In this document: in pieces, positions 1 through 42,230 of the stretch
How positions within the stretch are numbered: the stretch's first letter is position 1
How the letters are laid out: each line of letters opens with the position of its first letter
Origin: a virus
Direction: 5' to 3' (one strand)
Virus record (IMG/VR): IMGVR_UViG_3300036766_002267
Location: 1-42,230 of that record
Length of the DNA stretch: 42,230 nucleotides
The notes under the pieces: model-generated
Seen by the model: only the letters and a program-made list of their open reading frames with translations
The model's database searches: none
Told to the model about the DNA's origin: nothing
Position numbers and translations under genes: made by a program

Positions 1-414
1 TTATGACCTACCCAACATCTCTGCCCGCTGTTCCTGCCACCCCACGGGAAACCGCCTCAGCAGATCCTCGAGCTGCAGCCCCGCCGGTTGCCGTCCACCC
101 AGGATCGCCTCGACGATGTCCGGCGCTAGTAGGGTCAGCCGGAGCACGCGTCCGACGTACGACTCGTTGATCTTCTCGGCGGCGGCGATCTCCGCGATGG
201 TCGCGTGGGTGCCGTTCTCCAGCATTTCGCGCCAGCGGAATGCTCGGGCGACCGCCTTGACCATGGCGTTGTCGATGCGTCGACAGATCGCTGGCCCTGT
301 ATCGGGTGTGCCGTCGGGTGCGAGGACAAGTTTCCGGCCACCGCGCCTGCGGATCGAAATCGGGATGCGCACGGTGACGGTTCGGCCATCGACGGTGGGA
401 TTGGGCACGGTCAT
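1..414 (-). CDS. Recombinase-associated HTH protein
   Basis: This 137-residue protein has a basic N-terminal half and a helix-turn-helix-like segment at about residues 71-105 (ATIAEIAAAEKINESYVGRV, followed by LRLTLLAPDIVEAIL). That pattern resembles the DNA-binding region of ParB/KorB-type proteins. It is the last gene of the leftward integration operon: its ATG overlaps the recombinase TAA by one base (TAATG), so translation is probably coupled. Small HTH proteins of this kind are commonly found next to serine recombinases in Rhizobiales. I infer a role in integration/excision control, for example as a directionality factor or regulator, but the sequence does not prove this. The stop codon is at the first bases of the window, so nothing downstream can be judged. 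Confidence 0.75.
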   Translation of the reverse strand: MTVPNPTVDGRTVTVRIPISIRRRGGRKLVLAPDGTPDTGPAICRRIDNAMVKAVARAFRWREMLENGTHATIAEIAAAEKINESYVGRVLRLTLLAPDIVEAILGGRQPAGLQLEDLLRRFPVGWQEQRAEMLGRS

Positions 415-1727
415 TACGCCGCCCTCCGGGGCTCTGGTTTGATGGCGCGGAGGTCCGTGACCAGATTTGCTAGTCCCTCGGTCCGCAAGCGGATGTCGAC
501 ACCGTCTGGACTGACATCAACCCGCTCCACAAGCAGATGCACGATGCGCGCCTGCTCGGCGGGGAAGAGTTCATTCCAGAGCGGATCGAGCCGCTCCAGT
601 GCGTCGCGCACGTCGGCCTCCGAGATGTCGCCCATCGATTTCGCTGCGCGCCATGTGCGCACGATAATCTCAGGGGCGCGCAGCAAGCCGCGCAATTGGT
701 CGACCACCGCGCTCTCGATCTCGGCGGCCGGAACGCGCCGCACCGTACAGGAATCGGCATCACGCTTGAGCACATCGGTCGAAACGTAGTAGCGATAGAG
801 CTTGCCGTCCTTGCGGGTGTGGGCCGGCGTCATGGCCCTGCCGGTCGGCCCGAAGATCAGGCCCTTGAGCAGGGACGGCGTTTGGGCTCGCGTGTGTGCA
901 GCGCGCTTCCGCGGGCTCTCGCGGAGAATGGCGTGCACCCGATCCCAGAGGGCGCGTTCGATAATGGCTTCGTGCTCGCCGGGATAGGCCGTGCCCTTGT
1001 GAACGGCCTCGCCCACGTAGACCCGGTTATTGAGCAGCTTGTAAACATAGCCCTTGTCGACCAGCTTGCCCCGCTTGCCGGCAACGCCTTCGGTCCTGAG
1101 CGCGCGCACCAGCGCGGTTGCTGAGCCAATCTTTATGAACCGTTCGAAGATCTTCCGAACGGTCGCAGCCTCGGCCTTGTTCACGACCAGCTTGCGGTCC
1201 TTGACGTCGTAGCCGAGCGGAACGAAGCCACCCATCCACATGCCCTTCTTGCGCGAGGCAGCGAACTTGTCGCGAATGCGCTCGCCGATGACCTCGCGCT
1301 CAAACTGCGCGAAGGAAAGCAGGATATTGAGCGTCAGCCGTCCCATCGAGGTGGTGGTATTGAACGACTGCGTGACGCTGACGAAGGTGACACTGTTGCG
1401 GTCGAACACCTCGACCAGCTTGGCGAAATCCATCAGTGCGCGGCTGAGCCGATCGATTTTGTAAACCACGATCACGTCGACCCGGCGGGCCTCGATGTCG
1501 GCCAGCAGGCGCTGCAGCGCCGGACGTTCGAGCGTTGCGCCGGAAATTCCGCCATCATCATAGCGGTCCGGCACTAGCAACCAGCCCTCAGCCTTTTGGC
1601 TGGCGATATAGGCCTCACAGGCTTCCCGTTGCGCGTCGAGCGAGTTGAACTCCTGCTCCAGTCCCTCTTCACTGGACTTGCGGGTGTACACCGCGCAGCG
1701 GAGCTTGCGGACGATCGGCTTTTTCAT
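414..1727 (-). CDS. Large serine recombinase (phage integrase)
   Basis: The 437-residue protein has the layout of a large serine recombinase. The resolvase-type catalytic domain spans about residues 8-155, with YTRKS carrying the probable nucleophile Ser18 and Arg16, then IDRLSR at 91-96 and FEREVIGERI at 142-151. A Recombinase domain follows at about 170-270. The usual zinc ribbon (about 286-330) is degenerate: LIFGPTGRAM stands where a CxxCG pair is expected and only one Cys (in DSCTVRR) remains, though the YRYY signature is kept. The protein should cut and rejoin attP/attB with a 5'-phosphoserine intermediate. It overlaps DUF2924 upstream by 4 nt (ATGA) and the HTH gene downstream by 1 nt. 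It is the only integrase seen in the window, so it is the likely integrase of this prophage. Confidence 0.93.
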   Translation of the reverse strand: MKKPIVRKLRCAVYTRKSSEEGLEQEFNSLDAQREACEAYIASQKAEGWLLVPDRYDDGGISGATLERPALQRLLADIEARRVDVIVVYKIDRLSRALMDFAKLVEVFDRNSVTFVSVTQSFNTTTSMGRLTLNILLSFAQFEREVIGERIRDKFAASRKKGMWMGGFVPLGYDVKDRKLVVNKAEAATVRKIFERFIKIGSATALVRALRTEGVAGKRGKLVDKGYVYKLLNNRVYVGEAVHKGTAYPGEHEAIIERALWDRVHAILRESPRKRAAHTRAQTPSLLKGLIFGPTGRAMTPAHTRKDGKLYRYYVSTDVLKRDADSCTVRRVPAAEIESAVVDQLRGLLRAPEIIVRTWRAAKSMGDISEADVRDALERLDPLWNELFPAEQARIVHLLVERVDVSPDGVDIRLRTEGLANLVTDLRAIKPEPRRAA

Positions 1728-2170
1728 GTCGGTGTCCGCCGGTTTTTCAGGCCAAAAAAGAGGAGCCCGTTCCAGCGCGTGCCGGTGATCGCGCGCGCAA
1801 TCGCGGACAGCGATTTGTACGGCCGGCCCTGATATTCGAAATCTTCATCGCGCACCGTCACGCAGTGCTCGACGCCCTGATATTCCCGAATGAGCCGCGT
1901 GCCGGCGATCGGCCGGTCCTTCGCCGGCTGCCGGCGCCGCGCCGGATCGCCGCCGTCGAGGTCCTCGGCGAGATCGCGAAGGCGTTTCAGCGTTTCGGGG
2001 TTGAGCCCGCCGAAGGCCAGTTCCTGGATTCGGTACGCCAGCCGGTGTTCGAGGAAGCGCCTGTTATAGGGCGGCGGTTCGGTCTCAAAGAGATCGCGCC
2101 ATCGCTGCTTGAGCGCGCCGATCGGAGCAATCTTCAGGGCGGCCAACTGGGCCAAAACGGTATCGGTCAC
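1724..2170 (-). CDS. DUF2924 family protein
   Basis: The 148-residue protein matches the DUF2924 pattern: an N-terminal helical part with LKQRWRDLFETEPP and FLEHRLAYRIQELAFGG, and a C-terminal part with GTRLIREYQGVEHCVTV, FEYQGRPYKSLSAIARAITG and TRWNGLLFFGL. The C-terminal segment resembles small DNA-binding beta-rich domains in phage and recombinase contexts, but no activity is established. Genes of this family are regularly found directly upstream of large serine recombinases in alphaproteobacterial mobile elements. Here it overlaps the recombinase by 4 nt and its upstream neighbour by 4 nt, which suggests stoichiometric co-expression and an accessory role in recombination. Confidence 0.9.
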   Translation of the reverse strand: MTDTVLAQLAALKIAPIGALKQRWRDLFETEPPPYNRRFLEHRLAYRIQELAFGGLNPETLKRLRDLAEDLDGGDPARRRQPAKDRPIAGTRLIREYQGVEHCVTVRDEDFEYQGRPYKSLSAIARAITGTRWNGLLFFGLKNRRTPT

Positions 2171-2376
2171 TCCAAGCCTCCATCATCGGTGAGGGCGTTG
2201 GCATGACCGCGTTGGTGGGCGGGACAGTCGAGCGAACTTTCTCCGGAGCGGGCAGATAAAGGTGTGGACTTCCGCGCCTTCAACCGCATGAGGCCGGCCG
2301 CCAAAATCTCGGCGATCTCGTCGAGCCGCTCGGCGGCGGAAAGGCGTTCTGGATCAATGGGATTGGGGAGTTGCAT
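2167..2376 (-). CDS. Small protein leading the integrase operon
   Basis: This 69-residue protein has one helical segment (DPERLSAAERLDEIAEILAA, about residues 8-27), then a polar, probably disordered tail containing GESSLDCPAHQ. Short proteins with this helix and tail pattern commonly precede DUF2924 genes in Rhizobiales, from memory of the family context. It is the first gene of the leftward integration operon and its end overlaps DUF2924 by 4 nt. Its function is unknown. It may be an adaptor or regulator of the recombinase complex, but that is only inferred from position. Confidence 0.75.
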   Translation of the reverse strand: MQLPNPIDPERLSAAERLDEIAEILAAGLMRLKARKSTPLSARSGESSLDCPAHQRGHANALTDDGGLE

Positions 2377-2525
2377 CGCAAGCCGTGGATTGGGGGCACC
2401 CTCCCCAAGCCTCTACCCATGGGGCTCTTAATCCGTCCCAAAACGATGGTTTTGAATCGACTCTCGGCCGAATCGAGCTTAAGAACGTAAAGTGAACGCG
2501 TATGAGGTAGATATGGACGGCTGAG
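2377..2525. promoter_or_regulatory. Divergent intergenic region, integrase operon / 2526 operon
   Basis: This 149-bp gap separates two divergently transcribed operons and must hold both promoters. It contains a short inverted repeat TTGGGG/CCCCAA (2390-2395 and 2403-2408) just upstream of the leftward operon's start, and a direct repeat GAATCGA at about 2454 and 2470. Both are plausible operator elements. It is less GC-rich around 2440-2515 than the flanking genes. No confident -35/-10 pair was assigned. It could also contain attP, but a serine-integrase core is too short to recognise by eye. Confidence 0.4.
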
Positions 2526-3770
2526 ATGGCAAAGAACCTGAAGAAATTCGTCAATCCGAAGTTCACAAGAACAACCGACCTCGGTCTTCTCCGCCGGCTC
2601 CTGGAGCGCCATCAGGCCGACCTCCACGGGTTCGACCTCGCTGTATTCGGGCGGCAGCCCGACGAGGCGCGCCGTACGATTCAGAACTTCTTCGCGGGCC
2701 CCGAGGACAATTATCCCGAGGGCCTGGTCGCTGATCTCCATCGCATCGCCGAACTCGGCAATGCCAACGGGTTGCAGCTTCTTCTAGAACAAGCTCGGCG
2801 GCGTGGCGTGCAAATCACCCCTGCCAACGACGGCGATGATACTGCGGAGGCGACGCAGGACCCGAAGCACGTCGCGCTCAGAATGTTTCTGGATCAGCCG
2901 GCGGTCTTTGACGCCGCGGCCGACATGCTGAGCTATACGACCCTATCCTCCTTCACCGAATTCGCGGGCGCTGAAGAGGGGATCGAGGCGCAAATCGACG
3001 ACGAGACTCAACAAGCCTTTCAGCGTGATGCCGAGCGTCTCTTCGAGGCCGACCTTCGTGGGCGATATTGCCGGGTCGGATGGTACGACGATGACGACGA
3101 GATCAATGTTGTCGTCACCCATGGCGCGCCGCTGAAGACGACCGAAATCATCGAGGCTGGTGCCGATCGCGTGATCAGCTTCCGGGAGGCGGAGCACGCG
3201 GTTCTGTCCTATGCCGCTGCCACCGGTCGGCTGAAGGTTGGCGGCTTCGCCAAAGCGCGCCGCGCAGAGCTTGCCGAGGTTTTTGCGGCCTCGATGCTCA
3301 AGCGGCCCCGGTTCTTTGCGGCTCCCGACGCCCAGAATCTCTACACTCTTGTGCCTGTCGAGCGTGCCGGCTTCGGTTTCACCTTTAATCACGCATTCGA
3401 TCCCAGCTTCCGCCGTGTGCAGATCGTCGAGGTTCAAGCAGACCGCCTTGGTACCGACCCGAGGTCCGGCGAGACGCGTACATTCTGGTCCCATGTGACG
3501 CGCGATGGCCGTGACAATGCGCTCGCGCGATTGGGCGAGGGGACGCGCGGCATCACTTTCGGCGCCGATTGGCGGCTCAACCACATGGTCATCCGTGCAC
3601 ACATCGATGTCGGTGGATCAAAACCGGCACGAGTGACGGTGAAGCTCAAGCCGCCGGACACGGCGATGTTCAAACGCCATCGCTTCGAGGGACGCATCAT
3701 GGCGCTTTTGCGCCGCAACGGACTCGTCAATGACAGACCGCCTGGCAAGGCTGCTGTTGCGGCTGAGTGA
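2526..3770 (+). CDS. Unknown protein, first gene of a two-gene cassette
   Basis: I do not recognise this 414-residue protein. It is soluble, with no signal peptide or membrane segment visible. The N-terminal 100 residues are helical and basic to mixed (MAKNLKKFVNPKF, then LLRRLLERHQADLHGFDLAV). A middle part carries a run of acidic residues (WYDDDDE), and the C-terminal part is richer in beta-strand-like segments. It reads as a single full-length gene and overlaps the following gene by 41 nt, so the two proteins are almost certainly made together. It lies between the integrase operon and the early phage operon, a place often used for lysogeny control or accessory defence genes. No catalytic motif could be named. 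It could be an effector, a DNA-processing protein or a sensor paired with the winged-helix partner. Confidence 0.8.
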   Translation: MAKNLKKFVNPKFTRTTDLGLLRRLLERHQADLHGFDLAVFGRQPDEARRTIQNFFAGPEDNYPEGLVADLHRIAELGNANGLQLLLEQARRRGVQITPANDGDDTAEATQDPKHVALRMFLDQPAVFDAAADMLSYTTLSSFTEFAGAEEGIEAQIDDETQQAFQRDAERLFEADLRGRYCRVGWYDDDDEINVVVTHGAPLKTTEIIEAGADRVISFREAEHAVLSYAAATGRLKVGGFAKARRAELAEVFAASMLKRPRFFAAPDAQNLYTLVPVERAGFGFTFNHAFDPSFRRVQIVEVQADRLGTDPRSGETRTFWSHVTRDGRDNALARLGEGTRGITFGADWRLNHMVIRAHIDVGGSKPARVTVKLKPPDTAMFKRHRFEGRIMALLRRNGLVNDRPPGKAAVAAE

Positions 3771-4707
3771 GGCTGGCGAACCCGCAATACTCTGGGGACG
3801 CCAGGCCAAGCCCTATCTCGGCCGGGATTTCGAGCGTCTTCTCGACCAAGGCCTCCTCGTCGAGGACGCACCGGCGACCGAGTGGAATGTCTGCTCTTCG
3901 TGCGAGTGCGATCTCGACGTCCGCCCGATCCAGCATATCGATGGCCGTCATGTCGCGGCCTGTCCACTCGATCAAAAGAGCGACCTCATCTTGGAGGCAG
4001 AAGATCTGAGGAGCTTTCGCATCGGCGTTCCTGCGCTCGTGCGCGAGATTGCGTCTGCCTCCGGCTTCTCGAACGAACCCTCGGAAACCGCAGCCGGCAT
4101 CTGGAATCTGGGCCTGACGCCATCAAAGCGAGCCGCCTTCCTCGCACTATCGATTACAGCGGTATTGCAATCGGGTCTTGTCGGGGCGCTTCGAATGATC
4201 GCTCGGTCTTCGCCGATCACGATGATCGCGCCGGCATTATCATTAGCCGAGCAACTGCGCTTCGCTGAAGCGGAAATCCACCTGGTCACGGTGCACGATG
4301 TGATCGGTCCAGGCGATGGCACCATGCCGTTCGCGATCGACTTGGCGAAGCTGGAGTCGCCGTCGGCATTCGCTCCGCGCCTCGTCATCGTCCGATCGGC
4401 AAAATCCGTAACGCTCGATGGTGTCTCCAGCACGCTCTCCGATCAGTCGTTCGAACTTCTTTGCCTGCTTGCTGAGCGTGCGTCGACCGATAATCCTTTC
4501 GCGTCAACTCGTGATGTCGAAGCCCGGATCTGGGGCGACTCCATTCATCGAGTCTCACGCGCCGCTCGCGATGTCGTTCGAGAGCTTCGTAATGCGCTCG
4601 CAGCGGACGTTTCAGAACCCGATGCACTTCGCCAGCTCATCGAGAACAAGCGCAATCGCGGCTGGCGTCTGACGCTGACGGCGGACGAGATCGACCTCCG
4701 GGCCTAA
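3730..4707 (+). CDS. Cys-cluster/winged-helix protein, second gene of cassette
   Basis: The 325-residue protein has three visible parts. The N-terminal part is helical and then shows a zinc-ribbon-like Cys cluster (C55, C58, C60 and C78, around NVCSSCECDLDV and HVAACPLD). A middle region at about 95-220 has no recognised motif but contains hydrophobic strand-like segments (SSPITMIAPAL, PRLVIVRS). The C-terminal part at about 225-316 resembles an OmpR/PhoB-type winged helix: SVTLDGVSSTLSDQSFELLC opens it, an R-rich recognition helix follows (VSRAARDVVRELRNAL), and NKRNRGWRLTL forms the wing strand. No receiver domain is seen. It starts inside the preceding gene (41-nt overlap). A DNA-binding regulator or sensor working with the 2526 protein is the simplest reading; a two-gene defence or superinfection-immunity system is an alternative. 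Confidence 0.8.
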   Translation: MTDRLARLLLRLSEAGEPAILWGRQAKPYLGRDFERLLDQGLLVEDAPATEWNVCSSCECDLDVRPIQHIDGRHVAACPLDQKSDLILEAEDLRSFRIGVPALVREIASASGFSNEPSETAAGIWNLGLTPSKRAAFLALSITAVLQSGLVGALRMIARSSPITMIAPALSLAEQLRFAEAEIHLVTVHDVIGPGDGTMPFAIDLAKLESPSAFAPRLVIVRSAKSVTLDGVSSTLSDQSFELLCLLAERASTDNPFASTRDVEARIWGDSIHRVSRAARDVVRELRNALAADVSEPDALRQLIENKRNRGWRLTLTADEIDLRA

Positions 4708-4785
4708 CGCCTGAGCCTTCCCACACTTTTCCCACGACATCCCCACGCCAAGCCCACCAAGCGCGGCGGGGCGGTCGGCATCCTG

Positions 4786-4807
4786 CGGTCATCAACAGCG
4801 ATGACCG
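4786..4807. promoter_or_regulatory. Inverted repeat before the sigma-like gene
   Basis: A perfect 8-bp inverted repeat, CGGTCATC (4786-4793) and GATGACCG (4800-4807), encloses a 6-nt loop. It sits 12 nt upstream of the ATG of the sigma-like gene at 4820. No T-run follows, so it is more likely an operator or a 5'UTR hairpin than a terminator. The rest of the 4708-4819 gap shows no other recognised signal. Confidence 0.4.
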
Positions 4808-4819
4808 AGGCTTTGACCG

Positions 4820-5389
4820 ATGTCGATTTCCCGATCCCACCTGCAGATCATTCAGCATGAAGCCGACATTGCGGCCCGCCGCCTGATCCGCCAACTGCGT
4901 CTTCCCTACGACGATCTCGGCGACCTCCGTCAGGAGTTCCTTCTCGACCTGTTCGCCCGTCTGCCGGCCTTCGATCCGGAACGCGGTTCGATCGGCGCAT
5001 TCGCGGGCATCGTCATGGCGAACAGAGCGACCCGTATTGCGCACAAAGTGAAACGCGACCGCCGGCTTTATGGCGCCGTGCCGGCCTCGCTCGACGCAAC
5101 CTTGCCCGATAGCGACGGCGCCACGCGCGGCGATCTCGTTGCCGAAGAGGACGGTCTCGCGGCCTACCTCGGTCAGCGGGTGGACGCTTTCGCCGAGGTC
5201 GAGCACCGACTCGACGTCGAGCGTGGCCTCGGCACCCTCGATCCGAACGACGGCGCCCTCTGCGCCGCGCTTTCCCGGACGACCATCGATCGGCTTGCGG
5301 GCGGTGGCCGTGGGGCTCGCAGCAGCCTCTATCGCCGCGTGAAGGACATCCGTCTCGCTTTGCTCGCCGTTGGCCTGAGGGCCGCGTGA
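4820..5389 (+). CDS. Sigma-70-like RNA polymerase sigma factor
   Basis: The 189-residue protein has a sigma region-2-like segment at about residues 31-82: DDLGDLRQEFLLDLFARLPA is followed by FDPERGSIGAFAGIVMANRA and a basic stretch (HKVKRDRR). This matches the DLxQExxLxxxxxxxxFDPxRG pattern of sigma-70 family members. A C-terminal helical stretch (TIDRLAGGGRGARSSLYRRV) could be a region-4-like HTH, but it is weak. It heads the long rightward early operon, so a role in redirecting host RNA polymerase to phage promoters is plausible. The alternative is a terminase-like or replication regulator with a sigma-like fold. Confidence 0.75.
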   Translation: MSISRSHLQIIQHEADIAARRLIRQLRLPYDDLGDLRQEFLLDLFARLPAFDPERGSIGAFAGIVMANRATRIAHKVKRDRRLYGAVPASLDATLPDSDGATRGDLVAEEDGLAAYLGQRVDAFAEVEHRLDVERGLGTLDPNDGALCAALSRTTIDRLAGGGRGARSSLYRRVKDIRLALLAVGLRAA

Positions 5390-5423
5390 GACGGTTTAGC
5401 CGCGTGGCGAGTAGGAGCCAATC

Positions 5424-5765
5424 ATGATCAGCGCCATCACCAAGCTACCGAGCGTCCGGCTACGGATCAACGAAACCGACCTGTGCGGCTGGATCGGCCA
5501 GGCGGCTCCCGGCGACGTCCTGGAATATTACCGCGGCTTTCTCGCAATGGACACGTTTTCGCACGGGACGCGCCTTCCCGAGCGCGACCGCGCGGAGCTC
5601 ACCCGACTGGCGCGCCGCGCCTGGTGGGCCGGCGAGCAGAAGCTGATCCACCTCGTTCAGCGCCGGCACGGTCCCGACGACTACAGCTATCTCGCAATCG
5701 CGCGCCTGAAGCCAAGGAGCTGCCCGGCCTCGCTCTCATCGCTGCTGTTGGCGGAGGTCGCGTGA
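5424..5765 (+). CDS. Conserved small phage protein, unknown function
   Basis: This 113-residue protein begins after a good ribosome-binding site (AGGAG about 8 nt before the ATG). It has an N-terminal LRINETDLCGWIGQAAPGDV segment, then a YYRGFLAMD motif, then an Arg- and Glu-rich helical part. Proteins with this pattern accompany the sigma-like gene in Rhizobiales prophages as far as I can recall. No function is assigned. The end overlaps the following tiny ORF by one base (TGATG). Confidence 0.7.
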   Translation: MISAITKLPSVRLRINETDLCGWIGQAAPGDVLEYYRGFLAMDTFSHGTRLPERDRAELTRLARRAWWAGEQKLIHLVQRRHGPDDYSYLAIARLKPRSCPASLSSLLLAEVA

Positions 5766-5827
5766 TGGGCCCGCACCTCGCCAAACCAATATTTCGCCTC
5801 AGCTTCAACGAAGAGGACCCCCGATGA
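5765..5827 (+). CDS. Tiny translationally coupled ORF (20 aa)
   Basis: A 20-codon ORF starts on the ATG of a TGATG overlap with the previous gene's stop. It ends in an ATGA overlap with the next gene's start at 5824. The peptide begins MGPHLAKPIF and ends FNEEDPR. Because it bridges the two genes without a gap, it may serve mainly to carry ribosomes across the junction. A functional peptide cannot be excluded. The same arrangement recurs at 13310-13357 and, with a 2-nt gap at its 5' side, at 27660-27743. Confidence 0.35.
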   Translation: MGPHLAKPIFRLSFNEEDPR

Positions 5828-6120
5828 CCCAATCTGCTGCGCTCGCCGCGCTGTGCAAGCGCCACTTCGCGCTCGACGCCCTGCCGGACAGCATTGCCAT
5901 TCCGGCGCTCGAAGCACGGCAGCGGCCGGCCACCATCAAGGCGATCGAGGATGCCACGCTCGACGACATCGCGTTCGCGATGCTCGCGACGGAAGCGGAA
6001 TTCAATGCCGTCGGCGACCGGCTGCACGCGCTCCGTAAGCTCTACGGTCTCGCCCGGCAGGCCGGTGCGCTCGGCGCCGATCGCGCGGTCGTGGCGATTT
6101 CCAATGAGGGAGACCGCTAA
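5824..6120 (+). CDS. Conserved small phage protein, helical, unknown
   Basis: The 98-residue protein is predicted helical throughout, with a PATIKAIEDATLDDIAFAML segment at about 36-55 and a GDRLHALRKLYGLARQAGAL helix at about 65-84. No signal peptide or membrane segment is seen. A purine-rich ribosome-binding site (AGAGGA) precedes the ATG. It overlaps the ATPase gene by one base at its 3' end (TAATG). The context suggests a DNA-replication or recombination accessory, but no function is recognised. Confidence 0.7.
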   Translation: MTQSAALAALCKRHFALDALPDSIAIPALEARQRPATIKAIEDATLDDIAFAMLATEAEFNAVGDRLHALRKLYGLARQAGALGADRAVVAISNEGDR

Positions 6121-6953
6121 TGGCGCTGCGCATCATCACGGCCGATCAGCGGCTCGCCGACGCCCACACCAAGACCACAATGGCGATCTTCGGGCCCTCG
6201 GGTGTTGGAAAAACATCTCTGCTCAAGACCCTGCCGCCGGCGGAGACGCTCTGCATCGATCTCGAGGCCGGCATGAAGTCGGTCCAGGACTGGCCCGGCG
6301 ACAGCATCCCCGTGCGCAGCTTCGCCGATGCCCTCGACGTCGCCTGCCTCGTCGGCGGCGTCGATCCGGCGGCCGATGAGAAGACCTTCTTCTGCGAAAG
6401 CCACTACCGGCACCTCGGCGACACCTATCCCGACCTCGTCCGCATGATCGCGGGCAAGCGCATCATTTTCGTGGACTCCATCACCGACCTCACGCGCCTG
6501 GCGATGGCCTGGGCGAAGACGCGGCCGGAGGCGCAGTCGGAACGGACCGGCAAGCCTGACACCCGCGGCGCCTACGGCCTGCTGGCGCGCGAAACCATCG
6601 GGCTCCTGAAGCACCTGCAACACGTGCCGGGCCGCACCGTGATTTTCGTCGGGATCCTGGACCGCGTCACCGACGAGTTCAACCGCGTCACCTGGCAGCC
6701 GCAGATGGAAGGCGGCAAGGCCGCCCGCGAACTCCCCGGCATCGTCGACCAGGTGATCTCCATGAGCCGGTTCGCGCCCGATGGCGACACCTGGCGGCAC
6801 GAGCCCGATCGCGGCGAGGTGCGCCGCCTCGTCTGCCAGTCGGCCAATCCGTTCGGCCTGCCGGGCAAGGATCGCTCCGGCCGCCTCGACATCACCGAGT
6901 CGCCCGACCTCGGCGCGCTTCTCCGCAAGATCAACCAGACCAGCAGAGGATGA
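6120..6953 (+). CDS. Sak4-like phage ATPase (AAA_24 family)
   Basis: The 277-residue protein is a RecA-like P-loop ATPase. The Walker A motif is GPSGVGKT at about residues 25-32 and the Walker B strand is IIFVDS at about 115-120. The overall pattern, with early P-loop and DLEAG segment, fits the AAA_24 family that includes phage Sak4-type single-strand annealing or recombination proteins. It is followed with a 4-nt overlap by a probable single-strand DNA-binding protein, the usual partner. It likely supports phage recombination or replication-fork repair in the cytoplasm. A DNA-packaging or helicase-loader role is less likely. Confidence 0.85.
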   Translation: MALRIITADQRLADAHTKTTMAIFGPSGVGKTSLLKTLPPAETLCIDLEAGMKSVQDWPGDSIPVRSFADALDVACLVGGVDPAADEKTFFCESHYRHLGDTYPDLVRMIAGKRIIFVDSITDLTRLAMAWAKTRPEAQSERTGKPDTRGAYGLLARETIGLLKHLQHVPGRTVIFVGILDRVTDEFNRVTWQPQMEGGKAARELPGIVDQVISMSRFAPDGDTWRHEPDRGEVRRLVCQSANPFGLPGKDRSGRLDITESPDLGALLRKINQTSRG

Positions 6954-7696
6954 CCACCATGTTCGACATGAACGACGCCGAGCCGCAGAAGACCGGCGAA
7001 CTCATTCCAGACGGCACCTTCGCCAAGGTGACCATGATCATCCGCCCGGGCGGGATCGACGGCCAGAGCGAGATCGACCAGGCCCTGCTCAAGGCGCCAA
7101 AGGACCCCACCAGCGACGTGCGGATGCTCGACTGCGAGTTCACCGTGGCGGAGGGACCGCACGCCAAACGCAAGTTCTGGCAGATGTTCACCGTCCAGGG
7201 CGGCAAGGTCGACGAGAACGGCGTCTCGATCGCCTGGAAGATTTCGAAGAGCAGCTTCCGCGCCATGATCGACAGCGCGCTCGGCCTCGACCCGCAGGAC
7301 ATGAGCGAGGTGGCGAAGCAGAAACGCGTCCTGCGCGGACTTGCCGATCTCTCGGGCATCACCTTCGTCGCCAAGATCAGGATCGAGGCCAGCGAGGACT
7401 CCCGCTACGGCGACCAGAACCGCCTCGATCGTGTGGTGCTGCCGACCGAGAAGGAGTGGAAGCTCGTCATGGATGGCAAGGACGTGCCGGCAAGCCCAAG
7501 CCGCTCGCGCGGGGCCGGCGGCAAAGCCGCTGCCGCGCAACCAGCCTGGAACCAAGCCACGGGACCGGGCGGACAGCCGGCTGCTGCGCAACCTCGATCT
7601 CCGCAGGCGTCCAGCGCGCCCGCCTGGTCGCAACCGTCATCCGGCACGGGCGCACCGGCCGCAAAGCCGCCGGGTCCGGCTTGGCTCAATGGTTGA
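6950..7696 (+). CDS. Probable phage single-stranded DNA-binding protein
   Basis: The 248-residue protein has an N-terminal folded part (about 1-180) and a low-complexity C-terminal tail rich in Ala, Pro, Gln, Ser and Gly (about 181-248), ending with PPGPAWLNG. A globular domain followed by a flexible tail is typical of phage SSB-like proteins, although this tail is not clearly acidic. It overlaps the upstream Sak4-like ATPase by 4 nt, and Sak4-type proteins are commonly paired with an SSB. The assignment rests on this context and architecture rather than on a sharp motif, so DUF669-like or another recombination accessory remains possible. Confidence 0.65.
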   Translation: MTTMFDMNDAEPQKTGELIPDGTFAKVTMIIRPGGIDGQSEIDQALLKAPKDPTSDVRMLDCEFTVAEGPHAKRKFWQMFTVQGGKVDENGVSIAWKISKSSFRAMIDSALGLDPQDMSEVAKQKRVLRGLADLSGITFVAKIRIEASEDSRYGDQNRLDRVVLPTEKEWKLVMDGKDVPASPSRSRGAGGKAAAAQPAWNQATGPGGQPAAAQPRSPQASSAPAWSQPSSGTGAPAAKPPGPAWLNG

Positions 7697-7699
7697 GCC

Positions 7700-7933
7700 A
7701 TGACCGACGACGAGTGGCAGGCGCACGTTGCGCGTGAAGCGGCCAAGGCGATCGGCGAATGGCTCGAAGGAAGAGGACGGCTTCACCAGTCAATCCGCTC
7801 TTTGACCATGCCCGAACTCGAGGCCATGGCGCAGAACGCAATCAACCGCTTCATCGTGCTGGCGTCGCACCGGATCGCAGAGGCACCCGACGAGCCCGGG
7901 TCGCAGAAGCTCTCGATGCTGCTGTTGGGTTGA
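7700..7933 (+). CDS. Small conserved phage protein, unknown
   Basis: The 77-residue protein is helical (EWQAHVAREAAKAIGEWLEG at about 5-24, then a SLTMPELEAMAQNAINRFIV helix). It begins 3 nt after the SSB-like gene and overlaps the following gene, whose TTG lies on its last codons (GGTTGA). Small proteins of this size and pattern precede Cys-rich DUF6511-like proteins in related prophages, from memory. Function is unknown. Confidence 0.65.
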   Translation: MTDDEWQAHVAREAAKAIGEWLEGRGRLHQSIRSLTMPELEAMAQNAINRFIVLASHRIAEAPDEPGSQKLSMLLLG

Positions 7934-8274
7934 GAGCCTGCACCCTCTGCAGCCGCGAAGCTCGCGGCTTCTACTACACGCATCAGTTCCGTCCTGACCG
8001 CTACCCGACTTATCCCTTCTGCTCGCTGCGCTGCCTCAATGCCGGCGCCGCCATCGCCAAGAGGATCCACGGCGTGATCGACAAGACCGAGTTGGAGATA
8101 CAGGCGATCAAGGCGGCGCGCCGCAATTTTGCGGAGGTGCTGACTGAGCTCGGACTGATGGCGCCGTTCCACGACCGAACGCCCGAAGAGATCGATCGCA
8201 TCATCGAGGCCTGCATCGACGGCTTCCAGGAAGCCATGCGCCGCGAAACGCTCAACGACGACATTCCATTTTGA
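7930..8274 (+). CDS. Zinc-finger protein, DUF6511-like
   Basis: I place the start at the TTG at 7930, which overlaps the previous stop (TTGA). A longer open frame extends upstream to 7759, but its translation is Arg-rich and is a shadow of the preceding gene. The resulting 114-residue protein begins with a treble-clef-like set of cysteines (C4, C7, C31, C35; CTLC and CSLRC) and continues with helical, charged segments. The Cys pattern and an RYPTYPFCS segment resemble DUF6511-type phage proteins. A zinc-binding nucleic-acid or adaptor role is inferred; no enzyme motif is present. Confidence 0.65.
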   Translation: MRACTLCSREARGFYYTHQFRPDRYPTYPFCSLRCLNAGAAIAKRIHGVIDKTELEIQAIKAARRNFAEVLTELGLMAPFHDRTPEEIDRIIEACIDGFQEAMRRETLNDDIPF

Positions 8275-8282
8275 GGCCGGTC

Positions 8283-9068
8283 ATGGATATCGTCGACCTC
8301 AACCACGGCTCGGGATTCATTTACGGCCGCGCCCCCGCGCCGCCGCCGATCGGCGAGCGCATTGACGCCCTCGTTGACGGCGCGCTCACGGCAGAGCGTG
8401 CCGTCATGCCTGCGCGCGATTATCTTGGCGCGTCCCGCATCGGCGAACCGTGCGCGCGCCGGCTCTGCTATGAGCTGATGCACGTGCCGGTCGATGGTGG
8501 CGCCGATTTTTCCGGCCGCATGCTGCGCATTTTCGAAGCCGGGCACCGCTTTGAGGAAATGACCATCCGCTGGCTCCGGCTCGCCGGGTTCGATCTGAGA
8601 ACGCACAAGCGCAATGGCGAACAGTTCGGCTTCTTGGCCGCCGCCGGCCGCTTCCGCGGCCACATCGATGGCGTCATCGTCGGCGGCCCAGACGTCGGGA
8701 TCGAGTATCCGGCCCTGTTCGAGCACAAGGCACTCAAGTCCTCCTCCTGGCAGGACGTAGTCAAGCAGGGGGTCAAAGCTTCGAAGCCGATCTACTGGGC
8801 GCAGGTTCAGGTCTACATGGCCTACCTCGCCGTTGAGCGCACGCTGTTCGTCGCGCTCGACAAGGACACGCAGGCGCTCCGCTACGAGCTCATCTCCTTC
8901 GACCCGCCGGCAGCGCAGGCGCTCTCCGACAAGGCCGTCGCCGTGATCCGTTCAGTCGAGGCTGGCGAGCTGCTGCCGCGCATCTCCGACGACGCCGGCT
9001 TCTTCATCTGCGCGTTCTGTCCTTACCGCATCCGCTGCCACGCGCTCGCACCGGGAGGCAATGCATGA
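8283..9068 (+). CDS. Cas4-like PD-(D/E)XK nuclease with Fe-S cysteines
   Basis: I choose the ATG at 8283, which has GAGG 6 nt upstream, over the TTG at 8271. The 261-residue protein shows the PD-(D/E)XK core: GHIDGVI with Asp129, EHK with Glu147 and Lys149, and Gln174 in WAQVQVY. Cysteines C57 (GEPCARRLC) and C243, C246 and C252 (ICAFCPYRIRC) match the one-plus-three spacing of Cas4/AddB-type 4Fe-4S nucleases. It should be a metal-dependent exonuclease acting on DNA ends. It overlaps the SF1 helicase by 4 nt, suggesting a helicase-nuclease pair for recombination. No CRISPR locus is present, so this is not an adaptation Cas4. Confidence 0.88.
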   Translation: MDIVDLNHGSGFIYGRAPAPPPIGERIDALVDGALTAERAVMPARDYLGASRIGEPCARRLCYELMHVPVDGGADFSGRMLRIFEAGHRFEEMTIRWLRLAGFDLRTHKRNGEQFGFLAAAGRFRGHIDGVIVGGPDVGIEYPALFEHKALKSSSWQDVVKQGVKASKPIYWAQVQVYMAYLAVERTLFVALDKDTQALRYELISFDPPAAQALSDKAVAVIRSVEAGELLPRISDDAGFFICAFCPYRIRCHALAPGGNA

Positions 9069-10369
9069 CCATCACCCTCTCCGAGAGCCAGCGCGCGGCG
9101 ATCACCACGGTCAAGGACTGGTACGAGAACCGCACGAAGGAGCAGCAGGTCTGCCGCGTGTTCGGCTATGCCGGCGCCGGGAAGAGCACGATCGTCAAGT
9201 ATGCGATCGAGGAACTGGGACTCTCGACGCCGGGAGCCGAGTCGAAGATCGGCGACGTGCTCTATGCCGCATTCACCGGCAAGGCCGCCCTGGTGATGAC
9301 GCGCAAGGGCACACCCGCGTCCACCATCCATTCCCTCATCTACCGCGTCTCGGAGGCGAGCCCACAGGAAATCGAGAAGCTCAAGGCCGAGGTTGCCGAG
9401 TTACACGCGAAACTGCCGTCCCTCGGAGTAGCCGAGCGATTGTTCGAGGAATCCCGCCTTCGGTCGCTCGAGCTGCGCCTGAAGGACGTGCACAAGCCGC
9501 GCTTCGTGCTCAATTCCGAATCCGTCCTGCGCGATGCCAAGCTGCTGGTGCTCGACGAGGTGTCCATGGTCGGCGCGGAGATGGCGCGCGATCTCCTCGC
9601 CTTCGGCAGGCCGACTCTCGTCCTGGGTGATCCCGGCCAGTTGCCACCGGTCAAGGGCGAGGGCGCCTTCGACACCGACAAGCCCGACGTGCTCTTGACC
9701 GAAGTGCACCGTCAGGCCGGCGACAGCGCCGTCATCCGCCTTGCGACCTGGGCGCGCGAGGGAAAGCCGATTCCCTACGGCGAGCACGATGAATTCGTGT
9801 GGAAAATGCGCCGGTCTGATGTCGACGCATCGGGCCTGCTCCGGGCCGGCCAGGTGATCTGCGGGCGCAACGCCACGCGCATGCAGCTCAACCTCGCCAT
9901 GAAGCAGGCCGCAGGCTTTGCTGCTTCCTATCCGACCGGGGCCGGCGAGAAGCTGATCTGCCTGCGCAACCGCAACGACATCGGCCTGGTCAACGGCATG
10001 TTCGTGACCCTCGGCGACATCGAGGAGGATGGCGACGAGATCGCCTTCAAGGCCGCGATCACCACCGAGGACGGGCACAAGGTCGGTGGCGAGACCAACG
10101 GCAAGCGCGAGCGCTTCCGCATCTATCGCGGCCACTTCGACGATCATCTGTCGCCCGATCCCGATCGGGACCGGCGCGACCATCATAAGAAGCGGACCCT
10201 GATCGAGTGCGTCTGGGGCTGGGCCATCACGTGTCACAAGTCGCAGGGCTCCCAGTTCGAGAACGTCGTGGTGTTCGACGACGGGCTCGGGCGCACGCCG
10301 CAGGATCGTGCACGCTGGCTCTACACCGCCATCACCCGCGCAGAGCGCGGGCTGGTGCTGCTCGATTGA
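9065..10369 (+). CDS. RecD/Dda-like SF1 DNA helicase
   Basis: The 434-residue protein is a superfamily 1 helicase. Walker A is GYAGAGKST at about residues 34-42, Walker B is VLDEVSMVG at about 161-169, motif III is LVLGDPGQLPPV at about 185-196, and the C-terminal motifs are ITCHKSQGSQFENVV and YTAITRAERGL near the end. The order and spacing fit RecD2/Dda-type 5'-3' helicases. It is coupled to the nuclease upstream (4-nt overlap) and lies directly before the primase, so it probably works in replication restart or recombination-dependent replication. Confidence 0.93.
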   Translation: MTITLSESQRAAITTVKDWYENRTKEQQVCRVFGYAGAGKSTIVKYAIEELGLSTPGAESKIGDVLYAAFTGKAALVMTRKGTPASTIHSLIYRVSEASPQEIEKLKAEVAELHAKLPSLGVAERLFEESRLRSLELRLKDVHKPRFVLNSESVLRDAKLLVLDEVSMVGAEMARDLLAFGRPTLVLGDPGQLPPVKGEGAFDTDKPDVLLTEVHRQAGDSAVIRLATWAREGKPIPYGEHDEFVWKMRRSDVDASGLLRAGQVICGRNATRMQLNLAMKQAAGFAASYPTGAGEKLICLRNRNDIGLVNGMFVTLGDIEEDGDEIAFKAAITTEDGHKVGGETNGKRERFRIYRGHFDDHLSPDPDRDRRDHHKKRTLIECVWGWAITCHKSQGSQFENVVVFDDGLGRTPQDRARWLYTAITRAERGLVLLD

Positions 10370-10376
10370 GGCGCCA

Positions 10377-13310
10377 ATGCTCGACCTCAACGACGCGCAA
10401 CCTGTATGGCCGGTCGAGCGGTTTGACCTCGATGCCATCGTGTTGCGTCTGCGCGATAGCGCCGAGCAATGGGTTCCGCGGCTGTTCCCGAACGGCCGGC
10501 GGATGGGCGATGAATGGCGGCTCGCCAATATCCAGGGCGCCGCGCCGCGCAAGAACGGCTCTTGCGTGATCGCGCTCACGGGCGAGCATGCGGGCGACTG
10601 GATCGACTTCGATGATGGTCATGGCGGTGGACCGCTCAGCACATTGGAGAATGCAACAGGACTCAGCGGACGCGAGCTGTTTGCCTACGCGGCCGATCTG
10701 ACAAAAACGAGCACGCAGCCGAAACGGTCCGCCGCCAAGCCGTCGTCCAAGCGGGCCGATCAGGCCCGCGAGATCGAACACATCCTCTCCAAGGCAGTGC
10801 CGATCGCAGGCACGTTGGGCGAGCGATATCTCGCCTCGCGTGGAGTACCGGCGTCCGACTGCTCCGACCTCCTGTTCCATCCCGACCTGACGCATTGGGA
10901 AAGCCGGCGTGGCTTTCCGGGTCTGGCAGCCGTGGTACGGGACGTTGCCGGAAACCGCATCGCGCTCCACCGCACCTATCTCGCCGACGACGGCACTGCC
11001 AAGGCGCCGGTCGATAACCCGCGAAAAATGCTGGCCTCGATCGCAGGCGGCGCCGTGCGGCTTGCCGATCTGACTAAAGACGGCGTCATCGGTCTCGCCG
11101 AGGGCATCGAGACGGCGCTCTCGGTGATGGTGGCATGTGCGCGCCTGCCCGTCTGGGCAACACTCTCGACCTCCAACCTGGAACAGGTGGCTCTGCCCAT
11201 CGAAGCACGGAAGGTCGTGCTCCTTGCCGACCACGATCCCTCCGGCGCCGGCGCGCGCGCGGCCGAGACTGCCGCCGCCCGTTTGCATGCCGAGGGACGT
11301 CGGGTCTTCATCGCCATGCCGCCACAGGAGGGCGACGACTTCAATGACCTGCTGCTGCGCGACGGCGTCGAAACCGTGCGCAGAATCGTTGAGGCGGCGG
11401 TCGAATGGGGCGCCCACGGCAACGACGACCGCGTGATCCTCGCCATCGACAGTGGCACGCACAAGCCGATCGGCTTCGGACAGTCCGATCGCCCACGACC
11501 TCAGTTGCGCGCCGACAACGGCGATCTGGCGCGCGCGGTGTCGCAGGCGTGGCAGATTCTGCTCGCCGCCAATGATCCGCCCTGGATGTTCCGTGCCGCC
11601 GGATGCCCGACTTGGGTAGTGCGCGACGACGACGGCCTGCCCATGGCGAAGCCCCTGACCGAGGATCGCCTGCGTCCGGTGCTCGCTCAACTCGCCGATT
11701 GGCGAAAGCTCTCCCGCAACGGCGATCTTGTCCCGGCCCATCCACCATTGGCGGTGATCAAGTCGATCCTCGCCACGCCCGATCCGGCGCTTCCCGTGCT
11801 GACAGGCATCGTCACGACGCCGGTGTTCGGCCGCGAGGGCGATCTCATCACCGAGCCCGGCTACCATCCGGCTGCGCGCCTGCTCTACGACCCGCCCAAG
11901 GGCTTCGCCCTGCCACCCGTCGCCATGCAGCCGACGCCGGCAAACATCGCCGCGGCGCGGTCTTTGCTGCTCGACGATCTGTTGGGAGATTTCCCATTCA
12001 TCGGCGAAGCCGAGCGCGCGCATGCGCTGGCGCTCCTGCTTGTGGGCTTCGTGCGCGCCATGATTGATGGGCCGACTCCACTGCATCTGGTCGAGAAGCC
12101 GACCCAAGGCACCGGCGCGACGCTGATGGTGGACATGATGTCGGTCGTCGCGATCGGCTGCCGCGCCAGCGTCATGGTCGAAGGCAGCGACGACGAGGAA
12201 TGGCGCAAGCGCTTGACCGCCAAGCTGCGCCAGATCCCGTCAGTCGTTCTGATCGACAATCTGCGGCGCCCGCTCGACTCCTCGGCGCTCGCTGCCGCGC
12301 TCACCGCACCGTTCTGGGAAGACCGCATCCTCGGTGTCTCGGAAACGACGCGGCTGCCGATCCGCTGCATCTGGATTGCCACCGGCAACAATGCCGAGTT
12401 CTCGGGCGAGATGGCGCGCCGGCTGGTGCGCATTCGGCTCGACGCCCGCGTCGACCAGCCCTGGCGTCGCAGCGGCTTCCGCCATCCCGATCTCATGGGC
12501 TGGGTGCATGCCAACCGGGCAGGCCTCGTCGCCGCTTGCCTGACGCTGTGCCGCGCCTGGATCGCGGCCGGCATGCCGCGCGGGGCTAAGCACATCGGCA
12601 GCTTCGAAGCCTGGGCTGCCGTGATGGGCGGCATGCTCGACGCGATCGGCGTTCCCGGATTCCTTGGCAACATCGATGAGATGCTCGAAGCCTCCGACGG
12701 CGAAGGCGCCGTCTGGCGCGTGTTCGTCGGACAATGGTGGGACCGCTTCGGCACCGCCGAGGTCGGTACCAGCGGGCTCTACGAGCTCGCCGTCAACTGC
12801 GAGCCGCCGCTGCCGCTCGGCACCGGCGGCGACCGTTCGCAGCGAATCCGGCTCGGCAAGGCGCTCGCGCGCATGCGCGACCGGGTATTCGACATCGGCG
12901 GACTCAAGGCGCGCATCCGCGCGATTGGCGTCTCGCACCAGGCCCGCCGCTGGCAGCTCGCCCTCGAAGGGGAACGTGGGGAACGTTTGCCAGACTTCTC
13001 CGAAGCAGAAAAAGGGGAATGTCAGGCGTCTGTCACCCAACATTCCCCCCAACGTTCCCCGGCCTATCCCATTGATCGAGAAGGGCTCGGGGAATGTGGG
13101 GAAGGTGGGGAATGTTTTTCCGACCTCCGCGCGTGCGCGCGCGTACACAATAATAAAGAAGAGCAAACACATTCCCCACCTTCCCCACATTCCCAAAACG
13201 CTGACAATTCAGCGGCTTGTACCGGGGAGGATGGCGGGGAAGGTCGCCAACCACGTTCCCCACATTCCCTAGACGCAGATTCCCCCGATTGGCTGAAGGG
13301 GGTGCCGTGA
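10377..13310 (+). CDS. Toprim DNA primase / helicase-like protein
   Basis: I start at the ATG at 10377, with a GAGG sequence just upstream, giving 977 residues. The N-terminal half is a primase: a Toprim fold carries AEGIETALS (Glu242) and ADHDPSGAG (Asp285 and Asp287). The second half is an AAA+-like module. Its P-loop position (KPTQGTGATL, 574-583) has Ala where the catalytic Lys is expected, followed by VVLIDN (623-628), IWIATGNN (665-672) and a basic finger (ARRLVRIRLD). ATP hydrolysis may therefore be lost or altered. The last 110 or so residues are low-complexity because the DNA there is a repeat array (12969-13270). It probably primes and helps unwind phage DNA near that array. Confidence 0.88.
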   Translation: MLDLNDAQPVWPVERFDLDAIVLRLRDSAEQWVPRLFPNGRRMGDEWRLANIQGAAPRKNGSCVIALTGEHAGDWIDFDDGHGGGPLSTLENATGLSGRELFAYAADLTKTSTQPKRSAAKPSSKRADQAREIEHILSKAVPIAGTLGERYLASRGVPASDCSDLLFHPDLTHWESRRGFPGLAAVVRDVAGNRIALHRTYLADDGTAKAPVDNPRKMLASIAGGAVRLADLTKDGVIGLAEGIETALSVMVACARLPVWATLSTSNLEQVALPIEARKVVLLADHDPSGAGARAAETAAARLHAEGRRVFIAMPPQEGDDFNDLLLRDGVETVRRIVEAAVEWGAHGNDDRVILAIDSGTHKPIGFGQSDRPRPQLRADNGDLARAVSQAWQILLAANDPPWMFRAAGCPTWVVRDDDGLPMAKPLTEDRLRPVLAQLADWRKLSRNGDLVPAHPPLAVIKSILATPDPALPVLTGIVTTPVFGREGDLITEPGYHPAARLLYDPPKGFALPPVAMQPTPANIAAARSLLLDDLLGDFPFIGEAERAHALALLLVGFVRAMIDGPTPLHLVEKPTQGTGATLMVDMMSVVAIGCRASVMVEGSDDEEWRKRLTAKLRQIPSVVLIDNLRRPLDSSALAAALTAPFWEDRILGVSETTRLPIRCIWIATGNNAEFSGEMARRLVRIRLDARVDQPWRRSGFRHPDLMGWVHANRAGLVAACLTLCRAWIAAGMPRGAKHIGSFEAWAAVMGGMLDAIGVPGFLGNIDEMLEASDGEGAVWRVFVGQWWDRFGTAEVGTSGLYELAVNCEPPLPLGTGGDRSQRIRLGKALARMRDRVFDIGGLKARIRAIGVSHQARRWQLALEGERGERLPDFSEAEKGECQASVTQHSPQRSPAYPIDREGLGECGEGGECFSDLRACARVHNNKEEQTHSPPSPHSQNADNSAACTGEDGGEGRQPRSPHSLDADSPDWLKGVP
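12969..13270. repeat. 9-bp iteron-like array, candidate replication origin
   Basis: At least 12 exact copies of GGGGAANGT (N = C, T or G) are packed in about 300 bp. Forward copies begin at 12969, 12978, 13014, 13089, 13098, 13107 and 13236. Reverse copies begin at 13040, 13052, 13169, 13178 and 13253, with one-mismatch copies at 13187 and 13262. Three forward copies are head to tail at 13089-13115, and their mirror forms 13169-13195. The array overlaps the primase 3' end, forcing a low-complexity protein tail. Such clustered short repeats beside a primase gene are what initiator-binding iterons look like. CRISPR is excluded because there are no regular spacers. Confidence 0.75.
13090..13194. 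repeat. 26-bp perfect inverted repeat in the origin array
   Basis: Positions 13090-13115 are exactly complementary to 13169-13194, separated by 53 nt. Each arm is made of three 9-bp repeats. The spacer has a 22-bp alternating pyrimidine-purine tract (13128-13149, mostly CG then CACA) that is prone to Z-DNA. Next comes an AT-rich stretch (about 13145-13168) that stands out in this GC-rich genome and could be an unwinding element. A cruciform or a strong transcript hairpin is possible. Confidence 0.8.
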
Positions 13311-13357
13311 TGCCGCGCGCCCCCATCGCTGGACTGGTCCACGGAGGCGCGCCATGA
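13310..13357 (+). CDS. Tiny translationally coupled ORF (15 aa)
   Basis: A 15-codon ORF starts in a TGATG overlap with the primase stop and ends in an ATGA overlap with the next gene's start at 13354. A GGAGG sequence lies inside it, 9 nt before the next gene's ATG. The peptide (MPRAPIAGLV followed by HGGAP) has no recognisable feature. It most likely keeps ribosomes on the message across the gap. Confidence 0.3.
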   Translation: MPRAPIAGLVHGGAP

Positions 13358-13671
13358 GCCGGCAGCGTCTTCCCAATCGCCGGCCCAGCCTCACGACCCG
13401 GCTCGTGCACGACTGCCGGTCCTATTCGGTGACGGTCGGCTTCGATCCGAACACCGGCCGCATCGGCGAAGTGTTCACGCACGGCGCCAAGGTCGGCTCC
13501 GCCATGGATGGCATCCTCGACGATGCCTGTATCGCGCTGTCGCTCCTGCTCCAGCACGGCGTCGAGCCCACCGCGCTCACTGCGAGCATGGGGCGGCTTG
13601 GCGATGGCAAGACGCCCGCTTCGATCATCGGTGCGCTCGCCGACCTCATCGCCCGCGAGACGCAGCCATGA
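13354..13671 (+). CDS. TSCPD-like small phage protein
   Basis: The 105-residue protein has the pattern of TSCPD-type domains found at the C-terminus of some ribonucleotide reductases and as stand-alone phage proteins: a beta-strand pair (SVTVGFDPNTGRIGEVFTHG), a GSAMDGILDDA segment and a terminal helix with SIIGALADLIARE. Thymidylate or nucleotide metabolism is a possible link, but the stand-alone form has no known reaction. It overlaps the next gene by 4 nt (ATGA), fitting a continuous early operon. Confidence 0.65.
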   Translation: MSRQRLPNRRPSLTTRLVHDCRSYSVTVGFDPNTGRIGEVFTHGAKVGSAMDGILDDACIALSLLLQHGVEPTALTASMGRLGDGKTPASIIGALADLIARETQP

Positions 13672-13868
13672 GGTGGGCACCAAAAGGATACGGCGGAGAG
13701 CGGCGCCCTCCCGACCACGTCAAGCGTGAGGGTTGGCACGAGCACGGCATCCTGGTGGTGAGCGAGGATGATCAGCGTCTCACCTGGCCGGAGCGTGAAC
13801 TGATCCGGCAACTCGGGGGAAAACTCTACGGCAAACGCTCGACGAACAAGGAGGCGTGCCATGGCTGA
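13668..13868 (+). CDS. Small phage protein, unknown
   Basis: This 66-residue protein has a basic N-terminus (MRWAPKGYGGERRPPDHVKR) and a helical middle (TWPERELIRQLGGKLYGKR). Its ATG overlaps the previous stop (ATGA) and its end overlaps the next gene by 8 nt, so it belongs to the operon. No function is recognised. Confidence 0.6.
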   Translation: MRWAPKGYGGERRPPDHVKREGWHEHGILVVSEDDQRLTWPERELIRQLGGKLYGKRSTNKEACHG

Positions 13869-14298
13869 TTGGACGCCGGCTTGCGTGGAAGCGCGACTGC
13901 ACGAAGCGGCCGACGTGATGAAGCGTCTGCCCGACGTGTGCGTGCAGGGTTACTTCAACCTGTGGCCGAAGGTTCTCCACGAGTTCAGCGACCTTGTCGG
14001 GCAGGAGCCGCAGCGCTTGAAACGCCCACCACCGTCGCCCGACGCCATCACGCGCATGGAGGAGACGCTCGGCTGGCTGCGCTGGCTGGAAGCCGAGGAC
14101 GCAAAGCTCGCCTGGGCGCGTGCCAAATTCACACCATGGAAGCCGATTTGCTGGCGCTTTGGCATTGCGCCGGCAACGGCAAAGCGCCGCTGGCAATACG
14201 CATTGAGCCTCATCGCCTGGAAGCTCAATGGCCGCTTTGTCGGCACGAAGACATCGAGGCGCGCGTTCATGGAGCGCGCTCGCACCTTGTCAAGATGA
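13861..14298 (+). CDS. DUF6362 family protein
   Basis: The 145-residue protein matches the DUF6362 pattern: WTPACVEARLHEAADVMKRL at the start, VQGYFNLWPKVLHEFSDLVG, PPPSPDAITRMEETLGWLRW, and a C-terminal HTH-like part with FGIAPATAKRRWQYALSLIA. It has a strong ribosome-binding site (AGGAGG before the ATG). A DNA-binding role, for example in regulation or packaging, is inferred from the C-terminal HTH-like segment. It is the last gene of the rightward early operon. Confidence 0.8.
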   Translation: MADWTPACVEARLHEAADVMKRLPDVCVQGYFNLWPKVLHEFSDLVGQEPQRLKRPPPSPDAITRMEETLGWLRWLEAEDAKLAWARAKFTPWKPICWRFGIAPATAKRRWQYALSLIAWKLNGRFVGTKTSRRAFMERARTLSR

Positions 14299-14305
14299 AA
14301 TCGCC

Positions 14306-14335
14306 GTGTGAGCCAATTTTGTGTGAGCCATTTTT
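14306..14335. repeat. Tandem 15-bp direct repeat
   Basis: GTGTGAGCCAATTTT (14306-14320) is followed immediately by GTGTGAGCCATTTTT (14321-14335), 14 of 15 bases the same. It begins 8 nt after the DUF6362 stop. It could be a paired protein-binding site. The rest of the gene-free stretch 14299-14612 holds GTTACCA elements and a hairpin (listed separately), but no recognisable gene. Confidence 0.5.
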
Positions 14336-14493
14336 ATGCGAGACGGAATCGGCCGACGCGGTGTAGTTTCGCGGCAGGCTCGCGAGAGGCGTGCGCAACG
14401 GTCAACAGAGCCGAGTCGCGGGTCCTCCCTGGCGGAGATGGTATGCGGGGGGCAATGGCCCGGAAGTTCGCTACAGCCAGCCGCAAAATCTGA

Positions 14494-14507
14494 GTTACCA
14501 GTTACCA
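14494..14507. repeat. Tandem GTTACCA repeat
   Basis: GTTACCA occurs twice in tandem at 14494-14507. Related GTTACC/GGTAAC sequences occur in the hairpin at 14582-14612. The shared heptamer suggests one binding protein. It is a candidate operator only. Confidence 0.35.
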
Positions 14508-14581
14508 CGCGACGTTGGCCCTCGTGTGCCCTAAAGGCGCGCAACGGCGCGCGTTTTCTGGCTCGGCCAGCCTGGTACCGC

Positions 14582-14612
14582 GAGGTGGTAACCTGAAGCC
14601 GGTTACCACCTC
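14582..14612. terminator. Convergent-gene hairpin
   Basis: A perfect 12-bp inverted repeat, GAGGTGGTAACC (14582-14593) and GGTTACCACCTC (14601-14612), has a 7-nt loop. It abuts the stop codon of the leftward transporter gene and lies downstream of the rightward DUF6362 gene. No clear T-run follows on either strand, so it may be a weak bidirectional terminator or an mRNA-stabilising hairpin. The stem carries the same GTTACC sequence as the tandem at 14494-14507. Confidence 0.5.
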
Positions 14613-15359
14613 TCAGTAGACGCCAATCAGCTTGAGCCCTGCGATGACGAGGACCAATCCGAGCGCCTTGAGAACCATGGGCACGGCGAACCGAATGCCG
14701 AGCGTGGTCCCGATGACGGCGCCGACCAGGACCGCGCCGGCATAGAGCGGCAGGTCGGGTGGCAGAGATTTGACGATCGCGACATTGCCCAACAGTCCCG
14801 CGATCGAATTGCAGAGGATGAACACGGCCGCGACACCGGACGCGGTCCTCGTCTCCGACCATCCGAGAAACAGCACGAGTGGCGATAGGAAGATACCGCC
14901 GCCGGTTCCAGTCAAACCTGAGAGGAGCCCAATGGCGGCTCCGCATGCGATGCCGATGACGATCGGTGGGTCACGAGGTTGTTGGTTGGCGCTCAGTTCC
15001 TTGGGCCACAGCAATCTTACGCCCCCGATGAGCAGCACGACCCCGACAATCGGTCTGTAGTAGGCGCCGGGCAGTTGGATGGCGCCGCCGAGGAACGCGA
15101 AAGGGATTGCCCCCACCAGGAATGGCCAGAGCGTGCGCCAGCGGAAGAGTCCGGCATTCAAGTAGCGGAACGACGTGAAGCCGGCGACCAGAATATTGAG
15201 CGCGAGCGCCGTAGGCCGCATCGCAGCTGGCGCGACGCTGAAGAGTGCCATCAATGCGATGTAGGCTGAAGCGCCGGCATGCCCTACCGACGTGTAGAGC
15301 GCCGCACCCAACAGCATGCACGCGGCAAGGAGCAGTTCAGTAGTTAGAAATTCGGGCAT
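14613..15359 (-). CDS. TauE/SafE-family membrane transporter
   Basis: I choose the ATG at 15359; a TTG lies 15 nt further upstream. The 248-residue protein has about eight hydrophobic membrane segments and the internal two-fold pattern of TauE/SafE permeases, with AALYTSVGHAGASAYIALMA near the N-terminus and SGLTGTGGGIFLSPLVLF in the middle. The family exports sulfite or organosulfur anions, but the substrate here is unknown. It stands alone on the minus strand between the phage early genes and the methyltransferases, bounded by a hairpin at its end and by a divergent promoter region. It has no obvious phage function, so it is probably cargo that may benefit the lysogen. Confidence 0.88.
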   Translation of the reverse strand: MPEFLTTELLLAACMLLGAALYTSVGHAGASAYIALMALFSVAPAAMRPTALALNILVAGFTSFRYLNAGLFRWRTLWPFLVGAIPFAFLGGAIQLPGAYYRPIVGVVLLIGGVRLLWPKELSANQQPRDPPIVIGIACGAAIGLLSGLTGTGGGIFLSPLVLFLGWSETRTASGVAAVFILCNSIAGLLGNVAIVKSLPPDLPLYAGAVLVGAVIGTTLGIRFAVPMVLKALGLVLVIAGLKLIGVY

Positions 15360-15433
15360 GGCGCGGCACGACAAAATCGCGCCCAGAGGCGCTTTGGATG
15401 GAATAGCCCACGAACCGTCGTGCCGGTGATTTG

Positions 15434-15458
15434 CACGGTCTGCTTACGGCAGACCGTG
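15434..15458. promoter_or_regulatory. Inverted repeat in the divergent transporter/methyltransferase gap
   Basis: CACGGTCTGC (15434-15443) and GCAGACCGTG (15449-15458) form a perfect 10-bp inverted repeat with a 5-nt loop. It lies in the 136-bp region between the leftward transporter start and the rightward methyltransferase start at 15496. A dimeric repressor site controlling one or both genes is the simplest reading. No -35/-10 pair was assigned. Confidence 0.5.
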
Positions 15459-15495
15459 GGGCGTCTACATCTTACCAAGGTTTGACAGCCCGTCC

Positions 15496-16887
15496 ATGAA
15501 ATCTCGCTTGCCCGACGCGGTCGAGCACTGGCCGCTCGACCGGCTGATTCCCTATGCGCGGAATGCCCGCACGCATGCGGACGACCAGGTCGCGCAGATC
15601 GCGGCCTCGATTGTCGAGTTCGGCTGGACCAATCCGATCCTGGTCGACGCGGAGGGCGGGCTCGTCGCTGGCCACGGCCGGCTGCTTGCGGCACGCAAAC
15701 TCGGCCTCGACACGGTGCCCGTTGTCGTTCTCGATCACCTGACACCGGCGCAGCGACGCGCCTACGTCATCGCCGATAACAAGCTCGCGCTCAACGCCGG
15801 CTGGAACGAGGAACTGCTGGCGGCCGAGCTGCACGCGTTGAACGGCGAGGGCTTCGACCTTGCGCTCACCGGATTTTCCGAGACGGAGCTCGATGCGCTC
15901 ATGGCGCCGCTCGGCGAGGAGACGGAGGGCAGCGATGGTAGCGGCGAGGACGCCGCCGATGAAATGCCGGCACCGCCCCGCGCGCCGATCTCGCGCACCG
16001 GCGATCTCTGGCTGATTGGCAATCACCGCCTGCTGTGTGGCGACAGCACGGATGCTTCGGCCATCGCGCGGGTCATGAACGGCGAGCGCGCGGCGCTCGT
16101 TTTCACCTCGCCGCCTTATGGCAATCAGCGCGATTACACGACCGGCGGCGTGGGCGATTGGGACGCGCTCATGCGCAGGGTGTTCGCGGAATTGCCGGTC
16201 ATCGAGCCGGCGCAGGTTCTGGTCAATCTCGGTCTCATTCACCGCGACAACGAGTGGCTGCCGTACTGGCAGACCTGGCTCGCATGGATGGCGGAGCAAG
16301 GCTGGCGGCGGTTCGGACTCTATGTCTGGGACCAGGGGCCAGGACTTCCGGGCGATTGGAACGGGCGCTTGGCGCCTGCATTCGAGCTCGTCTTCCATTT
16401 CAATCGCAAGGCGCGCAAGCCCAACAAGATCGTGCCCTGCAAATGGGCCGGCCACGTCAACGACACGCACGGCGGCATCCGGCACAAGGACGGCCACGTC
16501 GGCGAATGGAATCACGCGGGACAGGGCGTCCAGGAGACGCGCATCCCCGACAACGTCATCCGCATCACGCGGCACAAGGCGCGCGGGATCGAGACCGAGC
16601 ACCCGGCCGTGTTCCCGGTTGCGCTGCCCGAGTTTGTGATGCGCGCCTACAGTGGCAACGGCGATATCATCTACGAGCCCTTTTCCGGCGCGGGCACCAG
16701 CATCGTGGCGGGCGAGCGCACCGGCCGAAAGGTCAGAGCGATCGAGCTCGCCCCCGAATATGTCGACCTCGCCATCCTGCGGTGGCGGAAACTCTTCCCG
16801 GACAAATCAGTGACCCTCGATGGCGAAGGCCAATCCTTCGAAGCAGTCGCGCGCGAGCGCGGCGTCGCAATCCTTGACGCCGTCTGA
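15496..16887 (+). CDS. ParB-domain DNA methyltransferase fusion 1 (TSPPY type)
   Basis: The 463-residue protein joins an N-terminal ParB/sulfiredoxin-like nuclease domain (about 10-130, with GLVAGHGRLLAARKLG at 55-70) to a C-terminal DNA methyltransferase. Catalytic motif IV is TSPPYG (204-209) and the SAM-binding motif I is EPFSGAGTS (394-402). Motif IV before motif I is the beta-class order. The SPPY form is commonest in N4-cytosine enzymes, so cytosine N4 is a reasonable guess. No restriction endonuclease is nearby; an orphan methylase could protect phage DNA from host restriction or control gene expression. It overlaps the second fusion by 68 nt. Confidence 0.9.
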   Translation: MKSRLPDAVEHWPLDRLIPYARNARTHADDQVAQIAASIVEFGWTNPILVDAEGGLVAGHGRLLAARKLGLDTVPVVVLDHLTPAQRRAYVIADNKLALNAGWNEELLAAELHALNGEGFDLALTGFSETELDALMAPLGEETEGSDGSGEDAADEMPAPPRAPISRTGDLWLIGNHRLLCGDSTDASAIARVMNGERAALVFTSPPYGNQRDYTTGGVGDWDALMRRVFAELPVIEPAQVLVNLGLIHRDNEWLPYWQTWLAWMAEQGWRRFGLYVWDQGPGLPGDWNGRLAPAFELVFHFNRKARKPNKIVPCKWAGHVNDTHGGIRHKDGHVGEWNHAGQGVQETRIPDNVIRITRHKARGIETEHPAVFPVALPEFVMRAYSGNGDIIYEPFSGAGTSIVAGERTGRKVRAIELAPEYVDLAILRWRKLFPDKSVTLDGEGQSFEAVARERGVAILDAV

Positions 16888-18124
16888 CTCGCTGCAGGTC
16901 GAGCTATGGCCGATCGAGCAGCTCTTGCCATACGCGGCCAATGCGCGGACCCACCCGGGCGAGCAGGTTGCTCAGATCGCGGGATCGATTGCGGAGTTTG
17001 GTTTCAACGTTCCCTGTCTCGTGGACGACCGCGGCGTGTTGATCGCAGGCCATGGACGGATCGTCGCCGCGAAGCGTCTCGGACTGAAGCAGGTTCCGGT
17101 TATTCGGCTGGGGCACCTGACCGACGCCCAGGCGCGCGCCTTCCGGCTCGCCGACAATCGCATCGCGCTCAACGCCGGCTGGGACGAAGCGATGCTGGCT
17201 GCCGAGCTCGATCGTCTCAAGGAAGACGGCGTCGATCTCGATCTACTCGGCTTTGCCGAGGACGAGCTCGACCGGCTGCTCGATGGCCTCGATCAAAATG
17301 GGTCATCCGAGGAAGAGGACGAAATCCCGGAACCGCCCACCGAGGCGGTCACGCGCCCAGGCGACCTTTGGCTGCTCGGGGCGCATCGGCTCTTGTGTGG
17401 CGACGCGACGGTCGCGACCGACGTTCAACGGTTGCTCGCTGGCGTGCGTCCACACCTGATGGTGACGGACCCGCCCTACGGCGTCGAGTACGATCCGAAC
17501 TGGCGGAACGAATCCGGGGTTTCCGAGACGGCTCGTGTCGGCAAAGTCAGCAACGATGATCGCGCCGATTGGCGCGACGCCTGGAGTCTGTTTCCGGGCG
17601 AGGTCGCCTATGTCTGGCACTCCGGGGTCCACGCGCGGACCGTTGCCGAGAGTCTCGATGCTTGTGGCTTCCTGATCAGGGCGCAGATCGTATGGGCCAA
17701 GCCCCGCCTGGTGCTGAGCCGCGGCGATTATCATTGGCAGCACGAACCGTGCTTCTACGCGGTGCGAAAGGGCGCCACCGGCCATTGGCAGGGCGCCCGC
17801 GACCAATCGACTCTCTGGACCATCGCCACCGGCGAGAACGACGAGGCCACCGAGCACGGGACGCAGAAGCCGGTCGAGTGCATGCGCCGGCCGATCGTGA
17901 ACAACAGCGCGAAAGGTGATCTGGTCTACGAGCCCTTCGCAGGTTCAGGCACGACACTGATTGCCGCGGACTCCGTTGGCCGCGTTTGCCTCGCACTCGA
18001 AATCGATCCGCGCTACTGCGACGTCGTCATCGAGCGCTGGCAGCGCCATGCAGGAGTCGCAGCCACGCTTGCCGACGACGGTCGCACCTTCGATGCGCTG
18101 AAGAACGAGCGGTTAGCCGCATGA
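16820..18124 (+). CDS. ParB-domain DNA methyltransferase fusion 2 (DPPY type)
   Basis: The 434-residue protein has the same architecture as its neighbour: a ParB-like domain (about 27-150, with VLIAGHGRIVAAKRLG), then an acidic linker (SSEEEDE), then a methyltransferase with motif IV DPPYG (217-221) and motif I EPFAGSGTT (371-379). DPPY points to N6-adenine methylation. The two proteins align along their ParB parts and look like an old tandem duplication that diverged in the catalytic motif. A downstream TTG at 16874 could be an alternative start; the ATG at 16820 gives the longest reading but has no strong ribosome-binding site. A terminator-like hairpin follows the stop. Confidence 0.9.
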   Translation: MAKANPSKQSRASAASQSLTPSDSLQVELWPIEQLLPYAANARTHPGEQVAQIAGSIAEFGFNVPCLVDDRGVLIAGHGRIVAAKRLGLKQVPVIRLGHLTDAQARAFRLADNRIALNAGWDEAMLAAELDRLKEDGVDLDLLGFAEDELDRLLDGLDQNGSSEEEDEIPEPPTEAVTRPGDLWLLGAHRLLCGDATVATDVQRLLAGVRPHLMVTDPPYGVEYDPNWRNESGVSETARVGKVSNDDRADWRDAWSLFPGEVAYVWHSGVHARTVAESLDACGFLIRAQIVWAKPRLVLSRGDYHWQHEPCFYAVRKGATGHWQGARDQSTLWTIATGENDEATEHGTQKPVECMRRPIVNNSAKGDLVYEPFAGSGTTLIAADSVGRVCLALEIDPRYCDVVIERWQRHAGVAATLADDGRTFDALKNERLAA

Positions 18125-18132
18125 ACGGCAAA

Positions 18133-18170
18133 GCGCCGCCGGGTTTGAATCCGGCGGCGCTCGGTCGTTT
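18133..18170 (+). terminator. Hairpin terminator between convergent genes
   Basis: GCGCCGCCGG (18133-18142) and CCGGCGGCGC (18151-18160) form a perfect 10-bp GC-rich stem with an 8-nt loop. TCGGTCGTTTT follows, giving a short T-run for the rightward methyltransferase operon. The DUF3489 gene ends on the other side at 18176, so it could serve both directions. Confidence 0.65.
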
Positions 18171-18175
18171 TCAAA

Positions 18176-18745
18176 TCAGGCGGCGATGCGGTAGACGCGG
18201 CCGCGCCCTTCGACCTTCTCCGACTGCACGTCGAGCCCGAGCTTCTTCTTTAGCGCACCGGCGATGGCGCCGCGCACGGTATGCGCCTGCCAGTCGAACT
18301 TCTTGACGATCTCCTCGATCGTGGCGCCCTCCCGGCTCTTGAGCATTTCGATGAGCTGCGCCTGCTTGCTGTTGGCGCGCGTGCCGCGCGGCTTCTCCTT
18401 CGATTTGCCGGCTTTTCGCTTCCGGCGCGAGCCCTTGTCGGTGTCAGCACCTGCATCGGCGTCGCTCTCGTCACCGGCAGGCGCTTCGCTCTGCTCGATC
18501 CCAAGGGCCTTAAATGCGGCTGGCGCCGCGCGCAGCGTCAGGCGGCCACGCTTCTTGTCCTCGCGCCAAACGGTGTCCTCGCGCTTGGCCTGCACTTCCT
18601 TGATCAGGCTCTTGTTGAGAAGGCTGCCGAGGACCTTGGCCGCTGCGCCGCCGGGAAGTTTGCCGGTGAGTGGATAGACCGATCGGTCCTGCCGCTGGCA
18701 TGCGGCTGACAGAACGACGAGTTGAGAATCGGAAAGCTGTGCCAT
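18176..18745 (-). CDS. DUF3489 family protein
   Basis: I start at the ATG at 18745, preceded by AGGGAG; a longer frame to 18919 has no better start and overlaps hairpins. The 189-residue protein has an N-terminal helical part (LSDSQLVVLSAACQRQDRSV and a KLPGGAAAKVLGSLLNKSL segment), a charged Lys-rich linker (KGSRRKRKAGKSKEKPRG), and a C-terminal DUF3489 domain (QAQLIEMLKSREGATIEEIV followed by KKFDWQAHTVRGAIAGALKKK). The C-terminal domain looks like a winged helix, so it probably binds DNA. It leads the downstream end of a small minus-strand gene group and could be a phage regulator. Confidence 0.85.
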   Translation of the reverse strand: MAQLSDSQLVVLSAACQRQDRSVYPLTGKLPGGAAAKVLGSLLNKSLIKEVQAKREDTVWREDKKRGRLTLRAAPAAFKALGIEQSEAPAGDESDADAGADTDKGSRRKRKAGKSKEKPRGTRANSKQAQLIEMLKSREGATIEEIVKKFDWQAHTVRGAIAGALKKKLGLDVQSEKVEGRGRVYRIAA

Positions 18746-18766
18746 GGTGTTGGCTCCCTGGTAGTC

Positions 18767-18787
18767 GGGCCGCGACCATCGCGGCCC
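18767..18787 (-). promoter_or_regulatory. Leader hairpin before DUF3489
   Basis: GGGCCGCGA (18767-18775) and TCGCGGCCC (18779-18787) form a perfect 9-bp stem with a 3-nt loop in the 100-bp gap upstream of the DUF3489 start. A second hairpin lies at 18802-18821. Together they could form a leader or attenuator. Confidence 0.45.
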
Positions 18788-18801
18788 TTCTACGACCCCG
18801 A

Positions 18802-18821
18802 GCCCCGCATTGGTGCGGGGC
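18802..18821 (-). terminator. Hairpin after the 81-aa gene
   Basis: GCCCCGCA (18802-18809) and TGCGGGGC (18814-18821) form a perfect 8-bp stem with a 4-nt loop. It lies downstream, in the minus direction, of the gene that ends at 18846. No T-run is evident, so it may be an attenuator or a processing site rather than a full terminator. Confidence 0.4.
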
Positions 18822-18845
18822 AGACCTTTAGGTTGCGGGAGCCGT

Positions 18846-19091
18846 TCAGTTCCGGCGCGACAGCACGCGGTCCATGGATTTCTCGAAGGTCTCGTTCGGT
18901 AGCGCCGACTCGGCCGCATGCCGGATCACGCCGAAAATGGCCAACTGCACGCGTCTGACAGCCTGTTCGAGGGTTTCACTGGGCAGAACCGTGGTGCCGT
19001 AGTTGGCGAGGAATTTGCGCAGGGCAGGCTCCCGCGCAGCGGCGACGCGGGCGCGTATCTCCGCAGGTGTGAGGCCGGTCCAGTCTTCCAT
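18846..19091 (-). CDS. Small phage protein, helical, unknown
   Basis: I start at the ATG at 19091, which has GGAAGGAG about 9 nt upstream; a longer frame to 19229 is a shadow of the neighbour. The 81-residue protein is helical (DWTGLTPAEIRARVAAAREP, then LRKFLANYGTTVLPSETLEQ and a last helix). It has no membrane segment and no known motif. It sits 20 nt downstream of the 122-aa gene in the same minus-strand group. Confidence 0.6.
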   Translation of the reverse strand: MEDWTGLTPAEIRARVAAAREPALRKFLANYGTTVLPSETLEQAVRRVQLAIFGVIRHAAESALPNETFEKSMDRVLSRRN

Positions 19092-19111
19092 GACGATGCT
19101 CCTTCCGATCG

Positions 19112-19480
19112 CTACGCGGCCGCTTCGGCCATGATCTCGCAGTCGGTGACGAAGCCGACCAAGTAGGGCAGTCCACGCGGAATGCCGGTCTCGCGCTCGA
19201 CGCGGCGATCGATGGTCCAAGTCATCCACCGCTCGACGGCGGCTTCGATTGCTTGCGGCAGGGACAGCCTCTTGAACAGGCCGTTGGCCACATCGTCGGC
19301 GAAATGCCGGCCATGGCGGCTATCGAGGAAATCGCGAGCACCGGCGTCTGAGCATCCCGTCGCTTCGCCGACTGCCTGCATGGCGATCGGCCAGGCTGCG
19401 GCAGGATCGGCATGGTGACGGATAGTGCCGAAGAATCCCCAGGCTTCGTTGTTGCTGGCCAGTTTGGCGGTCTTGGTCAT
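19112..19480 (-). CDS. Conserved phage protein, unknown
   Basis: I start at the ATG at 19480, with a GGAG sequence upstream. The 122-residue protein begins TKTAKLASNNEAWGFFGTIR and continues with a CSDAGARDFLDSRHGRHFAD segment and a FKRLSLPQAIEAAVERWMTW helix. It resembles proteins seen in Rhizobiales phages and plasmids, but I cannot name the family. It is the promoter-proximal gene of the minus-strand group, diverging from the terminase genes. Confidence 0.6.
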   Translation of the reverse strand: MTKTAKLASNNEAWGFFGTIRHHADPAAAWPIAMQAVGEATGCSDAGARDFLDSRHGRHFADDVANGLFKRLSLPQAIEAAVERWMTWTIDRRVERETGIPRGLPYLVGFVTDCEIMAEAAA

Positions 19481-19581
19481 GGCGGTCTCCGTTCCGTGAT
19501 GCCGCCATAGACGCGCTGCTTTGGCCCGGAGCCAAGCAGATAATCGCGCCATTTGATTGCAATCTTGCCGCCAGGACGATC
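19481..19581. promoter_or_regulatory. Divergent region before the late operon
   Basis: This 101-bp gap separates the minus-strand group from the rightward late operon. It contains an imperfect palindrome at about 19516-19539 (CTGCTTTGGC and GCCAAGCAG around CCGGA). It is the natural place for the late-gene promoter and a regulator site. No canonical promoter boxes were assigned, which would fit a phage-specific sigma factor such as the 4820 protein. Confidence 0.4.
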
Positions 19582-20139
19582 ATGGGATTATCAATCCGCG
19601 CTTATGCCCGCAGGCGCGGCGTGAGCCATGTTGCGGTGCTGCGCGCGATCAAGCAGGGCCGCGTCCCCGTGGAGCAGGACGGCACCGTCGATCCTGCGAA
19701 GGCTGACGCTTCGTGGGAACGCTCGACAGATCCGGGCCGCGCGAAATCGAAGTCGAAAGCTACCGCAGAGAAGCTGCGCCCGGTCGGCGAGGCGGCGCTT
19801 GGCTCGGTGCGCGAGACGCTGAAGGAGCAAGGGCTGCCTGCAGGCGGCAGCGTCACCTTCGTCCAGGCCCGCACCGCGCACGAAATCGCCAAGGCTCATC
19901 TCGCGCGGCTGCGCCTGCAGCGCATGAAGGGCGAGCTTGTCGACCGCGCCCGCTCGACGGCGCTCGTGTTCCGGCTTGCGCGCGAAGAGAGGGATTCCTG
20001 GCTCAACTGGCCGGCGCGGATCGCAGCCCTGATCGCAGCCGAGCTCGGCGTGGAGGCCCATGCCGTGCAGAAGGTCGTGGAGGGGCATGTCCGCGCTCAC
20101 CTTGCCGAGCTCGCCGATATCCGGCCCGAGTTCCGATGA
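19582..20139 (+). CDS. Terminase small subunit (Nu1-like)
   Basis: The 185-residue protein opens with a winged-helix-like segment (LSIRAYARRRGVSHVAVLRA, then IKQGRVP), a layout like phage Nu1-type DNA packaging proteins. The rest is helical, with a QARTAHEIAKAHLARLRLQR segment and a C-terminal RVFRLAREERDSW-like helix region (residues about 130-150). It should recognise the packaging site and recruit the large subunit. It overlaps the terminase large subunit by 53 nt. Confidence 0.85.
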   Translation: MGLSIRAYARRRGVSHVAVLRAIKQGRVPVEQDGTVDPAKADASWERSTDPGRAKSKSKATAEKLRPVGEAALGSVRETLKEQGLPAGGSVTFVQARTAHEIAKAHLARLRLQRMKGELVDRARSTALVFRLAREERDSWLNWPARIAALIAAELGVEAHAVQKVVEGHVRAHLAELADIRPEFR

Positions 20140-22099
20140 CATATTCGCCTTCGATGGCGCGGAGGACCTGAGCCAAGCCTGGCGCGACGGGCTCTTGCCC
20201 GATCCGTCGCTCACGGTCTCCGAATGGGCGGACCGCCATCGGGTGTTGAGTCCACGCGCCTCGGCCGAGCCTGGACGGTACCGCACCGATCGCACGCCCT
20301 ACATGCGCGCGATCATGGATGCGATGTCGCCGGCGCATCCGGTACGGCGCGTCGTATTCATGAAGGCGGCGCAGGTCGGGGCGACCGAGGCCGGCAACAA
20401 CTGGATCGGCTACGTCATCCATCATGCACCCGGGCCGATGCTCGCGGTGCAGCCGACCGTCGAGCTCGCCAAGCGTTTCTCGCGCCAGCGCCTCGATCCG
20501 CTGATCGAGGAAAGTCCCGCGCTCCGCCAGCGGGTGAAGCCTGCGCGCTCGCGCGATGCCGGCAACACGATGCTGTCGAAGGAGTTCCCGGCGGGGCTCC
20601 TCGTCATCACCGGAGCGAACAGCGCCGTCGGCCTGCGCTCGATGCCGGCGCGTTACCTGTTCCTCGACGAGGTCGATGCCTATCCGCCCTCGGCCGACGA
20701 GGAAGGCGATCCGGTTGCGCTCGCGGAAGCGCGCACGCGCACGTTCTCCTGGCGCGCAAAGGCATTCCTTGCCTCGACCCCGACGCTCGCCGGGCTCTCG
20801 CGCATCGAACGCGAATACGAAGCCTCGGATCAGCGCCGGTACTTCGTGCCGTGCCCGCATTGCGGGGACATGCAGTGGCTCAAATTCGAGCGGCTCCGCT
20901 GGGACAAGGGCAAGCCCGAGACCACACATTATATATGCGCCTCCTGCGATGGCCGGATCGATGAGCACCACAAGACGGAAATGCTCCAGTCCGGTGAGTG
21001 GCGCCCGACCGCGGAGGCGCAGGATCCCGGCACGATCGGGTTCCACATCTCGGCGCTCTATTCGCCGGTGGGATGGTTCTCCTGGGAGAACATCGCGCGT
21101 CTCTGGGAAGCAGCGACCACCGACGAGGCCAAGCGCAGCTTCAAGAACAGCGTCCTCGGGGAGACCTGGATCGAGACCGGTGAGGCACCGGACTGGCAAC
21201 GCCTCTATGAGCGCCGCGAAACTTGGCAGATCGGCACAGTGCCGCGAGGCGGTCTGTTCCTGACAGCTGGCGCCGACGTGCAGAAGGATCGTATCGAAGT
21301 TGATGTCTGGGCCTGGGGGAGAGGTCTCGAAAGCTGGCTCGTCGACCACATCGTGGTCGAAGGCGGACCCGAGCAAGCCGAGGCCTGGGACGAGCTTGGT
21401 CTCGTCCTCGGTCGCACCTGGTTGCATGCGCATGGTACGCGGATCGGAATAGCGAAGCTCGCGATCGACACCGGCTATGAGGCGCCGGCCGTGTACGCTT
21501 GGGCACGCAAGATGGGTCACGCGCAGGTCGCGCCCATCAAAGGTGTGGACGGCTTCAACCGGACGGCGCCGGTCGCCGGCCCGACGCATGTCGACGTTAC
21601 CGAAGGCGGCAAGAAACTGCGCCGCGGTGCGCGGCTCTGGACGATCGCGGTTGCGACCTTCAAGAGCGAGACCTACCGCTTCTTGCGCTTGTCGACGCCG
21701 ACCGACGAAGAAATCGCGGCGGGCGCCAAGTTTCCGGTGGGCTACGTCCACCTGGCGCGCGGCACCGAAGCGGAGTGGGTCAAGCAACTCGTCGGCGAAC
21801 AACTCGTCACGGTGAAGACCAAGCGCGGCTTCAGCCGGCTCGAATGGCAGAAGCTGCGCGAGCGCAACGAAGCACTCGACTGCCGCGTCTACGCCCGCGC
21901 GGCCGCGTGGATCGCCGGTGCCGACCGTTGGACCGAGGCCATGTGGCGCGACCTCGAGCAGCAAGTCGGCCTCTCGGGAGAAACAGCGGACGATCCGTCG
22001 GGCGATACGGAAACGCCGGCCGACAGCGTTGCTGGGGTCATCCGGCGGCGGCCGGAGCGCCGCAGCCGGCGCGTGTTCCGATCGAGCTATCTGAGCTGA
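20087..22099 (+). CDS. Terminase large subunit (GpA-like)
   Basis: I choose the ATG at 20087 (GGAGGGG just upstream), giving 670 residues. The ATPase part has a Walker A-like KAAQVGATE (93-101) and a Walker B strand LFLDEVDAY (191-199). A Zn-binding segment follows (CPHC at 256-259 and CASC at 284-287), as in GpA-family terminases. The C-terminal nuclease part contains GADVQKDRIEVDVWAWG with a conserved Asp. It cuts concatemeric DNA and drives ATP-dependent packaging into the procapsid. It matches the lambda-like head genes that follow. Confidence 0.95.
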   Translation: MSALTLPSSPISGPSSDDIFAFDGAEDLSQAWRDGLLPDPSLTVSEWADRHRVLSPRASAEPGRYRTDRTPYMRAIMDAMSPAHPVRRVVFMKAAQVGATEAGNNWIGYVIHHAPGPMLAVQPTVELAKRFSRQRLDPLIEESPALRQRVKPARSRDAGNTMLSKEFPAGLLVITGANSAVGLRSMPARYLFLDEVDAYPPSADEEGDPVALAEARTRTFSWRAKAFLASTPTLAGLSRIEREYEASDQRRYFVPCPHCGDMQWLKFERLRWDKGKPETTHYICASCDGRIDEHHKTEMLQSGEWRPTAEAQDPGTIGFHISALYSPVGWFSWENIARLWEAATTDEAKRSFKNSVLGETWIETGEAPDWQRLYERRETWQIGTVPRGGLFLTAGADVQKDRIEVDVWAWGRGLESWLVDHIVVEGGPEQAEAWDELGLVLGRTWLHAHGTRIGIAKLAIDTGYEAPAVYAWARKMGHAQVAPIKGVDGFNRTAPVAGPTHVDVTEGGKKLRRGARLWTIAVATFKSETYRFLRLSTPTDEEIAAGAKFPVGYVHLARGTEAEWVKQLVGEQLVTVKTKRGFSRLEWQKLRERNEALDCRVYARAAAWIAGADRWTEAMWRDLEQQVGLSGETADDPSGDTETPADSVAGVIRRRPERRSRRVFRSSYLS

Positions 22100-22104
22100 A
22101 CTTA

Positions 22105-22317
22105 ATGACCCTCGAAGAGATGACGGCGCAGCGCGATGCATTGCTTGCCGCGCGTTTCCGTGGCGTGCGTACGGTCGAAATCGACGGCCGGCGGGTCACG
22201 TATGCCACCGACGCCGAGATGGCAGCCGCCATCACGGATCTCGAACGCCGGATCGCTGCCGCCGGTGAAGGCGGCCGGCGCCGCCGCATCCTGACGTCTG
22301 CTTCGAAGGGACTCTGA
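22105..22317 (+). CDS. gpW-like head-tail joining protein
   Basis: The real start is the ATG at 22105, 5 nt after the terminase stop; a much longer frame upstream is a shadow of the terminase. The 70-residue protein (MTLEEMTAQRDALLAARFRG, then GVRTVEIDGRRVTYATDAEM) has the size and pattern of gpW-like joining proteins: a helix, a short beta hairpin and another helix. Its place between terminase and portal is the standard lambda-like order. It should help complete the head before tail attachment. Confidence 0.8.
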   Translation: MTLEEMTAQRDALLAARFRGVRTVEIDGRRVTYATDAEMAAAITDLERRIAAAGEGGRRRRILTSASKGL

Positions 22318-22321
22318 TCTC

Positions 22322-23806
22322 GTGGTCGTTTCGCTGAAAGCTTTCCGGCGCCGAGTCGGGGCGTTCATCGGTGGGTTCGAGGCAGGGCTGGCAAACCGCC
22401 GGCTCAAGGGGTTCCAGCCGAGCCGAGCGCATCTCAACACGCTGATCGCGGCGGCCGGTCCCGACATCACGGCGCGCGCCCGCTGGCTCATTCGCAACAA
22501 CGGATATGCGGCGAACGCGATCGAGAGCTGGGCCGGCAACGTGGTCGGCGCCGGCATCAAGCCGTCCTCGCTGATCAAGGAGCCAGAGCTGAAGGCCAGA
22601 GTACAGCAGCTCTGGCTCGATTGGACCGACGAGGCCGATGCCGAAGGCTTCACGGACTTCTATGGGTTGCAGCGCCGTGCCGCGCGCGAGGTGTTCATCG
22701 CGGGCGAGGTGTTCTTCCGGTTCCGGCCGCGCCGGCCACAGGATGGCCTCACGGTGCCGCTTCAGCTGCAGATGATCCCCTCGGAAATGCTGCCCCTCAA
22801 TCGCAACGAAGTCATGCCCGGCGGCAATGTGATCCGCCAGGGCATCGAATTCGATGCGATCGGGCGGCGCGTCGCCTACCACTTCCTGCGGCGGCACCCG
22901 GGCGACATCACGGATCCCGGGCTCGCTGGCGACATCGTGCGCGTGCCGGCCTTCGAGATCGTGCACGTCATCGATCCGGTCGATGCCGGACAGTTGCGCG
23001 GGGTCTCACGCTTTGCGTCGGGGATCGTGAAACTGTTCCTGCTCGATCAGTACGACGATGCCGAGCTCGATCGCAAGAAGGTCGCGGCGATGCACGCGCT
23101 CTTCATCACGACGCCAGCCCCGGCAGAACCGCTCGATGCCGCGGAGGGACGCGACGAGAACGACGAACGCACGATCGACCTGCAGCCCGGCCAGATCACC
23201 ATGCTGGAGCCCGGTGAGGAGGTGCAAACGTCGGCCCCGGCGGACGTGGGCCAGACCTACGAGCCGTTCCAGTACCGCACCCTGCTGCAGGTGTCGGCCG
23301 CGCTCGGCGTCCCCTATGCGTATCTGTCGAACGACATGCTCAAGGCGAACTATTCGAACTCGCGCCTGGCGCTGCTCGAATTCCGCCGCCGCATCGAAGC
23401 CTACCAACATGCCGTCATCGTCTGGCAGCTGTGCCGCCAGGTCTGGGCCCGCTGGATGGACACTGCGGTGCTCGCGGGCGTGCTGGCACTCCCGGATTAT
23501 GACCAGCGGCGGCGGGACTACCTTGCTTGCGGATGGCTCCCGCCGAAGTGGGACTGGGTCGATCCGCTCAAGGACGCCCGCGCCGAGATCGAGCAGATCG
23601 ACGCCGGGCTCAAGAGCCGGACGCAGGCGCTCGCCGAGCGCGGATACGACGCCGAACAGGTCGATGCCGAGATTGCTGCCGACAAAGCGAGAGAGAAATC
23701 GCTCGGTCTGACCTTCGGATCGGCCGCACCCCTGGATGCGGCGCAAGCGTCAAGCGATCCCGGCACAACGGGTGACGCCGAAGCGCTGCCTGAGCCGGTT
23801 CAATAG
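22322..23806 (+). CDS. Phage portal protein (lambda family)
   Basis: The 494-residue protein starts on a GTG at 22322. It has the lambda-family portal pattern: RARWLIRNNGYAANAIESWA near the N-terminus, AAREVFIAGEVFFRFRPRRP, FEIVHVIDPVDAGQLRGVSR, and a C-terminal region with SAALGVPYAYLSNDMLKANY and NSRLALLEFRRRIEAY. It forms the ring at the special capsid vertex through which DNA is packaged and ejected. It ends 13 nt before the protease start. Confidence 0.93.
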   Translation: MVVSLKAFRRRVGAFIGGFEAGLANRRLKGFQPSRAHLNTLIAAAGPDITARARWLIRNNGYAANAIESWAGNVVGAGIKPSSLIKEPELKARVQQLWLDWTDEADAEGFTDFYGLQRRAAREVFIAGEVFFRFRPRRPQDGLTVPLQLQMIPSEMLPLNRNEVMPGGNVIRQGIEFDAIGRRVAYHFLRRHPGDITDPGLAGDIVRVPAFEIVHVIDPVDAGQLRGVSRFASGIVKLFLLDQYDDAELDRKKVAAMHALFITTPAPAEPLDAAEGRDENDERTIDLQPGQITMLEPGEEVQTSAPADVGQTYEPFQYRTLLQVSAALGVPYAYLSNDMLKANYSNSRLALLEFRRRIEAYQHAVIVWQLCRQVWARWMDTAVLAGVLALPDYDQRRRDYLACGWLPPKWDWVDPLKDARAEIEQIDAGLKSRTQALAERGYDAEQVDAEIAADKAREKSLGLTFGSAAPLDAAQASSDPGTTGDAEALPEPVQ

Positions 23807-23819
23807 CGGTACGCCCCAA

Positions 23820-25130
23820 ATGATCGACCTGCCCCATGTCGCGTCCCGCGTGTTCGGGACGCCGCTGACGATCGCGCGCGCGAAGCTCGAGGTGATCCTC
23901 AGCGTGCTCGCACCGCGCCTCGCCGGCAGCACATCGGAACCAATCGATCCGGAAGCTGATCCGGCGCCGCAGACGTCGATCACCGTCGAGCGGATCGCGG
24001 TGGTGTCGGTGATCGGCACGCTGGTCAGTCGCTCGGGCTATCTCGCCGCCGCCAGCGGGCTCGTTTCATACGCCGATATCGGCGATGCGATTGCGGAAGC
24101 AATCGATGACCCGACGGTGCGCGGCGTCATCCTCGATGTCGACTCGCCGGGCGGCGAGGTCGGCGGCCTGTTCGACCTGGTCGAGCAGATAGGCGCGATC
24201 AAGGCCGGCAACGGCAAGCCGCTGTGGGCGGTGGCGAACGAGAGCGCGCTGTCCGCGGCCTATGCGGTCGCGAGTGCCGCCGACCGGATTTACGTGACGC
24301 GTACCGGCGAGACCGGCTCCATCGGCGTCGTCGCGGTCCATGTCGACGAGAGCGGAGCTGACGCAAAAGCAGGCCTCGCCTGGACCTTCGTGTTTGCCGG
24401 CGAGCGCAAGATCGACGCCAATGGCCACGAGCCGCTCTCCGAGCGCGCCCGCGCCACGATCCAGGCCGACGTCGATCGCCTCTACACCGAATTGTGCGGG
24501 CTCGTCGCCGCCAATCGCGGCCTGACCAACGAGGCCGTGCGCGCGACCGACGCTTCGATCTATCGCGGCGAGCTCGCGATCCGCGCCGGCTTGGCCGACC
24601 GCGTGGGTACGCTCGATCTCGCCATCGCCGAGATGGTCACCGAACTAGACCGCACGGCATCCGCCGCGCGCAACATCGTCAACCCGACCCCGAAGAGGAG
24701 CCCGTCCATGGCGACGACCGAGACCGAACGGATTCAACACGATGCGACCGAGCCGCAGCTGCCGCTCGCGTCGCAAGCAGTGCCGCAGGCACCGAACCCC
24801 GAACCCGCTCCCCCGGCAACTCAGATGCCCGCACCGGAGCCTGCAGCTAATCCGGCGCCCGTACCCGGTCCGGCGGACAAGCTGCGTGCGGAATTCGCCG
24901 AGATTGCAGCGCTCGCGGCTCAAGCCGCCCGGCTCGGCGTCACGGTCGATGCCGCGGATGCCATGCGGAAGGGCATCTCGGCCGATGCACTGCGGCGCTC
25001 CGTGCTCGATGCGCTCGCCGCACGAGCCGAGGCAACAAGCGTCATCGCGGCGGCGCCATCCACAACTGCCGTCGGGGAAAGCCCGATCGTCCGGCGCGCC
25101 AAGGAACGCGCCGCGGCGGCGCGCGCCTGA
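23820..25130 (+). CDS. S49 head maturation protease (protease C-like)
   Basis: I choose the ATG at 23820, after the portal stop, giving 436 residues; an upstream frame to 23736 overlaps the portal. The protease part (about 1-260) belongs to the S49/SppA-like type: LDVDSPGG at 106-112 and the nucleophile region ANESALSAAYAVASAADRI with probable Ser145. It should trim head proteins during capsid maturation. The C-terminal part is Ala- and Pro-rich and acts as a scaffold. An internal ATG at 24708 (residue 297) with a strong AGAGGAG ribosome-binding site probably makes that part separately, as lambda C makes Nu3. Confidence 0.93.
   Translation: MIDLPHVASRVFGTPLTIARAKLEVILSVLAPRLAGSTSEPIDPEADPAPQTSITVERIAVVSVIGTLVSRSGYLAAASGLVSYADIGDAIAEAIDDPTVRGVILDVDSPGGEVGGLFDLVEQIGAIKAGNGKPLWAVANESALSAAYAVASAADRIYVTRTGETGSIGVVAVHVDESGADAKAGLAWTFVFAGERKIDANGHEPLSERARATIQADVDRLYTELCGLVAANRGLTNEAVRATDASIYRGELAIRAGLADRVGTLDLAIAEMVTELDRTASAARNIVNPTPKRSPSMATTETERIQHDATEPQLPLASQAVPQAPNPEPAPPATQMPAPEPAANPAPVPGPADKLRAEFAEIAALAAQAARLGVTVDAADAMRKGISADALRRSVLDALAARAEATSVIAAAPSTTAVGESPIVRRAKERAAAARA
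24708..25130 (+). CDS. Nested scaffold protein (Nu3-like)
   Basis: This 140-residue product is in the same frame as the protease gene and starts at an internal ATG. It is preceded by AGAGGAG (24694-24700) with a 7-nt spacing, one of the best ribosome-binding sites in the late operon. The sequence begins MATTETERIQHDATEPQ, continues with a Pro-rich linker and ends in a helical Ala-rich tail, as expected for a capsid scaffold. In lambda, Nu3 is made in the same way from gene C. The assignment is by position, start quality and composition. Confidence 0.7.
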   Translation: MATTETERIQHDATEPQLPLASQAVPQAPNPEPAPPATQMPAPEPAANPAPVPGPADKLRAEFAEIAALAAQAARLGVTVDAADAMRKGISADALRRSVLDALAARAEATSVIAAAPSTTAVGESPIVRRAKERAAAARA

Positions 25131-25149
25131 TCATTGAGGAGCACCAGAC

Positions 25150-25539
25150 ATGACCACTCTCACGAAGTCGCCGTCGCTCGGCGACCTGCTCAAATACGAG
25201 CTCAACGGCAACTACAACCGCGAGACCGTGACGCTCAAGTCCGGTACGAACTACGCGCTCGGTTCCGTGCTCGGCAAGATCACCGCCTCGGGCAAGTATC
25301 GCCTGTCGCCGGCAGCCGAAGTCGCCGGCGACGAAGGCGCGGAGGTTGCCGTTGCGGTGCTGATCGAGGCGATCGACGCAACTGCCGCCGACAAGGCCGG
25401 GCTCGTGGCCGCGCGTGGCCCGGCGGTCCTGTCCAAGGCAGCGCTTGTGTTTGATGCATCGGTCGACGACTCGACCAAGACGGCAGCCAAGCACGCGGAG
25501 CTTTCTGCCGCGGGTCTCGTCCCGCGCGACACCGCCTGA
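25150..25539 (+). CDS. Head decoration protein (gpD-like)
   Basis: The 129-residue protein matches the gpD-like head decoration family: a short polar N-terminus (TTLTKSPSLGDLLKYELNGN), then beta-rich segments with LKSGTNYALGSVLGKITASG and VAVAVLIEAIDATAADKAGL. It should form trimers on the outside of the expanded capsid and stabilise it. Its place between protease/scaffold and major capsid protein matches lambda. Confidence 0.92.
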   Translation: MTTLTKSPSLGDLLKYELNGNYNRETVTLKSGTNYALGSVLGKITASGKYRLSPAAEVAGDEGAEVAVAVLIEAIDATAADKAGLVAARGPAVLSKAALVFDASVDDSTKTAAKHAELSAAGLVPRDTA

Positions 25540-25596
25540 TCCAGACCGGACCCTTCCGGTCATCCACCGCCGCTCTCACCACCACCATCATCATCG

Positions 25597-25623
25597 GGCC
25601 TCGACGGCAAAACCGTCGGGGCC
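25597..25623 (+). terminator. Hairpin between decoration and capsid genes
   Basis: GGCCTCGACGG (25597-25607) and CCGTCGGGGCC (25613-25623) form an 11-bp stem with one G-U pair and a 5-nt CAAAA loop. It lies 25 nt before the major capsid ATG. Only a short pyrimidine stretch follows (TTCAGCTTTC), so it is more likely a processing site, stabiliser or partial terminator than a full stop. It could set the ratio of capsid to decoration mRNA. Confidence 0.5.
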
Positions 25624-25647
25624 TTCAGCTTTCAAGGACCCCATTCC

Positions 25648-26670
25648 ATGGCACCCATGATCAATCCGTTCGACGCGGGCGGCTACACGCTCGCCGAGAT
25701 GACCACAGCCATCAACATCCTGCCCAACATCTATACGCGGCTCGGCGAGATGGGCCTGTTCCGCTTCGAGGGCGTCACCCAGCGCAGCGTCATCATCGAG
25801 CAGGCCGAAGGCGTGCTCAACCTGCTGCCGACCGTGCCGCTCGGTGGGCCGGCAACGGTCGCCAATCGCGACACACGCTCGATGCGCTCGTTCTCGGTGC
25901 CGTGGATTCCGCATGACGACGTGATCACGCCGCAGGACATCCAGGGCGTCCGAGGCTTTGGGGTGGCGGACGCAGCCGACCCGCTCGCCACCGTCATGGA
26001 GCGCAAGATCACCCGCATGCGGGCCAAGCACGCGCAGACGCGGGAATACATGGAGATCAACGCGCTGCGCGGTATCGTCAAGGATGGCGCAGGCGTCGCG
26101 CTCTACGATTACTTCGACGAGTTCGGCCTCGCCCAGCAGTCGGTGGATTTCGTGCTCGGGACCGCCGGCACCAATGTTCAGGCCAAGTGCCGCGAGGTGC
26201 TGCGCAACGTCGAGACCGAGCTCAAGGGCGAGACCATGAACGGGGTTCTCGCCCTGGTCAGCCCCGGTTTCTTCGACAAGCTCATCAGTCACGCCAAGGT
26301 GGAGGAGGCCTACAAGTACTTCTCCTCGACCGGCGCGCAGCCGCTGCGCGAGGACACCCGCCGGCGCTTCCCGTTCTCCGGCATCGTGTTCGAGGAATAC
26401 AACGCCACGGTCACGCTCTCGACCGGAGCGACCGAGACGCTGATCCCCGCGAACGAGGGCATCACCTTCCCGCTCGGCACCCTCGACACCTTCGTCACCT
26501 ACGGCTCACCGGCGAACCTGATCGAGACCGTCAATACGATGGGGCTGCCGATCTATGCCCGCCAGATCGCACGTCCGGACGGTAGCGCGATCGACGTGAA
26601 GACCGAGGCCTCGCCGCTGCCGGTGAACAAGCGGCCTCGCCTCGCGGTCAAAATCCTGACCAGCAACTGA
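25648..26670 (+). CDS. Major capsid protein (phage capsid protein E)
   Basis: The 340-residue protein matches the capsid protein E family: MINPFDAGGYTLAEMTTAIN, INILPNIYTRLGEMGLFRFE, VPWIPHDDVITPQDIQGVRG near residues 90-110, and a C-terminal part with YGSPANLIETVNTMGLPIYA. These proteins have the HK97 fold and assemble the capsid shell without the long HK97 delta domain; a separate scaffold is used, consistent with the nested Nu3-like product. Confidence 0.95.
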   Translation: MAPMINPFDAGGYTLAEMTTAINILPNIYTRLGEMGLFRFEGVTQRSVIIEQAEGVLNLLPTVPLGGPATVANRDTRSMRSFSVPWIPHDDVITPQDIQGVRGFGVADAADPLATVMERKITRMRAKHAQTREYMEINALRGIVKDGAGVALYDYFDEFGLAQQSVDFVLGTAGTNVQAKCREVLRNVETELKGETMNGVLALVSPGFFDKLISHAKVEEAYKYFSSTGAQPLREDTRRRFPFSGIVFEEYNATVTLSTGATETLIPANEGITFPLGTLDTFVTYGSPANLIETVNTMGLPIYARQIARPDGSAIDVKTEASPLPVNKRPRLAVKILTSN

Positions 26671-26679
26671 GCCGCTGTC

Positions 26680-26997
26680 GTGGATGCCTTCTTGGCGGCG
26701 ACCGACGCGCTGTTCGCAGACCCGAACATCGCCCGCGACGCCAGCTGGCGCGCGGGCGGCGCGGACGCTGGAATAGCCGTCCGCGTCATCACCAGGCGTC
26801 CGGACCAGGTCGGCTCCTTCGGCGACAGCCGCGCAATCCTGCCGACACTGCTGATCGACGTTCGTCGGTCGGAAATCTCTGAGCCTACGAGCGGCGACAC
26901 GATTGAGATCGAAGGGGACGTATTCGAGATCATCGTCACGCCCATTGCGGACAGTCTCGGGCTTGTCTGGACCTGCGAGGCCGCGCCGCCGGCATGA
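26680..26997 (+). CDS. Head-tail attachment protein (FII-like)
   Basis: The 105-residue protein starts on a GTG at 26680; no in-frame ATG offers a fuller product. It is beta-rich (AGIAVRVITRRPDQVGSFGD and SGDTIEIEGDVFEIIVTPIA) and follows the capsid gene, as gpFII does in lambda. It probably completes the connector where the tail joins. The family call is by position and strand pattern. Confidence 0.7.
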   Translation: MDAFLAATDALFADPNIARDASWRAGGADAGIAVRVITRRPDQVGSFGDSRAILPTLLIDVRRSEISEPTSGDTIEIEGDVFEIIVTPIADSLGLVWTCEAAPPA

Positions 26998-27000
26998 TCC

Positions 27001-27657
27001 ATGCGCTTCACGCTGAAGACCGACGACCTCGTCAAGGGCCTGGCTGAAGCCGAGATCGACACGGCGCGTTCCGTGACCGGCGCCATGCGCGAGGTGACGG
27101 AGGGTCTCAAGTCCGACCTGCGCGCCGACGTCGTCGACGCCGGCCTCGGACAGCGCCTGGCCAATACCTGGCGCGGCAAGACCTACCCGGAAACCGCGGT
27201 CAGCATCGAGGCGGCTTCGTTCGTCTGGTCAAAGGCACCCAACATCGCCGATGCGTTCGATCGGGGCGTGACCATCAAGTCGAGCCGTGGTTTCTGGCTC
27301 GCGATCCCGACCCCGGCCGCGGGCGTGAAGGGATTGAGTGCGACCGGCGGCATGAAGCGGATCACGCCGGGCGGCTGGGAGCGGCGCACCGGCATGCGGT
27401 TGCGGTTCGTCTATCGCCGCGGGCGTCCGTCGCTGCTCGTCGCCGACAATGCGCGGCTCAGCAAAAAAGGCCTCGCCAGGCCAAACATCGGACGGACGCG
27501 CGGTGGTGCACAATTCACCCGCATCGCCGGGCGTTCGACCGTGGTGGTGTTCATCCTCGTGCCGCAGGTCACGTTGCAAAAACGGCTCGACATTGCGAGC
27601 GCGGCTCAGCGTTGGGCCGACCGCGTCCCAGGCCTGATCGCGAGCCACTGGAGATGA
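27001..27657 (+). CDS. DUF6441 family protein (tail completion, Z-like)
   Basis: The 218-residue protein matches the DUF6441 pattern: an N-terminal amphipathic helix (KTDDLVKGLAEAEIDTARSV) and a central FVWSKAPNIADAFDRGVTIK segment followed by SRGFWLAIPTPAAG. In other Rhizobiales prophages such genes sit between the head-tail joiner and the tail terminator, the place of lambda gpZ, so a tail completion role is inferred. It is followed after 2 nt by a tiny membrane peptide gene. Confidence 0.75.
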   Translation: MRFTLKTDDLVKGLAEAEIDTARSVTGAMREVTEGLKSDLRADVVDAGLGQRLANTWRGKTYPETAVSIEAASFVWSKAPNIADAFDRGVTIKSSRGFWLAIPTPAAGVKGLSATGGMKRITPGGWERRTGMRLRFVYRRGRPSLLVADNARLSKKGLARPNIGRTRGGAQFTRIAGRSTVVVFILVPQVTLQKRLDIASAAQRWADRVPGLIASHWR

Positions 27658-27659
27658 CG

Positions 27660-27743
27660 ATGGATCAGAGTCGGATCGCGATCCTCATGACGGTCCTGGC
27701 AGTCACATTCATCGCCTCCTTGCTCGTGGCAACGGCGCCATGA
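27660..27743 (+). CDS. Tiny membrane peptide (27 aa) in the late operon
   Basis: This 27-codon ORF starts 2 nt after the DUF6441 stop and has GGAG about 6 nt upstream. It ends in an ATGA overlap with the next gene. The peptide (MDQSRIAILMTVLAVTFIAS, then LLVATAP) is one hydrophobic segment with a short polar N-terminus, so it could cross the membrane once. It may be a functional membrane peptide or only a coupling element. Confidence 0.45.
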   Translation: MDQSRIAILMTVLAVTFIASLLVATAP

Positions 27744-28174
27744 CCAGCAAGCGAGAACAGGTGCTCGACGCGATCAAGACGCTGATCGCGTCCGCGCTGC
27801 CCAATGCGGAGGTCAAACGCAATCTGGCGAAGCCCGAGCGCATCCCGCCTGGCGGTCTCGTCATCCTCCGTGACGGTGATCCGGGCGAGCCGGAAGTCAT
27901 CCTTTCGCCGCTCATCTACGTCTACTCCCACCGCATCCCGATCGAGATCGCAGCGTACGAGACGTCGAGCCAAACCCGTGAGCAGGTGCTCGACGGCATG
28001 CTCGGAGCGATCGGCACAGCCGTCGTTTCCAACCGGACGCTTGGCGGCCTCTGCGACTTTGTCGAGGCCGAAGCGCCGGCAACGGAAGACGTCGAGACGA
28101 CTGGGGCGCGCGCGGGCCGCTGGGCTGACGTCGCAATCCTCGCGGTCTACGGCACGACCGACCCGCTGAACTGA
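27740..28174 (+). CDS. Tail terminator (gpU-like)
   Basis: The 144-residue protein opens with a helix (SKREQVLDAIKTLIASALPN) and continues with beta-strand segments (GGLVILRDGDPGEPEVILSP, YSHRIPIEIAAYETSSQTRE) and a VAILAVYGTTDPLN end. This alpha-beta layout and its place before the tube protein fit gpU-like tail terminators, which cap the tube. Homologues are sometimes mislabelled as acyl-CoA transferases in databases; nothing here supports that. Confidence 0.75.
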   Translation: MTSKREQVLDAIKTLIASALPNAEVKRNLAKPERIPPGGLVILRDGDPGEPEVILSPLIYVYSHRIPIEIAAYETSSQTREQVLDGMLGAIGTAVVSNRTLGGLCDFVEAEAPATEDVETTGARAGRWADVAILAVYGTTDPLN

Positions 28175-28199
28175 ACTCCCTCAATCATCGGAGACTCTC

Positions 28200-29141
28200 A
28201 TGGCACGCGCGCGCGGCGCCAACGCCGTCATGGCTGCGGCATTCGAGACCACCTATGGCACGGCCCCTGTGTCGGGCTTCAAGAAGCTACCGTTTGTGTC
28301 CTCGGCGCTGGGCGACGAGCAGAACCTGATCGCGAGCGATCTCCTGGGTTACGGACGTGAGCCGCTGCCGCCGAGCCGCGACGTGGTCAATAACGATGGT
28401 GACGCTGTTATTCCCGTCGATCTGAGGAATTTCGGCTATTGGCTCAAGCTCCTGATGGGTGCGCCGACCTCCGTCGACAATTCCGGCGTCATCACCCACA
28501 CCTTCGTGTCGGGCGCACTGACGCTTCCCTCGATGGCGATCGAGATCGGCATGCCGGAAGTGCCGAGCTACGGCATGAACGTCGGCGTCCGCGCCAACAC
28601 GATGAAGATTCAGCTGCAGCGGTCGGGGCTCCTCAACGCCACCATGAGCCTGATCGCGCAGGGCGAAACCAAAACGACCTCGTCGTCTGCCGGCTCGCCT
28701 AGCGAAGCCATAATTGAGCGCTTCTCCCAGTTCATGGGCGAGATCAAGCGCAACGGCACGGCACTCGGTCATATCGTCTCGGCCGAGCTCACCTACGCTA
28801 ACAATCTCGACAAGGTCGAGGTCATCCGTCCCGATGGCCGCATCGAGGACGCCGACCCCGCCATGGTCGCCGTGACCGGCAGCGTCAACGTGCGGTTCGC
28901 CGACACCGTGCTGCTCGATCAGGCGACGTCGGGCGATCCATGCGAGCTCTCATTCGGCTGGGCGATCGACGCCGACAATTCGCTGCTGTTCACGGTTCAC
29001 AGCGCTTTCCTGCCGAAACCCAAGACACCGATCCAGGGGCCGGGCGGCATCCAGGCGGCCTTCGCCTGGCAGGCCGCCAAGGATCCGACCCTTCTAAAGA
29101 CCTGCACCGCGGCGCTGATCAACGACGTCGCCGCCTACTGA
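28200..29141 (+). CDS. Phage tail tube protein
   Basis: The 313-residue protein has the Phage_tube_2-type pattern: ARGANAVMAAAFETTYGTAP, GFKKLPFVSSALGDEQNLIA, ASDLLGYGREPLPPSRDVVN, a central VPSYGMNVGVRANTMKIQLQ and a C-terminal beta-rich region. It should stack as hexamer rings to form the tail tube. Its place just before the chaperone gene and the tape measure is the expected order. Confidence 0.92.
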   Translation: MARARGANAVMAAAFETTYGTAPVSGFKKLPFVSSALGDEQNLIASDLLGYGREPLPPSRDVVNNDGDAVIPVDLRNFGYWLKLLMGAPTSVDNSGVITHTFVSGALTLPSMAIEIGMPEVPSYGMNVGVRANTMKIQLQRSGLLNATMSLIAQGETKTTSSSAGSPSEAIIERFSQFMGEIKRNGTALGHIVSAELTYANNLDKVEVIRPDGRIEDADPAMVAVTGSVNVRFADTVLLDQATSGDPCELSFGWAIDADNSLLFTVHSAFLPKPKTPIQGPGGIQAAFAWQAAKDPTLLKTCTAALINDVAAY

Positions 29142-29153
29142 CGGACCGCAAGC

Positions 29154-29564
29154 ATGACCAAGGTCAAATCCAAGCCGTCATCTGACGGCACTCCTCGTTC
29201 GAATGCCCGGATGCTCAAGCTCGCCTTCGATCGCGAGCCGATCTGGCTCGACGTGATTCCCGGAGTCCGCGTCCAGTTTCGACCGATATCGGTCGCCGCA
29301 ATCCTGATCGCGCGCACTGCTGCCGCCGACGTGCTGCGCGCCGGTGGTGACGACGTGATGGTGAAAGCGGGCGTCGCTTTCACGAATTCGCTCGCGCATT
29401 CCGGAATCGCCGCCTGGGAAGGCATCGGGGATGCTGACGGCAATCCGGTCGAGCCGACCAGGGAGACGATCGATGCGGCGCTTGAGCACTGGCCGGTGTT
29501 CGACGCGATCGATCGCCTCTATGTCGGCCCCGCTCTGATCCAGGACGCGGAAAAAAACGTCTGA
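29154..29564 (+). CDS. Tail assembly chaperone, zero-frame product (G-like)
   Basis: The 136-residue protein lies between the tube protein and the tape measure, the position of lambda gpG. It has a folded middle (LAFDREPIWLDVIPGVRVQF, then RPISVAAILIARTAA) and ends just after a run of seven A's (EKNV and stop). The run contains the slippery heptamer A AAA AAC at 29552-29558, in the right frame for -1 slippage. The zero-frame product should be the major chaperone that coats the tape measure protein. Confidence 0.82.
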   Translation: MTKVKSKPSSDGTPRSNARMLKLAFDREPIWLDVIPGVRVQFRPISVAAILIARTAAADVLRAGGDDVMVKAGVAFTNSLAHSGIAAWEGIGDADGNPVEPTRETIDAALEHWPVFDAIDRLYVGPALIQDAEKNV

Positions 29565-29866
29565 TCGCCCTCGCCGAGTGGCACTTCGGCGGGGGCGACG
29601 GTTATTGCGCCGCTTGCCCCGAAACCTGCGCCGCCTGTCCGTATCTCGAACACGCGCCGCAAACGCCGGACGGCATTACCGCCTGGGCTGTACTCCAGCG
29701 CGCGGCCGGACAGGTCCGCGCCGTCATGGGCGGCGTCTACTCGCTCGATTTCGGCGCCGTGCTGCTGCTCGCCGAGGCGATGGGCGCCCTCAACACGCTG
29801 CTCATCGAACTCCTTCCCGAGGTCGAACCGATCATCGTTCGCGCTTACGGCCGGAATAACGAATAG
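29154..29866 (+). CDS. Tail assembly chaperone, -1 frameshift fusion (G-T-like)
   Basis: Slipping back one base at A AAA AAC (29552-29558) lets translation pass the stop at 29562-29564 and run in the new frame to the TAG at 29864-29866, giving about 237 residues. The added part (about 102 residues, beginning RLIALAEWHFGGGDGY) has a compact Cys cluster (YCAACPETCAACPYL), a helical end and no start codon before an ATG far inside it. A 12-bp hairpin (29566-29577 with 29586-29597) stands 7 nt after the slip site. The TAG touches the tape-measure ATG. This mirrors lambda gpG/gpGT. Confidence 0.85.
29552..29597 (+). promoter_or_regulatory. Programmed -1 frameshift signal
   Basis: The slippery heptamer A AAA AAC (29552-29558) is in the correct zero-frame phase (gaA AAA AAC). 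After a 7-nt spacer comes a 12-bp stem (29566-29577 paired with 29586-29597, one G-U pair) with an 8-nt loop. The zero-frame stop lies in the spacer. The layout fits textbook -1 recoding signals; a pseudoknot was not looked for. Confidence 0.85.
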
Positions 29867-32800
29867 ATGAGCACGACCCAGGTTTCGATCCGTCTCGGCG
29901 TCGAGGGCAAGGCTGACGTCAAGCGCGCGTTCGAAGAAGTCGGCAAGGCCGGGCAGGATGCATTCCGCGGCGTCGCAGCCGATATGGATGCAACGGGCGC
30001 TGCCACCGATCGCCAGGCCCAGCGTCTTCAGCGCCTGGCGGAGGCCGCGCGACAGGCTGGCGCCGCCGACCAGTCGCAGCGCAGTTTCAACCAGGTCCTC
30101 GGCGTTGGCACCGCGCAGCCGAAGTCGGCGCGCGAGTCGGCCGCGGTGTTCGAGGAAACCGCCAGGGCCGCAGAAGACCTGGAAGCCAGAACCTCGGCGC
30201 TTCGTGCGCAGATCGATCCGCTCGGGACGGCGCAGAAGAAGCTCAACACCGACGTCGCGGAAGCGGGCTCGCTGTTCAAGGCAGGCGCGATCACGCAGGC
30301 GGAGCATGCGGCGGCGGTCGCGCTTGCCAACAGCCGCTACAGGGAAGCCGCCAGCGTCATCGAGAAGTATGGTGGCAGCGCGGCGCTCAGCACGAACCAG
30401 GTCCTGGTCCTGGGCTCGGCCGCGCGGCATACGGTCGACGCGCTTATTTCGGGCCAAAGCCCGATGCGGGTTCTGACCGTCGAGGGCATCAAGGCCTCTG
30501 CGGCCTTGGGCGAAGGCGGACTGGGCGGACTTCTCAGGGGCGTTTGGCAAGGCCTCACCGGCCTGATCACGCCCACGATGGCAGTGGTTGCCGGCATCGC
30601 GGCAATCGGCGCCGCGGTCGGCTACTCCTATTACCGCTACATTGAGTCGCAGAAGGAACTTGAGGTCGCGCTCGGGGGTACCGGCCGAGCCGCCGGCGCG
30701 ACCGTCGGCCAGGTTGAGCGCATCGCCGAGCAATCGGCTTCGGCCGGCAAGGTCTCGGTCGCCGCCGCGCGCGAGATGGAGGCGGCGTTCCTGCAGACCG
30801 GCAGGATCGCGGTCTCGAATTTCGACGGCCTGATCAAGGTCGCGAAGAATTACGCGGCAACCACCGGCACCGACGTTGCGACCGCCGCCAAGGAACTGGC
30901 GGGAGCGTTTGCCGACCCGATCAAGGGCGCCGACGCGCTCAATGCCAAGCTCAACTTCCTCGACGACAAGACCCGGCAGTATGTCCGCACGCTTGCCGAC
31001 CATAACGACCGCACCGCCGCGCAGCGGGTGCTGCTCGATGCGCTCAAGGGCAGCCTCATCAACGCGGCCGATGCGACCACGGCGCTTGGCCGCGCCTGGG
31101 ATTTCGTCGGGCGCATGGCGTCGAATGCCTACGACGCGCTCGGCCGGGGGATTTCGCGTGTCCTCGACGGGGCGCCGATTGAGGAGCGGCTCAAAGAGCT
31201 TCAGCAGGAACGCGCGCGCCTGCAAGCGCTGATCGCGAACCCGCCCACGCGTTTTGCCGCCCAGGCCCGCAACTTCAACACGCGGATGCTGGCGGAGGTC
31301 GATGCCGAGATTGCCAAGATCGAGGCCAAGCTGGACGCCATCCAGGTCCGCGCCAAGGAGGCAAGGGCCAACGAGCTGTCGGTTCGTGCCGGCAGCGTGG
31401 CGCGCGACCTCACGCCCGGCTTTGAAGAGCTGCAATCGCTGAAAGCGCGCGAGGCGCAGATTCGCACCGCGCTCGACGACCCGCTCGCACGCCAGAAGGT
31501 CGCCGATCTCAAGCAGGTCGAGACCGCCTATGATGCGGTGACGCGAGCGATCCTGACCTGGCTCGATCCGGCCGATAAGGCCCGCCGCCTCGACGAACTC
31601 GAAATCCAAGCTCTTGCCGCCAAGACCCCGGCCCAGAAGGCGGCAATTGCGGAAGAGCGGCGGCGCGTCGAACTCGCCGGCCAGGCGATTCCGGTCGCAA
31701 TCGCCGAAGCCGATATCACGCGTGCCGGCACCAAGGCGCGCGCCGAGGCAACGCAGGCGCTGATCGACCAGGCGCGCGTCCTCGACGTCAACACCAAGGC
31801 GACCATTGGCCTCGCCGAAGCTTGGCTGAAGGGTGCCGCCGCCGCCCAGCAGGCGGAAGCCCGCCGCAAGGCGCTCACCGAGGCGGTGCAGAACGGCGTC
31901 GACGTCGACACCCGGGCCCGCGACTTGCTCCGGGAACAGATCGCCGAGCAGGCGGCGCAATCGGCGAAGTCCGTCAACGACCTTGGCGCCGAGTCGGCCG
32001 CGCAGCGGCGGCTCAACGACGCAGTTTTTGCTGGCCGGCTCTCGACCGAACAGGCGCAGCGGCAGATGCAGGTCGAACAGGCGCTGCGCCCGCTGATCGT
32101 CGCGCAATCGCTCGCCGAGGGCGATGCAAAAAGCACGCTCGGCCGCGTCATCGATGCGCTGCGCGGCGCTTATGCGAGGCTCCATGGCGAGCAGGCCCGT
32201 GCCGCGGCCCTGCAGACTCTGGAAGGCCAGAGGAACCAGGTCGAGCTCTTACAGAAGCAGATCGATCTTGCGGGCATCGGGGAATCGCAGCGGGCGATCA
32301 TCATTGCGCAGCTGCAGGTCGAGCAGCAGCTCCGCCAGAAGGGCGTCGACCTTGCCAGCGCCGAAGGCCAGGCGATCCTCGCCAATGCCGGCAACATCGA
32401 ACGCCTCAACCAGTCGCTCGCCCGTTCGCAAGGCGCGATGCAGTCCCTGCAGGGCATGACCGACACGACCTTCAATCATTTCGCGACGCTGATTGCCGAG
32501 GGCAAGATGGACTGGAAATCGTGGGCCGATGCCGGGCGCGCGGCGCTCGCCGATATCGAGAAGGAAATTCTCAAGCTTGCGGTTCTCAATCCGCTCAAGA
32601 ACTTCATCTTCGGCACCAACCTCATGACGCTCGATAATGTCGGCGGCCTGCTCGGCAGCCTGTTCAAGGGGGGACTGAAATTCCACGAGGGCGGAGTCGT
32701 CGGCGTCGACGGAACACCGACCTTTGTGCCGGCGGGCGTGTTCCGCAACGCGCCCCGCTTTCACGATGGTGCTTTCCTTTCGCCCGACGAGGTGCCGGCG

Positions 32801-32989
32801 ATCCTGCAACGCGGCGAGCGGGTGCTGAGCCGCGACGAGGCGCGCGGCTACGGCGCACGCGGTTCAATGGCGACGCCGGTGATCAACGTCACGATCCAGA
32901 CGCCAAGCCCCTCGGCGTTCCAGGCGAGCCGCACCCAGGTGGCCGCCGACCTGGCGCGTGCGGTGCGGATGGGCATGCGCGGAAGCTGA
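29867..32989 (+). CDS. Tail tape measure protein
   Basis: The 1040-residue protein is long and mostly helical, as tape measures are, with Ala-, Gln- and Arg-rich coiled-coil stretches. A hydrophobic segment at about 230-265 (TPTMAVVAGIAAIGAAVGYS) could insert into the host membrane during DNA entry. The C-terminal part has GGVVGVDGTPTFVPAGVFRN and an AILQRGERVLSRDEARGYG segment typical of lambda-like tape measures. Its length sets tail length; using the commonly cited 1.5 angstrom per residue, the tail would be around 150 nm. The gene starts on the base after the chaperone fusion stop. Confidence 0.95.
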   Translation: MSTTQVSIRLGVEGKADVKRAFEEVGKAGQDAFRGVAADMDATGAATDRQAQRLQRLAEAARQAGAADQSQRSFNQVLGVGTAQPKSARESAAVFEETARAAEDLEARTSALRAQIDPLGTAQKKLNTDVAEAGSLFKAGAITQAEHAAAVALANSRYREAASVIEKYGGSAALSTNQVLVLGSAARHTVDALISGQSPMRVLTVEGIKASAALGEGGLGGLLRGVWQGLTGLITPTMAVVAGIAAIGAAVGYSYYRYIESQKELEVALGGTGRAAGATVGQVERIAEQSASAGKVSVAAAREMEAAFLQTGRIAVSNFDGLIKVAKNYAATTGTDVATAAKELAGAFADPIKGADALNAKLNFLDDKTRQYVRTLADHNDRTAAQRVLLDALKGSLINAADATTALGRAWDFVGRMASNAYDALGRGISRVLDGAPIEERLKELQQERARLQALIANPPTRFAAQARNFNTRMLAEVDAEIAKIEAKLDAIQVRAKEARANELSVRAGSVARDLTPGFEELQSLKAREAQIRTALDDPLARQKVADLKQVETAYDAVTRAILTWLDPADKARRLDELEIQALAAKTPAQKAAIAEERRRVELAGQAIPVAIAEADITRAGTKARAEATQALIDQARVLDVNTKATIGLAEAWLKGAAAAQQAEARRKALTEAVQNGVDVDTRARDLLREQIAEQAAQSAKSVNDLGAESAAQRRLNDAVFAGRLSTEQAQRQMQVEQALRPLIVAQSLAEGDAKSTLGRVIDALRGAYARLHGEQARAAALQTLEGQRNQVELLQKQIDLAGIGESQRAIIIAQLQVEQQLRQKGVDLASAEGQAILANAGNIERLNQSLARSQGAMQSLQGMTDTTFNHFATLIAEGKMDWKSWADAGRAALADIEKEILKLAVLNPLKNFIFGTNLMTLDNVGGLLGSLFKGGLKFHEGGVVGVDGTPTFVPAGVFRNAPRFHDGAFLSPDEVPAILQRGERVLSRDEARGYGARGSMATPVINVTIQTPSPSAFQASRTQVAADLARAVRMGMRGS

Positions 32990-33001
32990 TCATGAGCGGT
33001 C

Positions 33002-33045
33002 GCATTCTCGAACGGAAAACCGGTTCCCACTTTTCCTGAGAATGC
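33002..33045. repeat. Rhizobiales-type palindromic repeat
   Basis: GCATTCTC (33002-33009) pairs with GAGAATGC (33038-33045), and inside it GGAAAA (33014-33019) pairs with TTTTCC (33031-33036), around ACCGGTTCCCAC. The core CCGGTTCCCACTTTTCC resembles intergenic palindromes that are scattered through Bradyrhizobium and related genomes. It lies in the 60-bp gap between the tape measure and the DUF2460 gene, 5 nt before the latter's ATG. It could act as an mRNA hairpin. Confidence 0.75.
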
Positions 33046-33049
33046 TCCA

Positions 33050-33640
33050 ATGCCGCAGCCCTTCCGAGATATCTCGTTCCCGCCATTTGTCGCGCGGGGT
33101 GCCACCGGCGGGCCGTCGTTTTCGACCAGCATCGTGACGCTCGCCTCGGGAGCCGAAGAGCGCAACATCCTGTGGGCGAACTCGCGCGGCAAATGGAACA
33201 TCTCGACCGGGATCCGCACGCGCGAGCAGATGCTCGACGTCATTGCGTTCTTCCATGTCGTGAAGGGGCGCGCCTATTCGTTTCGTCTCAAGGATTGGAA
33301 CGATTACAACGCCGCCGACCAGACGATGGTCGAGATCACCTCGACCGTTTGGCAGTTGGTCAAGCGCTACGACATCGGCGGCTTTCAGCATGTCCGCACC
33401 ATCACCAAGCCGGTCGTCGGCACGGTCATTGTGATGGTCGGTGGCTCTCCGGTCGCGCCTTCCGGAATCGACTATCAGACCGGCCAGGTCACCTTCGCGT
33501 CCGCGCCCGGCTCGAACCCCACCGCGAGTTTTGAGTTCGACGTACCGGTGCGTTTCGATACCGACCACTTGCCGGTGCAGGCCAATGCCTGGGATCAACA
33601 GGTCGTCTCGCAGATCGACCTCGTCGAGGTGCGCGAGTGA
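33050..33640 (+). CDS. DUF2460 tail protein (GTA gp12-like)
   Basis: The 196-residue protein matches the DUF2460/TIGR02217 family: FRDISFPPFVARGATGGPSF at the start, TREQMLDVIAFFHVVKGRAY and FRLKDWNDYNAADQTMVEIT in the middle, and YQTGQVTFASAPGSNPTASF later. In the gene transfer agent of Rhodobacter this family forms the distal tail ring that joins tube to hub. It is the first of four genes in GTA g12-g15 order. Confidence 0.93.
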   Translation: MPQPFRDISFPPFVARGATGGPSFSTSIVTLASGAEERNILWANSRGKWNISTGIRTREQMLDVIAFFHVVKGRAYSFRLKDWNDYNAADQTMVEITSTVWQLVKRYDIGGFQHVRTITKPVVGTVIVMVGGSPVAPSGIDYQTGQVTFASAPGSNPTASFEFDVPVRFDTDHLPVQANAWDQQVVSQIDLVEVRE

Positions 33641-33668
33641 GCGCAGCAGAGAGCTGGTGACCTAAGCC

Positions 33669-34568
33669 ATGCGCGATCTGTCAGCTTCAATGCAGGCAAA
33701 GCTCGCAAGCGGGCTCACGACATTCTGCCATTGCTGGCTGCTGCAGCGAACCGATGGCGTGAAGCTTGGATTTACCGACCATGACGAGGATTTGACCTTC
33801 GATGGCGTGATCTACGAGCGGCTGGCCGGCATGACGGCCTCGGCCGTGACCCAGACGCTCTCGTTGAACGTCGACACGATAGATATCGCGGGCGCGCTGC
33901 AGAGCGATCATCTCAACGAAGCCGATTTGGCCGCGGGTCTCTACGACAATGCTTCGCTTACCCTGTTTCTTGCCGATTGGACCGACGTCGGTGATCGCGA
34001 CATCGTATTCTCGGGCTCGGTCGGGGAGATTTCGCGCGGTCTCAACGCATTCACGACCGAGATGCGCGGGCTGTCGCACGCGCTCAACCAGGAGCGCGGG
34101 CGCATCTATCAACGTTCATGCGATGCCGACTTGGGCGATGCTCGGTGCACGGTCGATCTCAATTCGCCGACCTACAAGGGCAGCGGCACGGTCGATGGCG
34201 TTGCCACCAACCACACATTTTCTGCGAGCGGTCTAAACGGCTACCAGGACGGCTGGTTTACCAGCGGCAAGGTGACATGGCTCACCGGCGCCAACGCGGG
34301 CGCCGTCATGGAAGTCAAATTCCACGTCAACAACGGCGCCGAGGTGTCGTTCGAGCTGTGGGAGACCATGCCGTTCGACATCGATGTCGGTGACACCTTC
34401 GCGGTGACGGCCGGCTGCGACAAGAGTCTTGCGACCTGCCGCGACCGCTTCAACAACGTCCCGAACTTCCGCGGCTTCCCCTACATCCCCGGAAACGATT
34501 CGGTGACGGCCTATGCCAACACCGGGGACCAGAACGATGGCGGATCAAAAGTTGGCGGACAGGCTTGA
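33669..34568 (+). CDS. DUF2163 tail hub protein (GTA gp13-like)
   Basis: The 299-residue protein matches DUF2163: LTTFCHCWLLQRTDGVKLGF, TDHDEDLTFDGVIYERLAGM and LSHALNQERGRIYQRSCDAD. Four cysteines in two pairs (SCDADLGDARC and GCDKSLATCRDRF) could hold a metal centre; the RcGTA hub protein of this family is reported to carry an iron-sulfur cluster. It should form the hub at the tail tip. It overlaps the peptidase gene. Confidence 0.93.
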   Translation: MRDLSASMQAKLASGLTTFCHCWLLQRTDGVKLGFTDHDEDLTFDGVIYERLAGMTASAVTQTLSLNVDTIDIAGALQSDHLNEADLAAGLYDNASLTLFLADWTDVGDRDIVFSGSVGEISRGLNAFTTEMRGLSHALNQERGRIYQRSCDADLGDARCTVDLNSPTYKGSGTVDGVATNHTFSASGLNGYQDGWFTSGKVTWLTGANAGAVMEVKFHVNNGAEVSFELWETMPFDIDVGDTFAVTAGCDKSLATCRDRFNNVPNFRGFPYIPGNDSVTAYANTGDQNDGGSKVGGQA

Positions 34569-35013
34569 CCGCGCCGCTATCGTCGCCGAGGCGCGCTCCT
34601 GGATCGACACGCCGTATCGCCATCAGGCCTCGCTCAAGGGCGCCGGCGCCGACTGCCTTGGGCTCATTCGCGGCGTGTACCGCGCCTTCTACGGGTCCGA
34701 GAAGGAACCGATCGCGCCCTATTCGCCCAACTGGGCCGAGGAGACCGGTCAGGAAACGCTGCGCGATGCCGCGCGCCGGCACCTGGTCGAGATCGATGCT
34801 GCGCCGTTTCGAGACGGTGCGCCACTGCAAGAGGGCGACGTGATCCTGATCCGCGTCAAGGACCGCGGGCCCGCGAAGCATGCGGCGATCGTCTCGGGCG
34901 CGGACTCGATCATTCACGCCTACGATCGGCATGCGGTGGCGGAGAACGTATTGCCGGCCGCCTGGCGCCGCCGCATCGCCTATGCGTTCCAATTTCCGGG
35001 CGTGACGGACTGA
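34537..35013 (+). CDS. NlpC/P60 tail peptidase (GTA gp14-like)
   Basis: I use the ATG at 34537; an in-frame ATG at 34513 lies deeper in the upstream gene. The 158-residue protein has the NlpC/P60 catalytic Cys (GADCLGLIRGVY, Cys40) and His (KHAAIV, His115). It should cut peptidoglycan peptide bonds to help the tail cross the cell wall. It overlaps DUF2163 by 32 nt and ends 3 nt before the large tail-tip gene. Confidence 0.93.
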   Translation: MADQKLADRLDRAAIVAEARSWIDTPYRHQASLKGAGADCLGLIRGVYRAFYGSEKEPIAPYSPNWAEETGQETLRDAARRHLVEIDAAPFRDGAPLQEGDVILIRVKDRGPAKHAAIVSGADSIIHAYDRHAVAENVLPAAWRRRIAYAFQFPGVTD

Positions 35014-35016
35014 CCG

Positions 35017-38000
35017 ATGGCCTCCCTCGTCTTGTCGGTCGCCGGCTACGCGGTCGGCGGGCCGATCGGCGCGCTCGTCGGTGCCTTCGCCGGAAAGTTC
35101 ATCGACCAGCAAATCTTTGCGCCGGGGCCGACCCAGAACCAGGAGGAAGGCCCGCGGCTGACCAGCCTGTTCGTCACGTCCTCAAGCGAGGGCGCGTCGG
35201 TCCTGCGCGTCTACGGCCGCATGCGGGTGAGCCCGCAGATGATCTGGGCCACAAACTTCCGCGAGGTCGTCACCACATCGACGAGCACGCAGGGTGGTGG
35301 CGGCAAGGGTGGGGGCGGTGGTGGCGGCCAGACCGTCACCACGACGACGACGACTTACACTTATTTCGTGTCGTTTGCGCTCGGGCTTTGCGAAGGACCG
35401 ATCGTCGATATCGGAGGCGTCTGGGCGGACGGCAAACCGCTCGACATGTCGCAGTTCACCTGGCGGCTCTACAAGGGCGACGCAAGCCAGGGCGCCGATC
35501 CGAAGATCGAAGCCGTCGAGGGCGCCGGCAACGTGCCGGGCTTTCGCGACTTGGCGTACCTCGTGTTCGAGGAAATGCCGGTCGAGAAATTCGGCAACCG
35601 CATCCCGCAGATCACCGTCGAGGTAATCCGCCGCCCGAGCGCCATGGGCGTTCGCCTCGAGGACATCCTGACCGGCGTTACGCTCATTCCGAGCCTTGGC
35701 GAGTTCGCCTACGCGACCGACACGGTCTATCGCGACGATGGGTTCGGCCACACGATCGCCGAGAACCGGCACGGCAGCGTCGGCAAGGCCGACTTTTTGG
35801 TTTCGCTTGATCAACTGCAGTCCGGCGCCCCAAACATCGACACGATCTCGCTCGTCGTCGCATGGCATGGCACCGATCTGCGCTGCGGCAACTGCCAGAT
35901 CAAGCCGAAGGTCGAGTTCAGCGCGAAAGCCACGACGCCCTGGAGCTGGCAGGTCTCAGGGCTTGGCCGCGCGAGCGCCGATGTCGTCTCGTCCGACAGT
36001 TTCGGTCCGCTGCTCGGGGGCGCGCCGGCCGACCGCGCGGTGGTCCAGGCCATCACCGAACTCAAGGCGCGCGGCTTCCGCGTCGTGCTCTACCCGTTCG
36101 TCATGATGGATGTCTCGGCGGGCAACAGCCTGCCGAACCCCTACAGCAACAATGCCGCGACCAACGGGCAGCCGCCGTTTCCCTGGCGCGGACGCATCAC
36201 CTGCTCGCCGGCACCGGGATATACCGGCACCGTCGACAAGACCACGGCGGCGGCAAGCCAGGTGGACGCCTTCTTCGGCAGCGCGGCGCCATCGGACTTC
36301 GGCGCCTGGAACGGCGACACGATTCCCTACAGCGGACCCAACGAGTGGTCGTACCGCCGGCTGATCCTGCACTACGGCAAGCTCGCCGTCGCGGCGGGCG
36401 GGGCAGACGCGTTCCTGATCGGCTCCGAGATGGTCGCGCTCAATGCGGTGCGATCGAGCGCGTCGGCATTCCCGGCGGTCTCGAAGATGGTCACGCTCGC
36501 AGCCGACGTGAAAGGCATCGTCGGCGCCGGCTGCAAGGTCGGCTATGCGGCGGACTGGAGCGAATACGCCAACTTCCGGCCGAGCGACGGCTCGAATGAC
36601 GTCTATTTCCACCTCGATCCGCTCTGGGCCGATTCACACGTCGATTTCATCGGCGTCGACAATTACATGCCACTGTCCGACTGGCGGTCGGGCCGGCTGC
36701 ACCTCGATGCCGAGGCCGGCGCGCCGTCGATCTACGACCAGGGTTACCTGCAAGGTAACATTGAGGGCGGCGAGTTGTTCGACTGGTTCTATGCGTCGAG
36801 CAACGACCGCAAGACGCAAACGCGGACCAACGTCACGGATGGCGCCTATGGCAAGCCGTGGGTCTTCCGCTACAAGGATTTTTATAGCTGGTGGACGAAC
36901 CAGCACTATGACCGCCCCGGCGGCGTCGAGAGCGTCTTGCCGACCGCCTGGGTGCCGCAGTCAAAGCCGATTTGGTTTACCGAGTTCGGCTGCCCGGCGA
37001 TCGACAAGGGCGCGAACCAGCCGAACGTCTTCTACGACCCGAAATCGTCCGAGAGCTTCTTTCCGTATTTCTCGACCGGCCGCCGCGACGACCTGATCCA
37101 GCGCGCGTTCCTCGAAGCGCACCTGATCTATTGGGAGCCGGCGAACGGCCATAACCCCACGTCCTCGGTCTACGGCGCGCCGATAATCGACCGCGCCTCG
37201 ATCTGGGCCTGGACCTGGGACGCGCGACCCTATCCGCAATACCCGAACAGTTCGCTCGTTTGGCGCGACGGGCCGAATTGGCGGCGCGGCCACTGGCTGA
37301 CCGGCCGCCTGGGCCTCGTCACGCTATCGGACGTGGTCGCCGAGATTTGCGCCGGGCTCGGTGTCTCGATCGATGTGTCCGGCATCAACGGCATCGTCCG
37401 TGGGTATCTCATCAATAACATCATGAGCCCGCGGTCGGCGCTTGGCCCCCTGATGCAGCTCTACTTTTTCGATGCCTGCGAGACGAACGGCCTGATCAAG
37501 TTCGTCCAGCGTGGCGGGTCCCCGGTTGGGAGCTTTTCAATCGACCAGTTGGTCGACAGCGGAAATGACAGCAAGGGGGTCTATAGCCTGACGCGCGCGC
37601 AGGAGACCGACCTGCCGCGCACCGTGCATCTGCAATTCCTCGACCCAGACAACGATTTCCAGGCCGCCGACGTTTATGCCCGCCGGCTGCGCGGATCGAG
37701 TGCCAAGACCATCGAATTGCAGCCGGCCATTGTGTTCGACTTCGCCGAGGCACAGGGCATCGTCGACACGCTGCTCGTCGATGCCTGGGTGATGCGAGAA
37801 CGCTCGGAGCTTACGCTTCCGCCGTCGGCCTTTGCGATCGAGCCGACCGACGTGGTCAATCTCGATCTCAACGGCCGCATTTTCCAGATGCGCGCCGACT
37901 CCGTCGGGTTCGAACGGATTAGGCCTGCAAAACTCGTCCGCACCGACGAAGCAACCTACGGCGCCTCGGACGGCCCGCCACCGACGCGGCAACCGAAGCC

Positions 38001-38958
38001 GATCATCGAGCCCGGACCGGCAGCCCTTCAGATCATGGACCTGCCGATCCTGACGCCGACCGAGGTCCCCGGCGTTCCACGTCTCGCCGCCTACGCCGAG
38101 CCATGGGCACGGGTGAACGTGTTCCGATCGCCCACGACCAGCGGCTACCTGCTCGACCAGCTCGTCATCAACCGGTCGACAATCGGGAAGACGCTGTTCG
38201 ATTTCTATTCCGGGCCGCTCTGGAACTGGGACATGGCAAACAGCCTCTATGTCCAGATCCCGTCTAGCCAGGGCTTGTTCTCGCTCGAAGACCTGTTCGT
38301 GCTCGCCGGCGGCAACACCTGCGCGATCCACAACGCCGACGGCCAATGGGAAATCCTGCAATTCGCGACGGCCGAACTTATCGCGGCCGATCAATACAAG
38401 CTGACGCGGCTCCTCCGCGGCCAGCTCGGCAGCGAATACGCCATGCGCAGTCCGGTTGCTGCCGGCGCACCGTTCGTCGTCCTCGATGCCACCGTCATGC
38501 AGTCGTCGATCGCGGTCACCGAGCGGCATAATCCCTGGAACTGGAAATGGGGTCCGTCGACCAAGACCATCGATGACCCGACCTATCAAGTCGTCTCATT
38601 CACATTCGACGGCGTGGGCTTGCGGCCCTACAGCCCAGTGCAGCTCGCAGGCCTCCGCGACCCGAGCACGTCCGACTGGGCGCTCAGCTGGATTCGCCGC
38701 ACGCGCATCGACGGCGACAACTGGGAAGCGCCGGACGTGCCGCTCGGCGAGGAGGTCGAGCTCTACGACGTTGACATCATCAACATCGGCACCGGCGCGG
38801 TCCTCCGCACGACCCGCGTCGGCCAGCCGAGCTTCGCCTACACCTCGGCCATGCAGGTCGCCGACTTCGGCAGCAACCAGGCCCAGGTGAAATTCACCGT
38901 CTACCAGGTCAGCCTCGCCTACGGGCGCGGCACCGGCACGACCAGAACGGTTCCATAA
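35017..38958 (+). CDS. Large tail-tip protein with TIM-barrel domain (GTA gp15-like)
   Basis: The 1313-residue protein matches the GTA baseplate megatron family. The N-terminal part is Gly-rich (AVGGPIGALVGAFAGKFIDQ), followed by a Gly/Thr/Ser stretch (residues about 87-115). A glycoside-hydrolase TIM-barrel-like domain lies at about 330-640 (RVVLYPFVMMDVSAGNSLPN, then FPWRGRITCSPAPGYTGTVD and WSEYANFRPSDGSNDVYFHL). A Phage-tail_3-like part follows (FVQRGGSPVGSFSIDQLVDS and after). It should close the tail tube and carry the fibre. Together with the three preceding genes it completes the GTA-like tip. Confidence 0.94.
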   Translation: MASLVLSVAGYAVGGPIGALVGAFAGKFIDQQIFAPGPTQNQEEGPRLTSLFVTSSSEGASVLRVYGRMRVSPQMIWATNFREVVTTSTSTQGGGGKGGGGGGGQTVTTTTTTYTYFVSFALGLCEGPIVDIGGVWADGKPLDMSQFTWRLYKGDASQGADPKIEAVEGAGNVPGFRDLAYLVFEEMPVEKFGNRIPQITVEVIRRPSAMGVRLEDILTGVTLIPSLGEFAYATDTVYRDDGFGHTIAENRHGSVGKADFLVSLDQLQSGAPNIDTISLVVAWHGTDLRCGNCQIKPKVEFSAKATTPWSWQVSGLGRASADVVSSDSFGPLLGGAPADRAVVQAITELKARGFRVVLYPFVMMDVSAGNSLPNPYSNNAATNGQPPFPWRGRITCSPAPGYTGTVDKTTAAASQVDAFFGSAAPSDFGAWNGDTIPYSGPNEWSYRRLILHYGKLAVAAGGADAFLIGSEMVALNAVRSSASAFPAVSKMVTLAADVKGIVGAGCKVGYAADWSEYANFRPSDGSNDVYFHLDPLWADSHVDFIGVDNYMPLSDWRSGRLHLDAEAGAPSIYDQGYLQGNIEGGELFDWFYASSNDRKTQTRTNVTDGAYGKPWVFRYKDFYSWWTNQHYDRPGGVESVLPTAWVPQSKPIWFTEFGCPAIDKGANQPNVFYDPKSSESFFPYFSTGRRDDLIQRAFLEAHLIYWEPANGHNPTSSVYGAPIIDRASIWAWTWDARPYPQYPNSSLVWRDGPNWRRGHWLTGRLGLVTLSDVVAEICAGLGVSIDVSGINGIVRGYLINNIMSPRSALGPLMQLYFFDACETNGLIKFVQRGGSPVGSFSIDQLVDSGNDSKGVYSLTRAQETDLPRTVHLQFLDPDNDFQAADVYARRLRGSSAKTIELQPAIVFDFAEAQGIVDTLLVDAWVMRERSELTLPPSAFAIEPTDVVNLDLNGRIFQMRADSVGFERIRPAKLVRTDEATYGASDGPPPTRQPKPIIEPGPAALQIMDLPILTPTEVPGVPRLAAYAEPWARVNVFRSPTTSGYLLDQLVINRSTIGKTLFDFYSGPLWNWDMANSLYVQIPSSQGLFSLEDLFVLAGGNTCAIHNADGQWEILQFATAELIAADQYKLTRLLRGQLGSEYAMRSPVAAGAPFVVLDATVMQSSIAVTERHNPWNWKWGPSTKTIDDPTYQVVSFTFDGVGLRPYSPVQLAGLRDPSTSDWALSWIRRTRIDGDNWEAPDVPLGEEVELYDVDIINIGTGAVLRTTRVGQPSFAYTSAMQVADFGSNQAQVKFTVYQVSLAYGRGTGTTRTVP

Positions 38959-40314
38959 ATGACCGATACGCCCCATCTCGGCATGCCGCTGATCGCGGCA
39001 AGCCAGTCGCAGAAGCACGTCACCCACAACCAGGCGATCGTGATCCTCGATTCGATCGTCATGTTGTCGGTGATCGATTCGACCCACACGGCGCCGCCTG
39101 GCTCGCCGGCCGAGGGCGACCGCTACAAGGTTGCCTCCGCCGCGACCGGCGCCTGGGCGACCTGGGACCTCAACGTCGCGCTCTACACCAACGGCCAGTG
39201 GGTCAAGCTCACGCCCAGGAAGGGCTGGACCTGCTTCGACGAGGCGACCGGCGCGCTCACGGTCTGGACCGGCTCGGCCTGGACCGACTTCGGGACCGCT
39301 GGCGGTTATCTGACGTTGACCGGCGCGGGGAACGGTACGCTGACGAAGCTCGGCATCAATACGGCGGCTGACACCACCAACCGCCTCGCGCTCAAGTCCA
39401 ACGCTGCGCTGTTCAGCCACGATGACGTGACGCCCGGAACGGGCGACATGCGAATTGTCCTGAACAAGAGCGCTGCCACAAAGGATGCCGCGTTCAATTT
39501 CCAGGACGGTTTCAGCACGCGGGCCCTGTTCGGGCTCTTGGGTGATGACAATTTCACCATCAAGGTTTCGCCGGACGGCTCGACCTTCAAAACTGCGATC
39601 GTGATCGACAAGAGCAACGGTCACATCGGCATCAATGGCTCCCCCGACTCCAACAACTGGCTCGCGGTCAATGCCGATGGCGTCCTCTTCAACAAGGACG
39701 CCTCCGGCGACATGCGCGTCACGATCAACAAGAGCGCTGCGGCAAAGGATGCAGGCTTCACCCTTCAGGACAACTTCAGCACTCGGGCGCTGTTCGGCCT
39801 GCTCGGCGACGACAATTTCACCATCAAGGTCACGCCCGATGCCTCGACCTTTTACACGGCGCTGACGATCGACAAGAGCAGCGGCAAGATCGACCACACA
39901 CAAGGGGCCAAGTTCTCGGCCTACGTGAACTTTGACGATTACCACGCTGCCGGCGCCTGGGCGAAGATCGGCTTCAACAACGCCAATCACAACGACCAGA
40001 ACGCGTTCAGTGCGGCGAATAGCAATTTCGTGGCGCCGGTTGCGGGCTACTACTTCTTCGGCGCGCATTTCGTGTTCAAGAAGAATGCGACGCTGCCGAC
40101 CGAGGTCGATCTCGCCCTCTACCTCAATGGATCGATCGTCACGCAATCCGAGGTGTTGACAAAGACTGTCGTTGATGTCGGCACCTTCCTGCACACCACC
40201 GCGGTGCTCAAGCTCAGTGCCGGGGACACGGTGGATGCGCGCATCCAGTTCGTCACCAACGACGGTTACGTGGCCGCCAACACGAACAACTTCTGCGGCG
40301 CCCGCATCGCCTGA
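38959..40314 (+). CDS. DUF2793 tail fibre with C1q-like tip
   Basis: The 451-residue protein has an N-terminal DUF2793 domain (TPHLGMPLIAASQSQKHVTH, then PPGSPAEGDRYKVASAATGA). Two internal repeats follow at about residues 143-224 and 235-312 (shared RALFGLLGDDNFTIKV). The C-terminal part (about 315-451) has a beta-rich C1q/TNF-like pattern (AYVNFDDYHAAGAWAKIGFN, AGYYFFGAHFVFKKN). It is the likely receptor-binding fibre, probably a trimer. Its tip is the host-range determinant. It starts directly after the tail-tip protein stop. Confidence 0.88.
   Translation: MTDTPHLGMPLIAASQSQKHVTHNQAIVILDSIVMLSVIDSTHTAPPGSPAEGDRYKVASAATGAWATWDLNVALYTNGQWVKLTPRKGWTCFDEATGALTVWTGSAWTDFGTAGGYLTLTGAGNGTLTKLGINTAADTTNRLALKSNAALFSHDDVTPGTGDMRIVLNKSAATKDAAFNFQDGFSTRALFGLLGDDNFTIKVSPDGSTFKTAIVIDKSNGHIGINGSPDSNNWLAVNADGVLFNKDASGDMRVTINKSAAAKDAGFTLQDNFSTRALFGLLGDDNFTIKVTPDASTFYTALTIDKSSGKIDHTQGAKFSAYVNFDDYHAAGAWAKIGFNNANHNDQNAFSAANSNFVAPVAGYYFFGAHFVFKKNATLPTEVDLALYLNGSIVTQSEVLTKTVVDVGTFLHTTAVLKLSAGDTVDARIQFVTNDGYVAANTNNFCGARIA
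39384..39894 (+). repeat. Two-unit repeat within the fibre gene
   Basis: The fibre gene carries two related units at about 39384-39627 and 39661-39894. Both encode an NKSAA..KDA stretch, then RALFGLLGDDNFTIKV, and end IDKS. The DNA is similar but has diverged, so it looks like an old duplication that lengthened the fibre shaft. Confidence 0.75.
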
Positions 40315-40333
40315 ACTGAATTTGGAGAGGGTC

Positions 40334-40555
40334 ATGACCGAGCAGATCGTCCTGCCGACCGGCGTGCGCGGGTATGTCCGCGAGCTTCAAGCGCAGATCC
40401 AGGTGCTGTCGGAACGCGCCGCAAACCTCGCCGCCAACCTGGCCGCGGCGAACGAGCAGGACGAACTTCACCTCGCGCGCATCGACGCGCTCCAGGACGA
40501 GCTCGCGAAGGCCAAGGAGCCGCGCGACCCGAAATCGGACGCTCCTTCGGGCTGA
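40334..40555 (+). CDS. Small coiled-coil protein
   Basis: The start is the ATG at 40334, after GGAGAGGG. The 73-residue protein is a long charged helix (VRGYVRELQAQIQVLSERAA, then NLAANLAAANEQDELHLARI) ending in a short acidic and basic tail. It likely forms a coiled coil. Small proteins like this between fibre and lysis genes may be fibre chaperones or lysis accessories; the role is unknown. Confidence 0.65.
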   Translation: MTEQIVLPTGVRGYVRELQAQIQVLSERAANLAANLAAANEQDELHLARIDALQDELAKAKEPRDPKSDAPSG

Positions 40556-40585
40556 TCCCGACCGCTTCAAGCCAACCCCAACGCA

Positions 40586-40607
40586 GGCCGCCTCCGGGCG
40601 GTCTTTT
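40586..40607 (+). terminator. Rho-independent terminator before the lysis genes
   Basis: GGCCGCC (40586-40592) and GGCGGTC (40597-40603) form a 7-bp stem with one G-U pair and a 4-nt TCCG loop. TTTTC follows directly. It ends the tail transcript and may let only part of the polymerase read into the endolysin gene at 40624, or a separate promoter may drive it. Confidence 0.7.
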
Positions 40608-40623
40608 CATTTGGCGAACCGTC

Positions 40624-41439
40624 ATGGCGGCTTCGACCTACGACGAGGCGCTGCGGCGCCTGCTCGTCCACGAGGGCGGGTACACCAACCACCCGTCCGA
40701 CCCCGGCGGCCCGACGAACTTCGGCATCACTATCGCGGACTACCGCAAGTACGTGAAGCCCGGCGCCACGGCGGCCGACGTGCGCGCCATGTCGGTCGAT
40801 GAAGCAAGGGCGATCTACCGCAAACGCTACTGGGATGCACAGCGTTGCGACGAGCTGCCGGCCGGCGTCGACTACAGCATCTTCGATTACGGCGTGAATT
40901 CTGGAATTGGTCGCAGCGGCAAGGTTCTCCACCGCGTCGTTGGTCTTCCGGACAACACGAGTGTTGTGACCGACGAAGTCCTCCGGGCCGTCGCCAAGCG
41001 CGACCCAAAAGCCGTGATCGTCGCGATCAATGAAGAGCGCCTGGCCTTCCTCAAGCGCCTGAAGACCTGGCCGGTGTTCGGAAAAGGGTGGGGCGCACGC
41101 GTCACCGCCGTTCGGGCGGTGAGCCTGCGCATGGCAGGCGAGAGAGTGTTGGTGCCATCCGTTGTCCCGTCGGACGCGCCAATTCCCGGCAAGGGTGCGG
41201 TGCTGGCGCCGGCCGGCACAAAGAAAGTCATCGTCGGCACTGGCACGGCGGGTCCCATCGCTGCCGGCGGCAGCTTCTGGGATTGGGTCGCGGCTCATCC
41301 CTGGGAGACCGTGGCGATCGGCTGTGGCGTCGGCGTTGCCGTGGGCGGGTCGATCTATGCGCTGAACCTTTGGCACCAGCGTCGGCAGGAAGGTGCGATC
41401 CCCGAGACGCCGCTCGTCCCTGAACTCAAAGCCGCCTGA
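40624..41439 (+). CDS. Endolysin, glycoside hydrolase family 108
   Basis: The 271-residue protein begins with the GH108 muramidase signature: HEGGYTNHPSDPGGPTNFGI, with catalytic Glu17. The second part has VDYSIFDYGVNSGIGRSGKV and the helical peptidoglycan-binding region. The C-terminal part adds a Pro- and Gly-rich linker and a hydrophobic segment (ETVAIGCGVGVAVGGSIYAL) that could anchor it in the inner membrane until lysis. It should cut the glycan strands of peptidoglycan. No signal peptide is seen, so release probably depends on the holin pair that follows. Confidence 0.92.
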   Translation: MAASTYDEALRRLLVHEGGYTNHPSDPGGPTNFGITIADYRKYVKPGATAADVRAMSVDEARAIYRKRYWDAQRCDELPAGVDYSIFDYGVNSGIGRSGKVLHRVVGLPDNTSVVTDEVLRAVAKRDPKAVIVAINEERLAFLKRLKTWPVFGKGWGARVTAVRAVSLRMAGERVLVPSVVPSDAPIPGKGAVLAPAGTKKVIVGTGTAGPIAAGGSFWDWVAAHPWETVAIGCGVGVAVGGSIYALNLWHQRRQEGAIPETPLVPELKAA

Positions 41440-41456
41440 TCAAAGGAGACAAAGCC

Positions 41457-41837
41457 ATGGTGATGGCCGTCATGCTGTTTGCAACGCTCGTCGCAATCTA
41501 CGCCTTTTGGATTCGCCCAATCCTGCAATCGCGCCCGGCGTTCCGCGAACTCTACGATAAGGAAAAGAGCGTTTTCGGCGCGCTGCGCCAGAAGCTCAAG
41601 GGCATCAAGCAGAAGCTCTCGTCCGCTATCGTGATCATCGCCAGTGCCGCGGTGACGGGCTACGACTTCTTCGCGCCGATCGTGAGCGGTGTGGATGTGA
41701 GTGGTCTCACGTCCAGGGTTCCGTCATGGGCCTGGCCCCTGGTCCTGATCTCCGTGACGGCGCTGTTCCAGTTCCTGCGCAATCTCGCCGACAAGCGGCA
41801 TCGCGACGAGGCGTCGAACGTCGGGCAGGAGGCATAG
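41457..41837 (+). CDS. Membrane protein, possible holin or lysis accessory
   Basis: The 126-residue protein starts at the ATG at 41457 with GGAG 8 nt upstream. It has an N-terminal hydrophobic segment (VMAVMLFATLVAIYAFWIRP), a charged middle (KEKSVFGALRQKLKGIKQKL), and two further hydrophobic segments (SSAIVIIASAAVTGYDFFAP and WAWPLVLISVTALFQFL). Three membrane segments in a lysis cassette fit a holin-like or antiholin-like protein, but no family is recognised. Confidence 0.65.
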   Translation: MVMAVMLFATLVAIYAFWIRPILQSRPAFRELYDKEKSVFGALRQKLKGIKQKLSSAIVIIASAAVTGYDFFAPIVSGVDVSGLTSRVPSWAWPLVLISVTALFQFLRNLADKRHRDEASNVGQEA

Positions 41838-41840
41838 GTT

Positions 41841-42230
41841 ATGTGGACCTGGCTTGCGAGCCTCATCGGTGGGCCCGTCGTCAGCGGCCTGATCAATGCC
41901 TACAAGGCCAAGCTCGATGCTGCCAACACGCAGGACCGCATCGCGGCCGATCTCGCTGTCAAGGAAATCGAGGCCGAGATCGACGCGCGCAGGCAGGCGT
42001 CCGCCATTGTGATCGCGGAGCAGGGCCGATGGTACACGGCCGTCATCCGCCCGCTGCTGGCCGCCCCCGTGATCATTTATTTCTGGAAGGTGATTGTCTG
42101 GGACAAGGTCCTGGGATTGGGAACGACCGATCCAATCACCGGCATGATTGCTGATTGGACCGGAATGATCATTACCGCCTACGTGGGCGGGCGATCGATT
42201 GAGAAGGTCGCTCGGATTTTCAGGCGGTAG
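41841..42230 (+). CDS. GTA-type 3TM holin
   Basis: The 129-residue protein matches the GTA_holin_3TM pattern: MWTWLASLIGGPVVSGLINA, a charged helix (DLAVKEIEAEIDARRQASAI), and EQGRWYTAVIRPLLAAPVII, with two further hydrophobic segments (VIIYFWKVIVW and TGMIITAYVGG). It should make lesions in the inner membrane so that the endolysin can reach the wall. The stop codon is the last bases of the window. It starts 3 nt after the previous stop. Confidence 0.85.
   Translation: MWTWLASLIGGPVVSGLINAYKAKLDAANTQDRIAADLAVKEIEAEIDARRQASAIVIAEQGRWYTAVIRPLLAAPVIIYFWKVIVWDKVLGLGTTDPITGMIADWTGMIITAYVGGRSIEKVARIFRR

Follow-up and report, generated by a model that had tools for sequence, protein, structure and literature searches.

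The question raised by this locus is why a phage primase gene ends in a dense array of short repeats, and which protein reads them. The window, which is the whole stretch of 42,230 nucleotides that was analyzed, is an IMG/VR virus record with genes for a recombinase, Sak4, a Cas4 exonuclease, a Dda-like helicase, terminase, portal, and tail proteins. Its near relatives are prophages of Pseudolabrys, and the family as a whole is a large one of phages of alphaproteobacteria. Each of two consecutive genes at 15496–18124 encodes a fusion of a ParB-like nuclease domain with a DNA methyltransferase.

The array and the gene that contains it

All 12 exact copies of the unit GGGGAANGT in the window were located within 12969–13261, compared with an expectation of 0.94 and a maximum of 4 copies in shuffled windows. 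Three near copies were also counted: TGGGAATGT (13187–13195, minus strand), GGGGAGGAT (13224–13232, plus strand; two mismatches, with a full unit at this site in relatives), and AGGGAATGT (13262–13270, minus strand). The array, with units in both orientations, thus spans 12969–13270. The original prediction had listed 12 exact and two near copies within about 300 bp; the exact copies were all recovered, whereas the number of near copies rose to three.

Two head-to-tail triplets face each other in the array, the left arm at 13089–13115 on the plus strand and the right arm, whose third unit has one mismatch, at 13169–13195 on the minus strand. As had been predicted, they form a perfect 26-bp inverted repeat (13090–13115 and 13169–13194), and the match extends to 30 nt at 97%. 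The 53-bp spacer between the triplets (13116–13168) is a candidate melting region; the alternating CG/CA tract and AT-rich stretch described for it were found as a 22-nt alternating purine/pyrimidine run (13128–13149) followed by an A-rich stretch. Outlying units occupy 13224–13261 (plus strand at 13224, the copy with two mismatches, and at 13236; minus strand at 13253), at steps of 55, 12, and 17 from 13169. The array, spacer, tract, and outlying set were assigned to neither strand. GC skew has a shallow local minimum at 13–14 kb near the array and its global minimum near 41 kb, but is uninformative because it is confounded by genes lying on one strand.

The predicted overlap with coding DNA also held, since the array lies within the final 340 bases of an open frame extending from a GTG at 10308 to 13310. 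Within the window the codon phase is the same for every forward unit, and a second phase is common to every reverse unit. The gene itself probably starts at the ATG at 10377 (10377–13310, plus strand, as are all its domains) and encodes a primase-helicase composed of a toprim primase, a D5-like helicase, a winged helix, and a variable tail. Residues 128–330 (10758–11366) matched the DUF7146 and Toprim_3 primase domains, and the predicted structure of residues 123–358 matched the DnaG and T7 gp4 primases. An SF3/D5-like AAA+ helicase domain was assigned to residues ∼380–765 (11514–12671) by structure; the predicted structure of residues ∼367–864 matched D5-type helicases (SaPI5 primase-helicase, vaccinia D5, and PriRep1 with dsDNA), with 7ola, 8apl, and 7pds at Z ∼11 over 320–360 residues. 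A sequence search of solved structures found no homologue. The P-loop (residues 574–582, 12096–12122) reads KPTQGTGAT, with alanine A581 in place of the catalytic Walker A lysine. Both this alanine, which was invariant in 167 sequences, and K574, seven residues before it, are invariant, and unwinding by the primase-helicase is therefore not assured. Elsewhere the P-loop reads KPTPGTGAS in Ruegeria phages, KPTPGTGGT in phiCbK, and the canonical GTGKS in a Methylobacterium plasmid homologue.

The last 100 residues of the helicase-like structure (764–863, 12666–12965) are predicted to form a winged helix, with helices at 764–791, 798–807, and 819–832 and a hairpin at 843–853/856–863. The recognition helix (819–832) is encoded at 12831–12872 and the wing tip (852–856) at 12930–12944. 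The best structural partners of this domain were mostly winged-helix proteins; because all had Z below 8, the assignment is to the fold class and not to a kinship, and Foldseek with the isolated domain returned no significant match. Zalpha (Z-DNA-binding) domains were among the structural partners at Z ∼6–7, and the tract at 13128–13149 is Z-prone; this pairing may be a coincidence arising from a common fold. Behind the array the gene ends with a conserved C-terminal peptide, PDWLKGVP (13284–13307).

Conserved layout and changing units

Relatives were collected with the query alone (79 viral and 32 genome loci) and with an alignment (80 loci, partly on the same contigs). The original prediction had named a lack of conservation in related prophages as evidence against an origin; instead, an array is present in each of the 113 distinct relatives whose tail could be read (59–96% identity), with a median of 12 copies having at most one mismatch. 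The layout consists of a plus-strand triplet, a spacer, a minus-strand triplet, and then outlying copies, at steps of 55, 12, and 17 bp in the arrays inspected, which the window fits exactly. Spacers measure 53–65 bp, mostly 53, 56, 59, 62, or 65 bp. They contain an alternating purine/pyrimidine run with a median of 24 nt, versus 6.2 in shuffles, and with a median of 41% A+T they are not strongly AT-rich. The layout script found no center in 20 of the 113 arrays, mostly because of a chance two-mismatch match inside the spacer; the listed runs of these arrays still show the facing triplets.

Equal density of the 9-mer elsewhere in the host genome, likewise named as evidence against an origin, was excluded by counts in two related host genomes, where the tandem pair is confined to arrays of this kind and single 9-mers outside arrays occur about once per 80–120 kb. 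In viral contigs, dense GGGGAACGT arrays were found at the end of the primase-helicase gene wherever the contig was long enough. Dense arrays with no window-type primase nearby were truncated at a contig end, except for contig L322 and its near-identical sister L263. No match to the array DNA was found among named phages, and a repeat-enrichment script detected no array like the window's in the distant homologues of large lytic phages (30–35% identity) or in those of plasmids. The Pseudolabrys genome G001 contains three such arrays (C1:1838937, 1872015, and 1926276), all with the unit GGGGAACGT, so that co-resident prophages could cross-activate. Two Jannaschia loci (L098 and L103) share the unit TGTGAACCT.

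A stricter search for the exact triplet pattern found only one contig, the first hint that the unit varies. About 25 consensus units occur across lineages, 18 of them from the first set and a further seven from the held-out primases, including GGGGAACGT, GGGGAACCT, TGTGAACCT, GGGGGACCT, CGTGAGGGT, and GGTGAATGT. Each array is coherent in both orientations, and its copies agree with their own consensus at 85–99% per position. Unit detection set the register by demanding G at two positions of the seed 9-mer, 2 and 4, so that part of the constancy seen there is an effect of the method. Thus, of the original proposal of a 9-bp motif, the array stands as a conserved layout, and a fixed sequence does not: the unit changes in concert with the winged helix.

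The changes can be seen between close relatives. L104 and L049, whose primases share 95.6% identity, have arrays of TGTGAACCT and GGGGAACCT, respectively. Their 56-bp spacers and gene ends are almost identical, while positions 1 and 3 are changed in the units all along the array. Among near relatives of these two classes, the columns that split without overlap all lie within residues 842–862. In three further tails (L156, L143, and L171) the units are unusual or mixed (GGTGACCGT and GGGGTACCT) or a rule relating residue to base is broken (H854 with T at position 3); these arrays are possible intermediates of switching.

Covariation between units and winged helix

The 856 primase columns from 73 representatives (effective number ∼39) were scored for covariation with the letters of the unit. 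The best columns were 854 for positions 1 and 3, 856 for position 5, 820 for position 6, and 824 for position 7. At position 3, 48 representatives had G with H854 and 25 had T with Q or R, with zero exceptions among the 73. All partner columns belong to the C-terminal winged helix, whose coding sequence immediately precedes the array. Columns of the Dda-like helicase, Cas4, the SSB-like protein, and Sak4 reached at most 0.42, compared with 0.47–0.70 for the primase, and had no comparable link with the unit.

Shared ancestry was taken into account with a tree of residues 1–780, on which changes were counted by parsimony from a single FastTree topology. Position 3 changed 17 times, and ∼16.5 of these changes shared their branch with a change of residue 854. 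The tree ranking was topped by 855, 820, 856, and 824 for positions 1, 6, 5, and 7, respectively. For position 8 the best column was 781 rather than 828, so 828 is only a candidate partner of that position. On a tree of the domain alone with the contact residues removed, changes at position 3 and residue 854 coincided in seven of seven cases. The same residue-to-letter pairs recur across lineages that are just ∼57% identical.

The arrangement of the partners is also informative. On the recognition helix, residues 820, 824, and 828 share one face and correspond, in turn, to unit positions 6, 7, and 8, the last more weakly. Wing-tip residues 854–856 track positions 1, 3, and 5 (854 with position 3, 854/855 with position 1, and 856 with position 5). 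In the predicted structure this order is the geometry expected for a winged helix on DNA.

Rules fixed beforehand from the first set were then applied to 21 held-out primases with <95% identity to any training protein. They predicted 117 of 124 unit letters correctly: 17/21 at position 1, 20/21 at position 3, 19/19 at position 5 (with two abstentions), 20/21 at position 6, 21/21 at position 7, and 20/21 at position 8. Guessing from the nearest relative of the same 21 gave 93/126 when relatives were chosen by residues 1–780 and 105/126 when they were chosen by the domain without its contact residues. The position-1 rule brought no gain over that guess, and position 6 hardly varied in the hold-out set. 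The misses suggest refinements made after the fact, namely that L853 plus H854 goes with T at position 1 and that, at position 5, V856 goes with G and L856 with T.

Letter-by-letter covariation, success on the held-out units, and the lack of a link to neighboring proteins lead us to conclude that the primase-helicase reads the array. We have high confidence, from these comparisons of sequences, that its winged helix is the reader; the domain's fold agrees with this assignment, and covariation places the reading in the C-terminal domain. The original prediction had put forward the N-terminal part of the primase or the SSB-like protein as the binder, and the covariation points away from both. 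Comparison of the relatives showed that layout rather than sequence is conserved and that the unit covaries with specific winged-helix residues.

Function of the array and its known counterparts

We consider it very probable that the array serves the phage as its replication origin and that its reader is the C-terminal winged helix of the primase-helicase, whose gene contains the array. The idea of an iteron origin inside its own primase gene was the core of the original prediction, and it is still the best reading, with far more in its favor now than the bare sequence had offered. The function as an origin, as distinct from the identity of the reader, is the most likely one by analogy and anatomy. 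In such an origin, several copies of the primase-helicase would bind the tandem 9-bp units through the winged helix, and the facing triplets would place two helicase assemblies head to head across the 53–65-bp spacer. The spacer would then be opened and primed by the toprim domain. Binding, loading, melting, and the start of synthesis are all inferred from related systems.

Covariation identifies the reader and not the purpose of the array, which leaves some room for a site that the primase-helicase binds for autoregulation or copy control (an operator, a roadblock, or a handcuffing locus) and that is not an origin. Binding within a transcribed gene would indeed affect the transcript. Operators, however, are normally found at promoters and not at the 3′ end of a gene, and the anatomy of the array, with its facing triplets, its spacer, and its outlying copies at fixed places, matches the origins behind related genes (those of PICIs and the rep_origin of phiadh), so we regard a control site as unlikely. 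We consider it considerably less likely still that winged helix and array merely form a linked recombination block in which covariation arises by hitchhiking and another protein is the reader. Domain and array do adjoin, and close pairs differ in both at once. A block of this kind does not account for the recurrence of the same residue–letter pairs in lineages ∼57% identical, for the coincident changes on the domain tree lacking the contact residues, or for partners confined to individual columns of the recognition helix and wing tip instead of spread over the whole block. Nor does it explain why the rules outperformed nearest relatives by the same domain on held-out units, or why neighboring proteins had no covariation.

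Least credible of all, in our judgment, is that selection acts on peptides of the tail (GER and RSP), with the DNA repeat as its by-product. Such selection would fit the codon phases, one for forward and another for reverse units in 108 of 113 arrays, and the WL motif at the C-terminus. That motif, W[LW] within the last 14 residues, is present behind the array in 105 of 112 relatives, so the reading frame through the array has been kept; the conserved peptide is possibly a partner-binding tail. But the peptides encoded by forward copies have no relation to those encoded by reverse copies, a change of unit affects both orientations coherently, and the arrays of L109 and L082 are in another phase and encode different peptides, which indicates that selection on the repeat does not act through the peptide.

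With the reading domain lying next to its sites in a single gene, a switch of specificity can take place en bloc. The rewriting of a dozen scattered units in concert, with the spacer unchanged, may point to an active homogenizing process; that conversion between units made a dozen sites change together is a guess. We offer only tentatively the broader proposal that specificity and all origin units have been rewritten together repeatedly within one gene according to a simple residue-to-base code, with active homogenization through unit-to-unit conversion; the driving force could be a need to avoid cross-recognition by other phages, satellites, or decoy origins. The family provides a natural, testable code between an initiator winged helix and its probable origin, with >100 reader–site pairs, ∼17 switches at one base, and rules that did well on phages not used to derive them, and the joint change of multicopy binding sites and their reader becomes directly testable. 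The array accounts for the odd tails of these primases, and origins in uncultured phages could be placed and typed from the protein alone.

The closest known counterparts are the SaPI/PICI replicons. The C-terminal domain of SaPI Rep binds iterons directly behind its gene, and Cch2 does likewise in vitro (PMC7581432); in these elements a self-loading helicase acts with two sets of short iterons, placed beside the gene on either side of a putative melting region (PMC7581432; PMC6092414). The window shares with them a D5/SF3-type helicase, C-terminal reading (here by covariation), a probable origin adjacent to the gene, and two iteron sets, its facing triplets across a 53–65-bp spacer, although these lie within the gene. 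It differs in having a DnaG-like toprim primase instead of an archaeo-eukaryotic one, an array that is part of the coding frame and is followed by a conserved peptide, a GC-rich alternating spacer, and an altered P-loop. Unlike those satellites, it is a complete phage with genes for head and tail, carries terminase, portal, and tail genes, and does not have the makeup of a helper-dependent element.

Origins of this layout, which has been described as peculiar to PICIs, have close counterparts in full phages. In phi105, phiadh, PSA, CL2, and phiSP15-1 (L364–L368), the first 300 bp past the primase gene contain facing sets of 9–10-bp units that flank an AT-rich spacer and differ from phage to phage; only that of phiadh is annotated as rep_origin. 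In Lactobacillus phage phiadh and similar Gram-positive siphophages the array is noncoding, in contrast to the in-gene array of the window family, and the primase-helicases belong to a different type, whose sequences do not match that of the window significantly. Contig L322 encodes (2995–5472) a D5_N/Pox_D5-type primase-helicase without sequence kinship to that of the window; an array inside its coding tail (5211–5327) has three and four facing units of TGTGAACCT followed by a cysteine-rich peptide, and appears to be independent of the window family's.

In lambda, an iteron origin lies inside the O gene, and initiator and iteron types are matched among lambdoid phages. The window resembles this system in that its putative origin lies inside the gene of the inferred reader. 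Lambda O is neither a helicase nor a primase, reads with its N-terminal part, and has iterons longer than the 9-bp units found here, whereas the window protein is a toprim primase-helicase with C-terminal covarying residues and is not a lambda-O-related initiator. RepA of N15 and PY54 and the alpha protein of P4 are each one multidomain primase-helicase initiator, with an internal origin in N15 and PY54; to our knowledge, facing 9-bp triplets have not been described for them. A literature search within the papers available found no earlier description of the window's phage family, which is not proof of absence. Given the counterparts in SaPI/PICI elements, phiadh-like phages, and L322, this kind of origin is already known or nearly so; what is new is its position within the gene, the readable code, and the repeated switching.

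Follow-up and report, generated by a model that had tools for sequence, protein, structure and literature searches.

A programmed −1 ribosomal frameshift at positions 29552-29558, stimulated by a stem-loop, very probably (with a probability of about 0.96) converts part of the tail assembly chaperone of this virus into a minority G-T fusion with a lambda-like role. The window, i.e., the whole stretch of DNA that was analyzed, is an IMG/VR virus record of 42,230 bases with a GC content of 65% (Table 1). The chaperone gene is located directly between the tube and tape-measure genes (Phage_tube_2, phrog_313, and TMP_2, in that order), which is the position that characterizes chaperones of the G/GT type, and a tube family gene is present upstream of the chaperone gene in 39 of 40 relatives. 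The left end of the window (positions 1 to 1727, minus strand) encodes a recombinase (phrog_14161) and an integrase (phrog_95, also invertase-like), suggesting that the phage is temperate.

Table 1. Features of the tail region of the window and the evidence for each
Feature	Position	Strand	Evidence or remark
Tail terminator	27740-28174	+	phrog_4204, E = 2.7e-24
Tail tube protein	28200-29141	+	Phage_tube_2 (PF18906), E = 2.6e-57
Zero-frame tail assembly chaperone (G-like)	29154-29564	+	phrog_313 "Tail assembly chaperone", E = 5e-8; flanked by the tube and tape-measure genes
Slippery heptamer A AAA AAC	29552-29558	+	Zero-frame phase; kept in 97 of 101 loci
Zero-frame stop TGA, just 3′ of the slip site	29562-29564	+	
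Stimulatory stem-loop, 14 bp, 6-nt spacer	29565-29598	+	Predicted fold; kept across relatives
T-like extension in the −1 frame (102 codons and TAG)	29558-29866	+	Codon-position signal; no separate start codon
Cys4 cluster C-x2-C-x3-C-x2-C in the extension	29606-29638	+	Four Cys in all 83 distinct relatives
DUF1799-like core of the T domain	29663-29863	+	hhalign versus DUF1799 loci, E = 1.7e-9
DUF7697-matched part of the T-domain core	about 29723-29851	+	PF24752, E = 7.2e-12
Tail tape-measure protein	29867-32989	+	TMP_2 (PF06791), E = 3.5e-38; phrog_24, E = 1.6e-39

The chaperone open reading frame ends with GAA AAA AAC GTC TGA, the GAA codon starting at position 29550. The heptamer therefore stands near the end of the gene in the X XXY YYZ phase, as the sequence-only reading had claimed, and it is the sole copy of AAAAAAC in the window on either strand. 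Relatives of the locus were retrieved by tblastn and by pattern searches. They include 17 loci in bacterial genomes (Pseudolabrys, Pseudorhodoplanes, Rhodoplanes, Pleomorphomonas, Paracoccus, and Sphingomonas, among others), 79 loci in viral contigs, and loci in the deposited genomes of Rhodobacter phages, Synechococcus phage Sc-Yong805-1, and Nostoc phage Nsp-JY21. Among 101 loci (79 distinct regions, window included), the heptamer was AAAAAAC in 97, GGGAAAC in 2, and AAAAAAA in 2, and it was in phase everywhere, with a possible ascertainment bias from the pattern-found relatives, which were selected with patterns from the extension itself. The heptamer was invariant across 48 close relatives. 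Counted from the first nucleotide of the slip site, the zero-frame stop was found at +13 to +187 nt across the loci (73 to 187 nt in other relatives). Since the stop shifts while the heptamer stays in place, the slip site, rather than the stop, is the conserved element. Its conservation, on which the sequence-only reading had staked its proposal, thus extends well beyond close relatives, to 101 of 101 loci. Upstream of the slip site, no conserved Shine-Dalgarno-like stimulator was detected, with such a sequence in 3 of 71 distinct upstream stretches. At a single locus (L098, around position 3001; IMGVR_UViG_2517572012_000004), an additional A in the slip run places the chaperone and the extension in one frame, probably as a homopolymer sequencing error and possibly as a natural fusion.

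The −1 frame is open from 29558 to 29863, and its TAG (29864-29866) touches the tape-measure ATG at 29867, in agreement with the 102 open codons of the initial description. Open length alone is weak evidence, because 31% of the −1 frames within genes of the window are open for at least 102 codons at 65% GC; the other two frames across 29565-29866 are open as well. An 888-aa open frame antisense to the tape-measure gene (positions 29519-32185, minus strand) can most likely be attributed to codon composition at 65% GC. Evidence for translation of the −1 frame comes from the 48 close relatives, in which diversity at codon positions 1, 2, and 3 was 0.143, 0.112, and 0.408 in the zero frame upstream of the heptamer and 0.143, 0.110, and 0.409 in the −1 frame downstream of it. 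The fast-evolving codon positions thus change frame exactly at the heptamer.

The extension could instead be a separate gene with its own start, translationally coupled to the chaperone stop. The −1 frame of the window does contain an ATG at 29726, which would afford 46 residues and is preceded by no ATG, GTG, or TTG, and some deposited genomes, such as that of Synechococcus phage Sc-Yong805-1, are annotated with a shorter second open reading frame. However, in 80 of 83 distinct relatives the −1 frame is free of ATG, GTG, and TTG over the interval that starts 15 codons 5′ of the slip site and reaches the cysteines, in support of the view of the sequence-only reading that the extension has no start of its own. 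In addition, constraint on the −1 frame starts at the heptamer, far 5′ of the internal ATG, and the slip site itself is conserved. Judged from these sequences, a separate start appears very unlikely.

RNA folding predicted a 14-bp stem (29565-29578 paired with 29585-29598) closed by a 6-nt loop and separated from the heptamer by 6 nt. A hairpin had been described previously at this place with a 7-nt spacing, which is obtained if the closing U-A pair is dropped, and with 12 bp, which is slightly low. The fold of an 89-nt stretch was moderately better than that of shuffled sequence, and because its z score was only −1.7, the case for the hairpin rests on conservation. Across relatives, 94% of the stem cells were paired, versus 43 to 56% when the partner strand was slid, and third-position diversity in the 48 close relatives was 0.13 within the hairpin versus 0.44 downstream of it. 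Only 2 pairs (5 cells) showed true compensatory changes, among them a replacement of C-G by U-A in the Rhodobacter phages. Such changes are rare because the same nucleotides code for AEWHFGGG, which hardly varies. A search of Rfam at the hairpin matched no family.

These features also bear on the origin of the fusion. Transcriptional slippage would produce it from the RNA polymerase rather than the ribosome, and the site does consist of seven consecutive A. However, this length is short for slippage by a polymerase, the relatives with GGGAAAC have no long homopolymer and fit tandem tRNA re-pairing, and the stem-loop is at the spacing expected for ribosomal frameshifting; this origin is as improbable as a separate gene. 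The idea that the two frames are one gene broken by an indel or a sequencing error can be given almost no weight: homopolymer errors are common and the extra A of L098 joins the frames, but 101 loci, drawn from numerous samples, isolates, and phage deposits, share the frame relation and the heptamer. Together, conservation, the frame switch at the heptamer, the 80 of 83 relatives devoid of a start codon, and the GGGAAAC variants weigh against slippage during transcription, an assembly error, and an independent start.

The programmed −1 ribosomal frameshift is of the classic lambda G/GT type, with a mechanism and a role that are already textbook knowledge. In lambda, the tape measure is bound by both G and GT, and the T part brings in the tube protein (PMC5009743). 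Programmed frameshifting is usual in tail assembly chaperone genes, and most phages in one study show it (PMC8601537). As in the window, the lambda genes are located between the tube and tape-measure genes, with a slip by −1 close to the 3′ end of the chaperone gene and an extension that runs into the start of the tape-measure gene. Unlike in the window, the lambda heptamer is GGGAAAG, and the T open reading frame lacks cysteine, versus four conserved cysteines in the branch of the window. Rhodobacter phages RcKemmy and RcSwan and their relatives are closer: they have a homologous extension (45 to 47% identity), the Cys4 cluster, and a hairpin at the same position, and they differ by the heptamer GGGAAAC and by a zero-frame stop about 100 nt downstream. 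RcKemmy and RcSwan were deposited with joined coding sequences (tail assembly chaperone) at this place. In view of the lambda arrangement, these joined coding sequences, and the study cited above, the mechanism is not new, and the locus provides one more clean case of a conserved tail-chaperone frameshift.

By analogy with lambda, ribosomes slipping by −1 at the heptamer under the influence of the stem-loop would turn the 136-aa chaperone (G) into a G-T fusion of ~237 aa, slippage being presumably infrequent enough for the fusion to be a minority product. Many G and few GT molecules would coat the tape-measure protein, and the T part would recruit tube subunits, here of the Phage_tube_2 family, to polymerize on the tape measure. 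In the T part, a knuckle formed by four cysteines, with Zn2+ as the most likely metal, would stand between an N-terminal helix and a DUF1799-like core.

Profile searches connect the extension to two Pfam domain families of unknown function. DUF1799 (PF08809) matched it with 14 bits (E = 0.06), below the curated cutoff of 26 bits. Profile-profile comparison with DUF1799 loci aligned the core with a probability of 96%, indicating that the C-terminal core is homologous to DUF1799. DUF7697 (PF24752) scored 45.5 bits, above its curated cutoff of 27 bits, over the last ~43 residues only, and phrog_11212 likewise matched the end of the extension. Unlike the extension, the DUF7697 and phrog_11212 models are restricted to the last part of the domain (~45 residues), and they begin within one or two codons of the internal ATG. 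Both were probably built from gene calls truncated at a start codon, and we infer that they begin late because gene callers pick the internal ATG. The second open reading frame of Sc-Yong805-1, annotated from a start some 40 codons 3′ of the slip site, exemplifies such a truncated call.

Surveys with the profiles of both families were largely free of the ascertainment bias mentioned above, because these profiles match mainly 3′ of the slip site and of the cysteine cluster. All 29 sampled DUF1799 loci above the family cutoff had an in-phase slip site (AAAAAAC, GGGAAAC, or AAAAAAG) with the homologous core in the −1 frame downstream of it and, unlike the window, no Cys4 cluster. A locus with a weaker DUF1799 match (L224) had both an in-phase slip site and the cysteines. 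For DUF7697, AAAAAAC or GGGAAAC was found in phase upstream in 17 of 18 loci. The eighteenth (L192) has a shortened A run (AAAAAC) and frames scrambled through the cysteine region, and it is visibly broken, either because the prophage copy has decayed or because the contig is poor. DUF1799 and DUF7697 may thus be largely or wholly T domains made by frameshifting. A practical rule for annotation follows: wherever either family is matched, one should look upstream for a slip site in phase, and for a joined coding sequence. In Variovorax phage VarioGold, the tail assembly chaperone (gene 12, 8677-9057) and the DUF1799 protein (gene 13, 9084-9395) precede the tape measure (PMC9658991). Judged from the listed coordinates, these two genes are probably one frameshifted gene. 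In the literature searched, DUF1799 is mentioned in a single paper and DUF7697 in none.

An AlphaFold2 model of the extension was computed from 40 window and locus sequences, with two database phage sequences left out (pLDDT, 86.6; pTM, 0.78). The predicted structure comprises an N-terminal helix, a loop bearing the cysteines, and a core made of a helix, a strand pair, and a helix. The top viral fold match was a "tape measure chaperone" of Enterobacter phage F20, with a probability of 0.97 but an E value of only 0.05, and similar names appeared lower down. A profile search of solved structures gave chance matches only (best E = 1.4, a cytochrome c), and Foldseek found nothing significant in the PDB (best E = 3.5), a second aligner giving Z scores of 3.4 or less.

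The CxxCxxxCxxC cluster reported in the initial description of the extension was confirmed from its TGC and TGT codons. At least four cysteines were present in the first 60 residues of the extension in all 83 distinct relatives, with the exact C-x2-C-x3-C-x2-C spacing in 79. The remainder of the extension contains 11 cysteines in 3,813 residues, and the structural proteins of the window contain 28 in 5,241. The sequence-only reading had called the cluster unusual for a T-like domain, which holds with respect to lambda T and the sampled DUF1799 loci, but within the branch of the window the cluster is the rule.

This pattern points to a metal-binding knuckle as the probable function of the four cysteines, most likely a zinc knuckle with a structural role that interrupts the linker. 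Binding of an iron-sulfur cluster or formation of disulfides is a less likely alternative. The compact spacing of the cysteines would suit it, but the gaps between them vary widely in divergent relatives that retain all four, as in loop-tolerant structural zinc sites, and the product acts in the reducing cytoplasm; both of these arguments are indirect. In the portions available of the tail-chaperone literature that mentions zinc or cysteine, none concerned such a cluster, and this Cys4 subfamily of T domains is possibly undescribed so far. Through metal analysis and cysteine mutants, the cluster makes the function of the T part accessible to testing.

Taken together, the comparisons would define a branch of tail chaperone extensions made only by frameshifting, distributed among phages and prophages of alphaproteobacteria and among deposited cyanophages, with a Cys4 metal knuckle where DUF1799 has a linker without the cluster, so that GT, and not G, would be a metalloprotein, DUF1799 and DUF7697 being generally frameshift-made T domains. 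We give even odds to this combined proposal. If GT is a metalloprotein, the metal state could affect tube recruitment.

A tube protein of the Phage_tube_2 family is encoded at 39 of 40 Cys4 loci. Among 26 DUF1799 loci that lack the cluster, 12 encode Phage_tube_2 and another 10 encode Phage_tail_3. Because Phage_tube_2 is also found at these 12 loci, the tube family alone was ruled out as an explanation of the cluster. One tube homolog carries a different label in the databases: WAK43744.1 of a Synechococcus phage (OP858991.1, 8326-9264; L101:225-1163) is annotated as a XerD-like tyrosine recombinase, but its 51% identity to the tail tube protein of the window indicates that this is probably a misannotation.
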